Assembly (NCBI RefSeq): GCF_003074135.1
Contig: NZ_PPDK01000001.1
Span: forward strand, 2,914,001-2,978,000
Source: Euzebya tangerina
GTDB lineage: Bacteria; Actinomycetota; Nitriliruptoria; Euzebyales; Euzebyaceae
Direction: 5' to 3'
DNA length: 64,000 nt
This document shows positions 1 through 64,000 of this stretch, in pieces; the stretch's first letter is position 1; each line of letters begins with the position of its first letter. The notes below the pieces were generated by a model. The model had not been told where the DNA came from and did not search any database. It was given only the letters and a program-made list of their open reading frames with translations. The position numbers and the translations under genes are program-made.

Positions 1-1
1 G

Positions 2-262
2 CAGGGGAACTGCTCGATCACCGGCGGCGTGGTGTACCGGGGGAACGACATCCCGGAACTCGACGGCGTCTACCTCTACAGCGACATCTGCCGCAGCTCG
101 ATCCGCGGCCTCATCGTCGGCGACGACGGCACCGTGATCGACCAGGCAGACCTCGACGTTCGGGTCAGCGGCGGCTCACCCGTGGGCTTCGGCGTCGACC
201 ACCGCGGGGAGGTCCTCGTCCTCAGCCTGAGCGGGGACATCGCCAAGATCGTCCCCGCCTGA
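2..262 (+). CDS. PQQ-dependent sugar dehydrogenase, C-terminal fragment
   Basis: This is the 3' end of a gene whose start lies before the window; the frame is open from base 2. The visible 86 residues begin QGNCSITGGVVYRG and continue with DGVYLYSDIC and a glycine-rich end before a TGA stop. This pattern is typical of the last propeller blade of soluble glucose/sorbosone dehydrogenases (GSDH family), which use pyrroloquinoline quinone to oxidise sugars outside the cytoplasm. The catalytic part is not in the window, so substrate and secretion signal cannot be judged. The next gene starts 13 nt downstream on the same strand. Family assignment is fairly safe; activity is inference. Confidence 0.7.
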   Translation, partial: QGNCSITGGVVYRGNDIPELDGVYLYSDICRSSIRGLIVGDDGTVIDQADLDVRVSGGSPVGFGVDHRGEVLVLSLSGDIAKIVPA

Positions 263-275
263 GCTCACCACGGTC

Positions 276-1130
276 ATGACATCCCACCTGCTCATCGACA
301 CCTCGAGCCTGATGTTCCGGGCGTTCTTCGCCTTGCCGACGTCCATCACGGACGCGGAGGGCCACGCGGTCAACGCCGTCCGCGGCTATCTGGACATGGT
401 CTCCACCGTCGCCGCGGAGCTCCGGCCGGATCGGATCAGCCACTGCTGGGACGATGCCGAGGTGCCGGAGGGCCGGCTGGCCCACTACCCGCAGTACAAG
501 GCGGAGCGCGCCGAGCCCCCGGATGAGATCATCTGGCAGTTCGGGCTGCTCCGCGGCCTGCTGCCGCTGCTCGGTGAGCAGATCGTCGAGGCGCCCGGCT
601 GGGAGGCCGACGATGCCATCGGCACGCTGGCGGCAGCCGCCGGAGAGTCCGACCGGGTGGTCATCCTCACCGGGGATCGCGACCTTATCCAGCTGGTACG
701 CGACCCGGTGGTCCAGGTGTGGTTCACCGTGTCCGGGGTGACGAAGATGACCCGGTACGACGAGTCGGGCGTCGTCGAGGCCTTCGGGATCCCCGCTGAC
801 CGCTACGTCGACTTCGCGATCCTGCGGGGCGACCCGTCCGACGGGCTGCCCGGCGTCAAGGGGGTCGGCGCGAAGACGGCGCAGAAGCTGATCGCGGCCT
901 ACCCGAACCTGGGTGCGCTGGTCGACGACGCCGAGGCGCAGACGCCGGCGCTGGCCCGGACGCTCGCGGAGACAGCCGAGTACATCGCCGCGATGCAGCA
1001 CGTCGTCCCCGTCCAGACCGATGTCCCCCTGCGCACGGTCGGGCCCGACGCCGACGCGTCCGCCGTGGCGGAGGTGGCGGTCCGCCACGCCATCGAGAGC
1101 CCCGTCGAGCGCTGGGGCGAGCGCGTATGA
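276..1130 (+). CDS. 5'-3' exonuclease (flap endonuclease family)
   Basis: A 284-residue stand-alone homologue of the 5' nuclease domain of DNA polymerase I. Such enzymes remove RNA primers and 5' flaps during replication and repair. Acidic metal ligands are visible: LLIDTSSLMFRAFF at the N-terminus, GWEADDAIGTLA near residue 110 and LTGDRDLIQLV near 130. A helix-3-turn-helix DNA-binding motif (LPGVKGVGAKTAQKLI) lies near residue 190. Length fits the small actinobacterial exonucleases that occur in addition to PolA. Its stop overlaps the start of the next gene (ATGA), suggesting co-translation, although the partner lipoprotein has no obvious link to DNA metabolism. Confidence 0.9.
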   Translation: MTSHLLIDTSSLMFRAFFALPTSITDAEGHAVNAVRGYLDMVSTVAAELRPDRISHCWDDAEVPEGRLAHYPQYKAERAEPPDEIIWQFGLLRGLLPLLGEQIVEAPGWEADDAIGTLAAAAGESDRVVILTGDRDLIQLVRDPVVQVWFTVSGVTKMTRYDESGVVEAFGIPADRYVDFAILRGDPSDGLPGVKGVGAKTAQKLIAAYPNLGALVDDAEAQTPALARTLAETAEYIAAMQHVVPVQTDVPLRTVGPDADASAVAEVAVRHAIESPVERWGERV

Positions 1131-1621
1131 GGACGATCTGGCTTGCCGCGGCGCTGGCCGTGCTGGTCGCCGGGTGCGGCGAGCCGCCGGTCGACGTGTC
1201 CATCCTGGATCGGTCGGGTTACGTCCAGGATCAGGCCGACGTCCTTGACCAATCCGCTCTTGAATCGCGGCTCGCCGACATCGGCGAGCGGGGACTCGAC
1301 ATCGTCGTGCTGACCTACGAGACCGAGCAGGCGAACTGCGGCGAGGCGTTCCGTGCCGGACTCGAGTTCGTCCAGGCGTGGGAGGCCGATGTCGCGCTCG
1401 TGGCCGTCGCCCGGCCGGGCGACTTCACGTCGACAGAAGAGGATCGGGAGCGCTGTCTGGGGGTGCGGCCCGTCGACGACTTCGCGGTCAGCGCCGGCCT
1501 TCGGGAGGAGATCGCCGAAGATCTCGTGCCGCCGATCGCGGCCGACAACAACTGGGACGAGGCATTCGAGGTCGCGATCGACCGCCTGGCCGAGGAGTTG
1601 CTGGACGAGGAGAGCTCGTGA
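1127..1621 (+). CDS. TPM-like lipoprotein
   Basis: A 164-residue predicted lipoprotein. The N-terminus is a short signal peptide with a lipobox (LVAGC, Cys17), so the mature protein should be anchored to the outer face of the membrane. The next part, GYVQDQADVLDQ followed by an Asp-Ile-Val-Val-Leu strand near residue 65, resembles the start of TPM (TLP18.3/Psb32/MOLO-1) domains, but the domain is short and the usual later motifs are weak. The start overlaps the exonuclease stop and its own stop overlaps the next start (GTGA), so three genes form one operon. Function is not known; the TPM assignment is tentative. Confidence 0.65.
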   Translation: MRTIWLAAALAVLVAGCGEPPVDVSILDRSGYVQDQADVLDQSALESRLADIGERGLDIVVLTYETEQANCGEAFRAGLEFVQAWEADVALVAVARPGDFTSTEEDRERCLGVRPVDDFAVSAGLREEIAEDLVPPIAADNNWDEAFEVAIDRLAEELLDEESS

Positions 1622-2079
1622 CCATCGATCAGCTCCGCATGCTGGTGGAGGAGGCGGCCAAGGATCTCGTGGCGCGAACCGAGCGGCCCCATCCGGTGAC
1701 GGTGGTGCTGCCGCTGGAGGAATCCACCAAGGTGGTCGCACTCGAGGGCTTCCCGGATGAGGACGGCGCCCGGAAGGATGCGCTGAGCGTGTTGGCAGCC
1801 CGGCAGATGGTCCCGGCCAACGCCGCCTGCTTCGGGTTCCTGGCGGAAGCCGACGGACCGGACGGCCAGGATCTGCTGGTCGTGGTCTACGGGGCACGGC
1901 AGCGTGGGGCGTTCCTCACGGCCGCTGTCCTTGACGAGCCGGCCGGCCTGGGGGACTTCGCCGAACCGGAGGAGCTGGAACCCAGCGCGATGCCGTTCCT
2001 GCAGCCGCTGCAGCACGCTGCCGACACCGCCGCACCGCCGACCGACGCCGGCCCCGGCCTGCCCATCGTCTCCGGCTGA
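1618..2079 (+). CDS. conserved hypothetical protein
   Basis: A 153-residue acidic, probably cytosolic protein starting at GTG 1618, which overlaps the upstream TGA by four bases. The frame stays open further upstream, but that part lies inside the lipoprotein gene and is best read as a shadow. No membrane segment or known catalytic motif was recognised. The middle part has alternating strands (PVTVVLPLEES, DLLVVVYGAR) and the C-terminus is Pro/Ala-rich, probably disordered. It is the last gene of a three-gene operon and ends 11 nt before the convergent J-domain gene. I do not recognise a family. Confidence 0.7.
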   Translation: MTIDQLRMLVEEAAKDLVARTERPHPVTVVLPLEESTKVVALEGFPDEDGARKDALSVLAARQMVPANAACFGFLAEADGPDGQDLLVVVYGARQRGAFLTAAVLDEPAGLGDFAEPEELEPSAMPFLQPLQHAADTAAPPTDAGPGLPIVSG

Positions 2080-2090
2080 GTCCTGCTCGG

Positions 2091-2555
2091 TCAAGCGCCG
2101 CTGGCGACCACGGCCACGACGAGGGCCAGGAGGGCGGCGCCCACGGTCACGATCCGCAGGCCGATGCGCCAACTGGCCTCGGAGAAGGCCTCCCGGTGCC
2201 GGCGGCCGACCTCGCCATAGGCCTGCTCCCGGGCGGCCGCCTCCCGCAGCTGCTCGACCGTGACCGGTCGGAGGCCGCCAGGTCCCCAGGACGGCGCGTC
2301 GGTGCGGCGTGATCCGTTGCCGGCCTCGTGACTGGAGCTGACCTCGCGGCTCCGGGCGCGGTCGTAGGCTGCCCGACGACGCGGGTCCTTCAGCACGGCC
2401 CAGGCCTCGTTCACCATGGCAGCCCGGGCAGTCGTGCGCGGTCCGGCGCCGGCGACGTCGGGGTGGACCTGCCGCATCGCCGCTCGGTGGGCGGCCCGGA
2501 TCTCCTCGAAGTCTGCACTCGGATCGACGCCCAGGGTGGTGTAGTGGTCTGCCAT
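2091..2555 (-). CDS. J-domain protein with C-terminal membrane segment
   Basis: A 154-residue protein beginning MADHYTTLGVDPSADFEEI. Residues 3-60 form a DnaJ J-domain with the HPD motif (QVHPDV) needed to stimulate Hsp70 ATPase activity. There are no Gly/Phe or zinc-finger regions, so it is not a canonical DnaJ. The C-terminus is a hydrophobic helix (about residues 132-153), suggesting a tail-anchored protein that recruits DnaK to the membrane. The ATG at 2555 was chosen because the J-domain starts there; a longer reading up to 2735 would run into the divergent gene. Clients are unknown. Confidence 0.85.
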   Translation of the reverse strand: MADHYTTLGVDPSADFEEIRAAHRAAMRQVHPDVAGAGPRTTARAAMVNEAWAVLKDPRRRAAYDRARSREVSSSHEAGNGSRRTDAPSWGPGGLRPVTVEQLREAAAREQAYGEVGRRHREAFSEASWRIGLRIVTVGAALLALVVAVVASGA

Positions 2556-2602
2556 GCGGGGCTCAGAGTAGGTGCCCGGGACAGACCTCGACCGATTGGG
2601 TA

Positions 2603-2613
2603 CAACCTCGACC
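2603..2613 (+). promoter_or_regulatory. possible -10 element for the DUF2867 gene
   Basis: TACAAC-like hexamer close to the ATG at 2614, with no Shine-Dalgarno sequence in between. This matches the leaderless-start pattern seen at many genes in the window, but the hexamer is a poorer match than the others. Confidence 0.3.
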
Positions 2614-4209
2614 ATGGACCCTTCGTCTCCGCTCATCTGTGTTCTCGGCGCAACGGGGTACGTCGGCGGCCGGTTGGTCCCACGCCTGCTCAGCGCAGGG
2701 TTCGCCGTCCGCTGTCTGGTGCGCTCGCCGGGCAAGCTGGACCAGCAGCCGTGGAAGGACCAGGTCGAGGTCGTCCGCGGTGACGCGACGGTCCGGGCAG
2801 ACCTCGATCGGGCGCTCGAGGGCTGTGAGGGCGTCTACCACCTCGTGCACCAGATGGGCTCGGCGAAGGACTTCGCGAGCGCCGACCGCCAGGCCGCGAT
2901 GGGGGTGACATTCGCTGCCCATGCCGCCGGCGTGAAGCGGATTGTCTACCTCGGTGGACTGGGTGAGGTCGACGACGACAGCTCACGGCATCTGGCCTCA
3001 CGAGGTGAGGTTGCCGACATCCTGGCCGCCGGGCCCGTCCCCGTCACCACCCTGCGGGCTGCGGTCATCATCGGGTCGGGGAGTGCATCCTTCGAGATGC
3101 TCCGACACCTGACGGAGAAGCTCCCGGTCATGACCTGCCCGCAGTGGATCGAGACGCGGGTCCAGCCGATCGCCATCCGGGACGTGCTGCGCTACCTCAT
3201 CGCCGCCATGGACACCCGCGATGCCGAGGACCATGACATCGACATCGGTGGTCCCGAGGTCATGACGTACCGGCAGATGATGCAGCGCTACGCGGCCGTC
3301 GCCGGTCTTCGGCGTCGGATCATCGTCACCGTGCCGGTGCTGACCCCCTCGCTGTCCAGCCACTGGGTCAACCTCATGACCCCGGTCCCGTTCGGCCTGG
3401 CCCGGCCGCTGGTCGAGAGCCTCACGGTGGACGTGGTCGTCCGGGACGGACATGAGCAGGGGCGCGACCTCGATCCCACTCCCTGCCTGCCATACGACGA
3501 GGCCGTCCGGCTGGCACTCAAGCGCGTCGCCGATCACGAGGTCGAGACGTCCTGGCGCGAAGCCGACCTGGCCGGGCGCTCTCCGGCAGACCCGTTCCCG
3601 GGCGACCCGGACTGGGCCGGTGGAGTCCTGTTGAAGGACGTGCGCAGCGCCACGGCACGTGCCGGCGCAGAGGCGACGTTCCGCGCCGTCACCAGGATCG
3701 GCGGAGATCGCGGCTGGCCGACGCATCAGTGGGCGTGGACCCTGCGGGGGCTGCTCGACCTGGCGGTCGGCGGGGTCGGGCTGCGGCGCGGTCGGCGGGA
3801 TCCCAACTCGCTGCGACCGGGTGACGCCCTCGACTTCTGGCGGGTGGAGAGCGTGGTTCCGAATCAACTGGTGCGGTTGCGTGCCGAGATGCGCCTGCCC
3901 GGAGATGCCTGGCTCGAGTTCCGCCTGAACCCGACCGAGTCGGGCACCGAGATCGTCCAGCGCGGCCTGCTGAGTCCACGTGGTCTGCTGGGGCGGGTCT
4001 ACTGGTGGGTGCTGCTGCCCTTCCACGGGCCGATCTTCACCACGATGGTCAATACGCTCGCGGCGGATGCCGAGGCCATCCAGACCAGGCTGGATGACGG
4101 CACCGCCGTGATTACCAGTACCGGTGCTCCGACAGCGCCGCCCGAGGTCCCCGACGGGGCTTCGAGGACACCAATCCTCGACCCGCAGCCGATTCCAGAA
4201 GCCGGATGA
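2614..4209 (+). CDS. SDR/NmrA-like oxidoreductase with DUF2867 domain
   Basis: A 531-residue two-domain protein. Residues 8-300 are an atypical short-chain dehydrogenase fold with the nucleotide-binding motif GATGYVGGRL, as in NmrA-like epimerases and reductases. The remaining part, with WAWTLRGLLDLAVGGVGLRR and WRVESVVPNQLVRLRAEM, matches the DUF2867 domain often fused to this fold in actinobacteria and proteobacteria. Substrate is unknown. The start is set at ATG 2614, just before the Rossmann motif; an upstream GTG-like start at 2572 would add residues with no family support. The 3' end overlaps the convergent glycosylase gene by 98 bp. Confidence 0.85.
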   Translation: MDPSSPLICVLGATGYVGGRLVPRLLSAGFAVRCLVRSPGKLDQQPWKDQVEVVRGDATVRADLDRALEGCEGVYHLVHQMGSAKDFASADRQAAMGVTFAAHAAGVKRIVYLGGLGEVDDDSSRHLASRGEVADILAAGPVPVTTLRAAVIIGSGSASFEMLRHLTEKLPVMTCPQWIETRVQPIAIRDVLRYLIAAMDTRDAEDHDIDIGGPEVMTYRQMMQRYAAVAGLRRRIIVTVPVLTPSLSSHWVNLMTPVPFGLARPLVESLTVDVVVRDGHEQGRDLDPTPCLPYDEAVRLALKRVADHEVETSWREADLAGRSPADPFPGDPDWAGGVLLKDVRSATARAGAEATFRAVTRIGGDRGWPTHQWAWTLRGLLDLAVGGVGLRRGRRDPNSLRPGDALDFWRVESVVPNQLVRLRAEMRLPGDAWLEFRLNPTESGTEIVQRGLLSPRGLLGRVYWWVLLPFHGPIFTTMVNTLAADAEAIQTRLDDGTAVITSTGAPTAPPEVPDGASRTPILDPQPIPEAG

Positions 4210-5068
4210 CCCGGCCGCGGTGCGGCTTGTACGGGGCCAGCAACTCGGCCATCGCCTCGTCGGTCTCCGTCCGCTCACCCAGCGCCCATCCCACCAGAGC
4301 CGGTATGTGGTAGTCGCCGAAGCTGATCGCATCGGCGTCGCCCAGGTACAGCCGCGTCTCCGCCGACGTCCACACCCCACAGCCCTTGACCCGGCGGAGG
4401 TGGGTGTTCATCGCGTGCCAGTCCCTGGCGTTCGCGAGCGCCTGGAAGCGGGCCTCATCCACCGTGAAGGCGTGCAACGCGCCCGCTGAGCGCAGTGAGA
4501 TCCCGCAGCGCCGTAGCTCGTGGGCGGAGGTTGCCCCCAGCGACGACCGGGTGGGGTAGGCCCACACCCCGTGGCCGGTCGGTGTCCCGGTCATGGCGAC
4601 CATCTGGGCGATCGAGCGGCCGGCTTCGAGGCCCTGGACGAGTTGACCGAGGACGGCACGGCCGAAGGACTCCGCGGCGCGCGGCATGACGCCGATGATG
4701 GGCTCGCCGATCTGGCTGGCCACCCGACGGAGGACCGGCGTCCCGGCGATGACGTCCGCGAACCCGCTGAGGTCATCATCGAACCCCGCCCAGGCCTTGC
4801 ACGCCGCCAGGGCGCGCTCCGCCTCGCCCGTCGGGGTGGCCGCGGGTCCCCAGATCTGCAGGTCGATGTGATCGCCGCTCGGCCGCACCTCCAGCAGGAT
4901 GGGGCCGACCGAGCCCTGCTCGGCCCGGCGATACCCGCGGTCGGGAAGCCGGGTGACGGTCCGTCCGGCACGACTCCCCATGCCCTGCCACATCGTCCCG
5001 GCCAGCCGGCGTCGCGGAAGACGGTCGCTGACCAGCAGGGACGTGGTCGTCGGCGGTCGGGCGGGCAC
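4112..5068 (-). CDS. DNA-3-methyladenine glycosylase, AlkA type (HhH-GPD)
   Basis: A 318-residue base-excision repair protein that should remove alkylated purines from DNA. The central and C-terminal parts form an HhH-GPD domain: the hairpin-helix region LRRVKGCGVWTSAETRLY near residues 225-243 is followed by GDADAISFGDYHIP, whose second Asp is the expected catalytic residue. Length and order fit AlkA homologues of actinobacteria, with an N-terminal strand-rich region before the helical domain. The GTG at 5068 has a TAGCGT hexamer six nucleotides upstream, favouring this start and a leaderless message. The end overlaps the convergent DUF2867 gene by 98 bp. Confidence 0.85.
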   Translation of the reverse strand: MPARPPTTTSLLVSDRLPRRRLAGTMWQGMGSRAGRTVTRLPDRGYRRAEQGSVGPILLEVRPSGDHIDLQIWGPAATPTGEAERALAACKAWAGFDDDLSGFADVIAGTPVLRRVASQIGEPIIGVMPRAAESFGRAVLGQLVQGLEAGRSIAQMVAMTGTPTGHGVWAYPTRSSLGATSAHELRRCGISLRSAGALHAFTVDEARFQALANARDWHAMNTHLRRVKGCGVWTSAETRLYLGDADAISFGDYHIPALVGWALGERTETDEAMAELLAPYKPHRGRVIRLLESAAGRGLVSSKPRRGPRAALSEHRYW

Positions 5069-5074
5069 GGGCCC

Positions 5075-5080
5075 ACGCTA
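5075..5080 (-). promoter_or_regulatory. -10 element (TAGCGT) of the glycosylase gene
   Basis: On the minus strand TAGCGT ends six nucleotides before the GTG start, with no room for a ribosome binding site. Suggests a leaderless transcript. Confidence 0.4.
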
Positions 5081-5094
5081 CTCATGCGCGACCC

Positions 5095-5142
5095 GGGAAC
5101 AGCGCCGCAGGGGAACAGCACCGCAGGGGAATAGCGCCTCAG
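5095..5142. repeat. three tandem 16-bp repeats
   Basis: Three head-to-tail copies of gggaacagcaccgcag (plus strand; copies at 5095-5110, 5111-5126 and 5127-5142, differing at one to three bases). The third copy contains the stop codon of the sigma factor gene. The array fills the space between that gene and the glycosylase gene. Confidence 0.85.
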
Positions 5143-6089
5143 GCGGCCCGCAACTCCTTCTGCAGCCGATTGAGGGCCTGGGTCTCGATCTTCCGGACGC
5201 TCTCGCGGGACAGGCCGAGTTCCTTGCCCAGGGCGTCCAGCGTCATCACGGTCCGACCGTCGAGGCCGTACCGGCGCATGATGACGTACCACGACCGGGG
5301 GTCCAAGCGGTTCTCGGCCAGCAGCAGCAGCGACCGGTTGAACTCGGCCTCCACGACTTCCTCGGCCGGTTGGTCGTCGGCGATCGCGACGAAGTCGCCC
5401 ATCTCGCTGGCGTCGGAGTCGTGCCCCACCCGGCGGTCCAGTGACGTCACCGTCTTGTCGGCGTCAAGCGCGCGGCGAACCCGGTGTTCGGTCAGCCGCG
5501 TCGCCTCGGCCAGCTCCTCGATGGTGGGCTCCTCGCCGTTCAGGGCCTCCAGGCGCGCCCGGGCCGCACGGACCTTGACCAGCGCATCGTGGAGCGCCAC
5601 GGGCAGACGGATGGTGCGTTCGCTGGCCGCCACACCCCGCTGGATGGCCTGGCGGATCCACCACGTCGCGTAGGTGGAGAACTTGAAGCCCTTGCGCCAG
5701 TCGAACTTCTCGACGGCGCGGATGAGCCCCAGGTTGCCCTCCTGGATCAGCTCGTCGAGGCCGAGCTTCGAGCGGCGGGAGAACTTGGACGCCACCGACA
5801 CCACCAGCCGCAGGTTCGCGGCGACGAAGTGGTCGAACGCTGCCTCGCCCTCCGTCGCTGTCGCCGTCAGCGCGCGGCGCTCTGCATCCGTCAGGGGCTC
5901 GTCCCCGTCAAGACGCTCCTGTGCCTCGACGCCCGCCTCGATCGCCTTGGCCAGGCGGACCTCGTCAGCTGCCGTCAGCAGCGCGACCTTGCCCAACTCA
6001 CCGAAGTACAGGTCCAGTAGGTCCTCGGGAACGGAGTTGCGGCGCGCGTTGCGCGACGAACGTCGTGATGGCTGGGATGGGAGGGTCAC
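5139..6089 (-). CDS. RNA polymerase sigma factor, sigma-70 group 2
   Basis: A 316-residue primary-like sigma factor without region 1.1. Region 1.2 lies at the N-terminus (LLDLYFGELGKVALLT), region 2 contains FVAANLRLVVSVA, LIQEGNLGLIRAVEKFD and FKFSTYATWWIRQAI, and region 4 ends in a helix-turn-helix (LDALGKELGLSRESVRKIE). It should direct RNA polymerase to -10/-35 promoters like those of the housekeeping factor, perhaps under stress or stationary conditions. The GTG at 6089 was chosen because on the minus strand it is preceded by GAGAGGA at good spacing and because homology begins a few residues later; the open frame extending to 6356 lacks support. Confidence 0.9.
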   Translation of the reverse strand: MTLPSQPSRRSSRNARRNSVPEDLLDLYFGELGKVALLTAADEVRLAKAIEAGVEAQERLDGDEPLTDAERRALTATATEGEAAFDHFVAANLRLVVSVASKFSRRSKLGLDELIQEGNLGLIRAVEKFDWRKGFKFSTYATWWIRQAIQRGVAASERTIRLPVALHDALVKVRAARARLEALNGEEPTIEELAEATRLTEHRVRRALDADKTVTSLDRRVGHDSDASEMGDFVAIADDQPAEEVVEAEFNRSLLLLAENRLDPRSWYVIMRRYGLDGRTVMTLDALGKELGLSRESVRKIETQALNRLQKELRAA

Positions 6090-6318
6090 CTGGCGTCCTC
6101 TCGTGAATGGCTGACTGCCGTTGTCCCAGTAGACGGCTGAAGCGGCCCATGGGTTTCCACTTGCTGTGCAAACAGTTGGCAAAGGGCCACCTGTTGGATG
6201 GCTGGTCGATATCGGTTGCGTGTGACAGCACAACTGATTCGGAGCCGAAACGGGTCCCGGACGCACCAGCTGTAAGGGTTCCGTCACAGGGGAGAGATCG
6301 GCATGCCACGCTTGATAC
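6090..6318. promoter_or_regulatory. divergent intergenic region, sigma factor / dapC
   Basis: A 229-bp non-coding region separating two divergent genes, more AT-rich than its surroundings. On the minus strand TTGTGC followed 16 nt later by TATCGA is a candidate promoter for the sigma gene, which would give a leader of more than 100 nt. No clear promoter for dapC was found. Confidence 0.4.
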
Positions 6319-7524
6319 ATGACAGCCTCCGGCGCGCGGCCGCCGCTCCCGACCAATCCCGTCCTCCAGGAGTTGGGCGGCTACCCGCTGGCAGCCTTCC
6401 AGGACATGGCGCGAGCCATGCGGGCGCAGCCGGAGGTGGTCTACGACTTCTCCATCGGTGACCCGGTCGAGCCGACCCCAGCGTTCATCCGCCAGGCGCT
6501 GATCGACGCCGTGCCGGCGGTGTCGCAGTACCCGACGGCGGCAGGCCTGCCCGAGCTTCGGGCCGCCATCGCGGGCTGGGTCCACCGTCGGTTCGGCGTG
6601 ACCGTCGACCCCGACACCGAGGTGCTGCCGTCCGCCGGCTCGAAGGAGGCGATCTTCCACACGCCGCTGGCGTTGCTCGACGCGGCCGGGTCGCGCCGCC
6701 ACGCGATCTGGGGATCTCCGGGCTACCAGCCCTACGAGCGCGGGGCGCTCTTCGCCGGAGGTGCCTCCGACCGGGTGGACCTGCGGGCTGAGACGGGCTG
6801 GCTCCTGGATCTCGCGGAGCTCGACATCGACCGGCTGGACCGTGCGTTCATCGCGTGGCTGAACTATCCGCACAACCCCACCGGAGCGACCGCGACGGCG
6901 TCGTATCTGGCCGACCAGGTGGCCGTCGCGCGACGACACGGCGTCGTCCTCGGATCCGACGAGTGCTACATCGACGTGTACCCGCCGCAGGGGCCGCAGC
7001 CGCCGTCGGTGTTGGACGTGGCGGACGGACGGCTGGACGGGCTGCTGGTCTACTTCAGCCTGTCCAAGCGCAGCGGGATGACGGGGTACCGGTGTGGGGC
7101 GGTGGTCGGCGACCCGACGCTGATCGCGCAGCAGCGCATCATGCGGCCCAACATCGGGACCGGCTCACCGGAGTTCGTCCAGCTGGCGGCCGCCGCGGCC
7201 TGGGCCGAGGACGGGCACGCCGCAGATCGTCGGCGGATCTTCCAGGCGAAGCGGGAGGTGATGCTGGACTTCTGTGCCTCCAGAGGCCTGGTGGTCAGCG
7301 GCTCCGAGGCCACGTTCTACCTCTGGGCCCAGGTTCCCGGTGGAGACGACCGTGCCTACGCCGAGACCCTGCTGGAGCACCGGATCATCGTCTCGCCCGG
7401 CTCGGCGTTCGGTCCGTCCGGCCGGGGCTGGATCCGGCTGGCGTTGGTGCCGGACCTGGAGGGGTGCCGCCGGGCTGCTGCGGTCTGGGGCGCGGCGATC
7501 GACGCGGGTGAGCTGCCGACCTGA
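6319..7524 (+). CDS. dapC: succinyldiaminopimelate transaminase DapC
   Basis: A 401-residue fold-type I PLP aminotransferase. It is placed in the succinylase branch of lysine and meso-DAP synthesis, where it converts N-succinyl-2-amino-6-ketopimelate to N-succinyl-LL-DAP with glutamate. Visible family features are YPTAAGLPELRAAIAGW near residue 72, NYPHNPTG near 188 for cofactor and substrate contacts, SDECYIDVY near 213 and the PLP lysine in FSLSKRSGMTGYRCG near 252. The next two metabolic genes are dapD and dapE, which strongly supports the assignment over other class I aminotransferases. An ATG at 6319 is the first good start. Confidence 0.9.
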   Translation: MTASGARPPLPTNPVLQELGGYPLAAFQDMARAMRAQPEVVYDFSIGDPVEPTPAFIRQALIDAVPAVSQYPTAAGLPELRAAIAGWVHRRFGVTVDPDTEVLPSAGSKEAIFHTPLALLDAAGSRRHAIWGSPGYQPYERGALFAGGASDRVDLRAETGWLLDLAELDIDRLDRAFIAWLNYPHNPTGATATASYLADQVAVARRHGVVLGSDECYIDVYPPQGPQPPSVLDVADGRLDGLLVYFSLSKRSGMTGYRCGAVVGDPTLIAQQRIMRPNIGTGSPEFVQLAAAAAWAEDGHAADRRRIFQAKREVMLDFCASRGLVVSGSEATFYLWAQVPGGDDRAYAETLLEHRIIVSPGSAFGPSGRGWIRLALVPDLEGCRRAAAVWGAAIDAGELPT

Positions 7525-7536
7525 GTCTGCGGCAGT

Positions 7537-7542
7537 TATCCT
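7537..7542 (+). promoter_or_regulatory. -10 element (TATCCT) of dapD
   Basis: TATCCT ends eight nucleotides before the dapD ATG at 7551, with no Shine-Dalgarno sequence between. Suggests dapD can be transcribed on its own as a leaderless message although it follows dapC by only 26 bp. Confidence 0.5.
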
Positions 7543-7550
7543 GCGCGGCC

Positions 7551-8669
7551 ATGCAGACCATCGAGGACATCCACGCCGCCACCACGGAGCTGGAAGAGGC
7601 GATCCCCGGCTATGTGCGCCCCGCTGCCTGGGGCCTCGGCATGGCCACGGTGGGTCCCTCCGGCGCGGTGCTCGACGTCAGCTATCCAGTGGTCAACGAC
7701 GGCTCTCCCTTCGCTGCCGCAACCCTGGCCACCGTCCTCGGTCTTGATGGGAGCTCCGCCACCGTCCAGGTGACGGGGGGCCAACTGGCCCGGCTGATCG
7801 AGGGGCTTGCGCGGGCCGAAGCGGTTGAGGTCCCGCACCCGAACCTGCAGGCCTGGCGCGTCCTGGCCGACCTGGTCGACCAGCCGGCTGCTGGGGGCAC
7901 CCGCCGACTCGTGGCCGCCCTCATCGCGGACTACGACGACCCGCCGACCGACCCGATCGACGCCTACCTCCGTCTGCACCTGCTCAGCCACCGGCTGGTG
8001 CAGCCGCACGGCCTGAACGTCGCCGGCATCTTCGGCGTCCTGACCAACTGCGTCTGGACCAACCACGGCCCCTTCGAGGTGGACGGGTTCGAGGCCGCCC
8101 GGTTGGCAGCCAAGGCCCGAGGACTGAACGTCGAGGTCCGCCTGGTCGACAAGTTCCCGGCGATGCTCGACTACGTCGTCCCCTCCGGCGTCCGGATCGC
8201 CGACGGCAACCGGGTCCGACTGGGTGCCCACCTGGCGGCCGGGACCACCGTGATGCACGAGGGATTCTGCAACTTCAATGCCGGCACGCTCGGGGCCTCG
8301 ATGGTCGAGGGTCGGATATCGGCCGGCGTCGTGGTCGGTGACGGCTCCGACGTGGGCGGCGGCGCCTCGATCATGGGGACCCTCTCCGGCGGCGGGCAGG
8401 AGACGATCCGGATCGGGCAGAACTGCCTGCTGGGGGCGAACTCGGGTCTGGGGATCTCCCTCGGGGATGACTGCATCGTCGAGGCGGGGCTCTACCTCAC
8501 GGCCGGAACCCAGGTCACCATGCCCGACGACTCCGTCGTCAAGGCCCGCGACCTCTCCGGAGCCGACGGGTTGCTCTTCCGGCGCAACTCCGTCACCGGA
8601 CAGGTCCAGGCCGTCGTCCGCAGCGGAGCCTCGTGGCAGGGGCTGAACGAGGCACTGCACGACAACTGA
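7551..8669 (+). CDS. dapD: tetrahydrodipicolinate N-succinyltransferase DapD
   Basis: A 372-residue enzyme that transfers succinyl from succinyl-CoA to tetrahydrodipicolinate, the committing step of the succinylase lysine/DAP route. The C-terminal half is a left-handed beta-helix with hexapeptide-like repeats, including MVEGRISAGVVVGDGSDVGG around residue 250 (the Glu after MV is the expected active-site residue) and SIMGTLSGGG. The length and the N-terminal domain match the long actinobacterial DapD class, not the 270-residue E. coli form. It sits between dapC and dapE. Confidence 0.95.
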   Translation: MQTIEDIHAATTELEEAIPGYVRPAAWGLGMATVGPSGAVLDVSYPVVNDGSPFAAATLATVLGLDGSSATVQVTGGQLARLIEGLARAEAVEVPHPNLQAWRVLADLVDQPAAGGTRRLVAALIADYDDPPTDPIDAYLRLHLLSHRLVQPHGLNVAGIFGVLTNCVWTNHGPFEVDGFEAARLAAKARGLNVEVRLVDKFPAMLDYVVPSGVRIADGNRVRLGAHLAAGTTVMHEGFCNFNAGTLGASMVEGRISAGVVVGDGSDVGGGASIMGTLSGGGQETIRIGQNCLLGANSGLGISLGDDCIVEAGLYLTAGTQVTMPDDSVVKARDLSGADGLLFRRNSVTGQVQAVVRSGASWQGLNEALHDN

Positions 8670-8731
8670 GTCGCCCGCCTCGGGGTCTCGACCGGCAGAC
8701 TGGGCCGGTCGGCCATGTCCCGTCCGGACGA

Positions 8732-8760
8732 TTGTGTATCAGGACGCCCATTCCTACCGT
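8732..8760 (+). promoter_or_regulatory. promoter of the 47-residue membrane protein gene
   Basis: TTGTGT at 8732-8737 and TACCGT at 8755-8760 with an ideal 17-bp spacer. The expected transcription start is within a few bases of the ATG at 8771. Confidence 0.5.
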
Positions 8761-8770
8761 CTTGAACTGC

Positions 8771-8914
8771 ATGGAGCCAATCAAGAACTTCCTCGAGCGC
8801 CGCAGCACGGGCGAGATGACCATGATCGGGATCCTGGCCGCGATCATCGTCTTCGTCCTGGGTGTCCAATTCGGGGGTGGCCTCGCCCTGATCGAGAGTC
8901 TCGCGACCGGCTGA
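8771..8914 (+). CDS. small single-span membrane protein
   Basis: A 47-residue open frame starting MEPIKNFLERRSTGEMT. The rest is one hydrophobic helix, roughly residues 18-41 (MIGILAAIIVFVLGVQFGGG). The charged N-terminus should stay in the cytoplasm. A well-spaced promoter lies just upstream, and the gene fits exactly between dapD and dapE, which supports it being real despite its size. I do not recognise a family and see no link to DAP synthesis other than position. Confidence 0.55.
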   Translation: MEPIKNFLERRSTGEMTMIGILAAIIVFVLGVQFGGGLALIESLATG

Positions 8915-8927
8915 CCGGGTTGCTGGC

Positions 8928-8933
8928 TACGCT
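8928..8933 (+). promoter_or_regulatory. -10 element (TACGCT) of dapE
   Basis: TACGCT ends seven nucleotides before the dapE ATG at 8941 with no ribosome binding site between them, consistent with a leaderless transcript. Confidence 0.5.
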
Positions 8934-8940
8934 GCCGGCA

Positions 8941-10008
8941 ATGAACGAACGCAACGACCTCGCCGAGTTGCTGCTCGAGTTGTGCAGCATGCCGTGTGTG
9001 ACGGGTGAGGAGGGGCCGATCGCCGACTGGCTGGCCGATCGCTACGCCAGCCGTGGCGACGTGGTCATGCGAGTCGCCAACAGCGTGGTCGCCGCACCGC
9101 CGGAGCAGTCCGGTGACACCAGACCGACGGTCCTGCTGGTCAGCCACATCGACGTCGTCCCACCGACTGACCTGGATCGGGAGCCCCGCATCGAGGGTGA
9201 CCGGGTCGTCGGCCGGGGGACCAGCGACATGAAGGCCGGCATGGCGGTGTCCATGGACGTCTTCGAGGACTCCGAACTGCGAGATGGACCCTACCGACTG
9301 GTGCTGATCGGCTACGCCGGCGAGGAGGGCCCGCACGATGGCAACGAGCTGCGGCAGGTGCTCGAGGCAGCCCCTGGCCTGACCGACGCGAGCCTCGCGG
9401 TCGTGCTCGAGCCGACCGATCTCGAGGTCCAGCTGGGGTGCATGGGCTCACTGCACGCCGAGGTGACCATCCAGGGCCAAGCCGCCCACAGTGCCCGGCC
9501 CTGGCACGGGGACAACGCCGTCACCAAGGCGGGGGAGTGGCTGACCGAGGTGCGGACCTGGGAGCCGGAGGACATCGTCGTCGACGACCTGACCTACCGG
9601 GAGGTCGCCGGGCCCACCGGCGCTTGGACGACCAACGCCCGAAACGTGATCCCCGGCGAGTTCACCGTCAGCCTCAACTACCGCTTCGCACCCGACAAGG
9701 ACGCGCAGACCGCGACCGAGGCCATCCTGGCCCGGATCGGGGACGTCGGCCCCGTCGAGGTCCTCGACATCGCCCCGGCGTGTCCGCCGGAGCGGGAGTC
9801 GCCAGCGGTCAAGGCCTTTACTGCCGCGGCCGGCGCGGTCGTCGCGCCGAAGCAGGCGTGGACCGATGTCGCCCGGTTCGCCGAGGTCGGGGTGCCCGCC
9901 CTCAACTACGGCCCTGGGCTCACGGCTCAGGCGCACCAGGCGGGGGAGTACGTGCCGATCGCCAACCTGCAGCCGGCTCGCGACGCGCTGGCTCGATTCC
10001 TGGGTTGA
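8941..10008 (+). CDS. dapE: succinyl-diaminopimelate desuccinylase DapE
   Basis: A 355-residue M20-family metallohydrolase that releases succinate from N-succinyl-LL-DAP to give LL-DAP. The di-zinc motifs are present: SHIDVVPP near residue 75, GRGTSDMKAGMA near 100, GYAGEEGPHDGN (catalytic Glu-Glu) near 122 and the late ligand GLTAQAHQAGEY near 327. The inserted dimerisation domain contains GQAAHSARP. ATG 8941 was chosen because it begins the conserved core and follows a -10 element; the open frame extends upstream to 8734 across the small membrane protein gene without homology. With dapC and dapD it completes three consecutive steps to DAP. Confidence 0.93.
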   Translation: MNERNDLAELLLELCSMPCVTGEEGPIADWLADRYASRGDVVMRVANSVVAAPPEQSGDTRPTVLLVSHIDVVPPTDLDREPRIEGDRVVGRGTSDMKAGMAVSMDVFEDSELRDGPYRLVLIGYAGEEGPHDGNELRQVLEAAPGLTDASLAVVLEPTDLEVQLGCMGSLHAEVTIQGQAAHSARPWHGDNAVTKAGEWLTEVRTWEPEDIVVDDLTYREVAGPTGAWTTNARNVIPGEFTVSLNYRFAPDKDAQTATEAILARIGDVGPVEVLDIAPACPPERESPAVKAFTAAAGAVVAPKQAWTDVARFAEVGVPALNYGPGLTAQAHQAGEYVPIANLQPARDALARFLG

Positions 10009-10079
10009 GGGCGTGAGACGGCCCACGGGGCCGTAGCAAACCTGCTGGGATGTCGGAGGGCGATGTCATCATGGCCTGA

Positions 10080-12038
<1,959 letters not shown>

Positions 12039-12067
12039 GCTGCGGCGCGTTCGTCGAAGGGCCAGCC

Positions 12068-12481
12068 ATGCCGGGTGAGAGCGATCTGGGGCAGATCCTC
12101 ACCTCGTTGCAGGTTCGCCGACGGGTTGGCCTGTACGTCTACGCGACCGTCCCGGTGGGCCAGCCGCTGCCGGACCTGCCGATCATGGCGATGGTCTCCG
12201 AGATCGAGGGCACCTCGATCGTGGTCAAGCACGAGGAAGCCGTGACGGCGGGCCTGGCGTACGAGTACGAGTCGGTGTGGCTCAGCCTGACGACGCACAC
12301 CTCGCTGAACGCCGTCGGGGTGACGGCGACCATCGCGACGGCCTTCGCCATGAGCGACATCCCGTGCAACGTCATCGCGGGCTACCACCACGACCACATC
12401 CTGGTGCCCGCAGACCGGGTTGAGGATGCCCTGGGCGCGGTGGAGTTGGTCCGCGCGAACGCGGTGTCCTCCACGACCTGA
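12068..12481 (+). CDS. ACT-domain protein (DUF2241/CASTOR-like)
   Basis: A 137-residue protein of the small tandem-ACT type. The C-terminal part THTSLNAVGVTATIATAF, then IPCNVIAGYHHDHILVP, is characteristic of bacterial ACT_7/DUF2241 proteins thought to bind amino acids. There is no fused enzyme or DNA-binding domain, so any regulatory role must work through a partner. It starts 29 nt after gyrB on the same strand and precedes a tRNA modification gene. Ligand and role are not known. Confidence 0.75.
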   Translation: MPGESDLGQILTSLQVRRRVGLYVYATVPVGQPLPDLPIMAMVSEIEGTSIVVKHEEAVTAGLAYEYESVWLSLTTHTSLNAVGVTATIATAFAMSDIPCNVIAGYHHDHILVPADRVEDALGAVELVRANAVSSTT

Positions 12482-12524
12482 CGCTCGACCTGATGGCCGG
12501 AGCGGCCATGGCACCATCGGAGGT

Positions 12525-13736
12525 ATGACTCCCCTGGTGCTCGATGGCGGGCGTCGGCAGGTCACCGCCGACCCGCCTGTGGTGCTCGCCCCCATGGCCG
12601 GTGTGACCAACGTGCCCTTTCGGACGTTGTGCCGCCGGTACGGCGGCGGCCTGTTCGTCAGCGAGATGGTCGGTGCCCGCGCGCTGATCGACGCTGAGGA
12701 GCAGGGTGCCATCGCCGCTGTTCAGGAGGAGGTGGCGGAGGGCAAGTACGACGACCAGCGACCCACAGGCCGCGAGAAGCGCCTCCTGCGCGCAGCGTTC
12801 GGTCCGGACGAGGTGCAGCGGTCCATCCAGCTGTACGCCACGGAGCCCGCCCACCTCCGTGAGGGTGTCGCGGTCCTCGACCGCCACGACCTGGTCGACC
12901 ACATCGACCTCAACTTCGGCTGTCCCGCACCTAAGGTCACCCGGCACGGTGGGGGAGCGGCACTGCCGTGGCGCACCGGCCTGTTCTTCGAGCTGGTGGC
13001 AGCGGCGGTTGAAGCCGCTGGTGGTCGTCCGGTGACGGTGAAGGTCCGCAAGGGCATCGATGATGATCACCTGACGTATCGTGACGCCGGCCGCGCGGCT
13101 CGTGACGCGGGGGCCGTGGCGATCACCCTCCACGGGCGGACCGCGGAGGAGGCGTACGCCGGCCACGCCGACTGGGACTCGATCGCGACGCTCGTCGAGA
13201 CGGTCGGCGACGACATGGCGGTCCTGGGCAACGGCGACATCTGGGCGGCTGAGGATGCGCTGCGCATGATCGACCACACCGGCTGTCACGGGGTGGTGGT
13301 CGGCCGTGGCTGTCTGGGTCGCCCATGGCTGTTCCGCGACCTGCAAGCGGCGTTGACCGGCCAGCCGGTGCCGCCACCACCCGGCTTGACCGAGGTCTGC
13401 GCGATGTTGGCCGAGCACGGTGAGCTCCTGGTCGCCCACATGGGTGAGCTCGCCGGCATGCGGGACATCCGCAAGCACGTCAACTGGTACCTCCAGGGCT
13501 TTGCGATCGGCAAGGCTGTCCGATTGCGGCTCCGGCAGGTGGAGCGCCTGGACGAACTCCGCTCGCTGCTCGCGGACCTGGACGAGCCGGCGCCCATGCC
13601 TGCGGGTGCCATGCAGATGCGGCGAGGCCACACCCACGGCCCGAAGCCGGTCAAGTTGCCACACGGATGGCTGGCTTCCCGCGACCATCGCGCCCCACTG
13701 GCCCGCGAGGCCGCAGCGGTGGTGAGTGGCGGATGA
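12525..13736 (+). CDS. tRNA-dihydrouridine synthase, DusB-like
   Basis: A 403-residue FMN enzyme that reduces uridine to dihydrouridine in the tRNA D-loop. Motifs in order: LAPMAGVTNVPFR (FMN binding, residue 21), DLNFGCPAPKV with the catalytic Cys near 132, TVKVRKGID near 170, ITLHGRTAEEAYAG near 202, LGNGDIW near 235 and VVGRGCLGRPWLF near 258. The C-terminal helical RNA-binding domain has the usual RKHVNWYLQGF segment. ATG 12525 begins the domain; the frame is open upstream to 12420, but that overlaps the ACT gene. Its stop overlaps the maf start (ATGA). Confidence 0.93.
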   Translation: MTPLVLDGGRRQVTADPPVVLAPMAGVTNVPFRTLCRRYGGGLFVSEMVGARALIDAEEQGAIAAVQEEVAEGKYDDQRPTGREKRLLRAAFGPDEVQRSIQLYATEPAHLREGVAVLDRHDLVDHIDLNFGCPAPKVTRHGGGAALPWRTGLFFELVAAAVEAAGGRPVTVKVRKGIDDDHLTYRDAGRAARDAGAVAITLHGRTAEEAYAGHADWDSIATLVETVGDDMAVLGNGDIWAAEDALRMIDHTGCHGVVVGRGCLGRPWLFRDLQAALTGQPVPPPPGLTEVCAMLAEHGELLVAHMGELAGMRDIRKHVNWYLQGFAIGKAVRLRLRQVERLDELRSLLADLDEPAPMPAGAMQMRRGHTHGPKPVKLPHGWLASRDHRAPLAREAAAVVSGG

Positions 13737-14326
13737 GCCGGCTGGTGCTGGCCTCCGCATCCCCCCGTCGCCGTGATCTGCTTCACGACCGACTGGGTCT
13801 GGAGGTGGTCGTGGTCCCAGCCGATGTGGACGAGTCCCCACGGCACGGCGAATCCCCCTCCGCCATGGTCCAACGCCTGGCGCGCCGGAAGGTCTCGGCC
13901 GTCGAGGTCGAGCCGGACGATCTGGTCGTGGCAGCCGACACCGTCGTCATCTCCGACGGGGAGGTGCTGGGCAAACCAGCCACGGACGAGCGGGCCACGA
14001 TGATGCTGCGGGGCCTGTCCGGTCGGGAGCACTCCGTGCTGACCGGGGTCGCGGTCAAGTTGGGTCCGCAAGGGGCGTCTGGGGTCGAGCGGACCAAGGT
14101 CCGGTTCCGGCGTCTCAGCCCCTCGGAGATCGAGGGGTACGTCGCGACGGGCGACCCGCTGGACAAGGCCGGCGGCTACGGCATTCAAGGCATCGCGGGC
14201 GCGTTCGTCGAGCACATCGAGGGCACCGAGACCGGCGTGATCGGGCTACCGCTCGGCCGTTTGGCGGTCCTCGTCGCCAGCGTCGGGGCGAACCTGATGG
14301 ACTACCGGCGAGACGCGATCAGCTGA
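13733..14326 (+). CDS. maf: Maf-family nucleoside triphosphate pyrophosphatase
   Basis: A 197-residue house-cleaning enzyme that hydrolyses non-canonical or modified NTPs to the monophosphate and diphosphate. The signature LASASPRRRDLL opens the protein, with VVAADTVV near residue 65, LGKPATDERA near 80 and the substrate-selecting GDPLDKAGGYGIQG near 145. DTVV and the lysine in DKAGGYGIQG fit the dTTP/UTP-preferring Maf group. The gene overlaps dus by four bases, so the two are probably translated together. Confidence 0.93.
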   Translation: MSRLVLASASPRRRDLLHDRLGLEVVVVPADVDESPRHGESPSAMVQRLARRKVSAVEVEPDDLVVAADTVVISDGEVLGKPATDERATMMLRGLSGREHSVLTGVAVKLGPQGASGVERTKVRFRRLSPSEIEGYVATGDPLDKAGGYGIQGIAGAFVEHIEGTETGVIGLPLGRLAVLVASVGANLMDYRRDAIS

Positions 14327-14368
14327 GTTCCATTGCGTAGTATCCCAACCACGCAGTGTGCGATCCGG

Positions 14369-14374
14369 TACCCT
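14369..14374 (+). promoter_or_regulatory. -10 element (TACCCT) of the GGDEF-EAL gene
   Basis: TACCCT ends eight nucleotides before ATG 14383, with no Shine-Dalgarno sequence; leaderless start pattern. Confidence 0.45.
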
Positions 14375-14382
14375 CGTCCGGT

Positions 14383-16668
14383 ATGCCGTCCTCGCTGACC
14401 GTCTGGGTTCTGGTCGGTATGTGTGCGGTCGTGTCACTGATTGCGGCGCCGCGGGACGCCCTGATCGGTGCCGCTGTTTCGTTGGCGCTCGGCTCCATCG
14501 GTGTCGCCATTGCGCTCTGGCGAGCCCGGACGATGGGCGGCGATGCGGCTCGACCCTGGATCTTCTTCGCACTCGGCGGCGTGTCCAGCATCGCCTACGA
14601 CACCACCGCCACTGTCTTTCCCCGTTCACCCGATGTCTTGGGGGTCTCGCTGACCCACGTCCTCAGCGTGGCCATCGCCGCGTTCTTCCTGTCCGGGGTC
14701 ATCTCACTCCTCACGCGTCGTCGCCAGGGCTATGCCGAGGATGTGCTCTTGGCCGCCAGCGTGGCTGCGGCCGTGCCCGTCGTGCTGCTCTGGGAGCTCG
14801 CGGGCGCCGCCGCAGTCGAGAACGGGGTTGCAGGTACGACCGTCGGCGTCGAACTGCTGCGGCTGTGGGTCAACGCCACCATGGTCCTCACCGTGGTCGC
14901 CCTGCTGCGTGGTCGCCGTCGCAGTGTGACGGTCATGCTCATCGGCGTTGCCGCCGTGTCGTTCACCACCGCCTCGATCCTGACAGCGCTCCACCTCCCT
15001 GGCGTGCTGGACCAGCTCCCAGGTGCGCTGATTCCTCCATCGGCCGAGGTGGTGTCGCTGATCGGAGGTGCCGCAGCCGTGGCGGCCGCACTGCATCCCT
15101 CCGCCACCGCTCTGGCTGAGCGGGTCAGTGCCGAGCTGCCGCTGGTCAAGCGACGCAACGTCGTACTGCTCTTCGCGGTACTCATGGCCATACCGGCCGG
15201 GGCGCTCCTCGGCCCGAAGACCCCATCCGACAGCACGGCGTATGCGATCTTCGGTGTCGCGATCTCGGTGGTCGTCGCCGTGAGAGCGACCGCGCTGCTC
15301 ACGGATCGCAACGCCCTGCTCCGTCGGTTCGAGGCGATGACGGTGTCGCTCCGAGAGCAGGCGACCACCGACGCCCTCACCGGCCTACCGAACCGGCCCG
15401 CCATAACCGCCCACCTCGAGGAGGTGTTGGCCGAGCGACGAGCGGACCTTCGCTCCTGCGCGGCCATCTTCGTCGACCTCGACGACTTCAAGATCATCAA
15501 CGACTCGCTGGGCCACGACGCCGGCGACGAGTTGCTGCGTCTCGTCGCCGAGCGTCTGCGCAGCACACTGCACGCTGACGAACGGGTCGGACGGTTCGGT
15601 GGTGATGAGTTCGTCGTCGTCATCCCGGTGGTCAAGGGCGTGGAGGACGCACGACGACGTGCGGTCACGGTGCTCGAGAGCCTGCACCTGGTCACCGTCG
15701 TCAGGGGGCACGAGGTCCAGGTGAAGCCAAGCCTCGGGTTGTGCGTCAGCCGTGGCATGGACGAGACACCGGAATCGATGCTGCGGGACGCCGACGCGGC
15801 CATGTACGCCGCGAAGCGGGGCTCCTCGCCGGTCGTGTTCGACGCCGGGTTGTACGACTCAGCGCTCGATCGCCTAGATCTGCAGCAGAGGCTGCGGCGG
15901 GCCCTGGATGGCGACGAGATCCACGCAGCGTTCCAGCCAAAGGTCAGGCTCGATCGCGGGACGATCGGCGGGGTGGAGGTGCTGGCCCGGTGGCGCCTCA
16001 GCAGCGGAACGATGGTCTCGCCGGACCGGTTCATCCCGATCGCTGAGCAGAGCGGGCTCATCCACCGGCTGGGACGTCGGATGATCGAGTTGGCCTGTCG
16101 GGAGATGCTGACGTGGCGGGCGGCCGGCGTGGAGGTTCCGGTGTCGATCAACGTCTCGGCGGCCGAACTGGTCAGGCCGGACTACCCCGCGACGATGCGT
16201 TTGATCCTTGCCCGCTTCGACGTCAACCCGACCATGATCACATTGGAGTTGACCGAGCGGGACCTCGGTGACGTCGCGGCCGTGACCACCGCCTTCGACC
16301 GACTCCGCGCCGACGGCATCCGCATCTCGATCGACGACTTCGGCACGGGCTTCTTCTCCCTCACCCATCTTCGCCGTCTGCCCGTGGACGAGGTGAAGAT
16401 CGATCGTGGCTTCGTCGACGGGGTCGACCGGGACGACCGCGACCGGGCGATCGTGCGAGCGGTCATCGAGTTGGCGACCGGTCTGGATCTTGAGGTCGTG
16501 GCAGAGGGTGTTGAGACCCGTGAGCAGGCCGTGGTGCTTCGGGATCTGCGCTGTCCGGAGGCGCAGGGGTACCTGTGGGGGGCGCCGATGGACGCAGACG
16601 AGGTCGGCCGGAAGCTCATCGAGTTCCTCGCGCCCCACGCGGCAGCCAGGCCAGCGTCAGAGGTGTAG
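14383..16668 (+). CDS. membrane GGDEF-EAL protein (cyclic di-GMP turnover)
   Basis: A 761-residue protein with about eight hydrophobic segments in residues 1-310, then GGDEF and EAL domains. The GGDEF domain has DALTGLPNR near residue 330 and an intact RFGGDEF near 406, so diguanylate cyclase activity is possible. The EAL domain reads EVLARW in place of EALVRW near residue 530, but the other metal and catalytic positions are kept: SINVSAAEL, ELTERD, IDDFGTGF, VKIDRGFV and AEGVET. Phosphodiesterase activity is therefore also plausible. The N-terminal sensor is not a recognised MASE type. It sits between maf and gyrA and has its own -10 element. Confidence 0.9.
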   Translation: MPSSLTVWVLVGMCAVVSLIAAPRDALIGAAVSLALGSIGVAIALWRARTMGGDAARPWIFFALGGVSSIAYDTTATVFPRSPDVLGVSLTHVLSVAIAAFFLSGVISLLTRRRQGYAEDVLLAASVAAAVPVVLLWELAGAAAVENGVAGTTVGVELLRLWVNATMVLTVVALLRGRRRSVTVMLIGVAAVSFTTASILTALHLPGVLDQLPGALIPPSAEVVSLIGGAAAVAAALHPSATALAERVSAELPLVKRRNVVLLFAVLMAIPAGALLGPKTPSDSTAYAIFGVAISVVVAVRATALLTDRNALLRRFEAMTVSLREQATTDALTGLPNRPAITAHLEEVLAERRADLRSCAAIFVDLDDFKIINDSLGHDAGDELLRLVAERLRSTLHADERVGRFGGDEFVVVIPVVKGVEDARRRAVTVLESLHLVTVVRGHEVQVKPSLGLCVSRGMDETPESMLRDADAAMYAAKRGSSPVVFDAGLYDSALDRLDLQQRLRRALDGDEIHAAFQPKVRLDRGTIGGVEVLARWRLSSGTMVSPDRFIPIAEQSGLIHRLGRRMIELACREMLTWRAAGVEVPVSINVSAAELVRPDYPATMRLILARFDVNPTMITLELTERDLGDVAAVTTAFDRLRADGIRISIDDFGTGFFSLTHLRRLPVDEVKIDRGFVDGVDRDDRDRAIVRAVIELATGLDLEVVAEGVETREQAVVLRDLRCPEAQGYLWGAPMDADEVGRKLIEFLAPHAAARPASEV

Positions 16669-16713
16669 CACCACCTCCATGGCTGCGTCCCGCCGCCTTG
16701 TCACACTGGGTCC

Positions 16714-19083
16714 ATGAACGCACAAGGATCCTTGCTCGAGGACGGAACGATCGAAGACGTCGACATCGCCGAGCGCATGGAGCAGTCGTTCCTCGACTAC
16801 TCGATGTCCGTCATCGTCGGCCGGGCACTGCCTGACGTCCGGGACGGACTGAAGCCGGTGCAGCGGCGGATCCTGCACGCCATGAACGAGGCTGGCCTGC
16901 GGGCCGACGCCCAGTACCGCAAGTGCGCCTCGGTCATCGGCGACGTGATGAAGAAGTACCACCCGCACGGGGACTCCTCGATCTACGACGCGCTCGTGCG
17001 GATGGCGCAGGAGTTCGCGATCCGGGAACCGCTGGTGGACGGCCGCGGGAACTTCGGCAGCGTGGACGGGGACTCGGCAGCCGCGTTCCGCTACACCGAG
17101 TGCAAGCTCTCCCCGCTCGCGATGGAGATGCTCGCCGGGATCAACGAGGAGACCGTCGACTTCGCCCCGAACTACGACGGGTACGAGGTCGAGCCACAGG
17201 TCCTCCCCAGCCGGTTCCCGAACCTGCTCGTCAACGGGTCCACCGGCATCGCCGTCGGGATGGCCACCAACATCCCGCCGCACAACCTGGTCGAGACCAT
17301 CGACGCGGCCCTGCTGCTGATGCGCCAGCCCAGCGCCTCATTGGACCAGATCATGGAGGTCCTGCCGGCCCCCGACTTCCCCACCGGTGCCCAGATCGTC
17401 GTCGGCGACGGCATCCGTGACGCCTACGAGACCGGGAAGGGTGCGGTCACCATGCAGGCCGTGGCCGCCACCGAGACCCGGTCGGGGGGCCTTCCTCGCA
17501 TCGTCATCACCGAGATTCCCTATCAGGTCAACAAGGCCACCCTGCTCACCAAGATCGCCGACCTGGTCAAGGACAAGAAGGTCGACGGGATCCGGGACCT
17601 GCGCGACGAGTCGTCGCGTGACGGCATGCGGATCGTCATCGAGCTCAAGCGAGGCGAGAACCCGTCAACGACGCTGGAGCGCCTCTACGACCTGACCGAC
17701 CTGCGGACGAACTTCAACGTCAACTTCGTGGCGCTGGACGGTGGCCGGCCGAAGACGATGGGCCTGCTGGAGGCCCTTCACGCCTACATCGCGCACCAGC
17801 GTGAGGTGTTGACCCGGCGCACCGGCTACCGGCTGCGCAAGGCCGAGGAGCGGTTGCACATCCTGCTCGGCTATCTGATCGCGCTGGACAACCTGGACGC
17901 GGTCATCGCGTTGATCCGCGCATCCGACTCCGCGTCCGAGGCCCGGGCCGGGCTGATGCGGGAGTTCGGGATGAGCGAGATCCAGGCGGGGGCTGTCCTC
18001 GACATGCAACTGCGCCGACTGGCCAAGCTGGAACGGCAGAAGATCCAGGACGAACACGATGAGCTCCAGACCCTGATCGGAACCCTGCGGGCGATCTTGG
18101 AGGATCCGGCCCAGCTCGACCGGCTGCTGGCGGCCGAGCTGAACGAGATCTCCGAAGCCCATGGCAACCCCCGACGCTCCCGCCTGGGTGAGGTGGCGGA
18201 GGGTGAGGACGCCGAGGAGGGCGTCCTGCTCGCGGCGCAGAACGTCACCACGTACGTGACGGCCGGTGGCTACCTCAAGCCCGTGGCACGCAAGCGGCTG
18301 ACCAAGCCCCACAACGCCGCGCACGACCCGGTGGTCGCGGTCCTCAGGGGAGCCGCCGACGATGTGCTGCTGCTCGTCGGGGCAGACGGTGGCGGGTACC
18401 GCGTCGATGCCGATGAGCTGCAGGTCTCCTCGATGCGGCAGCGAGGCACCACGGTGGAGTCACTGCTCGACACCGGGCTCACGGCACCGATCGTGGGTGC
18501 CGTCGTCCTGGCGCAGGCCGACTTCGTCCTGACCGTGTCGGCACAGGGGATCGTCAAGCGCAGTGAGCGAGCGGAGTACGAGGGCCGCGTCCGCGCCACG
18601 GCTGCAGCCGGTGTGAAGTCCGGGGATGAGATCGTGGCGGTGCTGGCCGTGGCGGAATCCGACGAGGTCATGGTCGCGCACAGCGGCGGGCAGGCGATCC
18701 GCTTCGCCGTCGCGGACGTCAACGCCATGGGTCGACGCGCGAGTGGCGTGGCCGGTCTGAACGTCCCGAAGGGTGAGCGGGTGGTGGCGGCCTCGGTGGT
18801 CGAGGAGGCGGCCGACGTGATCGTGCTCGCGACGGACGGGTCGGCGAAGATCGTGGATGCCAGCGAGTTCCCGACCCAGGGCCGCGGTGGCAAGGGTGTC
18901 CTCACCGGTGCGGAGCCGCTGGCCTACGCCGGGGCCTGCCGAGCGCTGCACGTGCCGACCGGGGAGGGGTATGTGATCCTGCGGCCCGAGACGTTGACGC
19001 CGATGTCGCGGTCGCGCGGGCCAGCACCAGCGGTCGGGACGGTCACCGGGATCTGCGTCGGGGAGCGGGACGAAGAGGAGTAA
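16714..19083 (+). CDS. gyrA: DNA gyrase subunit A
   Basis: A 789-residue breakage-reunion subunit of a type IIA topoisomerase. The active-site tyrosine is in FRYTECKLS near residue 127, following [13 protein letters not shown]. The quinolone-resistance region reads [11 protein letters not shown], with Ser and Asp at the positions equivalent to E. coli 83 and 87. The C-terminal beta-pinwheel contains TQGRGGKGV near residue 722, a good match to the GyrA box that allows DNA wrapping and supercoiling; topoisomerase IV ParC normally lacks it. This supports gyrase identity. It follows the GGDEF-EAL gene by 45 bp and is ended by a terminator. Confidence 0.9.
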
Positions 19084-19087
19084 AGGG

Positions 19088-19112
19088 GTGCGAGCTGCAG
19101 CTAGCACTTTTT
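19088..19112 (+). terminator. intrinsic terminator after gyrA
   Basis: An inverted repeat (gtgc-g-agc / gct-a-gcac, four-base loop, one internal mismatch) is followed directly by five T residues at 19108-19112. It starts five bases after the gyrA stop codon. Confidence 0.6.
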
Positions 19113-19196
19113 CGTACTGAGGTCTCAATACTCTCTGTGCAACTGCCGAGACAATGGGTAATCGCAGTCAATCCCACGAACACCTCGGGAGCACCC
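19113..19196 (+). promoter_or_regulatory. leader and probable promoter of the WxL-like gene
   Basis: An AT-richer stretch containing AATACT at about 19127 as a candidate -10 and GGGAGC before the ATG at 19197 as a weak ribosome binding site. The gap of about 65 nt implies a true 5' leader here. Confidence 0.35.
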
Positions 19197-19742
19197 ATGA
19201 TCTCAGCTCGACCCGTCAACCTTCGCAAGATGGCGGCAGCCGCCGCGTCGCTGGCGGCTGTGGCCGCGTTTGCCGTCCCAGCCGCGGCCGACGAGACCAC
19301 ACTGACCTTGACCTTGACCAACAACGGACTGCTCAGCATCAGCGCTCCCGAGTCGGCATCCGCCACCGGCGAGGTCGACCCGTTGGCCTCCTCCGCCGCG
19401 TTCGACATCAACGGCGTCGTCATCTCTGACCAGCGCACCCTGCCGGGCGTCTACACCGCGACCGCGCAGGCCACCAACCTGGTCGACGGCGACAACACCA
19501 TCTCGAACGTCGGGATGATCTGGGCCACCGACTCGATCACCAACTCGCAGAACAACCCGGTCACCGGCCCGGCCGTCGGTGGTGGCGGCTCCCTCGCGGC
19601 CCCTGTCCCGATTGCCATTGGGTCCGGGCTGGGGACCCTTGGCGCTGACGCGTGGACCGTTGACGGCACCATCACCGTGGCCATCCCGGCAGGTCAGGCG
19701 CCCGGTACCTACACCAGCACGCTGACCACCTCGGTCAGCTAG
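19197..19742 (+). CDS. secreted WxL-like surface protein
   Basis: A 181-residue exported protein. Residues 1-31 are a Sec signal peptide ending AVPAAA before DETTLT. The mature part is rich in Thr, Asn and Gly with alternating strands, has tryptophans in MIWATDS and DAWTVDG, and ends APGTYTSTLTTSVS, which resembles the final strand of WxL cell-surface domains. It is a poor match to the firmicute consensus, so the family link is an inference backed by the next gene, a DUF916-like protein, the normal genetic partner of WxL proteins. No anchor is visible; attachment would be non-covalent. ATG 19197 places the signal peptide at the N-terminus. Confidence 0.7.
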   Translation: MISARPVNLRKMAAAAASLAAVAAFAVPAAADETTLTLTLTNNGLLSISAPESASATGEVDPLASSAAFDINGVVISDQRTLPGVYTATAQATNLVDGDNTISNVGMIWATDSITNSQNNPVTGPAVGGGGSLAAPVPIAIGSGLGTLGADAWTVDGTITVAIPAGQAPGTYTSTLTTSVS

Positions 19743-19766
19743 TCACCGCCCGAGTACTTCGGTGCT

Positions 19767-19800
19767 GATCCCCGTCACGACTCAGGTCGCGGCGGGGATC
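19767..19800 (+). other. intercistronic hairpin
   Basis: A perfect 8-bp inverted repeat (gatccccg at 19767-19774, cggggatc at 19793-19800) encloses a smaller stem (cgac/gtcg, loop tcag). No T run follows, so it is more likely an RNA-stabilising or attenuating element between the two surface-protein genes than a full terminator. Confidence 0.6.
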
Positions 19801-19817
19801 TGCCGATAGGAGACAGC

Positions 19818-21128
19818 GTGACACGCACAGCAACTCCAAAATCCCGCACGACGAACGCTCTCGTCCGGGCACTGCTGGTCGCGTCCCTCGGTCTCCTGCT
19901 CCTCCCTGTGCCAGGGTCCGCGCAGGAAGGTAACCCACCTGGTGTCGGCATTCGGCTCCTCGAGGCGCCCGCTGAGCTGGCCGACGACCCACGCGCGCAG
20001 AACTACGTCATCGACCACGTTGAAGCCGGGACGACAATTGAGCGGGACTTCGAAATCGGCAACGGGGATCCGGAGGACTTCGAGGTCTCCCTCTACAGCG
20101 CCGGGGCGGAGATCACCGACAGCGCATTCATCGCTTTCGATGACGATCAGCAGAACGACCTCGCCTCCTGGATCTCCGTCGCGCCGGATTCGCTGCTGGT
20201 CCCTTCCGAGGGACGTGTGCGAAGCACGCTGCGGATCGACGTACCAGAGAACGCTGCTGACGGGGAGCGATACGCCGTCGTCTTCGCCGAGCGCAGCAGT
20301 GCTGACCAGGGCGGGTTACAGCTGGTGCAGCGCGTGGGAATCAGGGTCTACCTCTCCGTCGGCGACGGTCCGGCCCCAGTCTCCGACTTCGAGATCACGT
20401 CGTTCACAGCCATGCGGGACGAGAGCGGTGAGCCGGGCCTCGAGGCACGAATCGCCAACACGGGCGGCCGCGCACTCGACCTTCAAGGTGAGGTCATGCT
20501 GACCGACGGCCCCGGGGGCGTGAGCGCCGGTCCCTTCGACGTTGAGTTGGGCACGACCCTGGCACCCGGTGGCTCCACCGATGTCCAGTTGCTGTTGGAC
20601 CCCGAGCTGCCAGATGGTCCCTGGCTGGCCACTCTGACGGTGAGCTCAGGGACCTTGGAGAAGCAGGCGCAGGCCACCATCACCTTCCCCCAGGCTGGCA
20701 ACCTGCCGAACGTCATCGAGGTGGACGCGCCCTCGCGCAGCGGGCTGGACATCGGTGCCGGCGTCATCGGCGGTGGGGCGGTCGGGCTTCCGCTCTGGCT
20801 GTTGTGGCGTCGCCGCAAGAAGAAGAAGGACGAGGATGAGGCGTCCACGCCGGCCGACGAGTCAACGCCTGCAGACACGGCCACCTCGGCCGAACGTGAA
20901 CCGGCCGCCAACCCCGATCCCGTTGCCCCGTCCGACGCCGAAATAGCGGTTCCCGCGACGGCCGAGCCCCGGCAGGGGAGCGAGCAGCCCGAAACTGCGG
21001 GGGCGCCACCTCGCCCCGAGGCAGTCGCGGTACCCCCTCCGGCGGGCCGGCCGGGCACTCCTCCGCCACCACCGGGCGCTCCGTCGCGCCGGGCGGTCTC
21101 AACGGTGCCCCCGCCGTCGTCCAGCTGA
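19818..21128 (+). CDS. DUF916-like membrane protein (WxL-interacting type)
   Basis: A 436-residue type I membrane protein. A signal peptide ends GSA before QEG near residue 35. The following domain (NYVIDHVEAGTTIERDFEI, then SWISVAPDSLLV and VPENAADGERYAVVFAE) matches the DUF916 peptidoglycan-binding domain of WxL-interacting proteins, and a second Ig-like part reaches residue 300. A transmembrane helix near 312-332 is followed by RRRKKKK and a long Pro/Ala/Glu cytoplasmic tail, longer than in firmicutes. GTG 19818 is preceded by ATAGGAG at good spacing. The expected role is to hold the upstream secreted protein at the cell surface. Confidence 0.75.
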   Translation: MTRTATPKSRTTNALVRALLVASLGLLLLPVPGSAQEGNPPGVGIRLLEAPAELADDPRAQNYVIDHVEAGTTIERDFEIGNGDPEDFEVSLYSAGAEITDSAFIAFDDDQQNDLASWISVAPDSLLVPSEGRVRSTLRIDVPENAADGERYAVVFAERSSADQGGLQLVQRVGIRVYLSVGDGPAPVSDFEITSFTAMRDESGEPGLEARIANTGGRALDLQGEVMLTDGPGGVSAGPFDVELGTTLAPGGSTDVQLLLDPELPDGPWLATLTVSSGTLEKQAQATITFPQAGNLPNVIEVDAPSRSGLDIGAGVIGGGAVGLPLWLLWRRRKKKKDEDEASTPADESTPADTATSAEREPAANPDPVAPSDAEIAVPATAEPRQGSEQPETAGAPPRPEAVAVPPPAGRPGTPPPPPGAPSRRAVSTVPPPSSS

Positions 21129-22804
<1,676 letters not shown>

Positions 22805-22807
22805 CCG

Positions 22808-23893
22808 CTACAGCGCCTCGTCCACCGTCGCGACGGCCTCCTCGAAGCTCGCGATGAACTTCTCAACGCCCTCCGTCTCGAGCTCCTTCGTCACCTGATC
22901 CAGGTCGATGCCGGCGTCTGAGAGGGCGCTCAATGTCCGAACCGCCGCAGGCCCGGTTCCCGAGAGCCGGTCGGTCGGCTCGGCCCCGTGATCCCGCACC
23001 GCGTCCAAGGTTGCCTCGGGAACGGTGTTCACGGTGTTGGGCCCGACCAACTCGTCCACGTACAGCGTGTCGGGGTACGACGGGTCCTTGGTCGATGTGC
23101 TGGCCCACAGCGGCCGCTGCACGGCGGCGCCTGACGCGGACAGCTCCTTCCAACGCTCGCTCATGCACACCTCCATGAACGCGGTGAACGCAGCTTGGGC
23201 GTTGGCGATCGCGACCCGCCCACGGAGGTCGGAATCCTCGGGCAACATCGGATCGACCTTCGCATCGACACGGGACACGAAGAACGAGGCGACGCTGGCG
23301 ATCGAGGCCAGGTTCCTTCCGGCGTCCCTGGCCTGGGCCAGCCCGTCCATGTAGGCCGACATCACCTGCTGGTAGCGATCGACGCTGAACAGCAGCGTCA
23401 CGTTGACGTTGACGCCCTCGCCGATCAGCGCGGTGATGGCGGCAAGACCGGGCTCGGTCCCCGGCACCTTGACCATCAGGTTCGGCCGGTCGATCTTATT
23501 CCACAGGGCGCGGCCCTGCTCGATCGTGCCGTCGGTGTCGAACGCCTTGCTGGGGTCGACCTCGATCGAGACGTAGCCGTGCAGCCCGTCGGAGGACGCG
23601 TACAGGTCCGCGAACTGGTCACACGCGAAGGTGATGTCCGCCTTCATCACCTCCCACAGGATCGCGGCGGCGTCCTTGCCCTCCGCAGCCAACGACGCAA
23701 CCTGCTCGTCGTACTCGTCCGACCCCGCGACGGCCGAGGCGAAGATGGAGGGGTTCGACGTCAGCCCGTAGATGTCGCCGTCGGAGATCAGCTGATCCAG
23801 GTAGTTGCCCTCACCGAGGTAGGACCGTTTGATCGAGTCAAGCCAGATGGCCTGTCCCTGCCGTTCGATCGCGGCCAGTCGTGATGTGCTCAT
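22808..23893 (-). CDS. tal: transaldolase
   Basis: A 361-residue transaldolase of the long actinobacterial type in the non-oxidative pentose phosphate pathway, moving a dihydroxyacetone unit from sedoheptulose 7-phosphate to glyceraldehyde 3-phosphate. The Schiff-base lysine is in NLMVKVPGT near residue 138, GLTSNPSIF near 34 binds substrate, and [10 protein letters not shown] near 163 completes the barrel signature. ATG 23893 overlaps the transketolase stop (ATGA), so tkt and tal are one operon; zwf and opcA, which usually follow tal in actinobacteria, are absent. Confidence 0.95.
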
Positions 23894-25899
23894 GCCTCGT
23901 CGTCCTCCCAGTCGTTGTACAGGTCGCGGGCGGCGTCGGCCACCGATTCGGCGGTGAAGCCGAACTCCTCCATCAGCTCCGGTCCGGGGGCGGAGGCGCC
24001 GAAGTCGTCCATTGCGATGTGGTCGTCGGCCCACCGCTGCCACCCGAAGCTGACACCGGCTTCGACCGAGAGGACCGGTACCTCACCATTGCCCAGCAGG
24101 TCCTCGGCGTAGTCCTCCCCAGCCTCCTCCAGCAGCTCCATCGAGGGCATCGAGACGACCCGGACCACCAGGTCATCCTCGTCGGCCAGGATCGCCGCCG
24201 CCTCCACGCAGTGCTGGACCTCGGAGCCGGTGCCGACCAGGATCAGATCCGGGTCCTCGACGTCCTGCAGCGCGTATGCGCCCATGCCGACGGCGTCCGC
24301 ATCGCTCCCGCTGAGGACCGGCAGGCCCTGACGGGAGAGCACCAGCGCCGTCGGCCCGTCCGTCCGCATCACCGCTTGGACCCAGGCCCCCACCGTCTCC
24401 CGCGCATCAGCCGGTCGGATGACCCGCAGGTTCGGCATGGCCCGCAGGGCCGCGAGGTGTTCCACGGACTGGTGGGTCGGACCGTCCTCACCCAAGCCGA
24501 TCGAGTCGTGGGTGTACACGTAGATCACCCCCAGGCCGGTCAGGGCAGCCAGACGGACCGAGCCGCGCATGTAATCGCTGAAGGTGAGGAAGGTCCCGAC
24601 GAACGGGCGGAGGCCGCCATGGAGGATCATGGCGTTGGCCATCCCTGCCATCGCGTGCTCGCGTACCCCGAAGTTGATGTTCCGCGCGGCGAACAGGTCG
24701 GCGGACACGGCGGCGGAGTTGTCGATCGTGGTCTTGGTCGAGCCCGCGAGATCCGCCGAGCCACCAACCAGCTCGGGGATCGCGGCGGCCAGCTTCTGGA
24801 TCACGGCGCCGCTGGCCGCACGGGTGGCCTCGCTGTGGCCGTCCTCGAAGTCGGGGAGCTGGGAGTCCCAGTCCTCAGCCAGCTCACCGGCCATCGCCCG
24901 CTCCAGTTCCTCCGCCAGATCAGGGTGGTCGCTCGAGTAGGCGGCGTACAGCTCGTTCCAGGTCTCCTCGGCCGCGGAGCCACGATCGCCTTGACCGGCT
25001 GCGTCGTACACGCTGTCGGGGACCTCGAACGGCGCATTCTCCCAGCCGTAGGAGGCCTTGGCTGCCGCCGCCTCCTCCTCACCCAGCGGGGAGCCGTGGG
25101 ACTTCGACGTCCCAGCCTTGGTCGGCGCGCCGTACCCGATCGTCGTTCGCACCCGGACGAAGGTCGGGCGACCGTCGGACGCCGCGGCTTGGGCGATGCC
25201 AGCGTCGACCGCCTCCAGATCGTTCCCGTCGGCGATCTCGAGAGTCCGCCACCCGTACGCCGCGTATCGGGCCACGACGTCCTCGTTGGAGAAGGACCAC
25301 GACGCGGGCCCGTCCAGCGTGACCTCGTTGTCGTCCCAGAACATGATCAGCTTGCCCAGCTGCAGCTGGCCGGCGAGGGAACACGCCTCGGCGGCGACAC
25401 CCTCCATCACATCGCCATCGCTGGCGATCACCCAGGTCCGGTGGTCGACGATGTCACCCTCCGGCTGGTTGAAGCGGGCGGCCAGCAGCCGTTCGGCCAG
25501 CGCGAACCCGACGCCGTTGGCCACACCCTGCCCCAGCGGTCCGGTGGTGGTCTCGACGCCTGGGGTGGCGAAGCTCTCCGGGTGACCGGGGGTGCGGGAT
25601 TCGAACTGACGGAAGTCCTTGATGTCCTCGATGGCCAGGTCGTAACCGGTCAGGTGGAGCACCGAGTACAGCAGCATCGAGGCATGGCCGCACGACAGCA
25701 CGAACCGGTCGCGGTCGATCCACCCCGGGTTGGTGGGGTTGTGCTTCAGGTGCCGCGTGAAGAGCGCGTAGGTCAGCGGCGCCAGGCCCATCGGCGCCCC
25801 CGGATGGCCTGAGTTGGCCCGCTCGACCGCGTCGATCGAGAGTGCGCGGATCGCGGCAACGGCCTGGTGGTCAGATTCGGTGTAGGGCTGAGCGGTCAC
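23890..25899 (-). CDS. tkt: transketolase
   Basis: A 669-residue thiamine diphosphate enzyme exchanging two-carbon units in the pentose phosphate pathway. Cofactor-binding and catalytic parts are visible: [19 protein letters not shown] at the N-terminus, [16 protein letters not shown] near residue 160 with the downstream [23 protein letters not shown] near 415 and [15 protein letters not shown] near 470. GTG 25899 was chosen because homology starts a few residues later and because TAGCCT ends seven bases upstream; the open frame running on to 27075 is antisense to ctaA. It is co-transcribed with tal. Confidence 0.95.
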
Positions 25900-25906
25900 G
25901 GCAGGC

Positions 25907-25912
25907 AGGCTA
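25907..25912 (-). promoter_or_regulatory. -10 element (TAGCCT) of tkt-tal
   Basis: On the minus strand TAGCCT ends seven bases before the GTG start of tkt; leaderless pattern. Confidence 0.45.
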
Positions 25913-25982
25913 CCGCCGATCACGGCCTCGTGAGCGAGCACGTCGGCCACGGCATGGTGAGAGGCATCTGTTGCCATCCGTC

Positions 25983-26012
25983 TTGGGTGGCAGGGGATCC
26001 GGCGCCTACTCT
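25983..26012 (+). promoter_or_regulatory. promoter of ctaA-ctaB
   Basis: TTGGGT at 25983-25988 and TACTCT at 26007-26012 with an 18-bp spacer. The -10 ends seven bases before ATG 26020, so the message should be leaderless. Confidence 0.5.
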
Positions 26013-26019
26013 GGCCGTC

Positions 26020-27054
26020 ATGTCCGACGTCATCTCGTCCGCCGACGCGCGGCCGGTCCGGGCCGGCTTCCGGCGCCTGGCCGTCGCCGCTGCCATCACC
26101 TCGCTGGTGGTGATCGCCGTGGGTGGTGCGACGCGCGCGACCGACTCGGGGCTGGCCTGCCCCACCTGGCCCGGGTGCTTCACCGGCGGAGACTTCCTGC
26201 CGCCCATCACGGGGGAGTTCGTCGACGGGCTGGGCCGCAACGTCACAGGCATCAACATCTGGCTGGAGCACTCCCACCGACTGGTGGCCGGGCTCCTCGC
26301 CGTGCAGGTGGCCGCCTTGCTGGTGTGGGTGCTGCGCCGCTACCGCCACGTCCCGGGCCTGCTGTGGCCGGTCGTCGTGGCTGCCGTGGCGGTCAACGTC
26401 CAGGCGCTGCTCGGCGCGCTGGTGGTGTGGAACCTGGTGCAGGCCGAGCTCGTCACGCTCCACCTGGGCCTCGGCACGGCCACGATGGTGCTCCTGATCT
26501 TCCTGGCGGCGCGGAGTCATGGAGCGGTCGCAACCGCGGGGTTGCGCCGACCGGCCGAGCCGAACCGGGCACGTCTGTGGCGCCTCTCGGTCATCACCAC
26601 GGCGATGCTGTGGGGCCAGATCCTCATCGGTGGGCACCTGAGCGGCATCCACGGCGGCCTGGCCTTCAAGAGTCGACCGTTGCTGGGCATCTTCACCATC
26701 GGCCCGATCACCATCGAGGAGGAGGCGATCAACGTGGTCCACCGCTACCTCGCGTACGCCGTCGCGGCGCTGGTGATGGTGCTGGCCATCCGCATCAAGC
26801 GGTCCGTCGACGCCGCCGGGGGTCCGGCACAGCTGTGGGCCAGGGTGTCCGCAGGACTGGTGGGGCTGCAGATCGTCCTCGGCGTGACCAACCTCTACAG
26901 CGATCTGTCCTACGTCTCGGTCATCCCGCACCTCGCCGTCGCGTCGTGGATCCTGGCTGCCCTCACCATGACCACCATCCACCTGTGCGACCGCGATGAC
27001 CTCGGTTCCGCTGCCAGGACGCCGGCACCGGACAGAATCGGCGCCGGAGTATGA
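26020..27054 (+). CDS. ctaA: heme A synthase CtaA
   Basis: A 344-residue, eight-helix membrane protein that oxidises the C8 methyl of heme O to a formyl group, giving heme A for aa3-type cytochrome oxidase. Heme-ligand histidines are visible in [28 protein letters not shown] and [10 protein letters not shown]. The extracytoplasmic cysteine pair typical of the Gram-positive enzyme is present in [13 protein letters not shown] 26020 starts the protein just after a good promoter. Its stop overlaps the ctaB start (ATGA), so both heme A genes are translationally coupled. Confidence 0.95.
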
Positions 27055-27995
27055 GCCACCTCGAAGCTGCCGCAACCGCTCCGACCGATCCCCGGGGGTC
27101 GTCGGTCGGCGATGTGGTGCGGGCCTACGTGGCGGTCACCAAGCCGCGGATCGTCGAGCTGCTCCTGGTCACAACCCTCCCCGCCATGATCGTGGCTGAG
27201 CGGGGACTGCCGCCGGCCGGGCTGATCCTCGCGACGTTGCTCGGCGGCACTCTGGGGGCCGGCAGCGCCAACGCGTTCAACTCGATCATCGAGCGCGACA
27301 GCGACGCGCTGATGCAGCGCACCAGCCGTCGCCCGCTGCCGAACCACGCGATCTCGACCCGCGCTGCCGTGCTCTTCGCAAGCATCCTGGCCGTGGTCTC
27401 GTTCGTGGTGACCACGCTCTGGGTCAACCTGCTCACGGCCGCGCTGATCCTGGCTGCCAACGCGTTCTACGTGCTGGTCTACACGGCGTACCTGAAGCCC
27501 CGGACGGTGCAGAACATCGTCATCGGCGGTGCGGCCGGATGTGTCCCCGTCCTGGCCGGGTGGTCCGCCGTCACGGGGGAGCTCTCCCTCACGGCATGGT
27601 TGATGTTCGCCGTCGTGTTCCTGTGGACCCCACCACACTTCTGGGCACTGGCGATCCGCTATCGCGAGGACTACGCGGCGGCCTCGATCCCGATGCTGCC
27701 GGTGGTGGCGGGGACCCTGGAGACGACCCGCCAGATCATCGGTTACACGGTGCTGATGGTGGTGTTCACCCTGGCGCTCGGGTTGGTCGCGGAGGCGGGC
27801 GTCGTCTACCTGGTCGTCGCGCTGCTGCTCGGGGCCCGCTTCGTCCAGCTGGCGCTGCGTCTGCACCGCGCCGGGCTTGCCACGGATGACCCAGGTGATT
27901 CGGCACTGCACGCCGAGGCGATGGCCACCTTCCGCTACTCGATCGGTTACCTCGGGCTGGTCCTGTTCGCGTTGGCGGCCGGCGTGGTCTTCTAG
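27051..27995 (+). CDS. ctaB: protoheme IX farnesyltransferase CtaB (heme O synthase)
   Basis: A 314-residue UbiA-family prenyltransferase with about nine hydrophobic helices. It attaches farnesyl to heme B to make heme O, the substrate of the upstream ctaA product. The polyprenyl-diphosphate site is [18 protein letters not shown] near residues 82-99 and the second conserved loop is [17 protein letters not shown] near 148. Length is normal. The gene ends five bases before the convergent ABC permease gene. The neighbourhood ctaA, ctaB, tkt, tal and an ABC transporter resembles known actinobacterial loci. Confidence 0.95.
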
Positions 27996-28000
27996 GCCTA

Positions 28001-28726
28001 CTACTCCCAGCGGAACAGTCGGGCCGCCACTGCGGGGGCGATGACGGCCCAGCCGAACAGCGAGACCACCGAGGTGGTTGGGATCACAGGCCCACCGAAC
28101 GCAGCCCGCAACCAGTCCGCGAGTGGCGCCGCGGGGAGGATCCGGGCCGCAGCCTGCATGACCTCGGGTAGCCGGTCGAGGGGGAAGAGGATCCCGCTCG
28201 AGAGCAGGAGTACCACGAACACGGCATTGACCAGGGCCAGGGTCGCCAAGGCCCGAAGCCGCCCGGCCATGGCCATGCCGATGCCAGCGAACGCGGCCGT
28301 CCCGAGCAGCAGGGCGACCGGCAGCAGGGCCAGCGAGCCCACCGCCGGGCGCCAGCCGAGTGCAACGGCGACGCTGACCACCACGGCGACCTGGACGACC
28401 TCGATGGCGAGGATGGAGAGGACCTTCGCACCGATCAGCTCCCCGCGTCGCAGCGGTGTGGCACCGAGGCGCTTGAGCACCAGGTAGAAGCGCTCGAAGC
28501 CCGTCTGGATGCCGAGGGAGACCATGGCAGCCCCGATCACGGACAAGGCCAGGATCCCGGGGGCGAGGAACGACACAGCCGACTGCCCCTCCGGTACGGG
28601 TAGGACGGAGACGACCGAGAAGAACACGAGCAGTCCGACGGGGATGCCGAAGGTCACGGTCAGGTTCTCTGCGTTGCGCAGCAGCAGACGGAGTTCCATC
28701 CCCGTCTGGGCGGTCAGGCGACTCAC
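28001..28726 (-). CDS. ABC-2 type transporter permease
   Basis: A 241-residue membrane protein with six predicted helices, an N-terminal amphipathic segment (MELRLLLRNAENLTVTFGIP) and a late PLADWLRAAF loop, the layout of ABC-2 exporter permeases. Together with the ATPase encoded just upstream it should form a homodimeric exporter; the substrate is not evident. In mycobacteria a similar ABC pair lies beside ctaA. GTG 28726 overlaps the ATPase stop by four bases. Its end is only five bases from the convergent ctaB stop. Confidence 0.88.
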   Translation of the reverse strand: MSRLTAQTGMELRLLLRNAENLTVTFGIPVGLLVFFSVVSVLPVPEGQSAVSFLAPGILALSVIGAAMVSLGIQTGFERFYLVLKRLGATPLRRGELIGAKVLSILAIEVVQVAVVVSVAVALGWRPAVGSLALLPVALLLGTAAFAGIGMAMAGRLRALATLALVNAVFVVLLLSSGILFPLDRLPEVMQAAARILPAAPLADWLRAAFGGPVIPTTSVVSLFGWAVIAPAVAARLFRWE

Positions 28727-29712
28727 CTGGTCGGCTCCAGCGGCGTGGCGTCGGGCAGGGCGGCCGGCTCCCCGAACGCCTGGCGGGTGATCTCGAGGTA
28801 GGCGGACTCGAGCCCCTGACCACCGGTCGTCACGCCGGAGAGGGTCAGTCCCTGTCGGGCAAACCACTCGGTGACACGGCTCATCATCGCTGCGGTCTCG
28901 CTCGGGTCGACATCGACGTGAACCACCCCGGCTCCGTCGGTCCGCACCGGCGCACCAACCGAGGCCGCCAGGACGTCCGGGTCGATCTCGTCGGGGGTGG
29001 ACACGGTCACGCCTGCTGGCGCGTAGGTGTTGACCAACTCCGCGGTCGTTCCCTCCGCCAGGACCCGTCCCCGGGCCATGACCGCGACGCGGTCGGCGAG
29101 GGTCTCTGCCTCGGTCATGTTGTGGGTGGTGAGCAGCAGCGCGGTGCCCGTGTCACGACGCAGCTCGCCCAGCATCGCCCAGGTGGCGGCGCGCACCTCG
29201 GGATCCATCCCGGTCGACGGCTCGTCCAGGATCAGCAGCTCGGGCCGGCCGACCAGCGCGAGCGCCAGGTTGAGCCGCTGCTTCTCGCCGCCGCTCAGGG
29301 TCCGGACCTTGGCGGTGGCCACCCGGCCCAGGTCCAACCGCTCGATCAGGTCGTCGGGATTCACTGCGGAGGGGTAGAGGCGGGCGTACAGCCGAAGCAC
29401 CTCCCGGGGCGAGGCCGCCTGCCAGACCCCACCCTCCTGCAGCATGACGCCGACCCGTGACGTCACGGCCGCCCGGTCCTTGGTCGGGTGGAGGCCGAAG
29501 ATGCGGATCTGTCCGCCGTCCGGCTGACGGAAGCCCTCGATGCACTCCACCGTGGTGGTCTTCCCGGCACCGTTCGGACCCAGCAGTGCCACGGCTTGGC
29601 CGGCGTCCACCGTCAGGCTCACGCCGTCGACCACGGTCCGTCGCCCGTAGCGCTTGACGAGATCGGTCACCGCGATCGCTGCGGGTGTCGCTGGTGGTGA
29701 AGAGGAGGACAT
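28723..29712 (-). CDS. ABC transporter ATP-binding protein
   Basis: A 329-residue ATPase. Walker A is GPNGAGKTTTVE near residue 45, the signature is TLSGGEKQRLNLA near 145, Walker B LLILDEPSTG near 166, and a switch histidine follows in LTTHNMTEAE. About 90 residues after the ATPase core form an accessory domain common in drug- and lipid-exporting ABC-2 systems. ATG 29712 begins the protein; the frame is open to 31314 on this strand but that stretch is antisense to fabF. CATACT twelve bases before the start is a possible -10. It is the first gene of a two-gene operon. Confidence 0.92.
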   Translation of the reverse strand: MSSSSPPATPAAIAVTDLVKRYGRRTVVDGVSLTVDAGQAVALLGPNGAGKTTTVECIEGFRQPDGGQIRIFGLHPTKDRAAVTSRVGVMLQEGGVWQAASPREVLRLYARLYPSAVNPDDLIERLDLGRVATAKVRTLSGGEKQRLNLALALVGRPELLILDEPSTGMDPEVRAATWAMLGELRRDTGTALLLTTHNMTEAETLADRVAVMARGRVLAEGTTAELVNTYAPAGVTVSTPDEIDPDVLAASVGAPVRTDGAGVVHVDVDPSETAAMMSRVTEWFARQGLTLSGVTTGGQGLESAYLEITRQAFGEPAALPDATPLEPTR

Positions 29713-29838
29713 CGGCGACCCGCCAGTATGGGCCGACGCGCCGCGGTGTGCCGTGCAGAGCGGTTGCGTTTGCTCGGTGGGACGGTCAAGCCCCCCGCTG
29801 AGAGGGTCCGGCTCGCCGTCATGTGGCAGGGCAGGATC

Positions 29839-29844
29839 TACTGT
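29839..29844 (+). promoter_or_regulatory. -10 element (TACTGT) of the fab operon
   Basis: TACTGT ends six bases before GTG 29851, supporting that start and a leaderless fabF message. Confidence 0.45.
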
Positions 29845-29850
29845 TCCGGC

Positions 29851-31161
29851 GTGACCAACCACAGACCTGACGTGGCCATCACTGGCCTGGGGGCCGTCAG
29901 CCCCCACGGCATCGGCGTGCCCGCGCTGTGGGACGGCCTCCGGGCCGGCCGGCCCGCGGCAGCCCCCATCACGGCCTTCGACCCGGCGGAGCACGGCGTG
30001 CGGTTTGCCTGCGAGGCGCCGGCCGACCTGACGGCGCACCTGCCCCGACGCCTGCTCCGGCAGACCGACCGCTTCGCACAGATGAGTCTCATCGCCGCAG
30101 AGGAGGCACTCACCGCGGCCGGGCTCTTGGCCCCACCGCTCACGGGTGACCAGGTCACGTCCGATCGGCTCGTCGCCCCGCTGGACCCCGCGATCGACCC
30201 AACACGAGTCGCGGTGGTGATGGCGTCCGGCATCGGAGGCGTCGCCGAGATCGCCGACCAGCACACGCGGATGATCCAGCGCGGCCCGGATCGGGTCCGC
30301 CCCTACTTCACGATCGCGGCGCCGGTCAACATGGCTGGTGGTCAGATCGCGATCCGTCACGGCCTGCAGGGGCCGGTCACCGCAGTCGTGAGCGCCTGCG
30401 CGTCCGCTGCCGACGCCATCGGGTCCGGGCTCGACCTGATCCGCTCCGGCCGGGCCGACATCGTCCTCGCCGGTGGCTCCGAGGCCGCCATCACCCCGCT
30501 GATGATGGCCGGGTTCCACGCCGCCGGGGCGATGTCGACACGCAACGACGAGCCGGCGACCGCCTCCCGGCCGTTCGACATCGACCGCGACGGGTTCGTC
30601 GCAGGAGAGGGGGCGGCTGTCCTGGTGCTGGAACGCGCCGACCTGGCGCTGCGGCGGGATCGGGAGCCAAGCGTCCACCTCTCCGGCTATGGCGCCTCCA
30701 ACGACGCCCACGATCCCACTCGCCCGGCACCGGAGGGTGCGGGGGCCGTCCGTGCGATACGCACCGCTATGGCCGATGCGGGACTCCGAGGCCAGGACAT
30801 CGACCACGTCAACGTCCACGGAACCTCCACCCCGCTGAACGACGTTGCCGAGTCGATGGCCCTGAGCACGGTGTTCGGCGCAGGAGAGGTCCCGCCCGTC
30901 ACCGCGTGCAAGAGCTCGGTCGGGCATCTGCTCGGCGCTGCCGGCGCCATCGAGGCCGTAGCCGCCGTCTTGACCCTCACCGACCAGCAGATCCCGCCAA
31001 CCGTCAACCTCACCACCCAGGACCCCGCCTGCCCCATCGAGGTCGTCACGGACCTCCGGGAGCAATCCGTCTCCGCCGTCATCTCGAACTCCTTCGGGTT
31101 CGGTGGACACAACGCCGTCCTGGCCTTCACCTCCGCGCCCGCCGGCACAGCAACCACGTGA
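29851..31161 (+). CDS. fabF: beta-ketoacyl-ACP synthase II, FabF type
   Basis: A 436-residue condensing enzyme for chain elongation in type II fatty acid synthesis. The catalytic triad is visible: Cys in VSACASAADA near residue 180, His in NVHGTSTPLND near 322 and His in KSSVGHLLGAAGA near 355. SFGFGGHNAVL near the C-terminus is the glycine-rich end of the KAS fold. GTG 29851 follows a -10 element and starts the homology; an open frame reaches back to 29728 without support. It opens a cluster with an AMP-ligase, ACP, malonyl transacylase, ketoreductase and acyltransferase. Confidence 0.92.
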   Translation: MTNHRPDVAITGLGAVSPHGIGVPALWDGLRAGRPAAAPITAFDPAEHGVRFACEAPADLTAHLPRRLLRQTDRFAQMSLIAAEEALTAAGLLAPPLTGDQVTSDRLVAPLDPAIDPTRVAVVMASGIGGVAEIADQHTRMIQRGPDRVRPYFTIAAPVNMAGGQIAIRHGLQGPVTAVVSACASAADAIGSGLDLIRSGRADIVLAGGSEAAITPLMMAGFHAAGAMSTRNDEPATASRPFDIDRDGFVAGEGAAVLVLERADLALRRDREPSVHLSGYGASNDAHDPTRPAPEGAGAVRAIRTAMADAGLRGQDIDHVNVHGTSTPLNDVAESMALSTVFGAGEVPPVTACKSSVGHLLGAAGAIEAVAAVLTLTDQQIPPTVNLTTQDPACPIEVVTDLREQSVSAVISNSFGFGGHNAVLAFTSAPAGTATT

Positions 31162-32732
31162 CGCACCCCATGCCGCCAATCCTCGAACCCGCTTCCTACC
31201 TGGGCACCACCGTCCAGGTCTTTGCCGACCGCCCGGCCTCCCACGATGTGTTGCTGCGGCGCGCGGCCGCGGCCTGGCCCGACCACCCGGCCGTCGAGGC
31301 CCCCTCCGCCACACTCTCCTACGCCGAACTCGACGCGCTCGTCGACCGGGCCGCGGCCGCTCTCCACGAGGTGGCCGAGCCGGGCGACCGCATCGCCGTG
31401 GCCCTGTCCCACGACGTACCGCTGTTCACGGTGCCGTTCCTGGCCAGCCGCGCGGGCGTGACGGTCCTGCTGCTGAACGCCTCCCTGACGCCGGACCGGT
31501 GGGCCGAGCAGCTCGACACCGCCGAGCCGACGGTGGTCCTCACCGACGCAGCTCATCAGGCCTCCGTCGCTGCAGCGGTGCGCGAGAGCCACCGCGTCGT
31601 CCCCGCGTCGCAGATCTGGCAGGCCAACCAGGCCCCCGCCGCACCGCGGCCGACTGGCCGGCCCACCGGTGGGCCCGATCAGACCCTCGCGCTGATCGCC
31701 ACCTCCGGCACCACGGGCGTTCCGAAGATGAGCCGGGTGACCACCGCTGGGCTCATCCACGCTGCGCTGGCCTACATCGACCTCCTCGGACTGGACAGCA
31801 CCGACCGGGCGTACGTCTGCCTGCCGCTGTACTACATCGGGGCACTCTCCGCCCAGACCACGACCATGGCGCTGGTCGGGGGCACCTGTGTCATCCCCGA
31901 CGACACGGCCCCGGCCACTGCGGCCAGCCGGATGGAGGCTGCGCGCGCGACCTACCTCGACGCCGTCCCGTCCTGGCTCGGTCTCATGGTCCGCGAGGGC
32001 ACCGCCACCGTCCCCACCCTGCGGACGGTCATCTACGGCGGAGCACCGATGCCGGCAGAGGTGGCTCAGGCGCTGGCCCGACGCTTCGGCACGGTCGCCT
32101 TGTGGGACGTCTGGGGACTCTCCGAGACCCACGGTCCCGCAACCGCGCTGCGGTACGAACTCGATGCCCCGCCCCTGCCCGGAACGGTCGGGCGGCCCCT
32201 GGCCGGTGTGGAGGTGCGAGCCGACAGCGAGGACGGCGGTCCCGGTGAGCTCCTCGTCCGCGGCCAGAACGTCACACCGGGCTACGCCGACGACGAGGCA
32301 CTGACCCGGAAGGTCATCGACCGGGGGTGGCTGCGGACCGGCGACATCGGCACGATCGGTCCGGACGGGACGGTCCGGCTGCTCGACCGGGCCAAGGACG
32401 TGATCATGCGAGGCGGCGCCAACGTCTTCAGCGTCGAGGTCGAGCAGGTGCTCGGCCAGCACCCCGATGTGGTCGAGGCCGCCGTCTACGGCGTACCCGA
32501 CGGATTCGGCCAGGAAGCGGTCACCGCAACGGTGGTGCTGCGTGAGGGCGCAACGATTGATGTGATGGCACTCCGGGCACTGGTTGACTCCGGGATCGGA
32601 CGGCATGCCGTGCCGCGACGCATCACCACCGCAGACAGCCTGCCCCGCAACCACACCGGCAAGATCGACAAGACGACGCTGCGAGCCCAGGGCGGTTCCC
32701 CCACGGGCCGGAGGAGCACGACGCGTGAGTGA
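31158..32732 (+). CDS. AMP-dependent acyl ligase (acyl-CoA or acyl-ACP synthetase)
   Basis: A 524-residue ANL-superfamily enzyme that should activate a carboxylic acid as acyl-AMP and load it onto a thiol. Core motifs are present: IATSGTTGVPKMS near residue 180 (phosphate loop), WGLSETHG near 318, LRTGDIG near 393, RAKDVIMRGGANV near 411 and PRNHTGKIDK near the end with the A10 lysine. GTG 31158 overlaps the fabF stop; ATG 31170 is an alternative. The acyl carrier protein gene begins inside its 3' end, so an acyl-ACP synthetase role is a reasonable inference; free CoA is equally possible. Confidence 0.88.
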   Translation: MTHPMPPILEPASYLGTTVQVFADRPASHDVLLRRAAAAWPDHPAVEAPSATLSYAELDALVDRAAAALHEVAEPGDRIAVALSHDVPLFTVPFLASRAGVTVLLLNASLTPDRWAEQLDTAEPTVVLTDAAHQASVAAAVRESHRVVPASQIWQANQAPAAPRPTGRPTGGPDQTLALIATSGTTGVPKMSRVTTAGLIHAALAYIDLLGLDSTDRAYVCLPLYYIGALSAQTTTMALVGGTCVIPDDTAPATAASRMEAARATYLDAVPSWLGLMVREGTATVPTLRTVIYGGAPMPAEVAQALARRFGTVALWDVWGLSETHGPATALRYELDAPPLPGTVGRPLAGVEVRADSEDGGPGELLVRGQNVTPGYADDEALTRKVIDRGWLRTGDIGTIGPDGTVRLLDRAKDVIMRGGANVFSVEVEQVLGQHPDVVEAAVYGVPDGFGQEAVTATVVLREGATIDVMALRALVDSGIGRHAVPRRITTADSLPRNHTGKIDKTTLRAQGGSPTGRRSTTRE

Positions 32733-33021
32733 CCAGCCATCCACCAGCGATCGCATCGCGGCCGTCATCGATGACCTCTTCGGCGTGCCCGCCGATGCCC
32801 TGACGTCTGACGTCACCCTGCAGGACGGGCTGCAACTGGACTCGCTGTCCGTTGTCGAGTTGCAGGTCGCCGTCGAAGACGAGTTGGACATCCGCTTCGA
32901 TGAGGCGTCGACGGCAGAGGTGGCGACGTTCGGCGACCTGGTGGCCGCTGCGCGTGCAATGCTGCAGCGTGCCGGAGCCGAACCAGAGCCGACCTCCGGT
33001 TCCGACCGCAAGGCGTCGTAA
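32725..33021 (+). CDS. acpP: acyl carrier protein
   Basis: A 98-residue carrier protein. The phosphopantetheine attachment serine is in LQLDSLSVVEL near residue 38, within the DSL motif, and the acidic helix VEDELDIRFD follows. The last 20 residues are a non-conserved tail. GTG 32725 has GGAGGAG eight bases upstream and overlaps the end of the ligase gene by eight bases. Between a condensing enzyme and malonyl transacylase it should carry the growing fatty acyl chain, though a dedicated pathway with the neighbouring ligase cannot be excluded. Confidence 0.92.
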   Translation: MSDQPSTSDRIAAVIDDLFGVPADALTSDVTLQDGLQLDSLSVVELQVAVEDELDIRFDEASTAEVATFGDLVAAARAMLQRAGAEPEPTSGSDRKAS

Positions 33022-33035
33022 GTGAGGATTCCTAC

Positions 33036-33926
33036 GTGAACATCGCGATCTGCTTCCCGGGGCAGGGAAGCCAACAACCTGGAATGGCCACGGCCTGGGC
33101 CGATGTCCCCGCCGCTTCCCGTTGGTCCGAGGCCGACGAGATCCTCGGCTGGGACGTCTCGCGCCTGGGAACCGACGCGCCGGCGGACGAGCTGACCGAG
33201 CCGCTCAACTGTCAGGTGGCGTTGTTCGTCCACCACGTGGTCCTGTTCGAGACCTGGCGGGCCGCCCACCCCGAAATCGACATCGCCATGACGGCCGGCC
33301 ACTCGCTGGGGGAGTACAACGCCCTCCACGCCGCAGGGGCGATGTCGTTCGAGGACGGCCTCGGGCTGGTGGAGGTCCGGGCGAACGCCACGCAGGCGGC
33401 CGCTGATGACATGCCCGGCACGATGATCGCAGCGCTGGGCTTCGAGGTCGAGGAGGTCAGCGCCGCTTGTGCGCAGGCCGGTGCCCACGTGGCCAACGAC
33501 AACGCCGTGGGGCAGATCACCGTCTCGGGCACGCCGGACCAACTCGCAGCGGTGAAGGACCTCCTGGCCGAGGGTCGGGGCAAGGTGCGGGACATCCCCG
33601 TTGGGGCTGCATATCACTCGCCGCACATGGCTGCCGCCGTGGCGCCACTGGGTGAGGCGCTCGACGCCACCGCCTTCGCCGACACCACCGTCCCCGTCAT
33701 CGCCAACGTGGACGCCAGCCCGCACAGCGAGGGGGCGGTGTGGCCCGATCTGCTGCGCCGGCAGGTGACCAGCCCGGTCCGGTGGCGTGAGAGCGTCCTT
33801 GCGATGAAGGAGGCCGGCGTCGAGGAGATCGTGGAGTTGGGTGCCACGGCCGTCATCGGCCCCATGGTCAAGCGGATCGACCGCAGCATCGCACGGACCT
33901 CCATCACCGCGCCCGACCAGGTCTGA
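33036..33926 (+). CDS. fabD: malonyl-CoA:ACP transacylase
   Basis: A 296-residue acyltransferase that loads malonyl onto ACP. The nucleophile is in AGHSLGEYNAL near residue 90, the oxyanion glutamine in FPGQGSQQPGM at the N-terminus, malonyl-binding Arg in VEVRANATQ near 115 and the catalytic His in GAAYHSPHM near 195. Length and order are those of FabD. GTG 33036 begins the conserved core 14 nt after acpP. It belongs to the fab operon. Confidence 0.93.
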   Translation: MNIAICFPGQGSQQPGMATAWADVPAASRWSEADEILGWDVSRLGTDAPADELTEPLNCQVALFVHHVVLFETWRAAHPEIDIAMTAGHSLGEYNALHAAGAMSFEDGLGLVEVRANATQAAADDMPGTMIAALGFEVEEVSAACAQAGAHVANDNAVGQITVSGTPDQLAAVKDLLAEGRGKVRDIPVGAAYHSPHMAAAVAPLGEALDATAFADTTVPVIANVDASPHSEGAVWPDLLRRQVTSPVRWRESVLAMKEAGVEEIVELGATAVIGPMVKRIDRSIARTSITAPDQV

Positions 33927-34008
33927 GCCCCTCAGGCCGGCCGAGCCAACGTTCCGGCGGCGCATCTGGCAGGGTTAGGAAGCCCGTCGACGGAGGAGAC
34001 GATGTGAC

Positions 34009-34737
34009 ATGAGCAACGCGGACACCCGCTGGGCGCTGGTGACCGGCGCCTCGAAGGGCATCGGAGCCGCGACGGCCACGGCGCTGGCCGGCCAGGGCCT
34101 GAACGTCCTGGTGGGGTACGGGGGCGACCGTGCCGGTGCGGACGCCACCGCGCAGGCCTGCACCGACGCCGGTGTCAAGGCCCGGACCGTCACAGCCGAC
34201 CTCGGCGCCGATCTCTCACCGCTGACCGACGCCGTTGATGACGTCGGCGATGTCGCCGTGCTGGTGAACAACGCCGGGATCACGGCCGACGGGCTGCTGA
34301 TGAGCATGTCGGACGATGCGTTCACGAAGACCCTCCAGGTCAACCTGACCGCGTCGTTCGCGCTCACCCGCGCCGTGCTGCGGAAGATGCTGCGCGCCCG
34401 CTACGGCCGCATCGTCAACGTCTCCAGCGTCGTCGGGCTGCACGGCAACCCCGGCCAAGCCAACTACGCCGCGTCCAAGGCCGGGCTGGTCGGACTGACG
34501 AAGTCGTTGGCGCGGGAGGTCGGCAAGCGAGGGATCACGGTGAACGCGGTGGCCCCGGGCTTCATCACGACCTCCATGACGGAGGACGTCGAGACCGATG
34601 GCTACCTCGACCAGATCCCCGCGGGCCGCCTGGGCGATCCAGACGAGGTGGCGGCCGTCATCGCGTTCCTGTGCAGCGACGCCGCCTCCTACGTCAACGG
34701 CGCGGTCTTCCAGGTCGACGGCGGTCTCTTTGCCTGA
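34009..34737 (+). CDS. fabG: 3-oxoacyl-ACP reductase
   Basis: A 242-residue classical SDR that reduces 3-oxoacyl-ACP with NADPH. The cofactor motif is TGASKGIGAATA near residue 13, NNAG near 88, the catalytic Ser in NVSSVVG near 137 and the Tyr-Lys pair in NYAASKAG near 151; the C-terminus ends in QVDGGLFA. GGAGGAG lies upstream of ATG 34009, about a dozen bases away, in an 82-bp gap after fabD. Context in the fab cluster supports FabG over other SDRs. Confidence 0.92.
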   Translation: MSNADTRWALVTGASKGIGAATATALAGQGLNVLVGYGGDRAGADATAQACTDAGVKARTVTADLGADLSPLTDAVDDVGDVAVLVNNAGITADGLLMSMSDDAFTKTLQVNLTASFALTRAVLRKMLRARYGRIVNVSSVVGLHGNPGQANYAASKAGLVGLTKSLAREVGKRGITVNAVAPGFITTSMTEDVETDGYLDQIPAGRLGDPDEVAAVIAFLCSDAASYVNGAVFQVDGGLFA

Positions 34738-34743
34738 CCTGCC

Positions 34744-35406
34744 GTGACGACGAGCGGTCGCAACATGCTGCCGATGCGGGTGGCCCACCGGCTGGCGGGA
34801 CCGCCGGTGCTGTCCTGGTTGCGGTGCGACGTCCGGGGTCGAGAGAACGTCCCGACGCACGGCGGTGTGATCCTGGCTCCGAACCACCGCTCCTTCCTGG
34901 ATCACTTCACGCTGGCAGCCGCGTCCCCCCGACCGATGCGCTTCCTGGGGAAGGTCGAGCTCGAGTCCGGCCCGTTCGGCTGGTTCAACATGACGATGGG
35001 CATGATCCCGGTCCAGCGAGGGAGTGCGGACCTGGGCGCGCTGCAGGTGGTCATCGATGCCCTCACGGCGGGGGCGGTTGTCGGCATCTTCCCGGAGGGG
35101 ACGCGGTCACCGACGGGAGAGCTCTTCAAGTTCCGGTCGGGGATGGGCCGTGTGGCGGCCGCCGCGGGTGTTCCGATCGTCCCGGTGGGGATGCAGGGGA
35201 TGCAGTCGGTCTGGCCGAAGGGCCAGACGTTGCCCAGCCCGCGTCGCCCACCCCCGGGCCGGCTGAGCATCACCTTCGGGGCGCCGGTCGAGCTGGCTGA
35301 TGACTCCTCCCGGAGCCGTCGACAGGCCACGAGTGAGGTGTACGACGAGGTTGCTCGCCTGTGCGGCCAGGACGAGGCCGAGGGCTTCGCCCCGATCAAC
35401 CAGTAG
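34744..35406 (+). CDS. 1-acylglycerol-3-phosphate acyltransferase, PlsC family
   Basis: A 220-residue membrane-associated acyltransferase. The HX4D motif is NHRSFLDHF near residue 47, and FPEGTRSP near 118 binds glycerol phosphate; VPIVPVGMQG follows. It should acylate lysophosphatidic acid with acyl-CoA or acyl-ACP, taking the product of the preceding fatty acid genes into phospholipid. GTG 34744 lies six bases after fabG. No strong transmembrane helix is seen, as is common in the family. Confidence 0.9.
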   Translation: MTTSGRNMLPMRVAHRLAGPPVLSWLRCDVRGRENVPTHGGVILAPNHRSFLDHFTLAAASPRPMRFLGKVELESGPFGWFNMTMGMIPVQRGSADLGALQVVIDALTAGAVVGIFPEGTRSPTGELFKFRSGMGRVAAAAGVPIVPVGMQGMQSVWPKGQTLPSPRRPPPGRLSITFGAPVELADDSSRSRRQATSEVYDEVARLCGQDEAEGFAPINQ

Positions 35407-35437
35407 CGAATCGAACGGGCGGAGGCACTCTGGCCCC

Positions 35438-36550
35438 ATGACGGCTGACATCACCATCCCCGCTGACCTGCTCCCGGCCGACGGCCGATTCGGCTGCGGA
35501 CCCACGAAGGTCCGCCAGGCCTCCGTCGACGCCCTGGCAGCATCCGGCGGGCGGTACCTCGGGACCTCCCACCGCAAGCCCGAGGTGAAGAGCCTGGTCG
35601 CCCGCATCCGCACGGGTCTGCGGGAGTACTTCCGACTCCCCGACGAGTACGAGGTCACCCTCTCCAACGGCGGCGCCACGTTCTTCTGGGATGCCGCCGG
35701 CTTCTCCCTCATCGAGCAGCGGTCGGCCCACGCCGTCTTCGGAGAGTTCTCCGCGAAGTTCGCGAAGTCGGCGGCGCTCATGCCGTTCCTGGACGATCCG
35801 GTCCTGATCGAGGCGCCCGTCGGCAGCCACCCCCAGGTCGAGCGAGTCGACGGCGTCGACGTCTACGCCCTGACCCACAACGAGACCTCCACGGGGGTGG
35901 CGATGCCCATCACCCGGCCGGCGGGCAACGGGCTGGTCCTGGTGGACGCCACCTCGGGCGCCGGGGCCATCGACGTCGACGTGACGGAGTCCGACGTCTA
36001 CTACTTCAGCCCTCAGAAGGCCTTCGGAGCCGAGGGCGGCCTGTTCGTGGCGTTGCTGTCACCGAGCGCCCAGGCCCGCATCGGGGCAATTCGCGCCAGC
36101 GGCCGCCCGATCCCGCCGTCCCTCGACCTGTCCCTGGTCCTGGACAACTCGGCGAAGGACCAGACCTACAACACGCCGGCCGTGAGCTCCCTGTTCCTGC
36201 TGGCCGACAACGTGGAGTGGCTGCTCGAGCAGGGTGGGCTGACCGCCGTCGCCGAGGCCAGCACCGCCAAGGCCGGGCTGGTCTACGCGTGGGCTGATGC
36301 CAGCGCGTTCGCCACGCCCTTCGTGTCCGACCCGGCGAAGCGCTCACCGGTGGTCTGCACCATCGACATCGACGAGTCCATCGATGCCAGCGACGTCAGC
36401 GACGTGCTGCGGGCCAACGGGATCCTGGACACCGACGCCTACCGCAAGCTCGGCCGCAACCAGCTTCGCCTCGGCGTGTTCCCTGCCGTGGACACCGAGG
36501 ACGTCCATGCGCTGCTCGGCTGCATCGACTACGTCGTCGAGGCCATGTAG
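35438..36550 (+). CDS. serC: phosphoserine aminotransferase, actinobacterial type
   Basis: A 370-residue PLP enzyme of serine synthesis that converts 3-phosphohydroxypyruvate to phosphoserine. It matches the actinobacterial/archaeal SerC branch: GRFGCGPTKVR at the N-terminus, LGTSHRKPEVK near residue 42, ALTHNETSTGV near 145, VDATSGAGA near 168 and the PLP lysine in FSPQKAFGAEGG near 190. CACTCT ends six bases before ATG 35438, the leaderless pattern. It is not functionally linked to the flanking fab or dcw clusters. Confidence 0.93.
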   Translation: MTADITIPADLLPADGRFGCGPTKVRQASVDALAASGGRYLGTSHRKPEVKSLVARIRTGLREYFRLPDEYEVTLSNGGATFFWDAAGFSLIEQRSAHAVFGEFSAKFAKSAALMPFLDDPVLIEAPVGSHPQVERVDGVDVYALTHNETSTGVAMPITRPAGNGLVLVDATSGAGAIDVDVTESDVYYFSPQKAFGAEGGLFVALLSPSAQARIGAIRASGRPIPPSLDLSLVLDNSAKDQTYNTPAVSSLFLLADNVEWLLEQGGLTAVAEASTAKAGLVYAWADASAFATPFVSDPAKRSPVVCTIDIDESIDASDVSDVLRANGILDTDAYRKLGRNQLRLGVFPAVDTEDVHALLGCIDYVVEAM

Positions 36551-37018
36551 CCGAGTCGCTGCGGGAGGGGAGTCGGGGGAGAGTCAGCGGCCGCTCGGCG
36601 GCAGCCCATCGGGAGAGCGCCGCGGTGGCTGAGGCGAATTGCCTCCAGCCGCGCCCATCCTGCCTCCGCCATCCTGCCGATAGGTCGGTGGGGTGGGGCG
36701 GTGTGGGGCGATCTGCCTCCACGCGATGCTGCATCGGGCCGGTCTGGAGGCAGAACGGTTCATCGGCCTGATCGCGACCGTCAGCTGGCCAACCCTCCCA
36801 CTTCGTCCCACTCGAGCCCTCACAGCAGGTCCGAAACGCGTGAACGCGGGCCACCAACGGCGTCTGACCGGCCAAAAGACCATGTCATCGGCCTGCAGGC
36901 ACACTGATTCGGGTCCTGGCGGGGCACTTCTCGAGTACCCGCAAACCCCCGGAAAGCTGGGCTCTGAGTCAACTGTTGTGGCTCGTGTTAAGAAGAAGTG
37001 GGTTAAGTTGTTGCCAGA
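36551..37018. other. non-coding region between serC and the mraZ operator
   Basis: No gene is supported on either strand; the minus-strand frame from 37159 to 36584 has no family resemblance. The region holds a perfect 10-bp inverted repeat (tctgcctcca at 36712-36721, tggaggcaga at 36745-36754) enclosing the palindrome cgatgctgcatcg, and a cluster of GTGGG words at 36688, 36693 and 36703. The last 60 bases are AT-richer and should contain the dcw promoter, but no consensus -35/-10 pair is clear. Confidence 0.5.
36712..36754. repeat. long inverted repeat in the mraZ upstream region
   Basis: Ten-base perfect arms with a 23-base centre that itself contains a 6-bp palindromic stem (36724-36736). 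It could form a stable RNA hairpin or a cruciform. No T run follows. Confidence 0.7.
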
Positions 37019-37043
37019 GTGGGTCGATGTGGGGCATAGTGGG
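37019..37043 (+). promoter_or_regulatory. MraZ operator (three GTGGG repeats)
   Basis: GTGGG occurs at 37019-37023, 37029-37033 and 37039-37043, each pair separated by exactly five bases. A further GTGGG lies at 36998-37002. This is the architecture of MraZ-binding repeats described in E. coli (TGGGN units with 5-nt spacers) upstream of mraZ. It ends 16 bases before the mraZ start codon. Confidence 0.75.
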
Positions 37044-37059
37044 GGAACAGGACAACATC

Positions 37060-37521
37060 GTGGAAGACGGCATCGAACTGGACGACGAGTTCCTCGGCGA
37101 GTTCCACCACTCGGTGGACGCCAAGGGCCGACTGGTTCTGCCATCCGACCACCGCTCACTCATCGGGAAGGAGACGATTCACATGACGCTCGGCTTCGAC
37201 AACATCATGACGATCCACCCTCCCGCCGACTGGGTGAAGATCCGGGCCTCCGTGGGGGAGATGCGACGCGGGGACCGCAGCCAGCGCCGCACCGCGCGTG
37301 CCCTGTTCAGCAACGCGAGCAAGCAGACCCTCGACAAGCAGGGCCGGATCACCATCCCGCCGAACCTGCGCGAGAAGTGCGGATTGACCAAGGAAGTCGT
37401 GGTCGTCGGCATGGGCGAGTTCATCGAGGTGTGGCCACAGGACCGCTGGGAGTCCGAGCAGGGCGAGGCCAACGACCTCTACGTCAACACCGACGAGACC
37501 ACCGGGATGGGGAGCCTCTAG
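37060..37521 (+). CDS. mraZ: transcriptional regulator MraZ
   Basis: A 153-residue AbrB-like DNA-binding protein, first gene of the dcw cluster. Two SpoVT/AbrB half-domains are seen, each with a DxxGR element: SVDAKGRLVLP near residue 19 and TLDKQGRITIPP near 93. MraZ forms a ring and represses its own promoter. GTG 37060 was chosen because AGGA lies seven bases upstream, the conserved region begins soon after, and the upstream in-frame starts at 37027 and 37039 would place the operator repeats inside the gene. Confidence 0.9.
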   Translation: MEDGIELDDEFLGEFHHSVDAKGRLVLPSDHRSLIGKETIHMTLGFDNIMTIHPPADWVKIRASVGEMRRGDRSQRRTARALFSNASKQTLDKQGRITIPPNLREKCGLTKEVVVVGMGEFIEVWPQDRWESEQGEANDLYVNTDETTGMGSL

Positions 37522-37617
37522 ATGGCCGCATCGCTGACCGCAGCAGAGTGGCTACCCTCCAGGCCTGAGTGGAGCCGTAGCCGCCGGGGCAACCGCGCAC
37601 GCATCCACCCCCGAGTC

Positions 37618-38613
37618 ATGGCCACCGCACCCCACGACCCCGTCATGGCCGACCGAGTCGTCGAACTGCTCGCAGTCCGCGACGACAAGCCGGCCGTCAT
37701 CGTCGACTGCACCCTCGGTGCAGGCGGCCACGCCGCACGCCTGCTCGCCGCCAGCGGCAGCCGGACTCACCTGGTCGGCTTCGACCGCGACGGCGACGCG
37801 CTCGAGTTGGCCCGCAACCGTCTGGCCGCCTACGCCGACCGGATCACCCTCATCCACGCCCCCTTCGACGAGTTCACCGAACACGTCGCACCGGTGGTCG
37901 ACCGGATCGGCCCGCTCATGAGCGTGCTGTACGACCTCGGTGTGTCGTCCATGCAACTCGACACGCCCGGCCGTGGGTTCTCCTTCCGGGGATTCGGGCC
38001 GCTGGACATGCGGATGGACCCCGACCAGACGGTCACGGCAGCGGAGATCGTCAACACCGCCAGCGTGGCCGAGTTGGAGCGCTACCTGCGCGACTTCGGC
38101 GAGGAGCGCCACGCCGGCCGGATCGCTCGGGCGATCGTCGAGAACCGTCCCCACACGACCACGATCGGCTTGGCCGACCTGATCGCGCAGGCACTGCCGC
38201 GTGGTCAGCGTCGAGCAGATCGAGCCAAGGGCATCCACCCGGCGACCCGGGCCTTCCAGGGCATCCGGATCGCCGTCAACAGCGAGTTGGAACGCTTCAG
38301 TGCCTCGCTTCCCCAGGCACTGGATCTTGCCGCCGCTTCGGCCGTTCGTCCTGACGGCCGGAGCGGCAGGCTCGCGACCCTCGCGTATCACAGTTTGGAG
38401 GACCGCATTGCCAAGCGGTTCTTCTCCGACGCGGCCGACAGCTGCATCTGCCCGCCGGGTCTCCCGGTGTGCGGCTGCGGCCGCGTCCCCAACCTCACCC
38501 TGGTCACCAAGGGCGCCGAGACGCCCAGCCAGGATGAAGTCGACGCCAACCCCCGGGCCCGCTCGGCGCGGCTCCGGGTGGCTGAGCGCCTACCAGTGGT
38601 CGATCTGACGTGA
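37618..38613 (+). CDS. rsmH: 16S rRNA (cytosine1402-N4)-methyltransferase RsmH
   Basis: A 331-residue SAM-dependent methyltransferase acting on the ribosomal P site. HDPVMADRVVELL near the start, DCTLGAGGHAARLL near residue 38 (SAM loop), YDLGVSSMQLD near 104, GFSFRGFGPLDMRMD near 118 and TLAYHSLEDRIAKRFF near 256 are diagnostic. The frame is open back to ATG 37522, directly after the mraZ stop, but those 32 codons have lower third-position GC (about 75%) and no homology, so ATG 37618 is preferred. A TACCCT hexamer near 37551 could be an internal promoter. The last bases overlap ftsL (GTGA). Confidence 0.9.
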   Translation: MATAPHDPVMADRVVELLAVRDDKPAVIVDCTLGAGGHAARLLAASGSRTHLVGFDRDGDALELARNRLAAYADRITLIHAPFDEFTEHVAPVVDRIGPLMSVLYDLGVSSMQLDTPGRGFSFRGFGPLDMRMDPDQTVTAAEIVNTASVAELERYLRDFGEERHAGRIARAIVENRPHTTTIGLADLIAQALPRGQRRADRAKGIHPATRAFQGIRIAVNSELERFSASLPQALDLAAASAVRPDGRSGRLATLAYHSLEDRIAKRFFSDAADSCICPPGLPVCGCGRVPNLTLVTKGAETPSQDEVDANPRARSARLRVAERLPVVDLT

Positions 38614-39185
38614 GCGCGTTGCGTAGTTCAGGTGCCGCCCCAGCGCGAGTGGCACCCGGCCAGCCACGTCCACGCACCGGCGCGCGCCCGCATCTTCGAG
38701 CCGTTGATGCCACCGTCCGGCCGCGCCGCCGTCGTCGTCCGAGCGCGCTGGCGCGAGCGCGCTTTCGTGCCCGGCTGTACAGCATCGTGACCGTCGCCGT
38801 GATGGTCCTCGGGATCATCGGGGTCGTCGCCTTGAACGCGCTCGCCGCAGAGGCATCCTTCCAAGCCCGCGAGCTCGAGGCGGCGATCAGCGACCTGACA
38901 CTCGAGCACGACGATCTGGTTGCCGAGGTGGCCAGCCTCGAAGCCCCCGATCGCGTGCGCCTCGTCGCAGGCGCCCAGCTCGGCCTGCTCGAGCCGGAGC
39001 AGCCGGGATTCCTCACCCTGCACCCCGAGCAACTCGCTCCCCCGGAGCCGAAGCCCATGGTGGTGCTCTCACCCGAGGGTCACATCCTGGGCATCGATCG
39101 GCCTGCCCCAGGGGGCGACGCCACGATCCTGGCGGCCCCGACCACCGCAGGCGACCCGGCCGACGACGCCGAAGCCGGGAACTAG
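38610..39185 (+). CDS. ftsL: FtsL-like divisome protein
   Basis: A 191-residue bitopic membrane protein. About 54 Arg/Pro-rich cytoplasmic residues are followed by one transmembrane helix near 57-80 (YSIVTVAVMVLGIIGVVALNA) and a short coiled coil (QARELEAAISDLTLEHDDLVAEV), then a Pro-rich extracytoplasmic tail. Size, topology and position between rsmH and ftsI match FtsL, which joins FtsB and FtsQ to activate FtsW-FtsI. Sequence conservation of the family is low, so the assignment rests mainly on context. GTG 38610 overlaps the rsmH stop. Confidence 0.8.
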   Translation: MSALRSSGAAPARVAPGQPRPRTGARPHLRAVDATVRPRRRRRPSALARARFRARLYSIVTVAVMVLGIIGVVALNALAAEASFQARELEAAISDLTLEHDDLVAEVASLEAPDRVRLVAGAQLGLLEPEQPGFLTLHPEQLAPPEPKPMVVLSPEGHILGIDRPAPGGDATILAAPTTAGDPADDAEAGN

Positions 39186-39192
39186 TCGCGCG

Positions 39193-41181
39193 ATGGCCGC
39201 CCCTCCGCTGGAACGTCGACGTCGCACGGGACGATCCCAGCGACCGACGCGGCAGCCACCCAAGGACCGACCCAGCCTGACGCGCCTGATCCTGCTCGCG
39301 CTGTGGGACTCCCTCTCGCGCGCGCAGCACCGGGCGAAGGCCAGCCGTCGCCTCTTCCTCATCACCGCGGGGTACCTGGTGCTGACGCTGATCATGGGCT
39401 GGCGCCTGGCCGCCGTGCAGCTGGTGGATGCAGAGGTCTACGCCGGCTGGGCCGCCCAGCAGACGCAGCGCGAGATCGACCTGCCGGCCAGCCGCGGCGC
39501 CGTCACCGATCGCAACGGCGACCCCCTGGCCATGAGCCTGTCCACGTCCACGATCTACGCCAACCCACCCGTGCTGGAGGAGGCGGAGGTCGATCCGTTC
39601 ATCGTCGCTGGTGAGCTGGCGGAGGTCATCCCCGGCGTTGATGTGCAGTCCCTCGCCGAGTCGCTGTCGAGCGACCGGGCGTTCGTCTACCTGGGTCGAC
39701 AGCTCCCGCGAGAGGTCGGTGAGTCCGTCACCGATCTGGGCCTGCCGGGCATCGGGGTGCTGGAGGAGCCCAAGCGCGTCTACCCCTCCGACCGTGTGGC
39801 CAGCCAGGTCGTGGGCTGGGCGGGGCTGGACAACAACGGTCTCGCCGGGCTCGAACTGCAGATGGACGAGGCGTTGGCGGGCACCGACGGGACGCTGCGG
39901 CTGGAGCGCGCCCCCGGAGGCATCGAGATCTCCTCCGCGCCCCGCGAGGTCGTGCCCGCGACCCCCGGCGTGGACGTGCGCCTCACCATCGACCGCGAGG
40001 TCCAGTTCAACACCGAACAGATCCTCATCGAGGCGGTGGAGGAGTACAGCGCCCTCGGCGGCTCCGCCGTCGTGATGGAGGTCGAGACGGGTGAGATCCT
40101 GGCCATGGCCAGCGTTCCCTCCGTCGCCCCGTCGAACTACGCCGCCTCGACGGAGTACGACCGGCGCAACCGTGCGATCACCGACGTGTTCGAGCCGGGC
40201 TCGGTGAACAAGGTCATCACCATCGCCGGGGCGCTCGAGGATGGGGTCGTCCAGCCGGACCAGTACCGCAACGTCCCCTCCGAGATCACGCTCGGACCCG
40301 AGACGTACAGCGACTCCGAGCCACACCCCGACGGGTGGTGGACGACCCGCGACATCATGACCCGGTCGTCCAACGTCGGGACGATCCAGATCGCGCGGGA
40401 ACTGGGGGAGGAGCGCCTGTACGACTACGTCACCGACTTCGGGCTCGGCTCCCCGACGGGCTTGGACTTCCCCGGTGAGTCGCGCGGGCTGCTGGCCGAG
40501 GTGGATGACTGGAGCGGAGCCAGCCTGCCGACCATCGCGATCGGACAGGGCGTCGCCGCCACGCTGGTCCAGACCGCGCAGGTCTTCCGGGTGATCGCAA
40601 ACGATGGCGTGTGGACGCAACCCCAGCTGGTCCAGGGGACGGTGGACCACGAAGGCACATTCCTCCCCACGGAGGCCGGCGAGCCCCGGCGCGTCGTGTC
40701 CTCCGCAACCGCGGCCACGGTCGCCGACATGCTGATCGAGGTCGTGGAGTCCCCGAACGGCACCGGCGGCCTGGCCGCGGTACCCGGCTACCGCGTGGGC
40801 GGCAAGACCGGAACCGCGCAGAAGCCGCTCGAGGGTGAGCTCGGGTACGCCGAGAACGCCTTCATCGCAACCTTCGCCGGCTTCGCCCCCGTGGAGAACC
40901 CGCGCTTCGTCGTGGCCGTCATGCTCGACGAGCCCACCCCGTTCTACGGCGGACTCTCGGCTGCACCGACGTTCTCCCAGATCATGCAGTTCGCCCTGCG
41001 GGACCAACGGGTGGCACCGGCCAACCCGCCCGTGCCGATGCCCGTCGGCCAGGACCTCGGTCACTCGATCGCCGCACAGCCGGAGTCTGCAGTGAGCATC
41101 CCCGACGGCGACGCTGCTGAGGATGACGCCGTCATCGCGGAACCGCTGGTCGACGAGCCTGGCGACGACCCGGCGCAGTGA
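39193..41181 (+). CDS. ftsI: division transpeptidase FtsI (PBP3/PbpB)
   Basis: A 662-residue class B penicillin-binding protein that cross-links septal peptidoglycan. A cytoplasmic basic tail of about 50 residues precedes one membrane helix (LFLITAGYLVLTLIMGW), the PBP dimerisation domain (ASRGAVTDRNGDPLA) and the transpeptidase domain. Active-site motifs are SVNK in FEPGSVNKV near residue 336, SSN near 393 and KTG in GGKTGTAQ near 537. A 40-residue acidic tail follows. No PASTA domain is present. ATG 39193 is seven bases after ftsL. Confidence 0.93.
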   Translation: MAAPPLERRRRTGRSQRPTRQPPKDRPSLTRLILLALWDSLSRAQHRAKASRRLFLITAGYLVLTLIMGWRLAAVQLVDAEVYAGWAAQQTQREIDLPASRGAVTDRNGDPLAMSLSTSTIYANPPVLEEAEVDPFIVAGELAEVIPGVDVQSLAESLSSDRAFVYLGRQLPREVGESVTDLGLPGIGVLEEPKRVYPSDRVASQVVGWAGLDNNGLAGLELQMDEALAGTDGTLRLERAPGGIEISSAPREVVPATPGVDVRLTIDREVQFNTEQILIEAVEEYSALGGSAVVMEVETGEILAMASVPSVAPSNYAASTEYDRRNRAITDVFEPGSVNKVITIAGALEDGVVQPDQYRNVPSEITLGPETYSDSEPHPDGWWTTRDIMTRSSNVGTIQIARELGEERLYDYVTDFGLGSPTGLDFPGESRGLLAEVDDWSGASLPTIAIGQGVAATLVQTAQVFRVIANDGVWTQPQLVQGTVDHEGTFLPTEAGEPRRVVSSATAATVADMLIEVVESPNGTGGLAAVPGYRVGGKTGTAQKPLEGELGYAENAFIATFAGFAPVENPRFVVAVMLDEPTPFYGGLSAAPTFSQIMQFALRDQRVAPANPPVPMPVGQDLGHSIAAQPESAVSIPDGDAAEDDAVIAEPLVDEPGDDPAQ

Positions 41182-41384
41182 GCGTCGTCGATCGCCACAC
41201 GCATGGTGCTGCCCGAGCGGTCAGTGGTCGCCTGCACGTCCCGGTACCGCCGATCCGACGCCGCTCGCTCGTATCCTTGCGAGCATCTCGGACCCTGCCA
41301 CCCCGGACACGGCCACCTCGGACATCGCGCCCGACCCTCCGTTCGACCACCGGCAGACGCTCCCAGCCAGCGACTCCACGCGAC
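41182..41384 (+). promoter_or_regulatory. 203-bp gap between ftsI and murE
   Basis: The frame of murE is open through this gap, starting with a GTG at 41178 that overlaps the ftsI stop. Codon use is not coding-like (third-position GC about 67%). TATCCT at 41272-41277 could be the -10 of an internal promoter. It is the largest gap between rsmH and ftsQ. Confidence 0.4.
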
Positions 41385-42872
41385 GTGACCACCACCTCAG
41401 TCCCCGACCGGCTTGCCCATGCCCTCTCCGGCACCTGGGTGGACTCGGCGACGCCTGACTCGGACGGATCCATCGGGATCATCCGCGACCTCACGCACGA
41501 CAGTCGCGACGCCGGTCCGGGTGTCATGTTCGCCGCGCGTCCGGGTGCGCACGTCGATGGTCACGACTTCGCCGCCGCTGCCACTGCAGCCGGCACACCT
41601 GCCGTCCTCGTCGAGCGGCCGCTCGACCTCGCGGTCCCACAGCTGGTCGTGCCGTCCGTGGCCGCGGCCATGGGACCGGCGGCCGACCTGATCCACGGAC
41701 GCCCGACCGATGCGATCACGGTCCTCGGCATCACCGGCACCAACGGCAAGACGACGACGGCGTACCTGCTCGACGCGATCCTGCGGGCCGACGGGAGGAC
41801 GACCGGCCTGGTCGGCACGGTGGAGACCCGCATCGCCGGCGAGGGCGTGCCGGGGGTCCGGACGACGCCCGAAGCCACCGATCTCCACCGGCTGTTCGCC
41901 CGGATGCGCGACGAGGGTGTGTCGGCGGCCGCCATCGAGGTGTCGAGCCACGGCCTGGCCCTCGGCCGTCTGGGCGGCGTGCGCTTCGCGGCGACGCTGT
42001 TCACCAACCTCTCCCAGGATCACCTGGACTTCCACCCCGACATGGAGGCGTACTACCAGGCCAAGGCCAGCCTGTTCACGCCGTCCTACACCCCGCTGGG
42101 GATCGTGACGATCGACGACGATCACGGGCGTCGGCTGGCTGCGGAGGCCACCTGTTCGGTGTGGACGCTGTCGCTGGGAGGACCGGCGGACCTCACCGCG
42201 ACGGAGGTGACACGTCGTGCCGACGGCTCCTCCTTCGTCGCCGACGTCCACGGCCGTCAGGTCCCCGTCACCATCAACCTGCCGGGGACGTACAACATCG
42301 CCAACGCGCTGGGTGCCATCGGCTTGGCGCACGCCGCCGGCGTCGATCTGGAGGTCGCGGCGCGCGGGCTGCGCAGCCTGCCCGGTGTGCCAGGTCGCAT
42401 GGAACGTGTGGACGCCGGCCAGGACTTCGAGATCCTGGTGGACTACGCCCACACCCCGGACTCGGTCGCGGGGGTGCTGGCCGCCGCCCGTGCCGTCGCC
42501 TCGGGCCGCCTGGTGGTGGTCCTCGGCTGCGGTGGGAACCGCGATCAGGCCAAGCGCCCGATGATGGCTCGAGCCGCGCAGAACGGTGCTGACGTTGCCA
42601 TCTTCACCAGTGACAACCCGCGGACCGAGGATCCGGAGGCGATCCTCGACGACATGGTTGCGGGACTGTCGACGTCGGACGGCGTGACACGGATCACCGA
42701 TCGGCGGGCTGCCATCGCCCACGCCGTCGACCTCGCGGCGCCCGGCGACGTGATCGTCATCGCCGGCAAGGGACACGAGCCGTACCAGGAGCTGGCAGAC
42801 GGCCGTATCGACTTCGACGACCGGCTCGTGGCCCGCGAGTCGCTGGCCGCCCGCTCCGGGGGTGCCACATGA
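41385..42872 (+). CDS. murE: UDP-MurNAc-tripeptide synthetase MurE (meso-DAP adding)
   Basis: A 495-residue Mur ligase that adds the third stem amino acid to UDP-MurNAc-L-Ala-D-Glu. The ATP loop is GITGTNGKTTT near residue 116, the carbamylated-lysine region is in YYQAKASLF near 224, and substrate selection is given by SDNPRTEDP near 411. DNPR selects meso-DAP, in agreement with the dap genes in this window. GTG 41385 gives the family length; GTG 41178 would add 69 residues of poor coding quality, although some actinobacterial MurE proteins do carry extensions. The stop overlaps murF. Confidence 0.92.
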   Translation: MTTTSVPDRLAHALSGTWVDSATPDSDGSIGIIRDLTHDSRDAGPGVMFAARPGAHVDGHDFAAAATAAGTPAVLVERPLDLAVPQLVVPSVAAAMGPAADLIHGRPTDAITVLGITGTNGKTTTAYLLDAILRADGRTTGLVGTVETRIAGEGVPGVRTTPEATDLHRLFARMRDEGVSAAAIEVSSHGLALGRLGGVRFAATLFTNLSQDHLDFHPDMEAYYQAKASLFTPSYTPLGIVTIDDDHGRRLAAEATCSVWTLSLGGPADLTATEVTRRADGSSFVADVHGRQVPVTINLPGTYNIANALGAIGLAHAAGVDLEVAARGLRSLPGVPGRMERVDAGQDFEILVDYAHTPDSVAGVLAAARAVASGRLVVVLGCGGNRDQAKRPMMARAAQNGADVAIFTSDNPRTEDPEAILDDMVAGLSTSDGVTRITDRRAAIAHAVDLAAPGDVIVIAGKGHEPYQELADGRIDFDDRLVARESLAARSGGAT

Positions 42873-44254
42873 TCCCGCTGAGCCCCGAGGCCGTCGCTGA
42901 CATCGTCGGTGGTGAGTTGATCGGAGCCGGAACCGGCGAGGTCACCGGCATCTCGATCGACTCCCGGACCACCAGGTCAGGCGACTTGTTCGTCCCCCTC
43001 GACGGCGAACACACCGACGGGCACCGCTTCATCAGCAGCGCACAGGCCGCTGGCGCCGTCGCCCACCTCTGCGCCGCCGCCCAGGCCCCGTCGGTGGCAG
43101 GTCCCGGGGCCATCGTCGTCGACGATCCCTTGGACGCCCTCACCGGTCTGGGTGCCTGGGTTCGCGATGCGGTGGATCCGCTGGTCATCGCCATCACCGG
43201 CTCGAACGGCAAGACCACGACCAAGGATCTGACCGCCGCCGCCATCGGCGCCGGCCGCCGGGTGGTCGCCAACCCCGGGTCGTTCAACAACGAGTTGGGG
43301 CTCCCGCTGACGCTCTGTCTGCTGCAGCCGGACACCGAGGTGCTGGTCTGTGAGATCGGCGCCCGAGGGATCGGCCACATCGCCCAGGTCATGCCGATGC
43401 TGCGCCCCGACGTGGCCATCGTCACGACCATCGCCGAAGCCCACATCGGCGAGTTCGGTTCGATCGAGGCGATCGTCCAGGCCAAGGGTGAATTGGTCGA
43501 GGGGTTGGACCCGGGCGGGGTCGCCATCCTCAACGCTGACGTCCCGGCCTGTGCCGGCCTGGCCCAACGCGCGCCAGGGCGGGTGATCACCGTCGGACGA
43601 AGCGGCTCCGCGGACCTCTCGCCTGATGCCGTCGAGGCCGACGACCATGCTGTTGTAACCATGACCGTCAAGGGCCAGCGGGTCCGGCTGCCGCTGCCAG
43701 GCCAGCACCAGGTCACCAACGGCCTGCTCGCTCTCGCAGCGGCCGAGATCGCTGAGGTGGACCTGGAGACTGCCGCGGAGGGCCTTGCGTCCGCGGCCGT
43801 GTCGCGTTGGCGGATGGAGATCAGCACCGTCGGCGGGGTGACGATCGTCAACGACGCCTACAACGCGAACCTCGACTCCATGCGCGCGGCGCTGGCGACG
43901 GCGGCCGGCATGCGGGTCGACGGCCGCCGGATCGCCGTCCTCGGCTTCATGGCGGAGCTCGGGGATCGCACGGAGTCGGCACACCGGACCGTGGGCGAGG
44001 TGGTGGCCGAGTCGGGCGTCGATCGCCTGATCGTGGTGGAGGAGCGTGCAGTCGCGATCGCCCAGGGCGCCCAGGACGGCGGCTTCGACGGGCCCTTGGA
44101 CGTGGTGGCGGATGCGGCGGCCGCGGCGACGGCTGTCACCGGAAGCGTCACCGCCGGCGACCTGGTGCTCATCAAGGCAAGCCGGAGCGCCGGGCTCGAG
44201 GCCGTGGCGCAGCGCCTGACCGACCACCTGACCGACGGGGAGGCCGGCGCGTGA
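42869..44254 (+). CDS. murF: UDP-MurNAc-tripeptide:D-Ala-D-Ala ligase MurF
   Basis: A 461-residue Mur ligase that adds D-Ala-D-Ala to complete the UDP-MurNAc-pentapeptide. An N-terminal substrate domain (ISIDSRTTRSGDLFVPL) is followed by the ATP loop AITGSNGKTTTKD near residue 110, NPGSFNNELGLPLTL near 135 and VNDAYNANLDSMRAAL near 329, all typical of MurF. The start overlaps murE (ATGA) and the stop overlaps mraY (GTGA), within a run of six coupled junctions. Confidence 0.95.
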   Translation: MIPLSPEAVADIVGGELIGAGTGEVTGISIDSRTTRSGDLFVPLDGEHTDGHRFISSAQAAGAVAHLCAAAQAPSVAGPGAIVVDDPLDALTGLGAWVRDAVDPLVIAITGSNGKTTTKDLTAAAIGAGRRVVANPGSFNNELGLPLTLCLLQPDTEVLVCEIGARGIGHIAQVMPMLRPDVAIVTTIAEAHIGEFGSIEAIVQAKGELVEGLDPGGVAILNADVPACAGLAQRAPGRVITVGRSGSADLSPDAVEADDHAVVTMTVKGQRVRLPLPGQHQVTNGLLALAAAEIAEVDLETAAEGLASAAVSRWRMEISTVGGVTIVNDAYNANLDSMRAALATAAGMRVDGRRIAVLGFMAELGDRTESAHRTVGEVVAESGVDRLIVVEERAVAIAQGAQDGGFDGPLDVVADAAAAATAVTGSVTAGDLVLIKASRSAGLEAVAQRLTDHLTDGEAGA

Positions 44255-45291
44255 GGTTCATCCTGTTGGCGGCCGCCATCTCGCTGGCCCTGTCCCTGGT
44301 CGGGACACCGTTGGTCATCCGCTTCTTCCGCTCCCGCCAGATGGGCCAGTTGATCCGCGACGACGGCCCCCAGAGCCACCAGACCAAGCGAGGGACGCCC
44401 ACGATGGGCGGCACCGCCATCATCATCGCGGGGCTCGTCGCCTACATCGTCTCTGCCGCGTTCGCCGGACGGCTGGACTCCGCGGGCGGCGCGCTGGCCA
44501 TGTCGACGTTCGCCGGGATGGGGCTGGTCGGGTTCCTCGACGATTTCATCAAGCTGCGCCAGAAGCGGAACCTGGGCCTGTCCAAGACCGCGAAGTTCGG
44601 TGGCCAGGCGCTGGTGGCCATCGTGTTCGCCTTCGGCGCCCAGTACGTGGCGGAGACCTCCACGCAGCTGTCGTTCATCGGACCGCTGCCGCTGGACTTC
44701 GGACCGGTGCTGTTCCCCATCTTCTGCTTCATCATCCTGTCAGGCACGTCCAACGCCGTGAACCTGACCGACGGGCTGGACGGCCTGGCGGCCGGAGTCA
44801 GCGCCATGGTCTTCGGGGCCTACATGATCATCGCGTTCTGGATCTTCCGGCACGAGATGGACTACACCCGCGAGGCGTGGATCCATGCCGACACGTTGGC
44901 CATCGCCGCGGCCGCTGCCATGGGCGCCACGACCGGATTCCTGTGGTGGAACGCCCATCCCGCCAAGATCTTCATGGGCGACACCGGATCCTTGGCGATC
45001 GGCGGGATGCTCGCGTCGCTGGCCGTCCTGACCGAGACCGAGCTCCTGGTCATCATCCTCGGTGGCCTGTTCGTCGCGGAGACCGTCAGCGTGATCCTGC
45101 AGATCGCGGTCTTCCGCCTCGGGGGCGGCCGACGGCTGTTCCGCATGGCGCCGTTCCACCACCACTTCGAGCAGCTGGGCTGGCACGAGAACACCGTCAT
45201 CGTCCGCTTCTGGATCATCGGGGGCCTCTGCACCGCCTTCGGCATCGGCCTGTTCTACGCCGAGTACCTGTCCCGGGCCGGCTCCGGATGA
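44251..45291 (+). CDS. mraY: phospho-MurNAc-pentapeptide transferase MraY
   Basis: A 346-residue, ten-helix membrane enzyme transferring phospho-MurNAc-pentapeptide to undecaprenyl phosphate to form lipid I. The catalytic aspartates lie in GFLDDFIKLRQKRNLGL near residue 93 and NLTDGLDGLAAG near 171; FMGDTGSLAIGG near 242 and PFHHHFEQLGW near 302 complete the signature. GTG 44251 overlaps murF and the stop overlaps murD by four bases each. Confidence 0.96.
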   Translation: MRFILLAAAISLALSLVGTPLVIRFFRSRQMGQLIRDDGPQSHQTKRGTPTMGGTAIIIAGLVAYIVSAAFAGRLDSAGGALAMSTFAGMGLVGFLDDFIKLRQKRNLGLSKTAKFGGQALVAIVFAFGAQYVAETSTQLSFIGPLPLDFGPVLFPIFCFIILSGTSNAVNLTDGLDGLAAGVSAMVFGAYMIIAFWIFRHEMDYTREAWIHADTLAIAAAAAMGATTGFLWWNAHPAKIFMGDTGSLAIGGMLASLAVLTETELLVIILGGLFVAETVSVILQIAVFRLGGGRRLFRMAPFHHHFEQLGWHENTVIVRFWIIGGLCTAFGIGLFYAEYLSRAGSG

Positions 45292-46553
45292 GGGTGCTCG
45301 TGGTCGGGATGGGTGCCAGCGGTCGAGCGATGGTCGATGCGCTGCTGGCGGCGGGTGAGACCGTCGTCGCAGTCGAGGAGCGCGAGGACGCCGACGTGTC
45401 CGGAATCACCGTCCCGGTGGCCCTCGGACCGCTTGGCGAGCATCTCCTCGACGGGATCGACGTCGTGGCGACCAGTCCCGGTGTTCCGCCGACCAAACCC
45501 GTGCTCGCCGCAGCCGAGCGTCGGGGCATCCCCGTCTGGTCCGAGCCGGAGCTTGCGTTCCGGCTGAACGCCGGTCGCACCCGCCTGGTCGGCGTCACCG
45601 GCACCAACGGCAAGACGACGACCACACAGATGATCGCGGCGTGCCTGGACGCGCCGGCGGCCGGGAACATCGGACCCACGCTGGTCACGGCACTCACCGT
45701 CGATCCGGCGCCGATCGTGGTTGCTGAGCTCTCCAGCTTCCAACTGCACTACGCCCACACGCTGCGCCCCGACGTCGCAGTGCTGCTCAACGTGGCTGAC
45801 GATCATCTCGACTGGCACGGGGGAGCGGACGGCTATCGGGCCGACAAGGCCAGGATCTGGCGGAATCAGCGGACCCAGGACATCGCCGTTATCAACGCCG
45901 ATGATCCCGGCGCTGCGAAGACGGCCGCAACGCATCCGCCTCCGGGCACGGTGATCCAGGCCAGCGCGACCCGCGACGGCATGGTCGATCCCGAGGCGAT
46001 GACTGCTGCCGGCGCGCACAACGTCGCCAACGCCACGCTGGCGGCGCACGCCGCCGTGGCGCTCGGGGTTGACCGTGACCAGGTCCGTCGACGGCTGCAC
46101 GCCTTCGACGTCGGCGATCACCGCCTGCAACGCGTGGCCACCATCGACGGCGTCGCCTACGTCAACGACTCCAAGGCCACGAACCCGCACGCGGCGCTGG
46201 CGTCCTTGCAGTCCTACGACGACATCGTGTGGATCGCCGGAGGGCTGAACAAGGGCCTGTCCTTCGACCTGCTCGGACCCGCAATCGCCGACCAGGTCCG
46301 CCATGTCGTGACGATCGGTGCGTGTGGGCCCGAGATCGCCGCGGCGGCGCGTCGGGTCGGCGTCGCAGTCACTGAAGCCGGCAGGCTGGACAAGGCCGTA
46401 CCGACCGCTCACCGGATCGCCCAGGGATTGGACCGACGCGTGACCGTACTGCTCGCGCCGGCCGCCGCCAGCATGGACCAGTTCACCGACTACGCCGAGC
46501 GGGGCAAGACGTTCGCGGCGCTCGTGTCCGACCTGCAGAGGGCAACCGCATGA
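45288..46553 (+). CDS. murD: UDP-MurNAc-L-alanine:D-glutamate ligase MurD
   Basis: A 421-residue Mur ligase that adds D-glutamate to UDP-MurNAc-L-Ala. It starts with a Rossmann-like MRVLVVGMGASGRA, followed by TSPGVPPTKP, the ATP loop GVTGTNGKTTTTQ near residue 102, ELSSFQL near 146 and YVNDSKATNPHA near 288, which is the C-terminal Mur signature. It is slightly shorter than usual (about 440-480). Both ends overlap the neighbouring genes by four bases. Confidence 0.95.
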   Translation: MRVLVVGMGASGRAMVDALLAAGETVVAVEEREDADVSGITVPVALGPLGEHLLDGIDVVATSPGVPPTKPVLAAAERRGIPVWSEPELAFRLNAGRTRLVGVTGTNGKTTTTQMIAACLDAPAAGNIGPTLVTALTVDPAPIVVAELSSFQLHYAHTLRPDVAVLLNVADDHLDWHGGADGYRADKARIWRNQRTQDIAVINADDPGAAKTAATHPPPGTVIQASATRDGMVDPEAMTAAGAHNVANATLAAHAAVALGVDRDQVRRRLHAFDVGDHRLQRVATIDGVAYVNDSKATNPHAALASLQSYDDIVWIAGGLNKGLSFDLLGPAIADQVRHVVTIGACGPEIAAAARRVGVAVTEAGRLDKAVPTAHRIAQGLDRRVTVLLAPAAASMDQFTDYAERGKTFAALVSDLQRATA

Positions 46554-47764
46554 CCGCCATCTCCAAGAGGGCACGACCCATCAGGCTGCCGGCGCGCCAC
46601 ACGCGCGAGTCGCTGTGGCTGATCGGGGTGTCCCTGCTGCTGCTGCTGCTCGGCCTGGTGATGACCTTCAGCGCCTCCTTCGTCCAGTCGACCGCACAGA
46701 CCGGCGACGCCTTCGGCGTGTTCAACCGGCAGGCGTTCTGGTTTGCCATCGGCGTCCCCATCGCCGTGCTGGCCGCCGTGGTCGACTACCGACGCTGGCG
46801 ACCTCTGGCCACCGTCGCGCTCATCGGAACGCTGGCCGCCATGGTCCTGGTCCTGTTCATCGGCGAGGAGATCAACGGTGCGCGCCGCTGGTTCTCCTTG
46901 GGACCGTTGAACCTGCAACCGTCGGAGATCATCAAGCTGACCCTGCCGATGTACGTGGCAGCGGTGCTGGCCAAGCGCTGGAACCGCGTGCGGCGTGGCG
47001 ACCTGTTCGCCCTGCTCCTCCCGACCATGCCGGCCATCGCCGCCGCGGCCCTCCTCGTCGTGCTCAGCCCGGACCTTGAGTCGGCTGTCCTCGTGGCCGT
47101 GATCGGGTTGACGCCGCTGTTCATCGCCGGCCTCCCCATGCGGCTGCTGGCCGTGTCCGGTGCCGCGCTCGGCGCCGTGGCCTGGTTCGGGATCCAAGGA
47201 AGCGCCTACCGCATCGGCCGGATCAACGCCTGGTTGGATCCGACCAACGAGGCGTTCCGGGACGGCTACGGCTACCAGACGACGCAGGGCTTCATCGCGC
47301 TCGGCAACGGTGGCATCTGGGGCACCGGCCTGGGGCAGGGGCGCGGCAAGTGGCTCTACGTCCCCAACGCGCACACCGACTTCATCTACGCGATCATCGG
47401 TGAGGAGCTCGGCCTCGTCGGCGGCATCGGAGTCCTGATCGCCTTCCTCGTGCTGACGCTGCTCGGCTGTCGGATCGCATCCCGGGCCCCCGATGCCTTC
47501 GGCCGTATGCTGGCTGCCGCGATCACGGTCTGGCTGGCCCTGCAGGCGGCGATCAACATCTCCTCCGTCGTCGGCGTCCTGCCGGTGACGGGAGTGACGC
47601 TTCCGCTGGTGTCCTTCGGGGGCTCGTCGTTGGTGATCACCATGGCCGGCATCGGGGTCCTGGTCGCCATCGCGCGCCAGGCGGGTGACAACGCCGGTCT
47701 GGACGAGTCGCTGGAGCTGGACGGCGAACTCAACGACGCAGCCGCCTCCCCGGGCTCTCCATGA
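46550..47764 (+). CDS. ftsW: division glycosyltransferase FtsW
   Basis: A 404-residue SEDS protein with about ten membrane helices that polymerises lipid II at the septum together with FtsI. Conserved elements include NGARRWFSLGPLNLQPSEIIKL near residues 107-128, which carries the SEDS signature, then HTDFIYAIIGEELGLVG near 274 and VTLPLVSFGGSSL near 350. Position between murD and murG favours FtsW over RodA. Both junctions are ATGA overlaps. Confidence 0.94.
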   Translation: MTAISKRARPIRLPARHTRESLWLIGVSLLLLLLGLVMTFSASFVQSTAQTGDAFGVFNRQAFWFAIGVPIAVLAAVVDYRRWRPLATVALIGTLAAMVLVLFIGEEINGARRWFSLGPLNLQPSEIIKLTLPMYVAAVLAKRWNRVRRGDLFALLLPTMPAIAAAALLVVLSPDLESAVLVAVIGLTPLFIAGLPMRLLAVSGAALGAVAWFGIQGSAYRIGRINAWLDPTNEAFRDGYGYQTTQGFIALGNGGIWGTGLGQGRGKWLYVPNAHTDFIYAIIGEELGLVGGIGVLIAFLVLTLLGCRIASRAPDAFGRMLAAAITVWLALQAAINISSVVGVLPVTGVTLPLVSFGGSSLVITMAGIGVLVAIARQAGDNAGLDESLELDGELNDAAASPGSP

Positions 47765-48993
47765 GTCGCACCGTCATGATCGCCGCGGGCGGGACCGGCG
47801 GCCACGTCTTCCCCGGTCTTGCGACCGCCGCTGCCCTGGTTGAGGCCCATCCGGACCTGACCATCGAGTTCGTCGGCACCGCAGACCGGTTGGAGGCGAC
47901 CCTGGTCCCAGACGCGGGATACACCCTCCACACCGTCCCCGCCATGGCCCTCTCGCGGAAGCTGTCCTTGAGCACCTTCAAGCTCCCCGCCGTGCTGCTG
48001 CGGGCCGTGCGGCAGGTCAGCGGCATCCTGCGCGCCTCCGACGTGGTGGCCGCCATCGGGTTCGGTGGGTACACCTCCGTCCCCCTGGCGCTGGCCGCGC
48101 GTCGTGGCAAGGTGCCGCTGATCGTCCACGAGCAGAACGCGGTCCCGGGCGTGGCCAACAAGCTGGCGGCACGAGCGGCCAAGGCCGTCGCCGTCACCTT
48201 CGAGGAGGCGATGGGCGGGTTCGGCTCCACCCCGACCGTCCTGACGGGCAACCCCGTGCGGCCTGGCCTGATCCCGGACGGCGACATCTCGGACAGCGAC
48301 ATCTCGGACGGCGACATCTCGGACAGCGATGAGGACTCCGAGGACTTGCGGACGCGGCTGCGTGCCCTCCGCTCGACGGGACTGGAGCACTTCGGGTTGG
48401 AGCCCACCCGCAGCACCCTGCTGGTGTTCGGCGGCAGCCAGGGTGCACAGCGGATCAACCAGGCCCTGACCGGCAGCGTCGGAGGGTGGAACGCCCCCGG
48501 CGAACTGCAGATCCTGCACGCGGCGGGCAAGCGCACGATCGACCAGACCCGGCAGGACTGGCAGACCAGCGGCGTGGACCCGGACGGCAGTTGCGGTCCC
48601 GATGGTCTGAAGGTCCGCTGCGTCGAGTTCATCGAGCAGATGCACCTGGCCTACGCGGCGGCTGACCTCGTCGTGTGCCGCGCAGGGGCGTCCTCGATCG
48701 CCGAGCTGACCGCCCTCGGGCTGCCATCCCTGCTCGTGCCCTACCCCTACGCCACCGCTGATCACCAGACCGTGAACGCCCGCGCCGTGGCTCGTGCCGG
48801 TGGGGCCGTCATGATGGCCGACGCCGAGGTGACCTCGGCCAGGATGATCGCCGCCGTCGAGCCGCTGCTGGTCGATGACGACGCCCGTGCCCGGATGGCG
48901 CGGGCTGCCGCCGACTTCGGTCGTCCGGACGCCGCAGCCGACGTCGCGGACCTGGTTGCCCGGGCGGCGCAGCTGTCCCCACGGGAGCGGTGA
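47761..48993 (+). CDS. murG: lipid II synthase MurG, with repeat insertion
   Basis: A 410-residue GT28 glycosyltransferase that adds GlcNAc from UDP-GlcNAc to lipid I. The N-terminal glycine loop is AAGGTGGHVFPGLA near residue 8, GGYTSVPLALAA near 103 and HEQNAVPG near 123 bind lipid I, and the donor site is FGGSQGAQRIN near 222 and CRAGASSIAEL near 307. The protein is 40-50 residues longer than usual. Part of the excess is an acidic insert at residues 173-195, encoded by three 15-bp tandem repeats, between the two domains. Both junctions are 4-bp overlaps. Confidence 0.94.
   Translation: MSRTVMIAAGGTGGHVFPGLATAAALVEAHPDLTIEFVGTADRLEATLVPDAGYTLHTVPAMALSRKLSLSTFKLPAVLLRAVRQVSGILRASDVVAAIGFGGYTSVPLALAARRGKVPLIVHEQNAVPGVANKLAARAAKAVAVTFEEAMGGFGSTPTVLTGNPVRPGLIPDGDISDSDISDGDISDSDEDSEDLRTRLRALRSTGLEHFGLEPTRSTLLVFGGSQGAQRINQALTGSVGGWNAPGELQILHAAGKRTIDQTRQDWQTSGVDPDGSCGPDGLKVRCVEFIEQMHLAYAAADLVVCRAGASSIAELTALGLPSLLVPYPYATADHQTVNARAVARAGGAVMMADAEVTSARMIAAVEPLLVDDDARARMARAAADFGRPDAAADVADLVARAAQLSPRER
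48283..48327 (+). repeat. three 15-bp in-frame tandem repeats in murG
   Basis: Three copies of gacatctcggacagc (the middle one has ggc at the end) at 48283-48297, 48298-48312 and 48313-48327, encoding DISDS, DISDG, DISDS. A partial copy precedes them at 48274-48282. Confidence 0.9.
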
Positions 48994-50426
48994 GGGTGGT
49001 GGAGCGGTACGCCGACGCGAGCACCGTCCGGGTGTCACCGGAGTCGCGGGTGCACTTCATCGGCATCGGTGGCGCGGGGATGGCGCCGTTGGCGCAGATC
49101 TCGGCGGAGCGTGGCATGACCGTCAGCGGCAGCGACGTCCGGGCGGGCGGCGCGGCCGAGCGACTGCGGGATCTCGGTGCCGTCGTCCACGTCGGCCACG
49201 ACCGGGGCAACATCGGCCCCGCCGACCTGGTCGTCGTCTCCAACGCCGTGCCGGCGGACAACCCCGAGTGGCAGGCGGCCGAGCAGGACGGCGTGCCGAT
49301 CATCCTGCGGGCGGATTACCTCGAGTTGCTGATGGCGGGCCGGACCCGGGTGCTGATCAGCGGGACCCACGGCAAGACGACCACCACCTCGATGGTCACG
49401 GTGGCCTTGCAGGCCGCCGGTCTTGATCCCTCCTACGCCATCGGTGGTTCGTTGGGGGAGGGGCGCCCCGGCGCGCACCACGGCACCGGCGAGGTGTTCG
49501 TCGCGGAGGCCGACGAGGCGTTCAGGTCCTTTCTCCGTCTGACGCCCGACATCGCCATCATCACGAACCTGGAGATGGACCATCACGACGTCTACGACGA
49601 TCTCGTGGCGTACCGGGACGCGTTCGTGGCCTTCCTCGACCGGCGACCGCCGGGAGCACCCGCACTGGTCTGCGCCGACGACCCTGGAACCCGAGATCTG
49701 CTGCGCGACGTGCAGGTCCCGGTGCACAGCTACGGGACCAGGGCGGACGCCGGCATCCCGATCCGCGACATCAGGCCCACGCCGGACGGCGGCTCCCGCT
49801 TCACCGTGACCGACATCGACGGCACCGTCGTGCCGATGGCCGTTGCCGTTCCCGGGCGGCACAACGTGCTGAACGCGGCCGCGGCCATGGTGGCCGGACG
49901 GCTGGCCGGCGGTGACGTGGGCGCCATGACCGACGGTCTGGCCTCCTTCACCGGGGCGCTCCGTCGCTATCAGCGGATCGGAGAGGCGGCTGGGATCAGC
50001 ATCGTCGACGACTACGGGCACCACCCGACGGAGCTCGCCGCCACGCTCCAGGCCGGTCGACAGGCCAATCCGGACGGCCGCGTCGTCGCGGTCTTCCAGC
50101 CCCACCGGTACACCCGGACGCAGGCCATGGGCACGGAGTTGGGGACCGCGCTGGGGGCCGCTGACGTCGTGATCGTCACCGAGATCTACGCCGCCAGCGA
50201 GCCGCCGATCCCCGGGGTCGACGCCCACCTCGTGGCCGACGCGGTCCGCGCAGTGGGCACCGATGTGCGGTACGCCACGACCCTCGACCAGGCGCTCACA
50301 CAGCTCGAGGAGGAGCTGGCGCCCGGGGATCTTCTACTGACCATGGGGGCCGGTGACATCACCACGCTGGGCCCACGCGTGCTGGCGTCGCTGTCAGCTC
50401 GTCCCGATGCAGGGCCCGACGCATGA
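48990..50426 (+). CDS. murC: UDP-MurNAc:L-alanine ligase MurC
   Basis: A 478-residue Mur ligase adding L-alanine to UDP-MurNAc. HFIGIGGAGMAPLAQI near residue 22 binds UDP, ISGTHGKTTTTSM near 127 is the ATP loop, EADEAFRSFL near 173 and NLEMDHHDVY near 192 are core motifs, and VDDYGHHPTEL near 334 is the MurC signature. GTG 48990 overlaps the murG stop. murB follows after a 10-base gap, ending the chain of overlapping junctions. Confidence 0.95.
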   Translation: MRVVERYADASTVRVSPESRVHFIGIGGAGMAPLAQISAERGMTVSGSDVRAGGAAERLRDLGAVVHVGHDRGNIGPADLVVVSNAVPADNPEWQAAEQDGVPIILRADYLELLMAGRTRVLISGTHGKTTTTSMVTVALQAAGLDPSYAIGGSLGEGRPGAHHGTGEVFVAEADEAFRSFLRLTPDIAIITNLEMDHHDVYDDLVAYRDAFVAFLDRRPPGAPALVCADDPGTRDLLRDVQVPVHSYGTRADAGIPIRDIRPTPDGGSRFTVTDIDGTVVPMAVAVPGRHNVLNAAAAMVAGRLAGGDVGAMTDGLASFTGALRRYQRIGEAAGISIVDDYGHHPTELAATLQAGRQANPDGRVVAVFQPHRYTRTQAMGTELGTALGAADVVIVTEIYAASEPPIPGVDAHLVADAVRAVGTDVRYATTLDQALTQLEEELAPGDLLLTMGAGDITTLGPRVLASLSARPDAGPDA

Positions 50427-50436
50427 GTGGTCGGCT

Positions 50437-51396
50437 GTGAGCACCTCCTCGACCGGGACGGACTGGATCGGCCTCCTCGAGACCGCCCTGAACGGGGAGA
50501 CCACCCGCGCAGCGCCGCTGGCCGACCGGACCACGCTGAAGGTCGGCGGGTCCGCTGCGCTGCTGGCCCGAGCGGAGAGCGTAGATGACCTCCGAGCGAT
50601 AGCCGACGTCTGCCGCGGCCATGCGGTGCCGTGGCTCATCATCGGCCGCGGTTCCAACATGCTGGTCGCCGACGAGGGCTGGCCCGGTGTGGCCATCGTG
50701 CTGGGTCGTGGCCTGCGCGGCGTGGAGGTCCTGACCCCGGGGGCCGCGCCCGACACCCCGGCGACCGTCCAGCTCGGCGGGGCCGAACCCATGCCGGTGC
50801 TCGCCGTCGCGCTGGAACGGCTGGGACTGGGCGGCATGGCCTTCGCCGTGGCCATTCCCGGCACGGTCGGCGGTGCAGTCCGGATGAACGCCGGGGCCCA
50901 CGGCGGACAGATGGCCGATGTGCTGGTCTCCGCGACCGTCCTGTCGATGACGGACGGCACCACCCGCACGATCTCCGCGGAGGAGCTGGCGATGACGTAT
51001 CGGCACACCGCGCTCCCCGACGACGTCATCGTGCTCGACAGCTTGGTCCGCCTGCCGCTGGTCGAGCCGGAGCCGCTGGCCGCCGACATGGCTGAGATGC
51101 GGCAGTGGCGTCGCGACCACCAGCCGATCAACCAGCCCTCCTGCGGCAGTGTGTTCCGCAACCCTCCCGGCGACTCGGCCGGCCGACTGATCGATGCGCT
51201 GGGCTTGAAGGGCCATCGGGTCGGCGGGGCCGTGATCAGTCACAAACACGCCAACTTCATCACGACCGAACCGGGTGCACGGGCCGCTGACGTGTACGCG
51301 ATCATCCGACATGTGCAGCGGGAGGTCCGACGAGAATTCGACATCGTCCTCAACACTGAGGTCGTCCTGATCGGTGATTTCGACCCGGAGGTCTAA
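50437..51396 (+). CDS. murB: UDP-N-acetylenolpyruvoylglucosamine reductase MurB
   Basis: A 319-residue FAD/NADPH enzyme that reduces UDP-GlcNAc-enolpyruvate to UDP-MurNAc. FAD-binding motifs are LKVGGSAALLARA near residue 30, IIGRGSNMLVADEG near 68 and IPGTVGGAVRMNAGAHG near 141. The proton-donating serine is in PSCGSVFRNPPGDSAGRL near 231, and a late Glu is in NTEVVLIG. GTG 50437 begins the homology; ATG 50407, inside murC, is possible. Its place between murC and ftsQ differs from Mycobacterium and Streptomyces, where murB lies elsewhere. Confidence 0.93.
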   Translation: MSTSSTGTDWIGLLETALNGETTRAAPLADRTTLKVGGSAALLARAESVDDLRAIADVCRGHAVPWLIIGRGSNMLVADEGWPGVAIVLGRGLRGVEVLTPGAAPDTPATVQLGGAEPMPVLAVALERLGLGGMAFAVAIPGTVGGAVRMNAGAHGGQMADVLVSATVLSMTDGTTRTISAEELAMTYRHTALPDDVIVLDSLVRLPLVEPEPLAADMAEMRQWRRDHQPINQPSCGSVFRNPPGDSAGRLIDALGLKGHRVGGAVISHKHANFITTEPGARAADVYAIIRHVQREVRREFDIVLNTEVVLIGDFDPEV

Positions 51397-51398
51397 CC

Positions 51399-52475
51399 GT
51401 GAGCGCTTCTTCCCCAGCGTTTCCTGCCCCCCTGAACCGCACGCTGCTGCTCAGAGCCCTGAGCTTCCTCGGGTTGGTAAACCCCCCAGCCCGCCGGCTC
51501 GAGCCGAGGATGCGGCCCCGGCCGGCCACTGCCAGATCGGCCACCACCCCCGTCATCCCCCCGGCGACCCGGCAGCGGTCGCTGCTGTCGATGCGGGCGC
51601 TGCGCGTCGCCGGGCTGGTCCAGACGCCGGTCGCCAGGACCGCTCATCCTAGAATCCGGGCACGGGCTGAGGCCGCAGCCCGCGTGCGCCGACGGCGGGA
51701 GATGCGCATCACGCTGCTCGTCCTCGGCGTGGCCGTTGCCGGCCTCGTCAGCTACGGCACGACTCGGTCGCCGCTGTTCGACATCCACACCGTCGCGCTG
51801 CGGGGTGTGGAGCCGACCCAGGCCGCCGCACTGGCCGGGGTCCTCGAGGGCACCCAGGGCACCAACGCGTTCGACCTCGACCTCGCGGCCGTCACGGCAG
51901 CGATCGACAGCCTGCCGTGGACGTCGGGTGTGGTCGTGCGTCGCCACCTGCCCGACACCCTGGAGGTCAGGGTGGCCGTGGCCACACCGGTCGTGTCGGC
52001 AGTGGTGGAGGACACCCGGTACCTGGTCGACGAGGCCGGAGTTGTCGTCGAGGCGGTGGCTCCGGACGGACGGCCCGCGTCGATGTCGACCGATGCTGCC
52101 GCGTTGCCCACCGTCACGATGGTGCAGGCGCCCGTGGTCGGCGACCAGGTCGCCATGCCGTCCGTCCGCAACGCCGCAGCCATCGCCGCGGCCATGCCGG
52201 TCGGGCTCCGGCAGTGGATCGTGTCCTACCACGCCGCAGCCGACACGGCGATGGGAGCGGCCACGCCCGGCCCTCGTGGAGAGGTGGACGTGCTGATGCG
52301 CATCCCGACCGCAGGCGGTGAGGCGCTGGAGTTCACGGCCCACCTCGGCCGTGCCACCGACATGGACCGCAAGGCGGCTGCGCTGGGCGCCCTCATCGAC
52401 GAGGTGCGCGCCCGCGGTCTCACGCCGGCCGGACTTGACGTCCGCATCCCCGACCGTCCCGTCATCCAGACCTGA
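51399..52475 (+). CDS. ftsQ: cell division protein FtsQ
   Basis: A 358-residue bitopic divisome protein. A basic, Pro/Arg-rich cytoplasmic region of 100 residues is followed by one transmembrane helix near 103-122 and a POTRA domain (SPLFDIHTVALRGVEPTQ), then the FtsQ beta domain (LPWTSGVVVRRHLPDTLEVRV). The cytoplasmic part contains two related blocks, RALSFLGLVNPP near residue 19 and RALRVAGLVQTP near 66, each followed by an Arg-rich stretch, which looks like an internal duplication. GTG 51399 is two bases after the murB stop. Confidence 0.9.
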   Translation: MSASSPAFPAPLNRTLLLRALSFLGLVNPPARRLEPRMRPRPATARSATTPVIPPATRQRSLLSMRALRVAGLVQTPVARTAHPRIRARAEAAARVRRRREMRITLLVLGVAVAGLVSYGTTRSPLFDIHTVALRGVEPTQAAALAGVLEGTQGTNAFDLDLAAVTAAIDSLPWTSGVVVRRHLPDTLEVRVAVATPVVSAVVEDTRYLVDEAGVVVEAVAPDGRPASMSTDAAALPTVTMVQAPVVGDQVAMPSVRNAAAIAAAMPVGLRQWIVSYHAAADTAMGAATPGPRGEVDVLMRIPTAGGEALEFTAHLGRATDMDRKAAALGALIDEVRARGLTPAGLDVRIPDRPVIQT

Positions 52476-52512
52476 TCTCGGCGCGGCCGGACGTCCTGTT
52501 CAGCAGGGCAAG

Positions 52513-52541
52513 TTGACGACCTCGTCACCGGTCAGTAAGGT
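52513..52541 (+). promoter_or_regulatory. ftsZ promoter
   Basis: TTGACG at 52513-52518 and TAAGGT at 52536-52541 with a 17-bp spacer, the best sigma-70-type promoter seen in the window. A second possible -10 (AACTAT, 52565-52570) with CTGTCA upstream at 17 bp lies about 30 bases further on. Either gives a leadered transcript. Confidence 0.6.
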
Positions 52542-52569
52542 CTGTCAAGTAACGAGGTTTACATAACTA

Positions 52570-52590
52570 TAACCCTCTAGTTGAGGGTTA
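52570..52590 (+). other. inverted repeat in the ftsZ leader
   Basis: Perfect 8-bp arms (taaccctc at 52570-52577, gagggtta at 52583-52590) with a five-base loop, ending 12 bases before the AGGAG ribosome binding site. It could be a hairpin in the mRNA or a protein-binding site. Confidence 0.65.
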
Positions 52591-52615
52591 GGGTCTGAAA
52601 CTAGGAGAAACGTCA

Positions 52616-53830
52616 GTGGCCGCACCCCAGAACTACCTGGCTGTCATCAAGGTGGTGGGCATCGGCGGTGGCGGTGTCAACGCCGTCAACCGGATGATCG
52701 AAGCTGGGCTCAAGGGCGTGGAGTTCATTGCGGTGAACACCGACGCCCAAGCCCTGCTCATGTCCGACGCCGACGTCAAGTTGGACGTCGGACGCGAGCT
52801 CACCCGCGGGCTCGGCGCCGGCTCGAACCCCGAGGTGGGGGAGAAGGCAGCAGAAGAGCACCGCGACGAGATCGAGGAGGTCCTCAAGGGCGCCGACATG
52901 GTCTTCGTGACCGCCGGGGAAGGGGGTGGGACCGGCACCGGAGGTGCGCCGATCGTGGCCGACATCGCCAAGGGTCTGGGTGCCCTCACCATCGGTGTGG
53001 TGACCCGGCCGTTCAGCTTCGAGGGCAAGCGGCGGGCGATGCAGGCCGAGCACGGCGTGGACCGTCTCGCGGCCGCCGTCGACACACTGATCGTCATCCC
53101 CAACGACCGTCTGCTCGAGGTCAGCGACACCGAGACCTCGATGCTGGAGGCCTTCCGACTTGCGGATGACGTCCTCCTCCACGGCGTCCAGGGCATCACC
53201 GACCTGATCACCACGCCGGGCCTGATCAACACCGACTTCGCCGACGTCTCGACCGTCATGCGTGACGCGGGCTCCGCGACGATGGGCGTCGGCAAGGCCC
53301 GTGGTGAGGGTCGTGCCCGTCAGGCGGCGGAGATGGCGATCTCCTCACCCCTCCTCGAAGCCTCGATGGACGGCGCCCGTGGTGTGCTGCTGACCATCGC
53401 TGGTGGTTCGGACCTGGGACTGCACGAGGTCAACCAGGCTGCAGCCGCCGTCCAGGATCACGCCGACCCCGAGGGCAACATCATCTTCGGGACCGTCATC
53501 GACGACTCGCTGGGTGACGAGGTCAAGGTCACCGTGATCGCGGCCGGCTTCAACGACAGCCCGACCGCGAAGCAGCAGCAGGCTCCCACGCAGATGTCCG
53601 GGCAGGCTGCCGCCAGCGTCAGTCACCTCCGCCCGGTGCGCGAGGCTCCCCGCCCCGACTTCGGTCGAACGGTCCGGGTCGAGTCGCCGCCACCGCTGCC
53701 GTCGATCCTGGAGGACGACGACGATGAGGACGACGTGTTCCGTGCGCCGGCACCGGCGGCGGAGCCGGCACGGCCAAGCCCGGAGCCGGCCGACGACGAC
53801 CTCGACATCCCGTCCTTCCTCCGGCGGTAG
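52616..53830 (+). CDS. ftsZ: cell division GTPase FtsZ
   Basis: A 404-residue tubulin homologue forming the Z ring. The GTP loop [12 protein letters not shown] lies near residue 102, NTDAQAL near 43 and the T7 loop NTDFADV near 204. A variable acidic/proline linker ends in the conserved C-terminal peptide [10 protein letters not shown], which binds SepF and other partners; ftsA is absent from the cluster, as in other actinobacteria. GTG 52616 has AGGAG about nine bases upstream. The gene has its own strong promoter in a 140-bp gap after ftsQ. Confidence 0.97.
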
Positions 53831-53881
53831 GCAGCACCACTCCCCACAACCACCACGGCCCAGCCTCTTGGTCTCTTCCCC

Positions 53882-54673
53882 ATGACCACCACACGATCAC
53901 CGTCTTCCCCCGGTGACACGCTGCCAGCAGCTCCCCTGACCGGGGAGCTGCTGGACGCGGTGGCCTACGCCTTCTCCGACGCGACGACCGGCACCATGTC
54001 GGCGTCGGTCGGGGTTGGCGACCACACCGCCAGCCGCGCTCGGCTGGCGCAGGAGGTCGGAGTCGAGGCCCATCACATCGCCTGGATGCGGCAGGTCCAC
54101 CAGGACACCGTGGTGGAGCCGGGGCCGGTCAGCACCGACCCGGTCGAGCCGCCCACCGCGGACGGGCTGGTCACGGCCCGGCCGGGACGGGCGCTCGGCG
54201 TCCTGGTGGCGGACTGCGTACCGGTGCTGCTCGCCTGCGAGGCCGGCGTGGCCGCGGCCCACTCGGGACGGGCGGGGACGGTTGCCGGCATCGCGGCCAG
54301 CGTGGTGGGACGGCTCCGCTCCCTGCCGAACGCAGGTACCGCACCCGTCACGGCGATCATCGGTCCCGCCATCGGCGGCTGCTGCTACGAGGTACCGGAA
54401 TCGCTGGCCGAGGAAGTCGAGGCGGCGGTTCCCGGAACAGCGGGACTGACCACCTGGGGAACCCCGTCGTTGGACCTGGTCGAGGGGGTCACCCGGCAGC
54501 TCCGCGACACCGGCGTGACCGACATCCGGCGGGCGGGTGGCTGCACGCGCTGCGACGGCGGTGGCCGCTGGTTCTCCCATCGCGCCAGTGGTGAGGTGGA
54601 ACGACGGCCGGCGGGCCGACAGGCCGGCGTCATCGTGCGCCGGATCGTGCACGACGCGGCAGGGCAGTCGTGA
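53882..54673 (+). CDS. pgeF: peptidoglycan editing factor PgeF (YfiH/laccase-domain family)
   Basis: A 263-residue protein of the multicopper-polyphenol-oxidase-like family. In E. coli the homologue removes wrongly incorporated L-Ser from UDP-MurNAc-peptide; purine nucleoside activities are also reported for the family. The putative zinc ligands are conserved: His in MRQVHQDTV near residue 75, Cys in VADCVPVLL near 117 and His in AAAHSGRAGT near 134. The last motif is HAGWRG in most members and here lacks the Trp. CCYEV near 171 is also typical. It overlaps the next gene by four bases. Confidence 0.9.
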   Translation: MTTTRSPSSPGDTLPAAPLTGELLDAVAYAFSDATTGTMSASVGVGDHTASRARLAQEVGVEAHHIAWMRQVHQDTVVEPGPVSTDPVEPPTADGLVTARPGRALGVLVADCVPVLLACEAGVAAAHSGRAGTVAGIAASVVGRLRSLPNAGTAPVTAIIGPAIGGCCYEVPESLAEEVEAAVPGTAGLTTWGTPSLDLVEGVTRQLRDTGVTDIRRAGGCTRCDGGGRWFSHRASGEVERRPAGRQAGVIVRRIVHDAAGQS

Positions 54674-55353
54674 TCACGGACGACATCACCGCCCGGCTGA
54701 CCGACGTCCGGTCGCGGGTCGCCGCCGCCGCCGAGCGCGCCGGACGTTCCCCCAGCGGGATCACACTGGTGGCGGTCTCCAAGACCTTTCCCGATGACCA
54801 CATCCGGGCGGCGAAGCAGGCCGGACAGCTGGACTTCGGCGAGAGCCGTCCGCAGGCACTCGACGCCAGACTCGAGGCCGATCCGCCTCTGGGTGTGCGC
54901 TGGCACTTCGTGGGTCGCTTGCAGCGCAACAAGGTCGACCTCGTGCGCGGCCGTGCCACCCTGATCCACTCCGTGGACCGCATGTCGCTGGCGACGGCCA
55001 TCGCCGAACCGAGTGCCGCCGAGGGTCGGGTCCAACGGGTGCTGATCCAGGTCAACATCTCAGACGACCCGGCCAAGGGCGGGTTCAGCCCGGAGGAGAC
55101 CCATCACGCCGTCGCCGCCGTCCGCGAGATGCCAGGCATCAGCGTGCAGGGCCTGATGACCATCCCCGCGCTGGACGCCGACCCGGATCAGGCCTTCAGT
55201 CGGATGCGGTCGCTGCGCGACGACCTCCGACGGAACTTCCCGGAGGTCCTCCACCTCTCCATGGGCATGTCAGCGGACTTCGAGTCCGCGATCCGTAACG
55301 GAGCCACGCTGATTCGTGTCGGGACGGCGCTGTTCGGTCCCCGGGAGGAGTAG
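54670..55353 (+). CDS. YggS-family PLP homeostasis protein
   Basis: A 227-residue alanine-racemase-like TIM barrel that binds pyridoxal phosphate but is not known to catalyse a reaction; it buffers PLP and affects amino acid and keto acid pools. The PLP lysine is in LVAVSKTF near residue 38, followed by DFGESRPQALDAR, WHFVGRLQRNKVD near 77 and SMGMSADFESAI near 198. Position between pgeF and sepF is the standard dcw-tail arrangement. GTG 54670 overlaps the pgeF stop. Confidence 0.93.
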   Translation: MITDDITARLTDVRSRVAAAAERAGRSPSGITLVAVSKTFPDDHIRAAKQAGQLDFGESRPQALDARLEADPPLGVRWHFVGRLQRNKVDLVRGRATLIHSVDRMSLATAIAEPSAAEGRVQRVLIQVNISDDPAKGGFSPEETHHAVAAVREMPGISVQGLMTIPALDADPDQAFSRMRSLRDDLRRNFPEVLHLSMGMSADFESAIRNGATLIRVGTALFGPREE

Positions 55354-55364
55354 GCGAGTAGGAC

Positions 55365-55393
55365 ATGACACCATTCCAATCCGCTCCAACTAT
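55365..55393 (+). promoter_or_regulatory. sepF promoter
   Basis: ATGACA at 55365-55370 and AACTAT at 55388-55393 with a 17-bp spacer, followed by a leader of about 30 nt that contains GAAAGGG before the sepF ATG. Confidence 0.5.
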
Positions 55394-55428
55394 GGTGGCG
55401 CGCACTGGTACACCGAAAGGGCAATCTG

Positions 55429-56001
55429 ATGGCCAATGACCTGTTGAAGAAGACACTGCACTTCCTCGGCATCGTCGAGCAGTACGACGACGACTACGGG
55501 GATCTGCCTCCGTCGGCCACAGCTCCGCAGACACCCGCTGCGGCTGCCTCACGACCGGAGCCGTCCAACGTCCGCCGGATCCCCACCGCGGATGACGGTG
55601 GCGTGCCGGCAGGCCCGGCAGCCACGCCGCCGCCCGCCCAGCCGTCCGGAACCGTCAACGTCATCGGCGCGACGGGCTCGACCGCGGCGGACACACCACG
55701 CGAGCCGGAGCCGTCCGGCCCGAGCATCGTCGATCACGTCCACGTGACCAGCCCCACGGCGTTCAACGACGTCGAGGAGGTTGGCGAGCAGTTCCGCCAC
55801 GGCGTGCCGGTGCTGATGAACCTCCAGGGCGCGAGCGAGGGGGTCGCCAAGCGGCTGCTCGACTTCGCCTCCGGCCTCATCTTCGGGCTTGACGGCGGCA
55901 TCGAACGTGCTGGTGACCGCGTGTTCCTGCTGATCCCCGCCGACACCGACGTGGCGGTCACGGAGATGGACCGGCTGCGGGAACGCGGCCTGGTGCAGTA
56001 G
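55429..56001 (+). CDS. sepF: cell division protein SepF
   Basis: A 190-residue Z-ring membrane anchor. The N-terminus MANDLLKKTLHFLGIVE is an amphipathic membrane-binding helix, residues 20-95 are a flexible Pro/Ala-rich linker, and the C-terminal domain (residues 98-190) is the SepF fold that binds the FtsZ C-terminal peptide, with VPVLMNLQGASEGVAKRLLDF and GLIFGLDGGIERAGDRVFLL. It replaces FtsA in actinobacteria. A promoter and ribosome binding site lie in the 75-bp gap upstream. Confidence 0.95.
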   Translation: MANDLLKKTLHFLGIVEQYDDDYGDLPPSATAPQTPAAAASRPEPSNVRRIPTADDGGVPAGPAATPPPAQPSGTVNVIGATGSTAADTPREPEPSGPSIVDHVHVTSPTAFNDVEEVGEQFRHGVPVLMNLQGASEGVAKRLLDFASGLIFGLDGGIERAGDRVFLLIPADTDVAVTEMDRLRERGLVQ

Positions 56002-56035
56002 TGCGCGACAGCTGCCGTGACGGGAGCGACCCGCC

Positions 56036-56299
56036 GTGGAATTGATCTCGGTGATCGTGTGTCCGCTGCTCACGATCTTCCTGATCCTGTTGATCGTCCG
56101 CGTGATCTTCAGCTGGATCCCCCGGCCACCGGAGCCTCTCATGCCGGTCGAGAAGTTCTCCCGGACCACCACCGAGTGGGCCGTCGAGCCCCTCAGAAAG
56201 GTAATTCCTCCCGTCCGAATGGGAGCGGTTGCATTGGATTTGAGCATTATTGTGTTGTTCTTGGGGGTGAACATCCTGCAGGGCCTCATCTGCAGGTGA
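56036..56299 (+). CDS. YggT-family membrane protein
   Basis: An 87-residue protein with two membrane helices (residues 3-25 and 64-82) and the family motifs FSWIPRP and EPLRKVIPPVRMGAVALDLS between them. Homologues next to sepF are linked to division and cell shape, and in plants to chloroplast nucleoid positioning. GTG 56036 is preceded by GGGAG. The last third has markedly lower GC and uses codons such as ATT and TTG that are rare in its neighbours; this stretch may also contain regulatory sequence for divIVA. Confidence 0.9.
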   Translation: MELISVIVCPLLTIFLILLIVRVIFSWIPRPPEPLMPVEKFSRTTTEWAVEPLRKVIPPVRMGAVALDLSIIVLFLGVNILQGLICR

Positions 56300-56323
56300 C
56301 ACCACACCCAGGAGTACGCCCCC

Positions 56324-58255
56324 ATGAGCCTGTCACCGGAGGATATCGAGCGACAGGAATTTGAGACCGAGTTCCGCGGCTACCACCGTGATGATGTGAA
56401 CTCGTTCCTCGATCGTGTCGTGGACACCATCGAAGAGCTCAAGCGCGACAACGAGGCACTGCAGCGACGCTTGGAAGATGCGGACCGGCACGCCCGGGAT
56501 GCCATAACACTCGCCGAGGACCGGGTTGCCGAGGCGCAGCAGCGAATGGCTGCCGCCGAAGCGCATGCATCGACGCGCATCTCACGGGTCGAGTCGGCGG
56601 CGGGTGAGGCCCTCGAAGCCGAGAAGCTGCTCAAGCGGACCCTGATCACAGCTCAGCGGACGGCCGACGCGACGGTGCAGGAGGCCAAGGCGGTCGCCGA
56701 GCGCGCCCTGGACGAGGCCCGCACGAAGGCCAGGGACATCGAGGCCACGGCCCGAGTCGAAGCCAGCGCCATCACCGACCCCGCGCGCGCGGACGCGCAG
56801 AAGTTGCGCACCGACGCACGCCGCGAGGCGACCGCGATGGTCGACAAGGCTCGGGAGGACGCGGAAGCAACCCGGAGCACGGCCGCCGCCACGGCCACCG
56901 AGACCGTCGACGCAGCCCGGCGCGAGGCAGAGCGACTGGTCCTGGCGGCGCGGGACGAGGCAGAGCGGACCGTCACGGCCGCGCAAGACGAAGCCGCGCG
57001 GACCATGGAGCAGGTCCGGCTGGACGCCGAGCGGTCCGCACGGGAGCAGCAGGACGAGCTGGACCAGCGTCGCCGGGCCGAGGAAGAGATCGCCGGCCAG
57101 ATCGTCGCCGCCGCACAGACCGAGGCGGCCGACCTCGTCGCGGCCGCGCGTGCGGAGGTCGACCAGATCCGTCAGACCGCCGAGGCCGAGGCGGCGGCCA
57201 TCGAGAACCACGCATCCGAGCAGGCTGCCGCGATGCTGGCCCGGGCGGGCGAAGAGGTGGACCACGAACGCCAGCTGGTCGCCCAGGAGATGACCAACCT
57301 CACCGAGAACGCGCGGGCGGAGGCGCAGCGCACCATCGATGACGCACGATCGGTCGCGGCACAGGCCGTCGAAGACGCCCGGCTTCAGGCGGAGTTCATG
57401 GTGGTCGACGCCGAGGAGCAGGTCCGGCGGGCCCGGGCCGAAGCCGACGACTACGTCACCACGGTCACGGTCGAGGCGGACCACTACGCGGCAGAGACCC
57501 GCTCGAACGCCGACTCCTATGCGGCCGAGATCACCGGCCCTGCCGACGCCTACGCCAGTGACACGCGCACGGGCGCAGACGAGTACGCCGATCGCGTCCG
57601 GACCGAAGCCGATGAGTATGCAACGGTGACCCGTGGCCAGGCTGATGACCACGCGGCGGCGCAGGTCATCGAGGCCGACGAGTACCGCCGGATCACCGAG
57701 TCGGCGGCCGACGACTACGCCGCCCGGGTGAGGGCCGAAGCGGAGACACACCGTGACGCGCTCGTCGCCGAAGTCGAGGACGAGACCACCCGGCTTCGCG
57801 TCGAGGCGCAGCAGATGTTGCAGGACGCCGCGCACGACGCCCGGCAACGGCTCGAGGTGGCGGACCAACACGCGACCGCGGCCGAGACACAGGCAACTGC
57901 GGCGCTCGACGAGGCGTTGGCGGCTGCCCGACAGCTGACCGAGCGGCGCGAGCGGTTCGCCACTGTGCTGCGGGATGCTCTCACTGAGCAGCTCTCCATC
58001 CTCAACGCGGCCGCCGCGACCTCCCACCCGCCAGCGGACCTGATGCAGTCGCTGGATTCGGCTGCGTCCATCCGGGCCGGCTTCAGCGGTCGGAACCTGT
58101 CCGTGGTCCCCAGTCCCGACGAGGCGGCCGGTTCGGGGACCGGCGATCGGGCTGCCGGCCCCGCATCGCGGGAGACGCCGGAAGACGACGACGAGCCTGC
58201 CGGTTCGCCGGCGAATGACATCGACCTGATCGAGCTCCGACACGGAGAGATGTAA
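56324..58255 (+). CDS. divIVA: DivIVA/Wag31-like polar scaffold, very long hendecad form
   Basis: A 643-residue coiled-coil protein. The N-terminal 60 residues are the conserved membrane-curvature-binding DivIVA domain (LSPEDIERQEFETEF, YHRDDVNSFLD). The rest, to about residue 555, is Ala/Glu/Arg coiled coil with an 11-residue period. It is clearest at 372-481, where ten units share an A-D-x-Y core, and at 163-240. The last 80 residues are acidic and disordered, ending DLIELRHGEM. Typical actinobacterial DivIVA has 260-400 residues. CAGGAG precedes ATG 56324. It should mark poles and septa and recruit wall synthesis. Confidence 0.9.
   Translation: MSLSPEDIERQEFETEFRGYHRDDVNSFLDRVVDTIEELKRDNEALQRRLEDADRHARDAITLAEDRVAEAQQRMAAAEAHASTRISRVESAAGEALEAEKLLKRTLITAQRTADATVQEAKAVAERALDEARTKARDIEATARVEASAITDPARADAQKLRTDARREATAMVDKAREDAEATRSTAAATATETVDAARREAERLVLAARDEAERTVTAAQDEAARTMEQVRLDAERSAREQQDELDQRRRAEEEIAGQIVAAAQTEAADLVAAARAEVDQIRQTAEAEAAAIENHASEQAAAMLARAGEEVDHERQLVAQEMTNLTENARAEAQRTIDDARSVAAQAVEDARLQAEFMVVDAEEQVRRARAEADDYVTTVTVEADHYAAETRSNADSYAAEITGPADAYASDTRTGADEYADRVRTEADEYATVTRGQADDHAAAQVIEADEYRRITESAADDYAARVRAEAETHRDALVAEVEDETTRLRVEAQQMLQDAAHDARQRLEVADQHATAAETQATAALDEALAAARQLTERRERFATVLRDALTEQLSILNAAAATSHPPADLMQSLDSAASIRAGFSGRNLSVVPSPDEAAGSGTGDRAAGPASRETPEDDDEPAGSPANDIDLIELRHGEM
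57437..57766 (+). repeat. ten 33-bp (11-residue) repeats in divIVA
   Basis: Ten consecutive 11-residue units at protein residues 372-481, for example VEADHYAAETR, TGADEYADRVR, TEADEYATVTR and SAADDYAARVR. Ala-Asp at positions 3-4 and an aromatic or His residue at position 6 are kept in most units; the first and last units are the most diverged. Confidence 0.85.
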
Positions 58256-58266
58256 GTCACTCCGGC

Positions 58267-58272
58267 TACGCT
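58267..58272 (+). promoter_or_regulatory. -10 element (TACGCT) of the Pro-rich membrane protein gene
   Basis: TACGCT ends nine bases before ATG 58282; leaderless start pattern, so this gene need not depend on the divIVA transcript. Confidence 0.45.
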
Positions 58273-58281
58273 CTGGCCACC

Positions 58282-58872
58282 ATGATCATCATCAGCTTGA
58301 TCTGCGTCGTGGCAGCCGCAATTGCGCTTGGGGTGGGCTACGTCACCGAGGAGACCTCAGTCCTCTACGCCTCGATCGCGGCGGCGTTGCTCGGTGCGCT
58401 CTTCCTCATGATCGCGTGGGTGCAGGGACGACGTCGAGGGAAGCCACTGCGCTCCGCCACGGTCGCTGGGGACGAGCCCGGCTCCGCCGCGACCTGGAAG
58501 GGTGCTGCCTGGTCGGAGGGCCAAGGTCAGGCTGACGAGGTCCTGCGTCGCGACGACACCGTACCCGCGAGCCAGGCATCCCCGACCAGCACCCGTCCGG
58601 CAGAGAGCCCCGCTCCCGCGGCCTCCGCCCCCGCTGCTCAGTCCGCTCAGGAGCAGACGATCGACGAGGCCGTCTTCAAGCCGCCGGCGGCGCCTGCGAA
58701 GCCGTCCGAGCGACCGTCGGCGCCGACGCCACCCCCTGCGCCAGCAGCCCCGCCGCCCGCGCCGTCCACGGGGTGGGCACCCCCCGCACCCCCTGCAGCG
58801 CCGCCCAAGGCCAAGCCCGCACCAGGGCCACAGGGCGCACCGCCGCCCCCGCCGCCGCCACCGGCGGCCTGA
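58282..58872 (+). CDS. membrane protein with Pro/Ala-rich cytoplasmic tail
   Basis: A 196-residue protein with two membrane helices (residues 2-20 and 27-47) joined by a short acidic loop, then RRRGK and a tail of about 140 residues that is almost entirely Pro, Ala, Ser, Lys and Gln and ends in a run of eight prolines. Two-helix membrane proteins with such tails are common in actinobacteria, but no family function is known. It lies 26 bases after divIVA and has its own -10 element. A link to polar growth is only suggested by position. Confidence 0.7.
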   Translation: MIIISLICVVAAAIALGVGYVTEETSVLYASIAAALLGALFLMIAWVQGRRRGKPLRSATVAGDEPGSAATWKGAAWSEGQGQADEVLRRDDTVPASQASPTSTRPAESPAPAASAPAAQSAQEQTIDEAVFKPPAAPAKPSERPSAPTPPPAPAAPPPAPSTGWAPPAPPAAPPKAKPAPGPQGAPPPPPPPPAA

Positions 58873-58878
58873 GCCGTC

Positions 58879-59421
58879 TCACGCCGCGGGGGTCTGGCCC
58901 TCTCGTCGGGCGGCGCGCCCCGCGCGTCGGGCCGCTCGCTCCATCGGGTGCCTGGTGTAGCCGTATCGAGCCAGGAGGTAGTAGTACAGCGGCCCCATGA
59001 GCGGCCCGAACCGTTCTGCCTGCCGGGTGTGCGCAAGCTCGTGGGCCAGCAGGTGATCAGACGGCGCTGTCGACCGGGTCAACACCACATGGCCCAGGGT
59101 GGTGGCGGCGTAGCCACCACGCTTCAGACCGAAGCCGACAGCGCCGCGAACGCCGGCGAAGAGCAGGACGCCGTGCTCGACGCGTGGCCGCACGCCGGAC
59201 AGCACGCCGAGGATCAGGCCACCGACGGTGGGGGGGAGGGCCCAGATGAGGGCCACGATCCGGCCCACCGGGGTCCGTGGTGGCTGGGGCACCCAACCCG
59301 CCAGGTCTCGGACCCAGCGGGGTTCACCGGCAGCCGACACCACATGGGCATCGGGCGAGGCACCGATCGTGCGTCGACGGGGGAGGAGCGGCGAACCACC
59401 GCCCGATGTGGAGCCAGGCAT
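58879..59421 (-). CDS. zincin-like membrane-associated protein
   Basis: A 180-residue protein of unknown family. Residues 58-92 form a hydrophobic stretch (IVALIWALPPTVGGLILGVLSG). Near residue 130 it has LLAHELAHTRQAERFGPL, an HExxH-type zinc motif (HELAH), followed by a Tyr-rich PLYYYLLARYGYTRHPMERAA. Such metalloprotease-like motifs occur in small actinobacterial proteins without assigned function; a third zinc ligand is not obvious. ATG 59421 was chosen because TACGCT ends seven bases upstream on this strand; the frame is open to 59481. It is divergent from lspA. Confidence 0.65.
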   Translation of the reverse strand: MPGSTSGGGSPLLPRRRTIGASPDAHVVSAAGEPRWVRDLAGWVPQPPRTPVGRIVALIWALPPTVGGLILGVLSGVRPRVEHGVLLFAGVRGAVGFGLKRGGYAATTLGHVVLTRSTAPSDHLLAHELAHTRQAERFGPLMGPLYYYLLARYGYTRHPMERAARRAGRAARREGQTPAA

Positions 59422-59428
59422 GGGCCGC

Positions 59429-59434
59429 AGCGTA
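59429..59434 (-). promoter_or_regulatory. -10 element (TACGCT) of the zincin-like gene
   Basis: On the minus strand TACGCT ends seven bases before ATG 59421; leaderless pattern. Confidence 0.45.
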
Positions 59435-59479
59435 CTGTCGGCTGCCGGTATCCGGCATGGCAGACTCGGTGGTTCCACC

Positions 59480-60097
59480 ATGGTTTCCGTCCCCCGAGAT
59501 GCCCCCAGCCGCAGCTTGATCTACGCCACGACGATCGTGGTGTCGATCGTGTGGGTCGTGCTCGACCAGGCGACAAAGCTGCTGGCGGTCCGGGCCTACA
59601 GCGATGGCGCGCCGGACGACCTCGGACCCGTCGTCCTGCGGCTGGTCTACAACACCGGGGCGGCGTTCTCGTTGCCGATCCGGCTGCCGTGGCTGTTCGT
59701 GACCGTCACCGTGTTGGTCGTCACACTGGTGGCCCGAGCACTGCCGGACACGCCGTCGGTGCGGCTGGCCGGCGCCTACGGCCTGGTGGTCGGTGGTGCG
59801 ATCGGCAACGCGCTCGACCGGATCTTTCGCGACGGTGCGGTCGTCGACATGATCGACCTCGACTTCCCGCCGCTGGAGAGCTTCCCGGTCTTCAACGTCG
59901 CCGACATCGGCATCACGGTGGGCGCCGGGTTGGTCCTGCTGTTCATGGTGTTGCTGGAGCGGCGAGAGGCGGCAATGCCTGATCCGGCGGTGCTGGCCGA
60001 AGGCGAGGAGGCCTTGGCTGAGTCCGACGGGGAAGCCGAGCGTGCGGCCGAGGATTCCGAGAGCAGCTCCACGCCGCTGCTGCCCTCCGACCAGTAG
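59480..60097 (+). CDS. lspA: lipoprotein signal peptidase (signal peptidase II)
   Basis: A 205-residue aspartyl protease with four membrane helices that cleaves signal peptides of prolipoproteins. The first helix has VWVVLDQATKLLAV, the first catalytic Asp is in GGAIGNALDRIFR near residue 114 and the second in FPVFNVADIGITVG near 140. The C-terminal 45 residues are an acidic tail rich in Glu and Ser, longer than in most LspA proteins. Predicted substrates in this window include the TPM-like lipoprotein. ATG 59480 begins the homology. The next gene starts five bases later. Confidence 0.93.
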   Translation: MVSVPRDAPSRSLIYATTIVVSIVWVVLDQATKLLAVRAYSDGAPDDLGPVVLRLVYNTGAAFSLPIRLPWLFVTVTVLVVTLVARALPDTPSVRLAGAYGLVVGGAIGNALDRIFRDGAVVDMIDLDFPPLESFPVFNVADIGITVGAGLVLLFMVLLERREAAMPDPAVLAEGEEALAESDGEAERAAEDSESSSTPLLPSDQ

Positions 60098-60102
60098 CGG
60101 CT

Positions 60103-61047
60103 GTGGCCGGCGACGAGCCTGTCGTGTGGACGGTCACGGCCGAGGAGGCGGGGGCACGGCTGGACGTCGTGCTCGCCGGTCAGACCGGGATGTCCCGATC
60201 GCGTATCCAGCGGCTGATCGCCGAGGGCCGGGTGCTGGTGGACGACGCGCCGGCCCAGAAGTCGCTGTCGGTCGTGGCGGGGAGCGAGGTCGTGCTCTCG
60301 CCGCCGGCCCCACCGCAACCGGCGCCTCAGCCGCCACCCAAAGTGGAGATCCGGTTCGCCGACCAGGACATCGCGGTGGTGGCCAAGCCGGCGGATCTGG
60401 TGGTGCACGACGGAGCCGGCGTCCGTGGTCCGACCTTGGTGGCTGCGCTCGAGGCTCAGGGGGTGCCGCTGGCCGATGACGGGTCGGGGCGGCCGGGCAT
60501 CGTCCACCGGTTGGATCGTGGGACCAGTGGCCTGCTGGTGGTTGCCTCCTCGATGGATGCGCTCGAGCGGCTGCGGGAGGTGTTCAAGGCGCACGACGTC
60601 CACCGTGAGTACTGGACCCTGGTGGAGGGCTGGCCTGACCCGCCGGCCGCGACGATCGACGCGCCGATCGTTCGATCCACCTCCAACCGGACGGCCTTCA
60701 CCACCGGCGACGGCGGCCGGGAGTCGCGGACGCACTACGACACCCTGGCGGTGCACCGCGCCACCGGAGGGGTCTCGTCGGACACCGCGGAGTTGCGGGT
60801 GACCCTGGACACCGGGCGGACCCATCAGGTGCGCGTCCACCTACGGGCCATCGGCCGACCCGTGGCCGGCGACCTCCTCTACAACGGGTCGCCGTCGCTG
60901 GCGGCCGACTTGGGGCTCGAGCGGCAGGCGCTGCACGCCCGACGGCTGGCCTTCGACCATCCGGTCACGGGTGCCCAGGTGGATCTGACCGAGCCGCTCC
61001 CACCGGATCTGGCGGCGGCACAGGCGCTGGTGTCCGCCGAGTCCTGA
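60103..61047 (+). CDS. 23S rRNA pseudouridine synthase, RluA/RluD family
   Basis: A 314-residue enzyme with an N-terminal S4 RNA-binding domain (RLDVVLAGQTGMSRSRIQRLI) and a RluA-type catalytic domain. The catalytic Asp is in GIVHRLDRGTSGLLVV near residue 140; THYDTLAV, TGRTHQVRVHL near 235 and QALHARRLAF near 277 follow. Downstream of lspA such proteins are normally RluD-like and modify helix 69 of 23S rRNA, although target choice cannot be read from sequence. Start GTG 60103. It ends 50 bases before the convergent sigma gene. Confidence 0.93.
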   Translation: MAGDEPVVWTVTAEEAGARLDVVLAGQTGMSRSRIQRLIAEGRVLVDDAPAQKSLSVVAGSEVVLSPPAPPQPAPQPPPKVEIRFADQDIAVVAKPADLVVHDGAGVRGPTLVAALEAQGVPLADDGSGRPGIVHRLDRGTSGLLVVASSMDALERLREVFKAHDVHREYWTLVEGWPDPPAATIDAPIVRSTSNRTAFTTGDGGRESRTHYDTLAVHRATGGVSSDTAELRVTLDTGRTHQVRVHLRAIGRPVAGDLLYNGSPSLAADLGLERQALHARRLAFDHPVTGAQVDLTEPLPPDLAAAQALVSAES

Positions 61048-61097
61048 ACGGACTCTCGGTCCGCTGAGCTGCTCCCCGGGTCGACAGCGGTCCCCAG

Positions 61098-62360
61098 TCA
61101 GGACGTCGGTGGCCGTGCGGGCGGCTGTGCCCGTCGGGCGGCGCGGAGCATGGCGGTCCGGTGGGCCGGGTTGGTGGTCGCCTCGCGCGCCCGCCGGTCG
61201 GCCTCGTCGGCTGCCTGTGCCTCCCCCGCCGTCCGCAACAGTCGGCCTGCGGCGGCGTGGAAGATCGCCATGTCCTCGACCTCCTCCTCCGTCGCCAGGT
61301 GCGCCAGCAGGCGGAGCCCGGCGTGCGGTCCGTCCGCCTCTCCCACCGCCACGGCGTGAGCAACCCGGGCGGCGGGGGAGGGAAGACGCGCCACGAGCGC
61401 GCCGTGCAGGGCCGCAAGTCGGACCCAGTTGGTCTCCTCCGGCGACGGTGCGGTGCAGTGCTCGGCGGCGATCAGCGCCTCGAGTCGGTAGGACCCGCCC
61501 GCCGACAGCGGTGGGACGCTGGCGAGCAGGTCCTGGCCTTCCGCAATGAGCTCGTGATCCCACCGGGTCCGATCCTGGTCCTGCAGCAGCACCGCCGACC
61601 CGTCTGCAGCCACCCGAGCTGGGGCGCGCGCAACTGTGAACAGGGTCAGCGCCAGCAGCGCGCGGGTCTCGTCATCGGCCGGGACCACGTGGTGCAGCTC
61701 CCGTGCCAGCCAGAGCGCCTCACGCAGCACGCCTAGATCAGTTGCCGTGTCTCCACGGCGAGCGGCGTGTCCGTGCGTCAGCAGCAGGTGGATGACGGAC
61801 CTCGCGGTGGTCAGCCGCTCCGGGATCTCGGCGGGCTCGGGAACGGCGGGGCGGATGCCGGCCTGCCGTATCTTCCGCTTGGCCCGGACGATCTGCTGGG
61901 CCATCGCCGCGGTGGAGACGCCGAAGAGGTGGCCGATGGCCTCGGTGGGTACGTCCAGGACGCTCCGCAGCGTCAGGACGGTGCCGGCCTGGTGGGACAA
62001 TGCCGGGTGGGCGCACGCCAGCACCAGGACCAGCAGGTCGTCCTCGGCCGAGGAGACATCGACGGTCTCGATGGTCTCCTGCGATCGGTCGATCCCAACT
62101 CGCTCCGCCCGTTGCCGGGCAGCGCCCTCGGCCCGCATCCGGTCGATTGCCTTGCGCCACGCCGTCGTGGTCAGCCACCCACGCGGGTCGTCCGGGACGC
62201 CGTCCCGACCCCAACTGCGCAGTGCGGCAGCGAAGGCCTCCTGAACGGCATCCTCGGCCAGTTGGAGGTCCCCGGTCCTGCGCAGCACGGCGCCGAGGAC
62301 AGCCGCGCGGTCGGCGGCGAAGGCGTGTGCCAACTCGCTGCCGACCGCTGCGGTGCCCAT
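61098..62360 (-). CDS. ECF sigma factor of the long, DGPF-linked type (ECF42)
   Basis: A 420-residue ECF sigma factor with a long C-terminal extension. Region 2 includes DLQLAEDAVQEAFAAALRSW near residue 40 and GWLTTTAWRKAIDRMR near 70. Region 4 contains the helix-turn-helix IGHLFGVSTAAMAQQIVRAK near 155. Residues 185-420 form the helical domain (DUF6596-like) characteristic of sigma factors that lie beside DGPF/YCII genes and lack an anti-sigma factor; the extension is thought to control activity. ATG 62360 was chosen to avoid overlap with the upstream gene. It is last in a four-gene operon. Confidence 0.9.
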   Translation of the reverse strand: MGTAAVGSELAHAFAADRAAVLGAVLRRTGDLQLAEDAVQEAFAAALRSWGRDGVPDDPRGWLTTTAWRKAIDRMRAEGAARQRAERVGIDRSQETIETVDVSSAEDDLLVLVLACAHPALSHQAGTVLTLRSVLDVPTEAIGHLFGVSTAAMAQQIVRAKRKIRQAGIRPAVPEPAEIPERLTTARSVIHLLLTHGHAARRGDTATDLGVLREALWLARELHHVVPADDETRALLALTLFTVARAPARVAADGSAVLLQDQDRTRWDHELIAEGQDLLASVPPLSAGGSYRLEALIAAEHCTAPSPEETNWVRLAALHGALVARLPSPAARVAHAVAVGEADGPHAGLRLLAHLATEEEVEDMAIFHAAAGRLLRTAGEAQAADEADRRAREATTNPAHRTAMLRAARRAQPPARPPTS

Positions 62361-62379
62361 CAGAACCCAACCTGGACCA

Positions 62380-62751
62380 TCAGAGCGCAAGATTGCCCGA
62401 CGCCGGGCTCTGCCGGACTGGACGGATCTCGACGGCGCCGTAGCGGATGTTGGGCATCCGCTCGGCCCACGCGACGGCAGCGTCGAGATCGTCGACGTCG
62501 ATCAGGTAGTACCCGATCAGCATCTCGGTCGTCTCGGCGAACGGGCCGTCGGTCAGCAGGCGATCCGCGTCCTGACGTCTGACGGTTGTGGCGGTGTCCG
62601 ATGCGTCCAGCGCATCACCGCCGAGGAGGACTCCCGCGTCGGCCAGCGCCTCAGTCATCTCCACCCAGTCGTCGATGACGTTGTCGGGTTCCACGACGGG
62701 CGGGTTGTCCCAGCGACTCGGATCGCCGGTCAGCAACAGCATGTAGTGCAT
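62380..62751 (-). CDS. YCII/DGPF-domain protein
   Basis: A 123-residue small protein of the YCII-related family with the eponymous DGPF motif in RLLTDGPFAETTEM near residue 66 and the N-terminal MHYMLLLTGDP. DGPF proteins are the usual partners of this ECF sigma group and are often its targets. A ferredoxin-like fold is expected; the biochemical function is unknown. It lies five bases after the SDR gene and 19 bases before the sigma gene. Confidence 0.9.
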   Translation of the reverse strand: MHYMLLLTGDPSRWDNPPVVEPDNVIDDWVEMTEALADAGVLLGGDALDASDTATTVRRQDADRLLTDGPFAETTEMLIGYYLIDVDDLDAAVAWAERMPNIRYGAVEIRPVRQSPASGNLAL

Positions 62752-62756
62752 GCCCC

Positions 62757-63545
62757 TCAGCCTCCCATACGTGGGGTGTCGGAGACCGTCAGCGTCTGGC
62801 TGGCCAGACCACGCGCAGCGTCGGAGAGCAGGAACGCCGCGGCGGCGGCCGTCTCCGCGGTGGTCGTCGGACGTCCGGAGGGGCCGGGGGGCATCTGGAA
62901 CTCCTCCGGCGACAGGCCGAGCAGCCGGGCCTGTCCAGCTGCGGTCGCCTGGATCGTCGTCGTCTCGGGCATGGCATCGCCCCGAAGGCAGTTGATGCGC
63001 ACGCCAGCTGGCCCGTACTCGCCGGACAGGGACCGCGTGAGCGCCTCGACGGCGCCGCAGACGGCGGAGATGTTGGCCATGAAGCCGAACGCCCCGCCGG
63101 AGAGGGTCGCCGAGAGGGTGACGACGGCGCCGCCCCCGTTCTGGGCCATCAGTGAGGCCGCCGTCCGGGACGTCAGGAAGGTCGAGCCGACGATGAGCTC
63201 CAGTGGCTTCATGAAGGTGGCCAGATCCGTCTCATGGGCGCGGGCGGGATAGCCGAGCTCGGCCGGCGCCGCCCCGACGGCATTGAACGTCCCATCGAGC
63301 CCGTGGTCGTGGGCCACCTCGTCGAAGGCCTGCTGGACCGACTTCTCGTCCGTCGCGTCCAGCACCATCGCGGTGACCTGGGCGTCGTCGGGGAGTTCCG
63401 AGAGCAGTCGGTCCAGCTTGTGCTGGTGCCGAGCCATGGCGACGACGTGGGCACCCTGGGCTGCCAGTTCGACCGTCGTCGCCGAGCCGATGGCGCCGGT
63501 TGCAGCGACGACGGCGATGGTCTTGCCACGCAGAAGCCCGCTCAC
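62757..63545 (-). CDS. SDR-family protein lacking the YxxxK motif
   Basis: A 262-residue short-chain dehydrogenase-like protein. The cofactor loop is VAATGAIGSATTVELAA near residue 14, with MVLDATDEKSV near 63 and NAVGAAPAELG near 88. The active-site serine region VVTLSATLSG is present near 142, but the place where Tyr-x-x-x-Lys should follow reads NISAVCGAVEAL, so neither catalytic Tyr nor Lys is kept. It may bind a nucleotide without classical oxidoreductase activity. GTG 63545 overlaps the VOC gene stop by four bases. Confidence 0.82.
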   Translation of the reverse strand: MSGLLRGKTIAVVAATGAIGSATTVELAAQGAHVVAMARHQHKLDRLLSELPDDAQVTAMVLDATDEKSVQQAFDEVAHDHGLDGTFNAVGAAPAELGYPARAHETDLATFMKPLELIVGSTFLTSRTAASLMAQNGGGAVVTLSATLSGGAFGFMANISAVCGAVEALTRSLSGEYGPAGVRINCLRGDAMPETTTIQATAAGQARLLGLSPEEFQMPPGPSGRPTTTAETAAAAAFLLSDAARGLASQTLTVSDTPRMGG

Positions 63546-63895
63546 GACGCATCCTCCCACAGCGTGAAGGTGACGCCCTGGTCGTCGGTGCACCGAGCGA
63601 ACCGACCTGCTGGGATGGCGATGGGCTCAGCCGCGGTCCCACCGAGATGTGTGACGCGGGCACGGGCCGCGTCCATGTCCTCCACGGTGAAGAACAGCCG
63701 GGGGCTGGTTGAGGCGTCGGCGCCGGCCAAGCCAGCCTGGGTGCCACCGCCGTCGATCATGGCGTACCCGGGCGCGTTGCCGGGGGAGAACGTCCAGCCG
63801 AAGAGATCGGCGTAGAACGTCTTGGCCTGCTCGGCGTCGGCCGCGGGGATCTCGAAGTAGCTGATGGTGCCGTGCACCGCGGTGTCGTGTGTCAT
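63542..63895 (-). CDS. VOC-family (glyoxalase-like) protein
   Basis: A 117-residue single vicinal-oxygen-chelate module. HGTISYFEIPAADAEQAKTFY opens the first beta-alpha-beta unit and ends in DLFGWTF; ARCTDDQGVTFTLWE closes the second. Metal-ligand positions are only partly filled (His8 and the final Glu of the strand). AGGAG lies seven bases before ATG 63895 on this strand. It is the first gene of the operon with the SDR, DGPF and sigma genes; VOC and DGPF genes are frequent companions of this sigma class. Confidence 0.88.
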   Translation of the reverse strand: MTHDTAVHGTISYFEIPAADAEQAKTFYADLFGWTFSPGNAPGYAMIDGGGTQAGLAGADASTSPRLFFTVEDMDAARARVTHLGGTAAEPIAIPAGRFARCTDDQGVTFTLWEDAS

Positions 63896-64000
63896 GGTCT
63901 GCTCCTGTCTCGTTGGGTGGTGACGCCCGGAGCGGGCGATCACCAACGAGGACGGAGCCGACGAAGGCCGATCGACAGCGTGCTGCCAGTATTGCTACAC
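63896..64000 (-). promoter_or_regulatory. upstream region of the VOC-SDR-DGPF-sigma operon
   Basis: About 105 bases to the window edge with no gene recognised. It holds the VOC ribosome binding site (acaggagcagacc on the minus strand) and a possible CAATACT -10 near 63992 that would lie at the far end. Confidence 0.3.

Follow-up and report, generated by a model that had tools for sequence, protein, structure and literature searches.

A long hendecad rod in a dcw-cluster DivIVA of Euzebya tangerina

The window analysed here, a stretch of 64,000 nucleotides from a genome of the class Nitriliruptoria, carries a gene for a DivIVA-like protein whose rod-shaped middle is about sixfold longer than in ordinary DivIVA. 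This raises the question of whether such a giant is a DivIVA at all, in what manner its extra length was gained, and whether, as an earlier sequence-only reading had proposed, it unites the roles of DivIVA and of a Scy/FilP-like scaffold in one protein.

The gene, its neighbours and its conserved parts

The gene divIVA (56324..58255, on the forward strand, as are all annotated features given below) has an AGGAG 9 nt upstream of its ATG, as read from the sequence, and its 643-aa translation matches the Pfam DivIVA family (PF05103) at E=6.9e-19 and 68.5 bits, the cut-off being 28. The locus shows the dcw cluster order ftsZ-pgeF-yggS-sepF-yggT-divIVA-orf-lspA, and the part from ftsZ to divIVA is common to the window and its relatives, where the orthologues stand in the same gene order. 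Pfam identified ftsZ (52616..53830), sepF (55429..56001; SepF, 3.8e-19) and, downstream of divIVA, lspA (59228..60097). The small membrane protein of 87 aa encoded 24 bp before divIVA (56036..56299) is called yggT-like from its position and sequence rather than from a domain search, and relatives have the same neighbour. The gene after divIVA (58282-58872) codes for a 196-aa protein with a hydrophobic N-terminal region and a Pro/Ala-rich tail, for which there was no match in Pfam and to which congeners have a similar neighbour. No plasmid match was found.

The N-terminal DivIVA domain occupies residues 1-56 (56324..56491; Pfam 3-56), and an alignment of residues 1-55 to the N-domain structure of B. 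subtilis DivIVA (PDB 2WUJ) needs no gaps and includes F17 and R18, which correspond to the Phe17/Arg18 by which DivIVA of the B. subtilis kind binds membrane. The signature GYHRDDVN keeps the G, Y and V of GYDxxEVD and is otherwise degenerate (D21H, E24D, D26N), the congeners reading GYDRE(E/D)VD. Only this N-terminus is DivIVA-domain-like, the other Pfam stretches fitting only the coiled-coil part of the profile, so that PolyDIV, with its 2-8 DivIVA-like domains per chain, was ruled out. There follow a heptad-like linker or first coiled coil (residues 57-101, 56492..56626; period ~3.55 over 22-104, helical in the predicted model) and, located by alignment, the conserved start motif LLKRTLITAQRTADATVQEAKA (residues 102-123, 56627..56692), which occurs in DivIVAs of Bacillota and Actinomycetota.

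At the far end of the rod lies the conserved end motif (ARQLTERRERFATVLRDALTEQLSILNAA..., residues 535-567, 57926..58024), which in the alignment falls on the C-terminal helix that ends the second coiled coil of short DivIVAs and which was detected with a score gap of 25 to the next site. The alignment, with its conserved ends and a length gap in the middle, implies growth between two conserved helical motifs. Since both motifs proper to DivIVA are retained, as is the dcw position, the ORF is, by its sequence, a genuine dcw-cluster DivIVA with a stretched middle. The remaining residues, 568-643 (58025..58252), form an acidic tail predicted by AlphaFold2 to be mostly disordered. After a variable acidic part, its last residues (58217-58252) are conserved within the genus (IDLIELRHGEM / IDLVHLLxAPHRD / PDLVHVMHRES), and this terminal segment is a candidate partner-binding peptide.

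The hendecad rod and the steps of its length

Among 103 DivIVAs in which both motifs were present, the window protein is the longest, and the median of 257 aa bears out the earlier estimate that it has roughly twice the usual size. It is no lone oddity: orthologues within the class range from 175 to 643 aa, with 500, 527 and 496 aa in the congeners and 576 (L060) and 550 aa (L061) in two other genera. The 576-aa protein (3079-4806 of L060, a genome of the same order) has frequent prolines in its hendecads, often in alternate units, and a super-repeat of 22 residues (RLLxEAxxEAE / PLVPxARxEAE), which is unexpected in a continuous helix.

The rod of the window protein (residues 114-487, 56663..57784) comprises ~34 hendecads in one register, with Ala at positions a and h and T/I/L/V at d, the weakest units being those at residues 235-256. 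Over residues 105-500 the hydrophobic periodicity peaks at 3.665, with a normalised power of 31 at 11/3 vs 0.3 at 3.5, and over residues 100-380 the 11/3 signal stands at 26 times the mean of shuffled sequences, a level reached by 0 of 300 shuffles, and the signal at 3.5 stands at 0.2 times that mean. At lags of 11, 22 and 33 the sequence is identical to itself about twice as often as expected, or more often still. Residues 22-104 and 488-564 are heptad or 3.6-like and non-hendecad. The 11-residue period earlier read from the sequence in the extra length therefore holds, and the coiled-coil periodicity analysis called for at that time finds hendecads, not heptads, dominating the rod, with the heptad power at background. 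Within the rod, the A-D-x-Y block described earlier as ten clear units at residues 372-481 is real and was slightly overstated: ten hendecads at residues 374-476 (57443..57751), spaced exactly 11, have Tyr at position k in eight cases, all exact A-D-x-Y, and His in two, A-D-D-H and A-E-T-H.

AlphaFold2 predicts, with modest confidence, what is almost one helix over residues 22-564 (helices 22-95, 97-439 and 446-564), in a model of the monomer only whose mean pLDDT is 68.5 and falls below 50 at residues 282-305; this agrees with the long coil that the extra length had been taken for. P153, P406 and the two weak units at 235-256 may kink the rod. At ~0.15 nm per residue, the distance would be ~67 nm from motif to motif and ~80 nm for the whole helix. 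Tetramer models of DivIVA have been published (PMC7340271, PMC12585849), that of B. subtilis being 30 nm long (PMC7340271).

In order to compare rods across the family, we measured D, counted in residues from the arginine of LLKRTL in the start motif to the glutamine of EQL in the end motif. The sample comprised 95 unambiguous DivIVAs from Bacillota, Actinomycetota and others, with motifs taken from retrieved sequences only and with outgroup proteins that were mostly Bacillota among the matches listed in the contig scan. D equals 70+11n in 94 of the 95, and 13 of the 14 distinct values lie on this lattice (70, 81, 92, 103, 114, 125, 136, 147, 158, 213, 323, 378 and 389), for which p is ~4e-12 at modulus 11, a nominal figure given that the D values have a common ancestry. 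Of the moduli from 5 to 18, 11 alone was enriched. The result is stable over a wide range of thresholds, the loosest admitting single cases of D=74 and D=31; weak end-motif matches, such as D=74 in Coriobacteriia-like sequences, and those of L072, L073 and L074 were set aside as ambiguous. As a negative control, the linker that joins GY to the start motif in the same proteins took 23 distinct lengths and preferred no modulus. The sole protein off the lattice is the window DivIVA itself (451 = 70 + 34x11 + 7), so the motif detection was not blind to exceptions. The extra heptad responsible for this departure from 11n is most probably in the transition at residues 488-527 (57785..57904), where an ungapped alignment of both ends with the closest congener places it.

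These distances between aligned motifs show that DivIVA rods gain length almost exclusively by whole units of 11 residues. At a period of 11/3, 11 residues make exactly 3 turns and 7 make 1.91, so that an insertion of 11 stays in phase and one of 7 nearly does. Length variation and hendecad expansion in the DivIVA superfamily have already been described (PMC9858780); our search of one open-access library found no prior statement of the step rule.

Accounts of the long rod

What the sequence comparisons demonstrate is one DivIVA N-domain, both end motifs, an 11/3 periodicity that is nearly unbroken and has Ala in positions a and h, the gene order and a family-wide quantised length. We consider it probable that the protein is a dcw DivIVA whose second coiled coil was lengthened, between conserved motifs, by ~34 hendecads and one heptad, and which serves as a membrane-anchored spacer rod. 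By analogy with known DivIVAs, its N-domain would dimerise and be seated through F17/R18 on curved membrane at the poles or the septum, the helices would form a parallel, nearly straight, Ala-cored dimeric rod of ~67-80 nm, and the end-motif helix, held apart from the membrane heads by this rod, would pair the dimers into antiparallel tetramers, while the conserved last peptide of the disordered tail might recruit partners. Longer rods would then change the spacing or reach of the scaffold, and insertions would be kept only where the hydrophobic stripe stayed in phase.

Whether the size itself has a function is where the most serious rival stands. A neutral ratchet, by which hendecads are freely gained and lost, selection acts on the phase between the two end motifs alone and the giant size has no role of its own, is an appreciable possibility even if we do not favour it, and the quantisation fits neutral length drift under such a phase constraint as well. 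Rod length spreads twofold within one genus (D 213, 323 and 451), the Tyr block is absent from the congeners and the other long-rod DivIVA sequences compared, and on a tree of FtsZ, PgeF, YggS and SepF the rod must have switched three times between the short and the long state (long being D of at least 150), in a short tree search that left some branches weakly supported. However, the helical and Ala-core pattern is intact over >340 residues. The codons of identical rod residues show no similarity beyond that expected from codon usage, which argues against recent DNA duplication and led us to reject a recent tandem duplication as the source of the whole rod; the sole trace of duplication is one 33-bp, 2.5-copy stretch at 56923-57004. 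Because the full patterning persists without such recent duplication, long rods have been maintained.

The merger put forward by the sequence-only reading, in which DivIVA and a Scy/FilP-like tip scaffold became one protein, now looks unlikely. FilP and Scy do combine a DivIVA-like domain with hendecad-rich rods, and DivIVA, GpsB, FilP and Scy belong to one superfamily in which the rods of FilP and Scy underwent hendecad expansion (PMC9858780, Martinez-Goikoetxea and Lupas). The search for separate Scy and FilP genes that had been suggested found neither homologue in the genome: the Scy profile (NF041483) had no match, and Streptomyces FilP matched only inside the DivIVA rod. However, profile and homologue searches found Scy and clear FilP equally absent from relatives with DivIVAs of 175-230 aa, so that their absence here is no argument for a merger and the proposal is not supported. 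Scy passes its cut-off in 7 of the 246 genomes of the phylum, all from one genus, and the sub-threshold matches in congeners land on their own DivIVA. The rods, too, are built differently: Scy has a period of 3.640, or 51/14 (power 121, vs 4 at 11/3), from a 51-residue repeat reportedly due to Walshaw et al. in 2010, whereas the window rod has a power of 8.5 at 51/14 vs 31 at 11/3 and a lag-51 identity at background, which makes the earlier likening to Scy a loose one. A second DivIVA-domain protein is present in the genome (L002), though it is neither Scy nor FilP.

This second protein has 210 aa and is encoded two genes after mreB (L002:1492-2124); mreB is also nearby in L052, L065 and L069. 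Second DivIVA-domain proteins also occur in relatives (L051, L052, L055, L057, L059, L068, L069, L076 and L080), reaching 460-670 aa in several, and the C-terminal domain of the long ones matches phage portal/head-morphogenesis families (phrog_2662 in L059, E=1.3e-9), so that they appear as odd chromosomal fusions of DivIVA with a phage-head-like part. We considered the 460-670 aa proteins of the short-DivIVA relatives as a complementary FilP-like set, which, if real, would have backed the merger, and rejected it on account of their weak hendecads and different C-terminal domain.

It is highly improbable that a FilP-type paralogue has come to occupy the place of divIVA in the dcw cluster, as the long hendecad rod and a weak match to residues 110-291 of Streptomyces FilP (E 2.7e-4) might suggest, for the match is confined to the rod and leaves the N-domain without one, the protein still has the N-helix of DivIVA and both of its motifs, its gene keeps the dcw order, and the closest congeners are orthologous.

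Returning to the lengthened dcw DivIVA, we tentatively propose that its rod is an evolvable spacer, changing in whole-hendecad and rarely heptad steps, and that giants arising repeatedly in Nitriliruptoria might set the reach or mesh of a polar or septal scaffold without Scy or FilP. The natural rods, from 70 to 451 residues in whole-hendecad steps between constant ends, offer ready length variants, a series that bears on the role of DivIVA rod length in curvature sensing and polar scaffolding. The wider result, beyond the longest variant of the sample, is the 11-residue step rule.

Comparison with known systems

Streptomyces Scy (NF041483) resembles the window protein in its long, Ala-rich helical rod and its membership of the DivIVA-like superfamily (PMC9858780); it differs in its 51/14 period, its ~1300 aa and its restriction to one genus, and, unlike the window protein, it has no N-terminal helix before GYD (PMC9858780). 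FilP likewise shares a DivIVA-like motif and a hendecad-expanded rod (PMC9858780), but it is a separate paralogue, with a peak period of 3.625 in the Streptomyces copy and a sequence match in the rod only. Closer by far are the long-rod DivIVAs of the same class (D=323 in L042, 213 in L043/L044, 389 in L060 and 378 in L061), which have the same architecture and hendecad expansion and which, unlike the window protein, all lie on the 70+11n lattice. With the DivIVA/Wag31 proteins of Actinomycetota and Bacillota (PF05103), the window protein has in common the N-domain, the start and end motifs and the dcw neighbours, and the ordinary members already possess a short hendecad stretch like its rod; it departs from most of them in having 451 residues between the motifs vs 70-158, together with an extra heptad, a Tyr-bearing block and a degenerate GYD signature.
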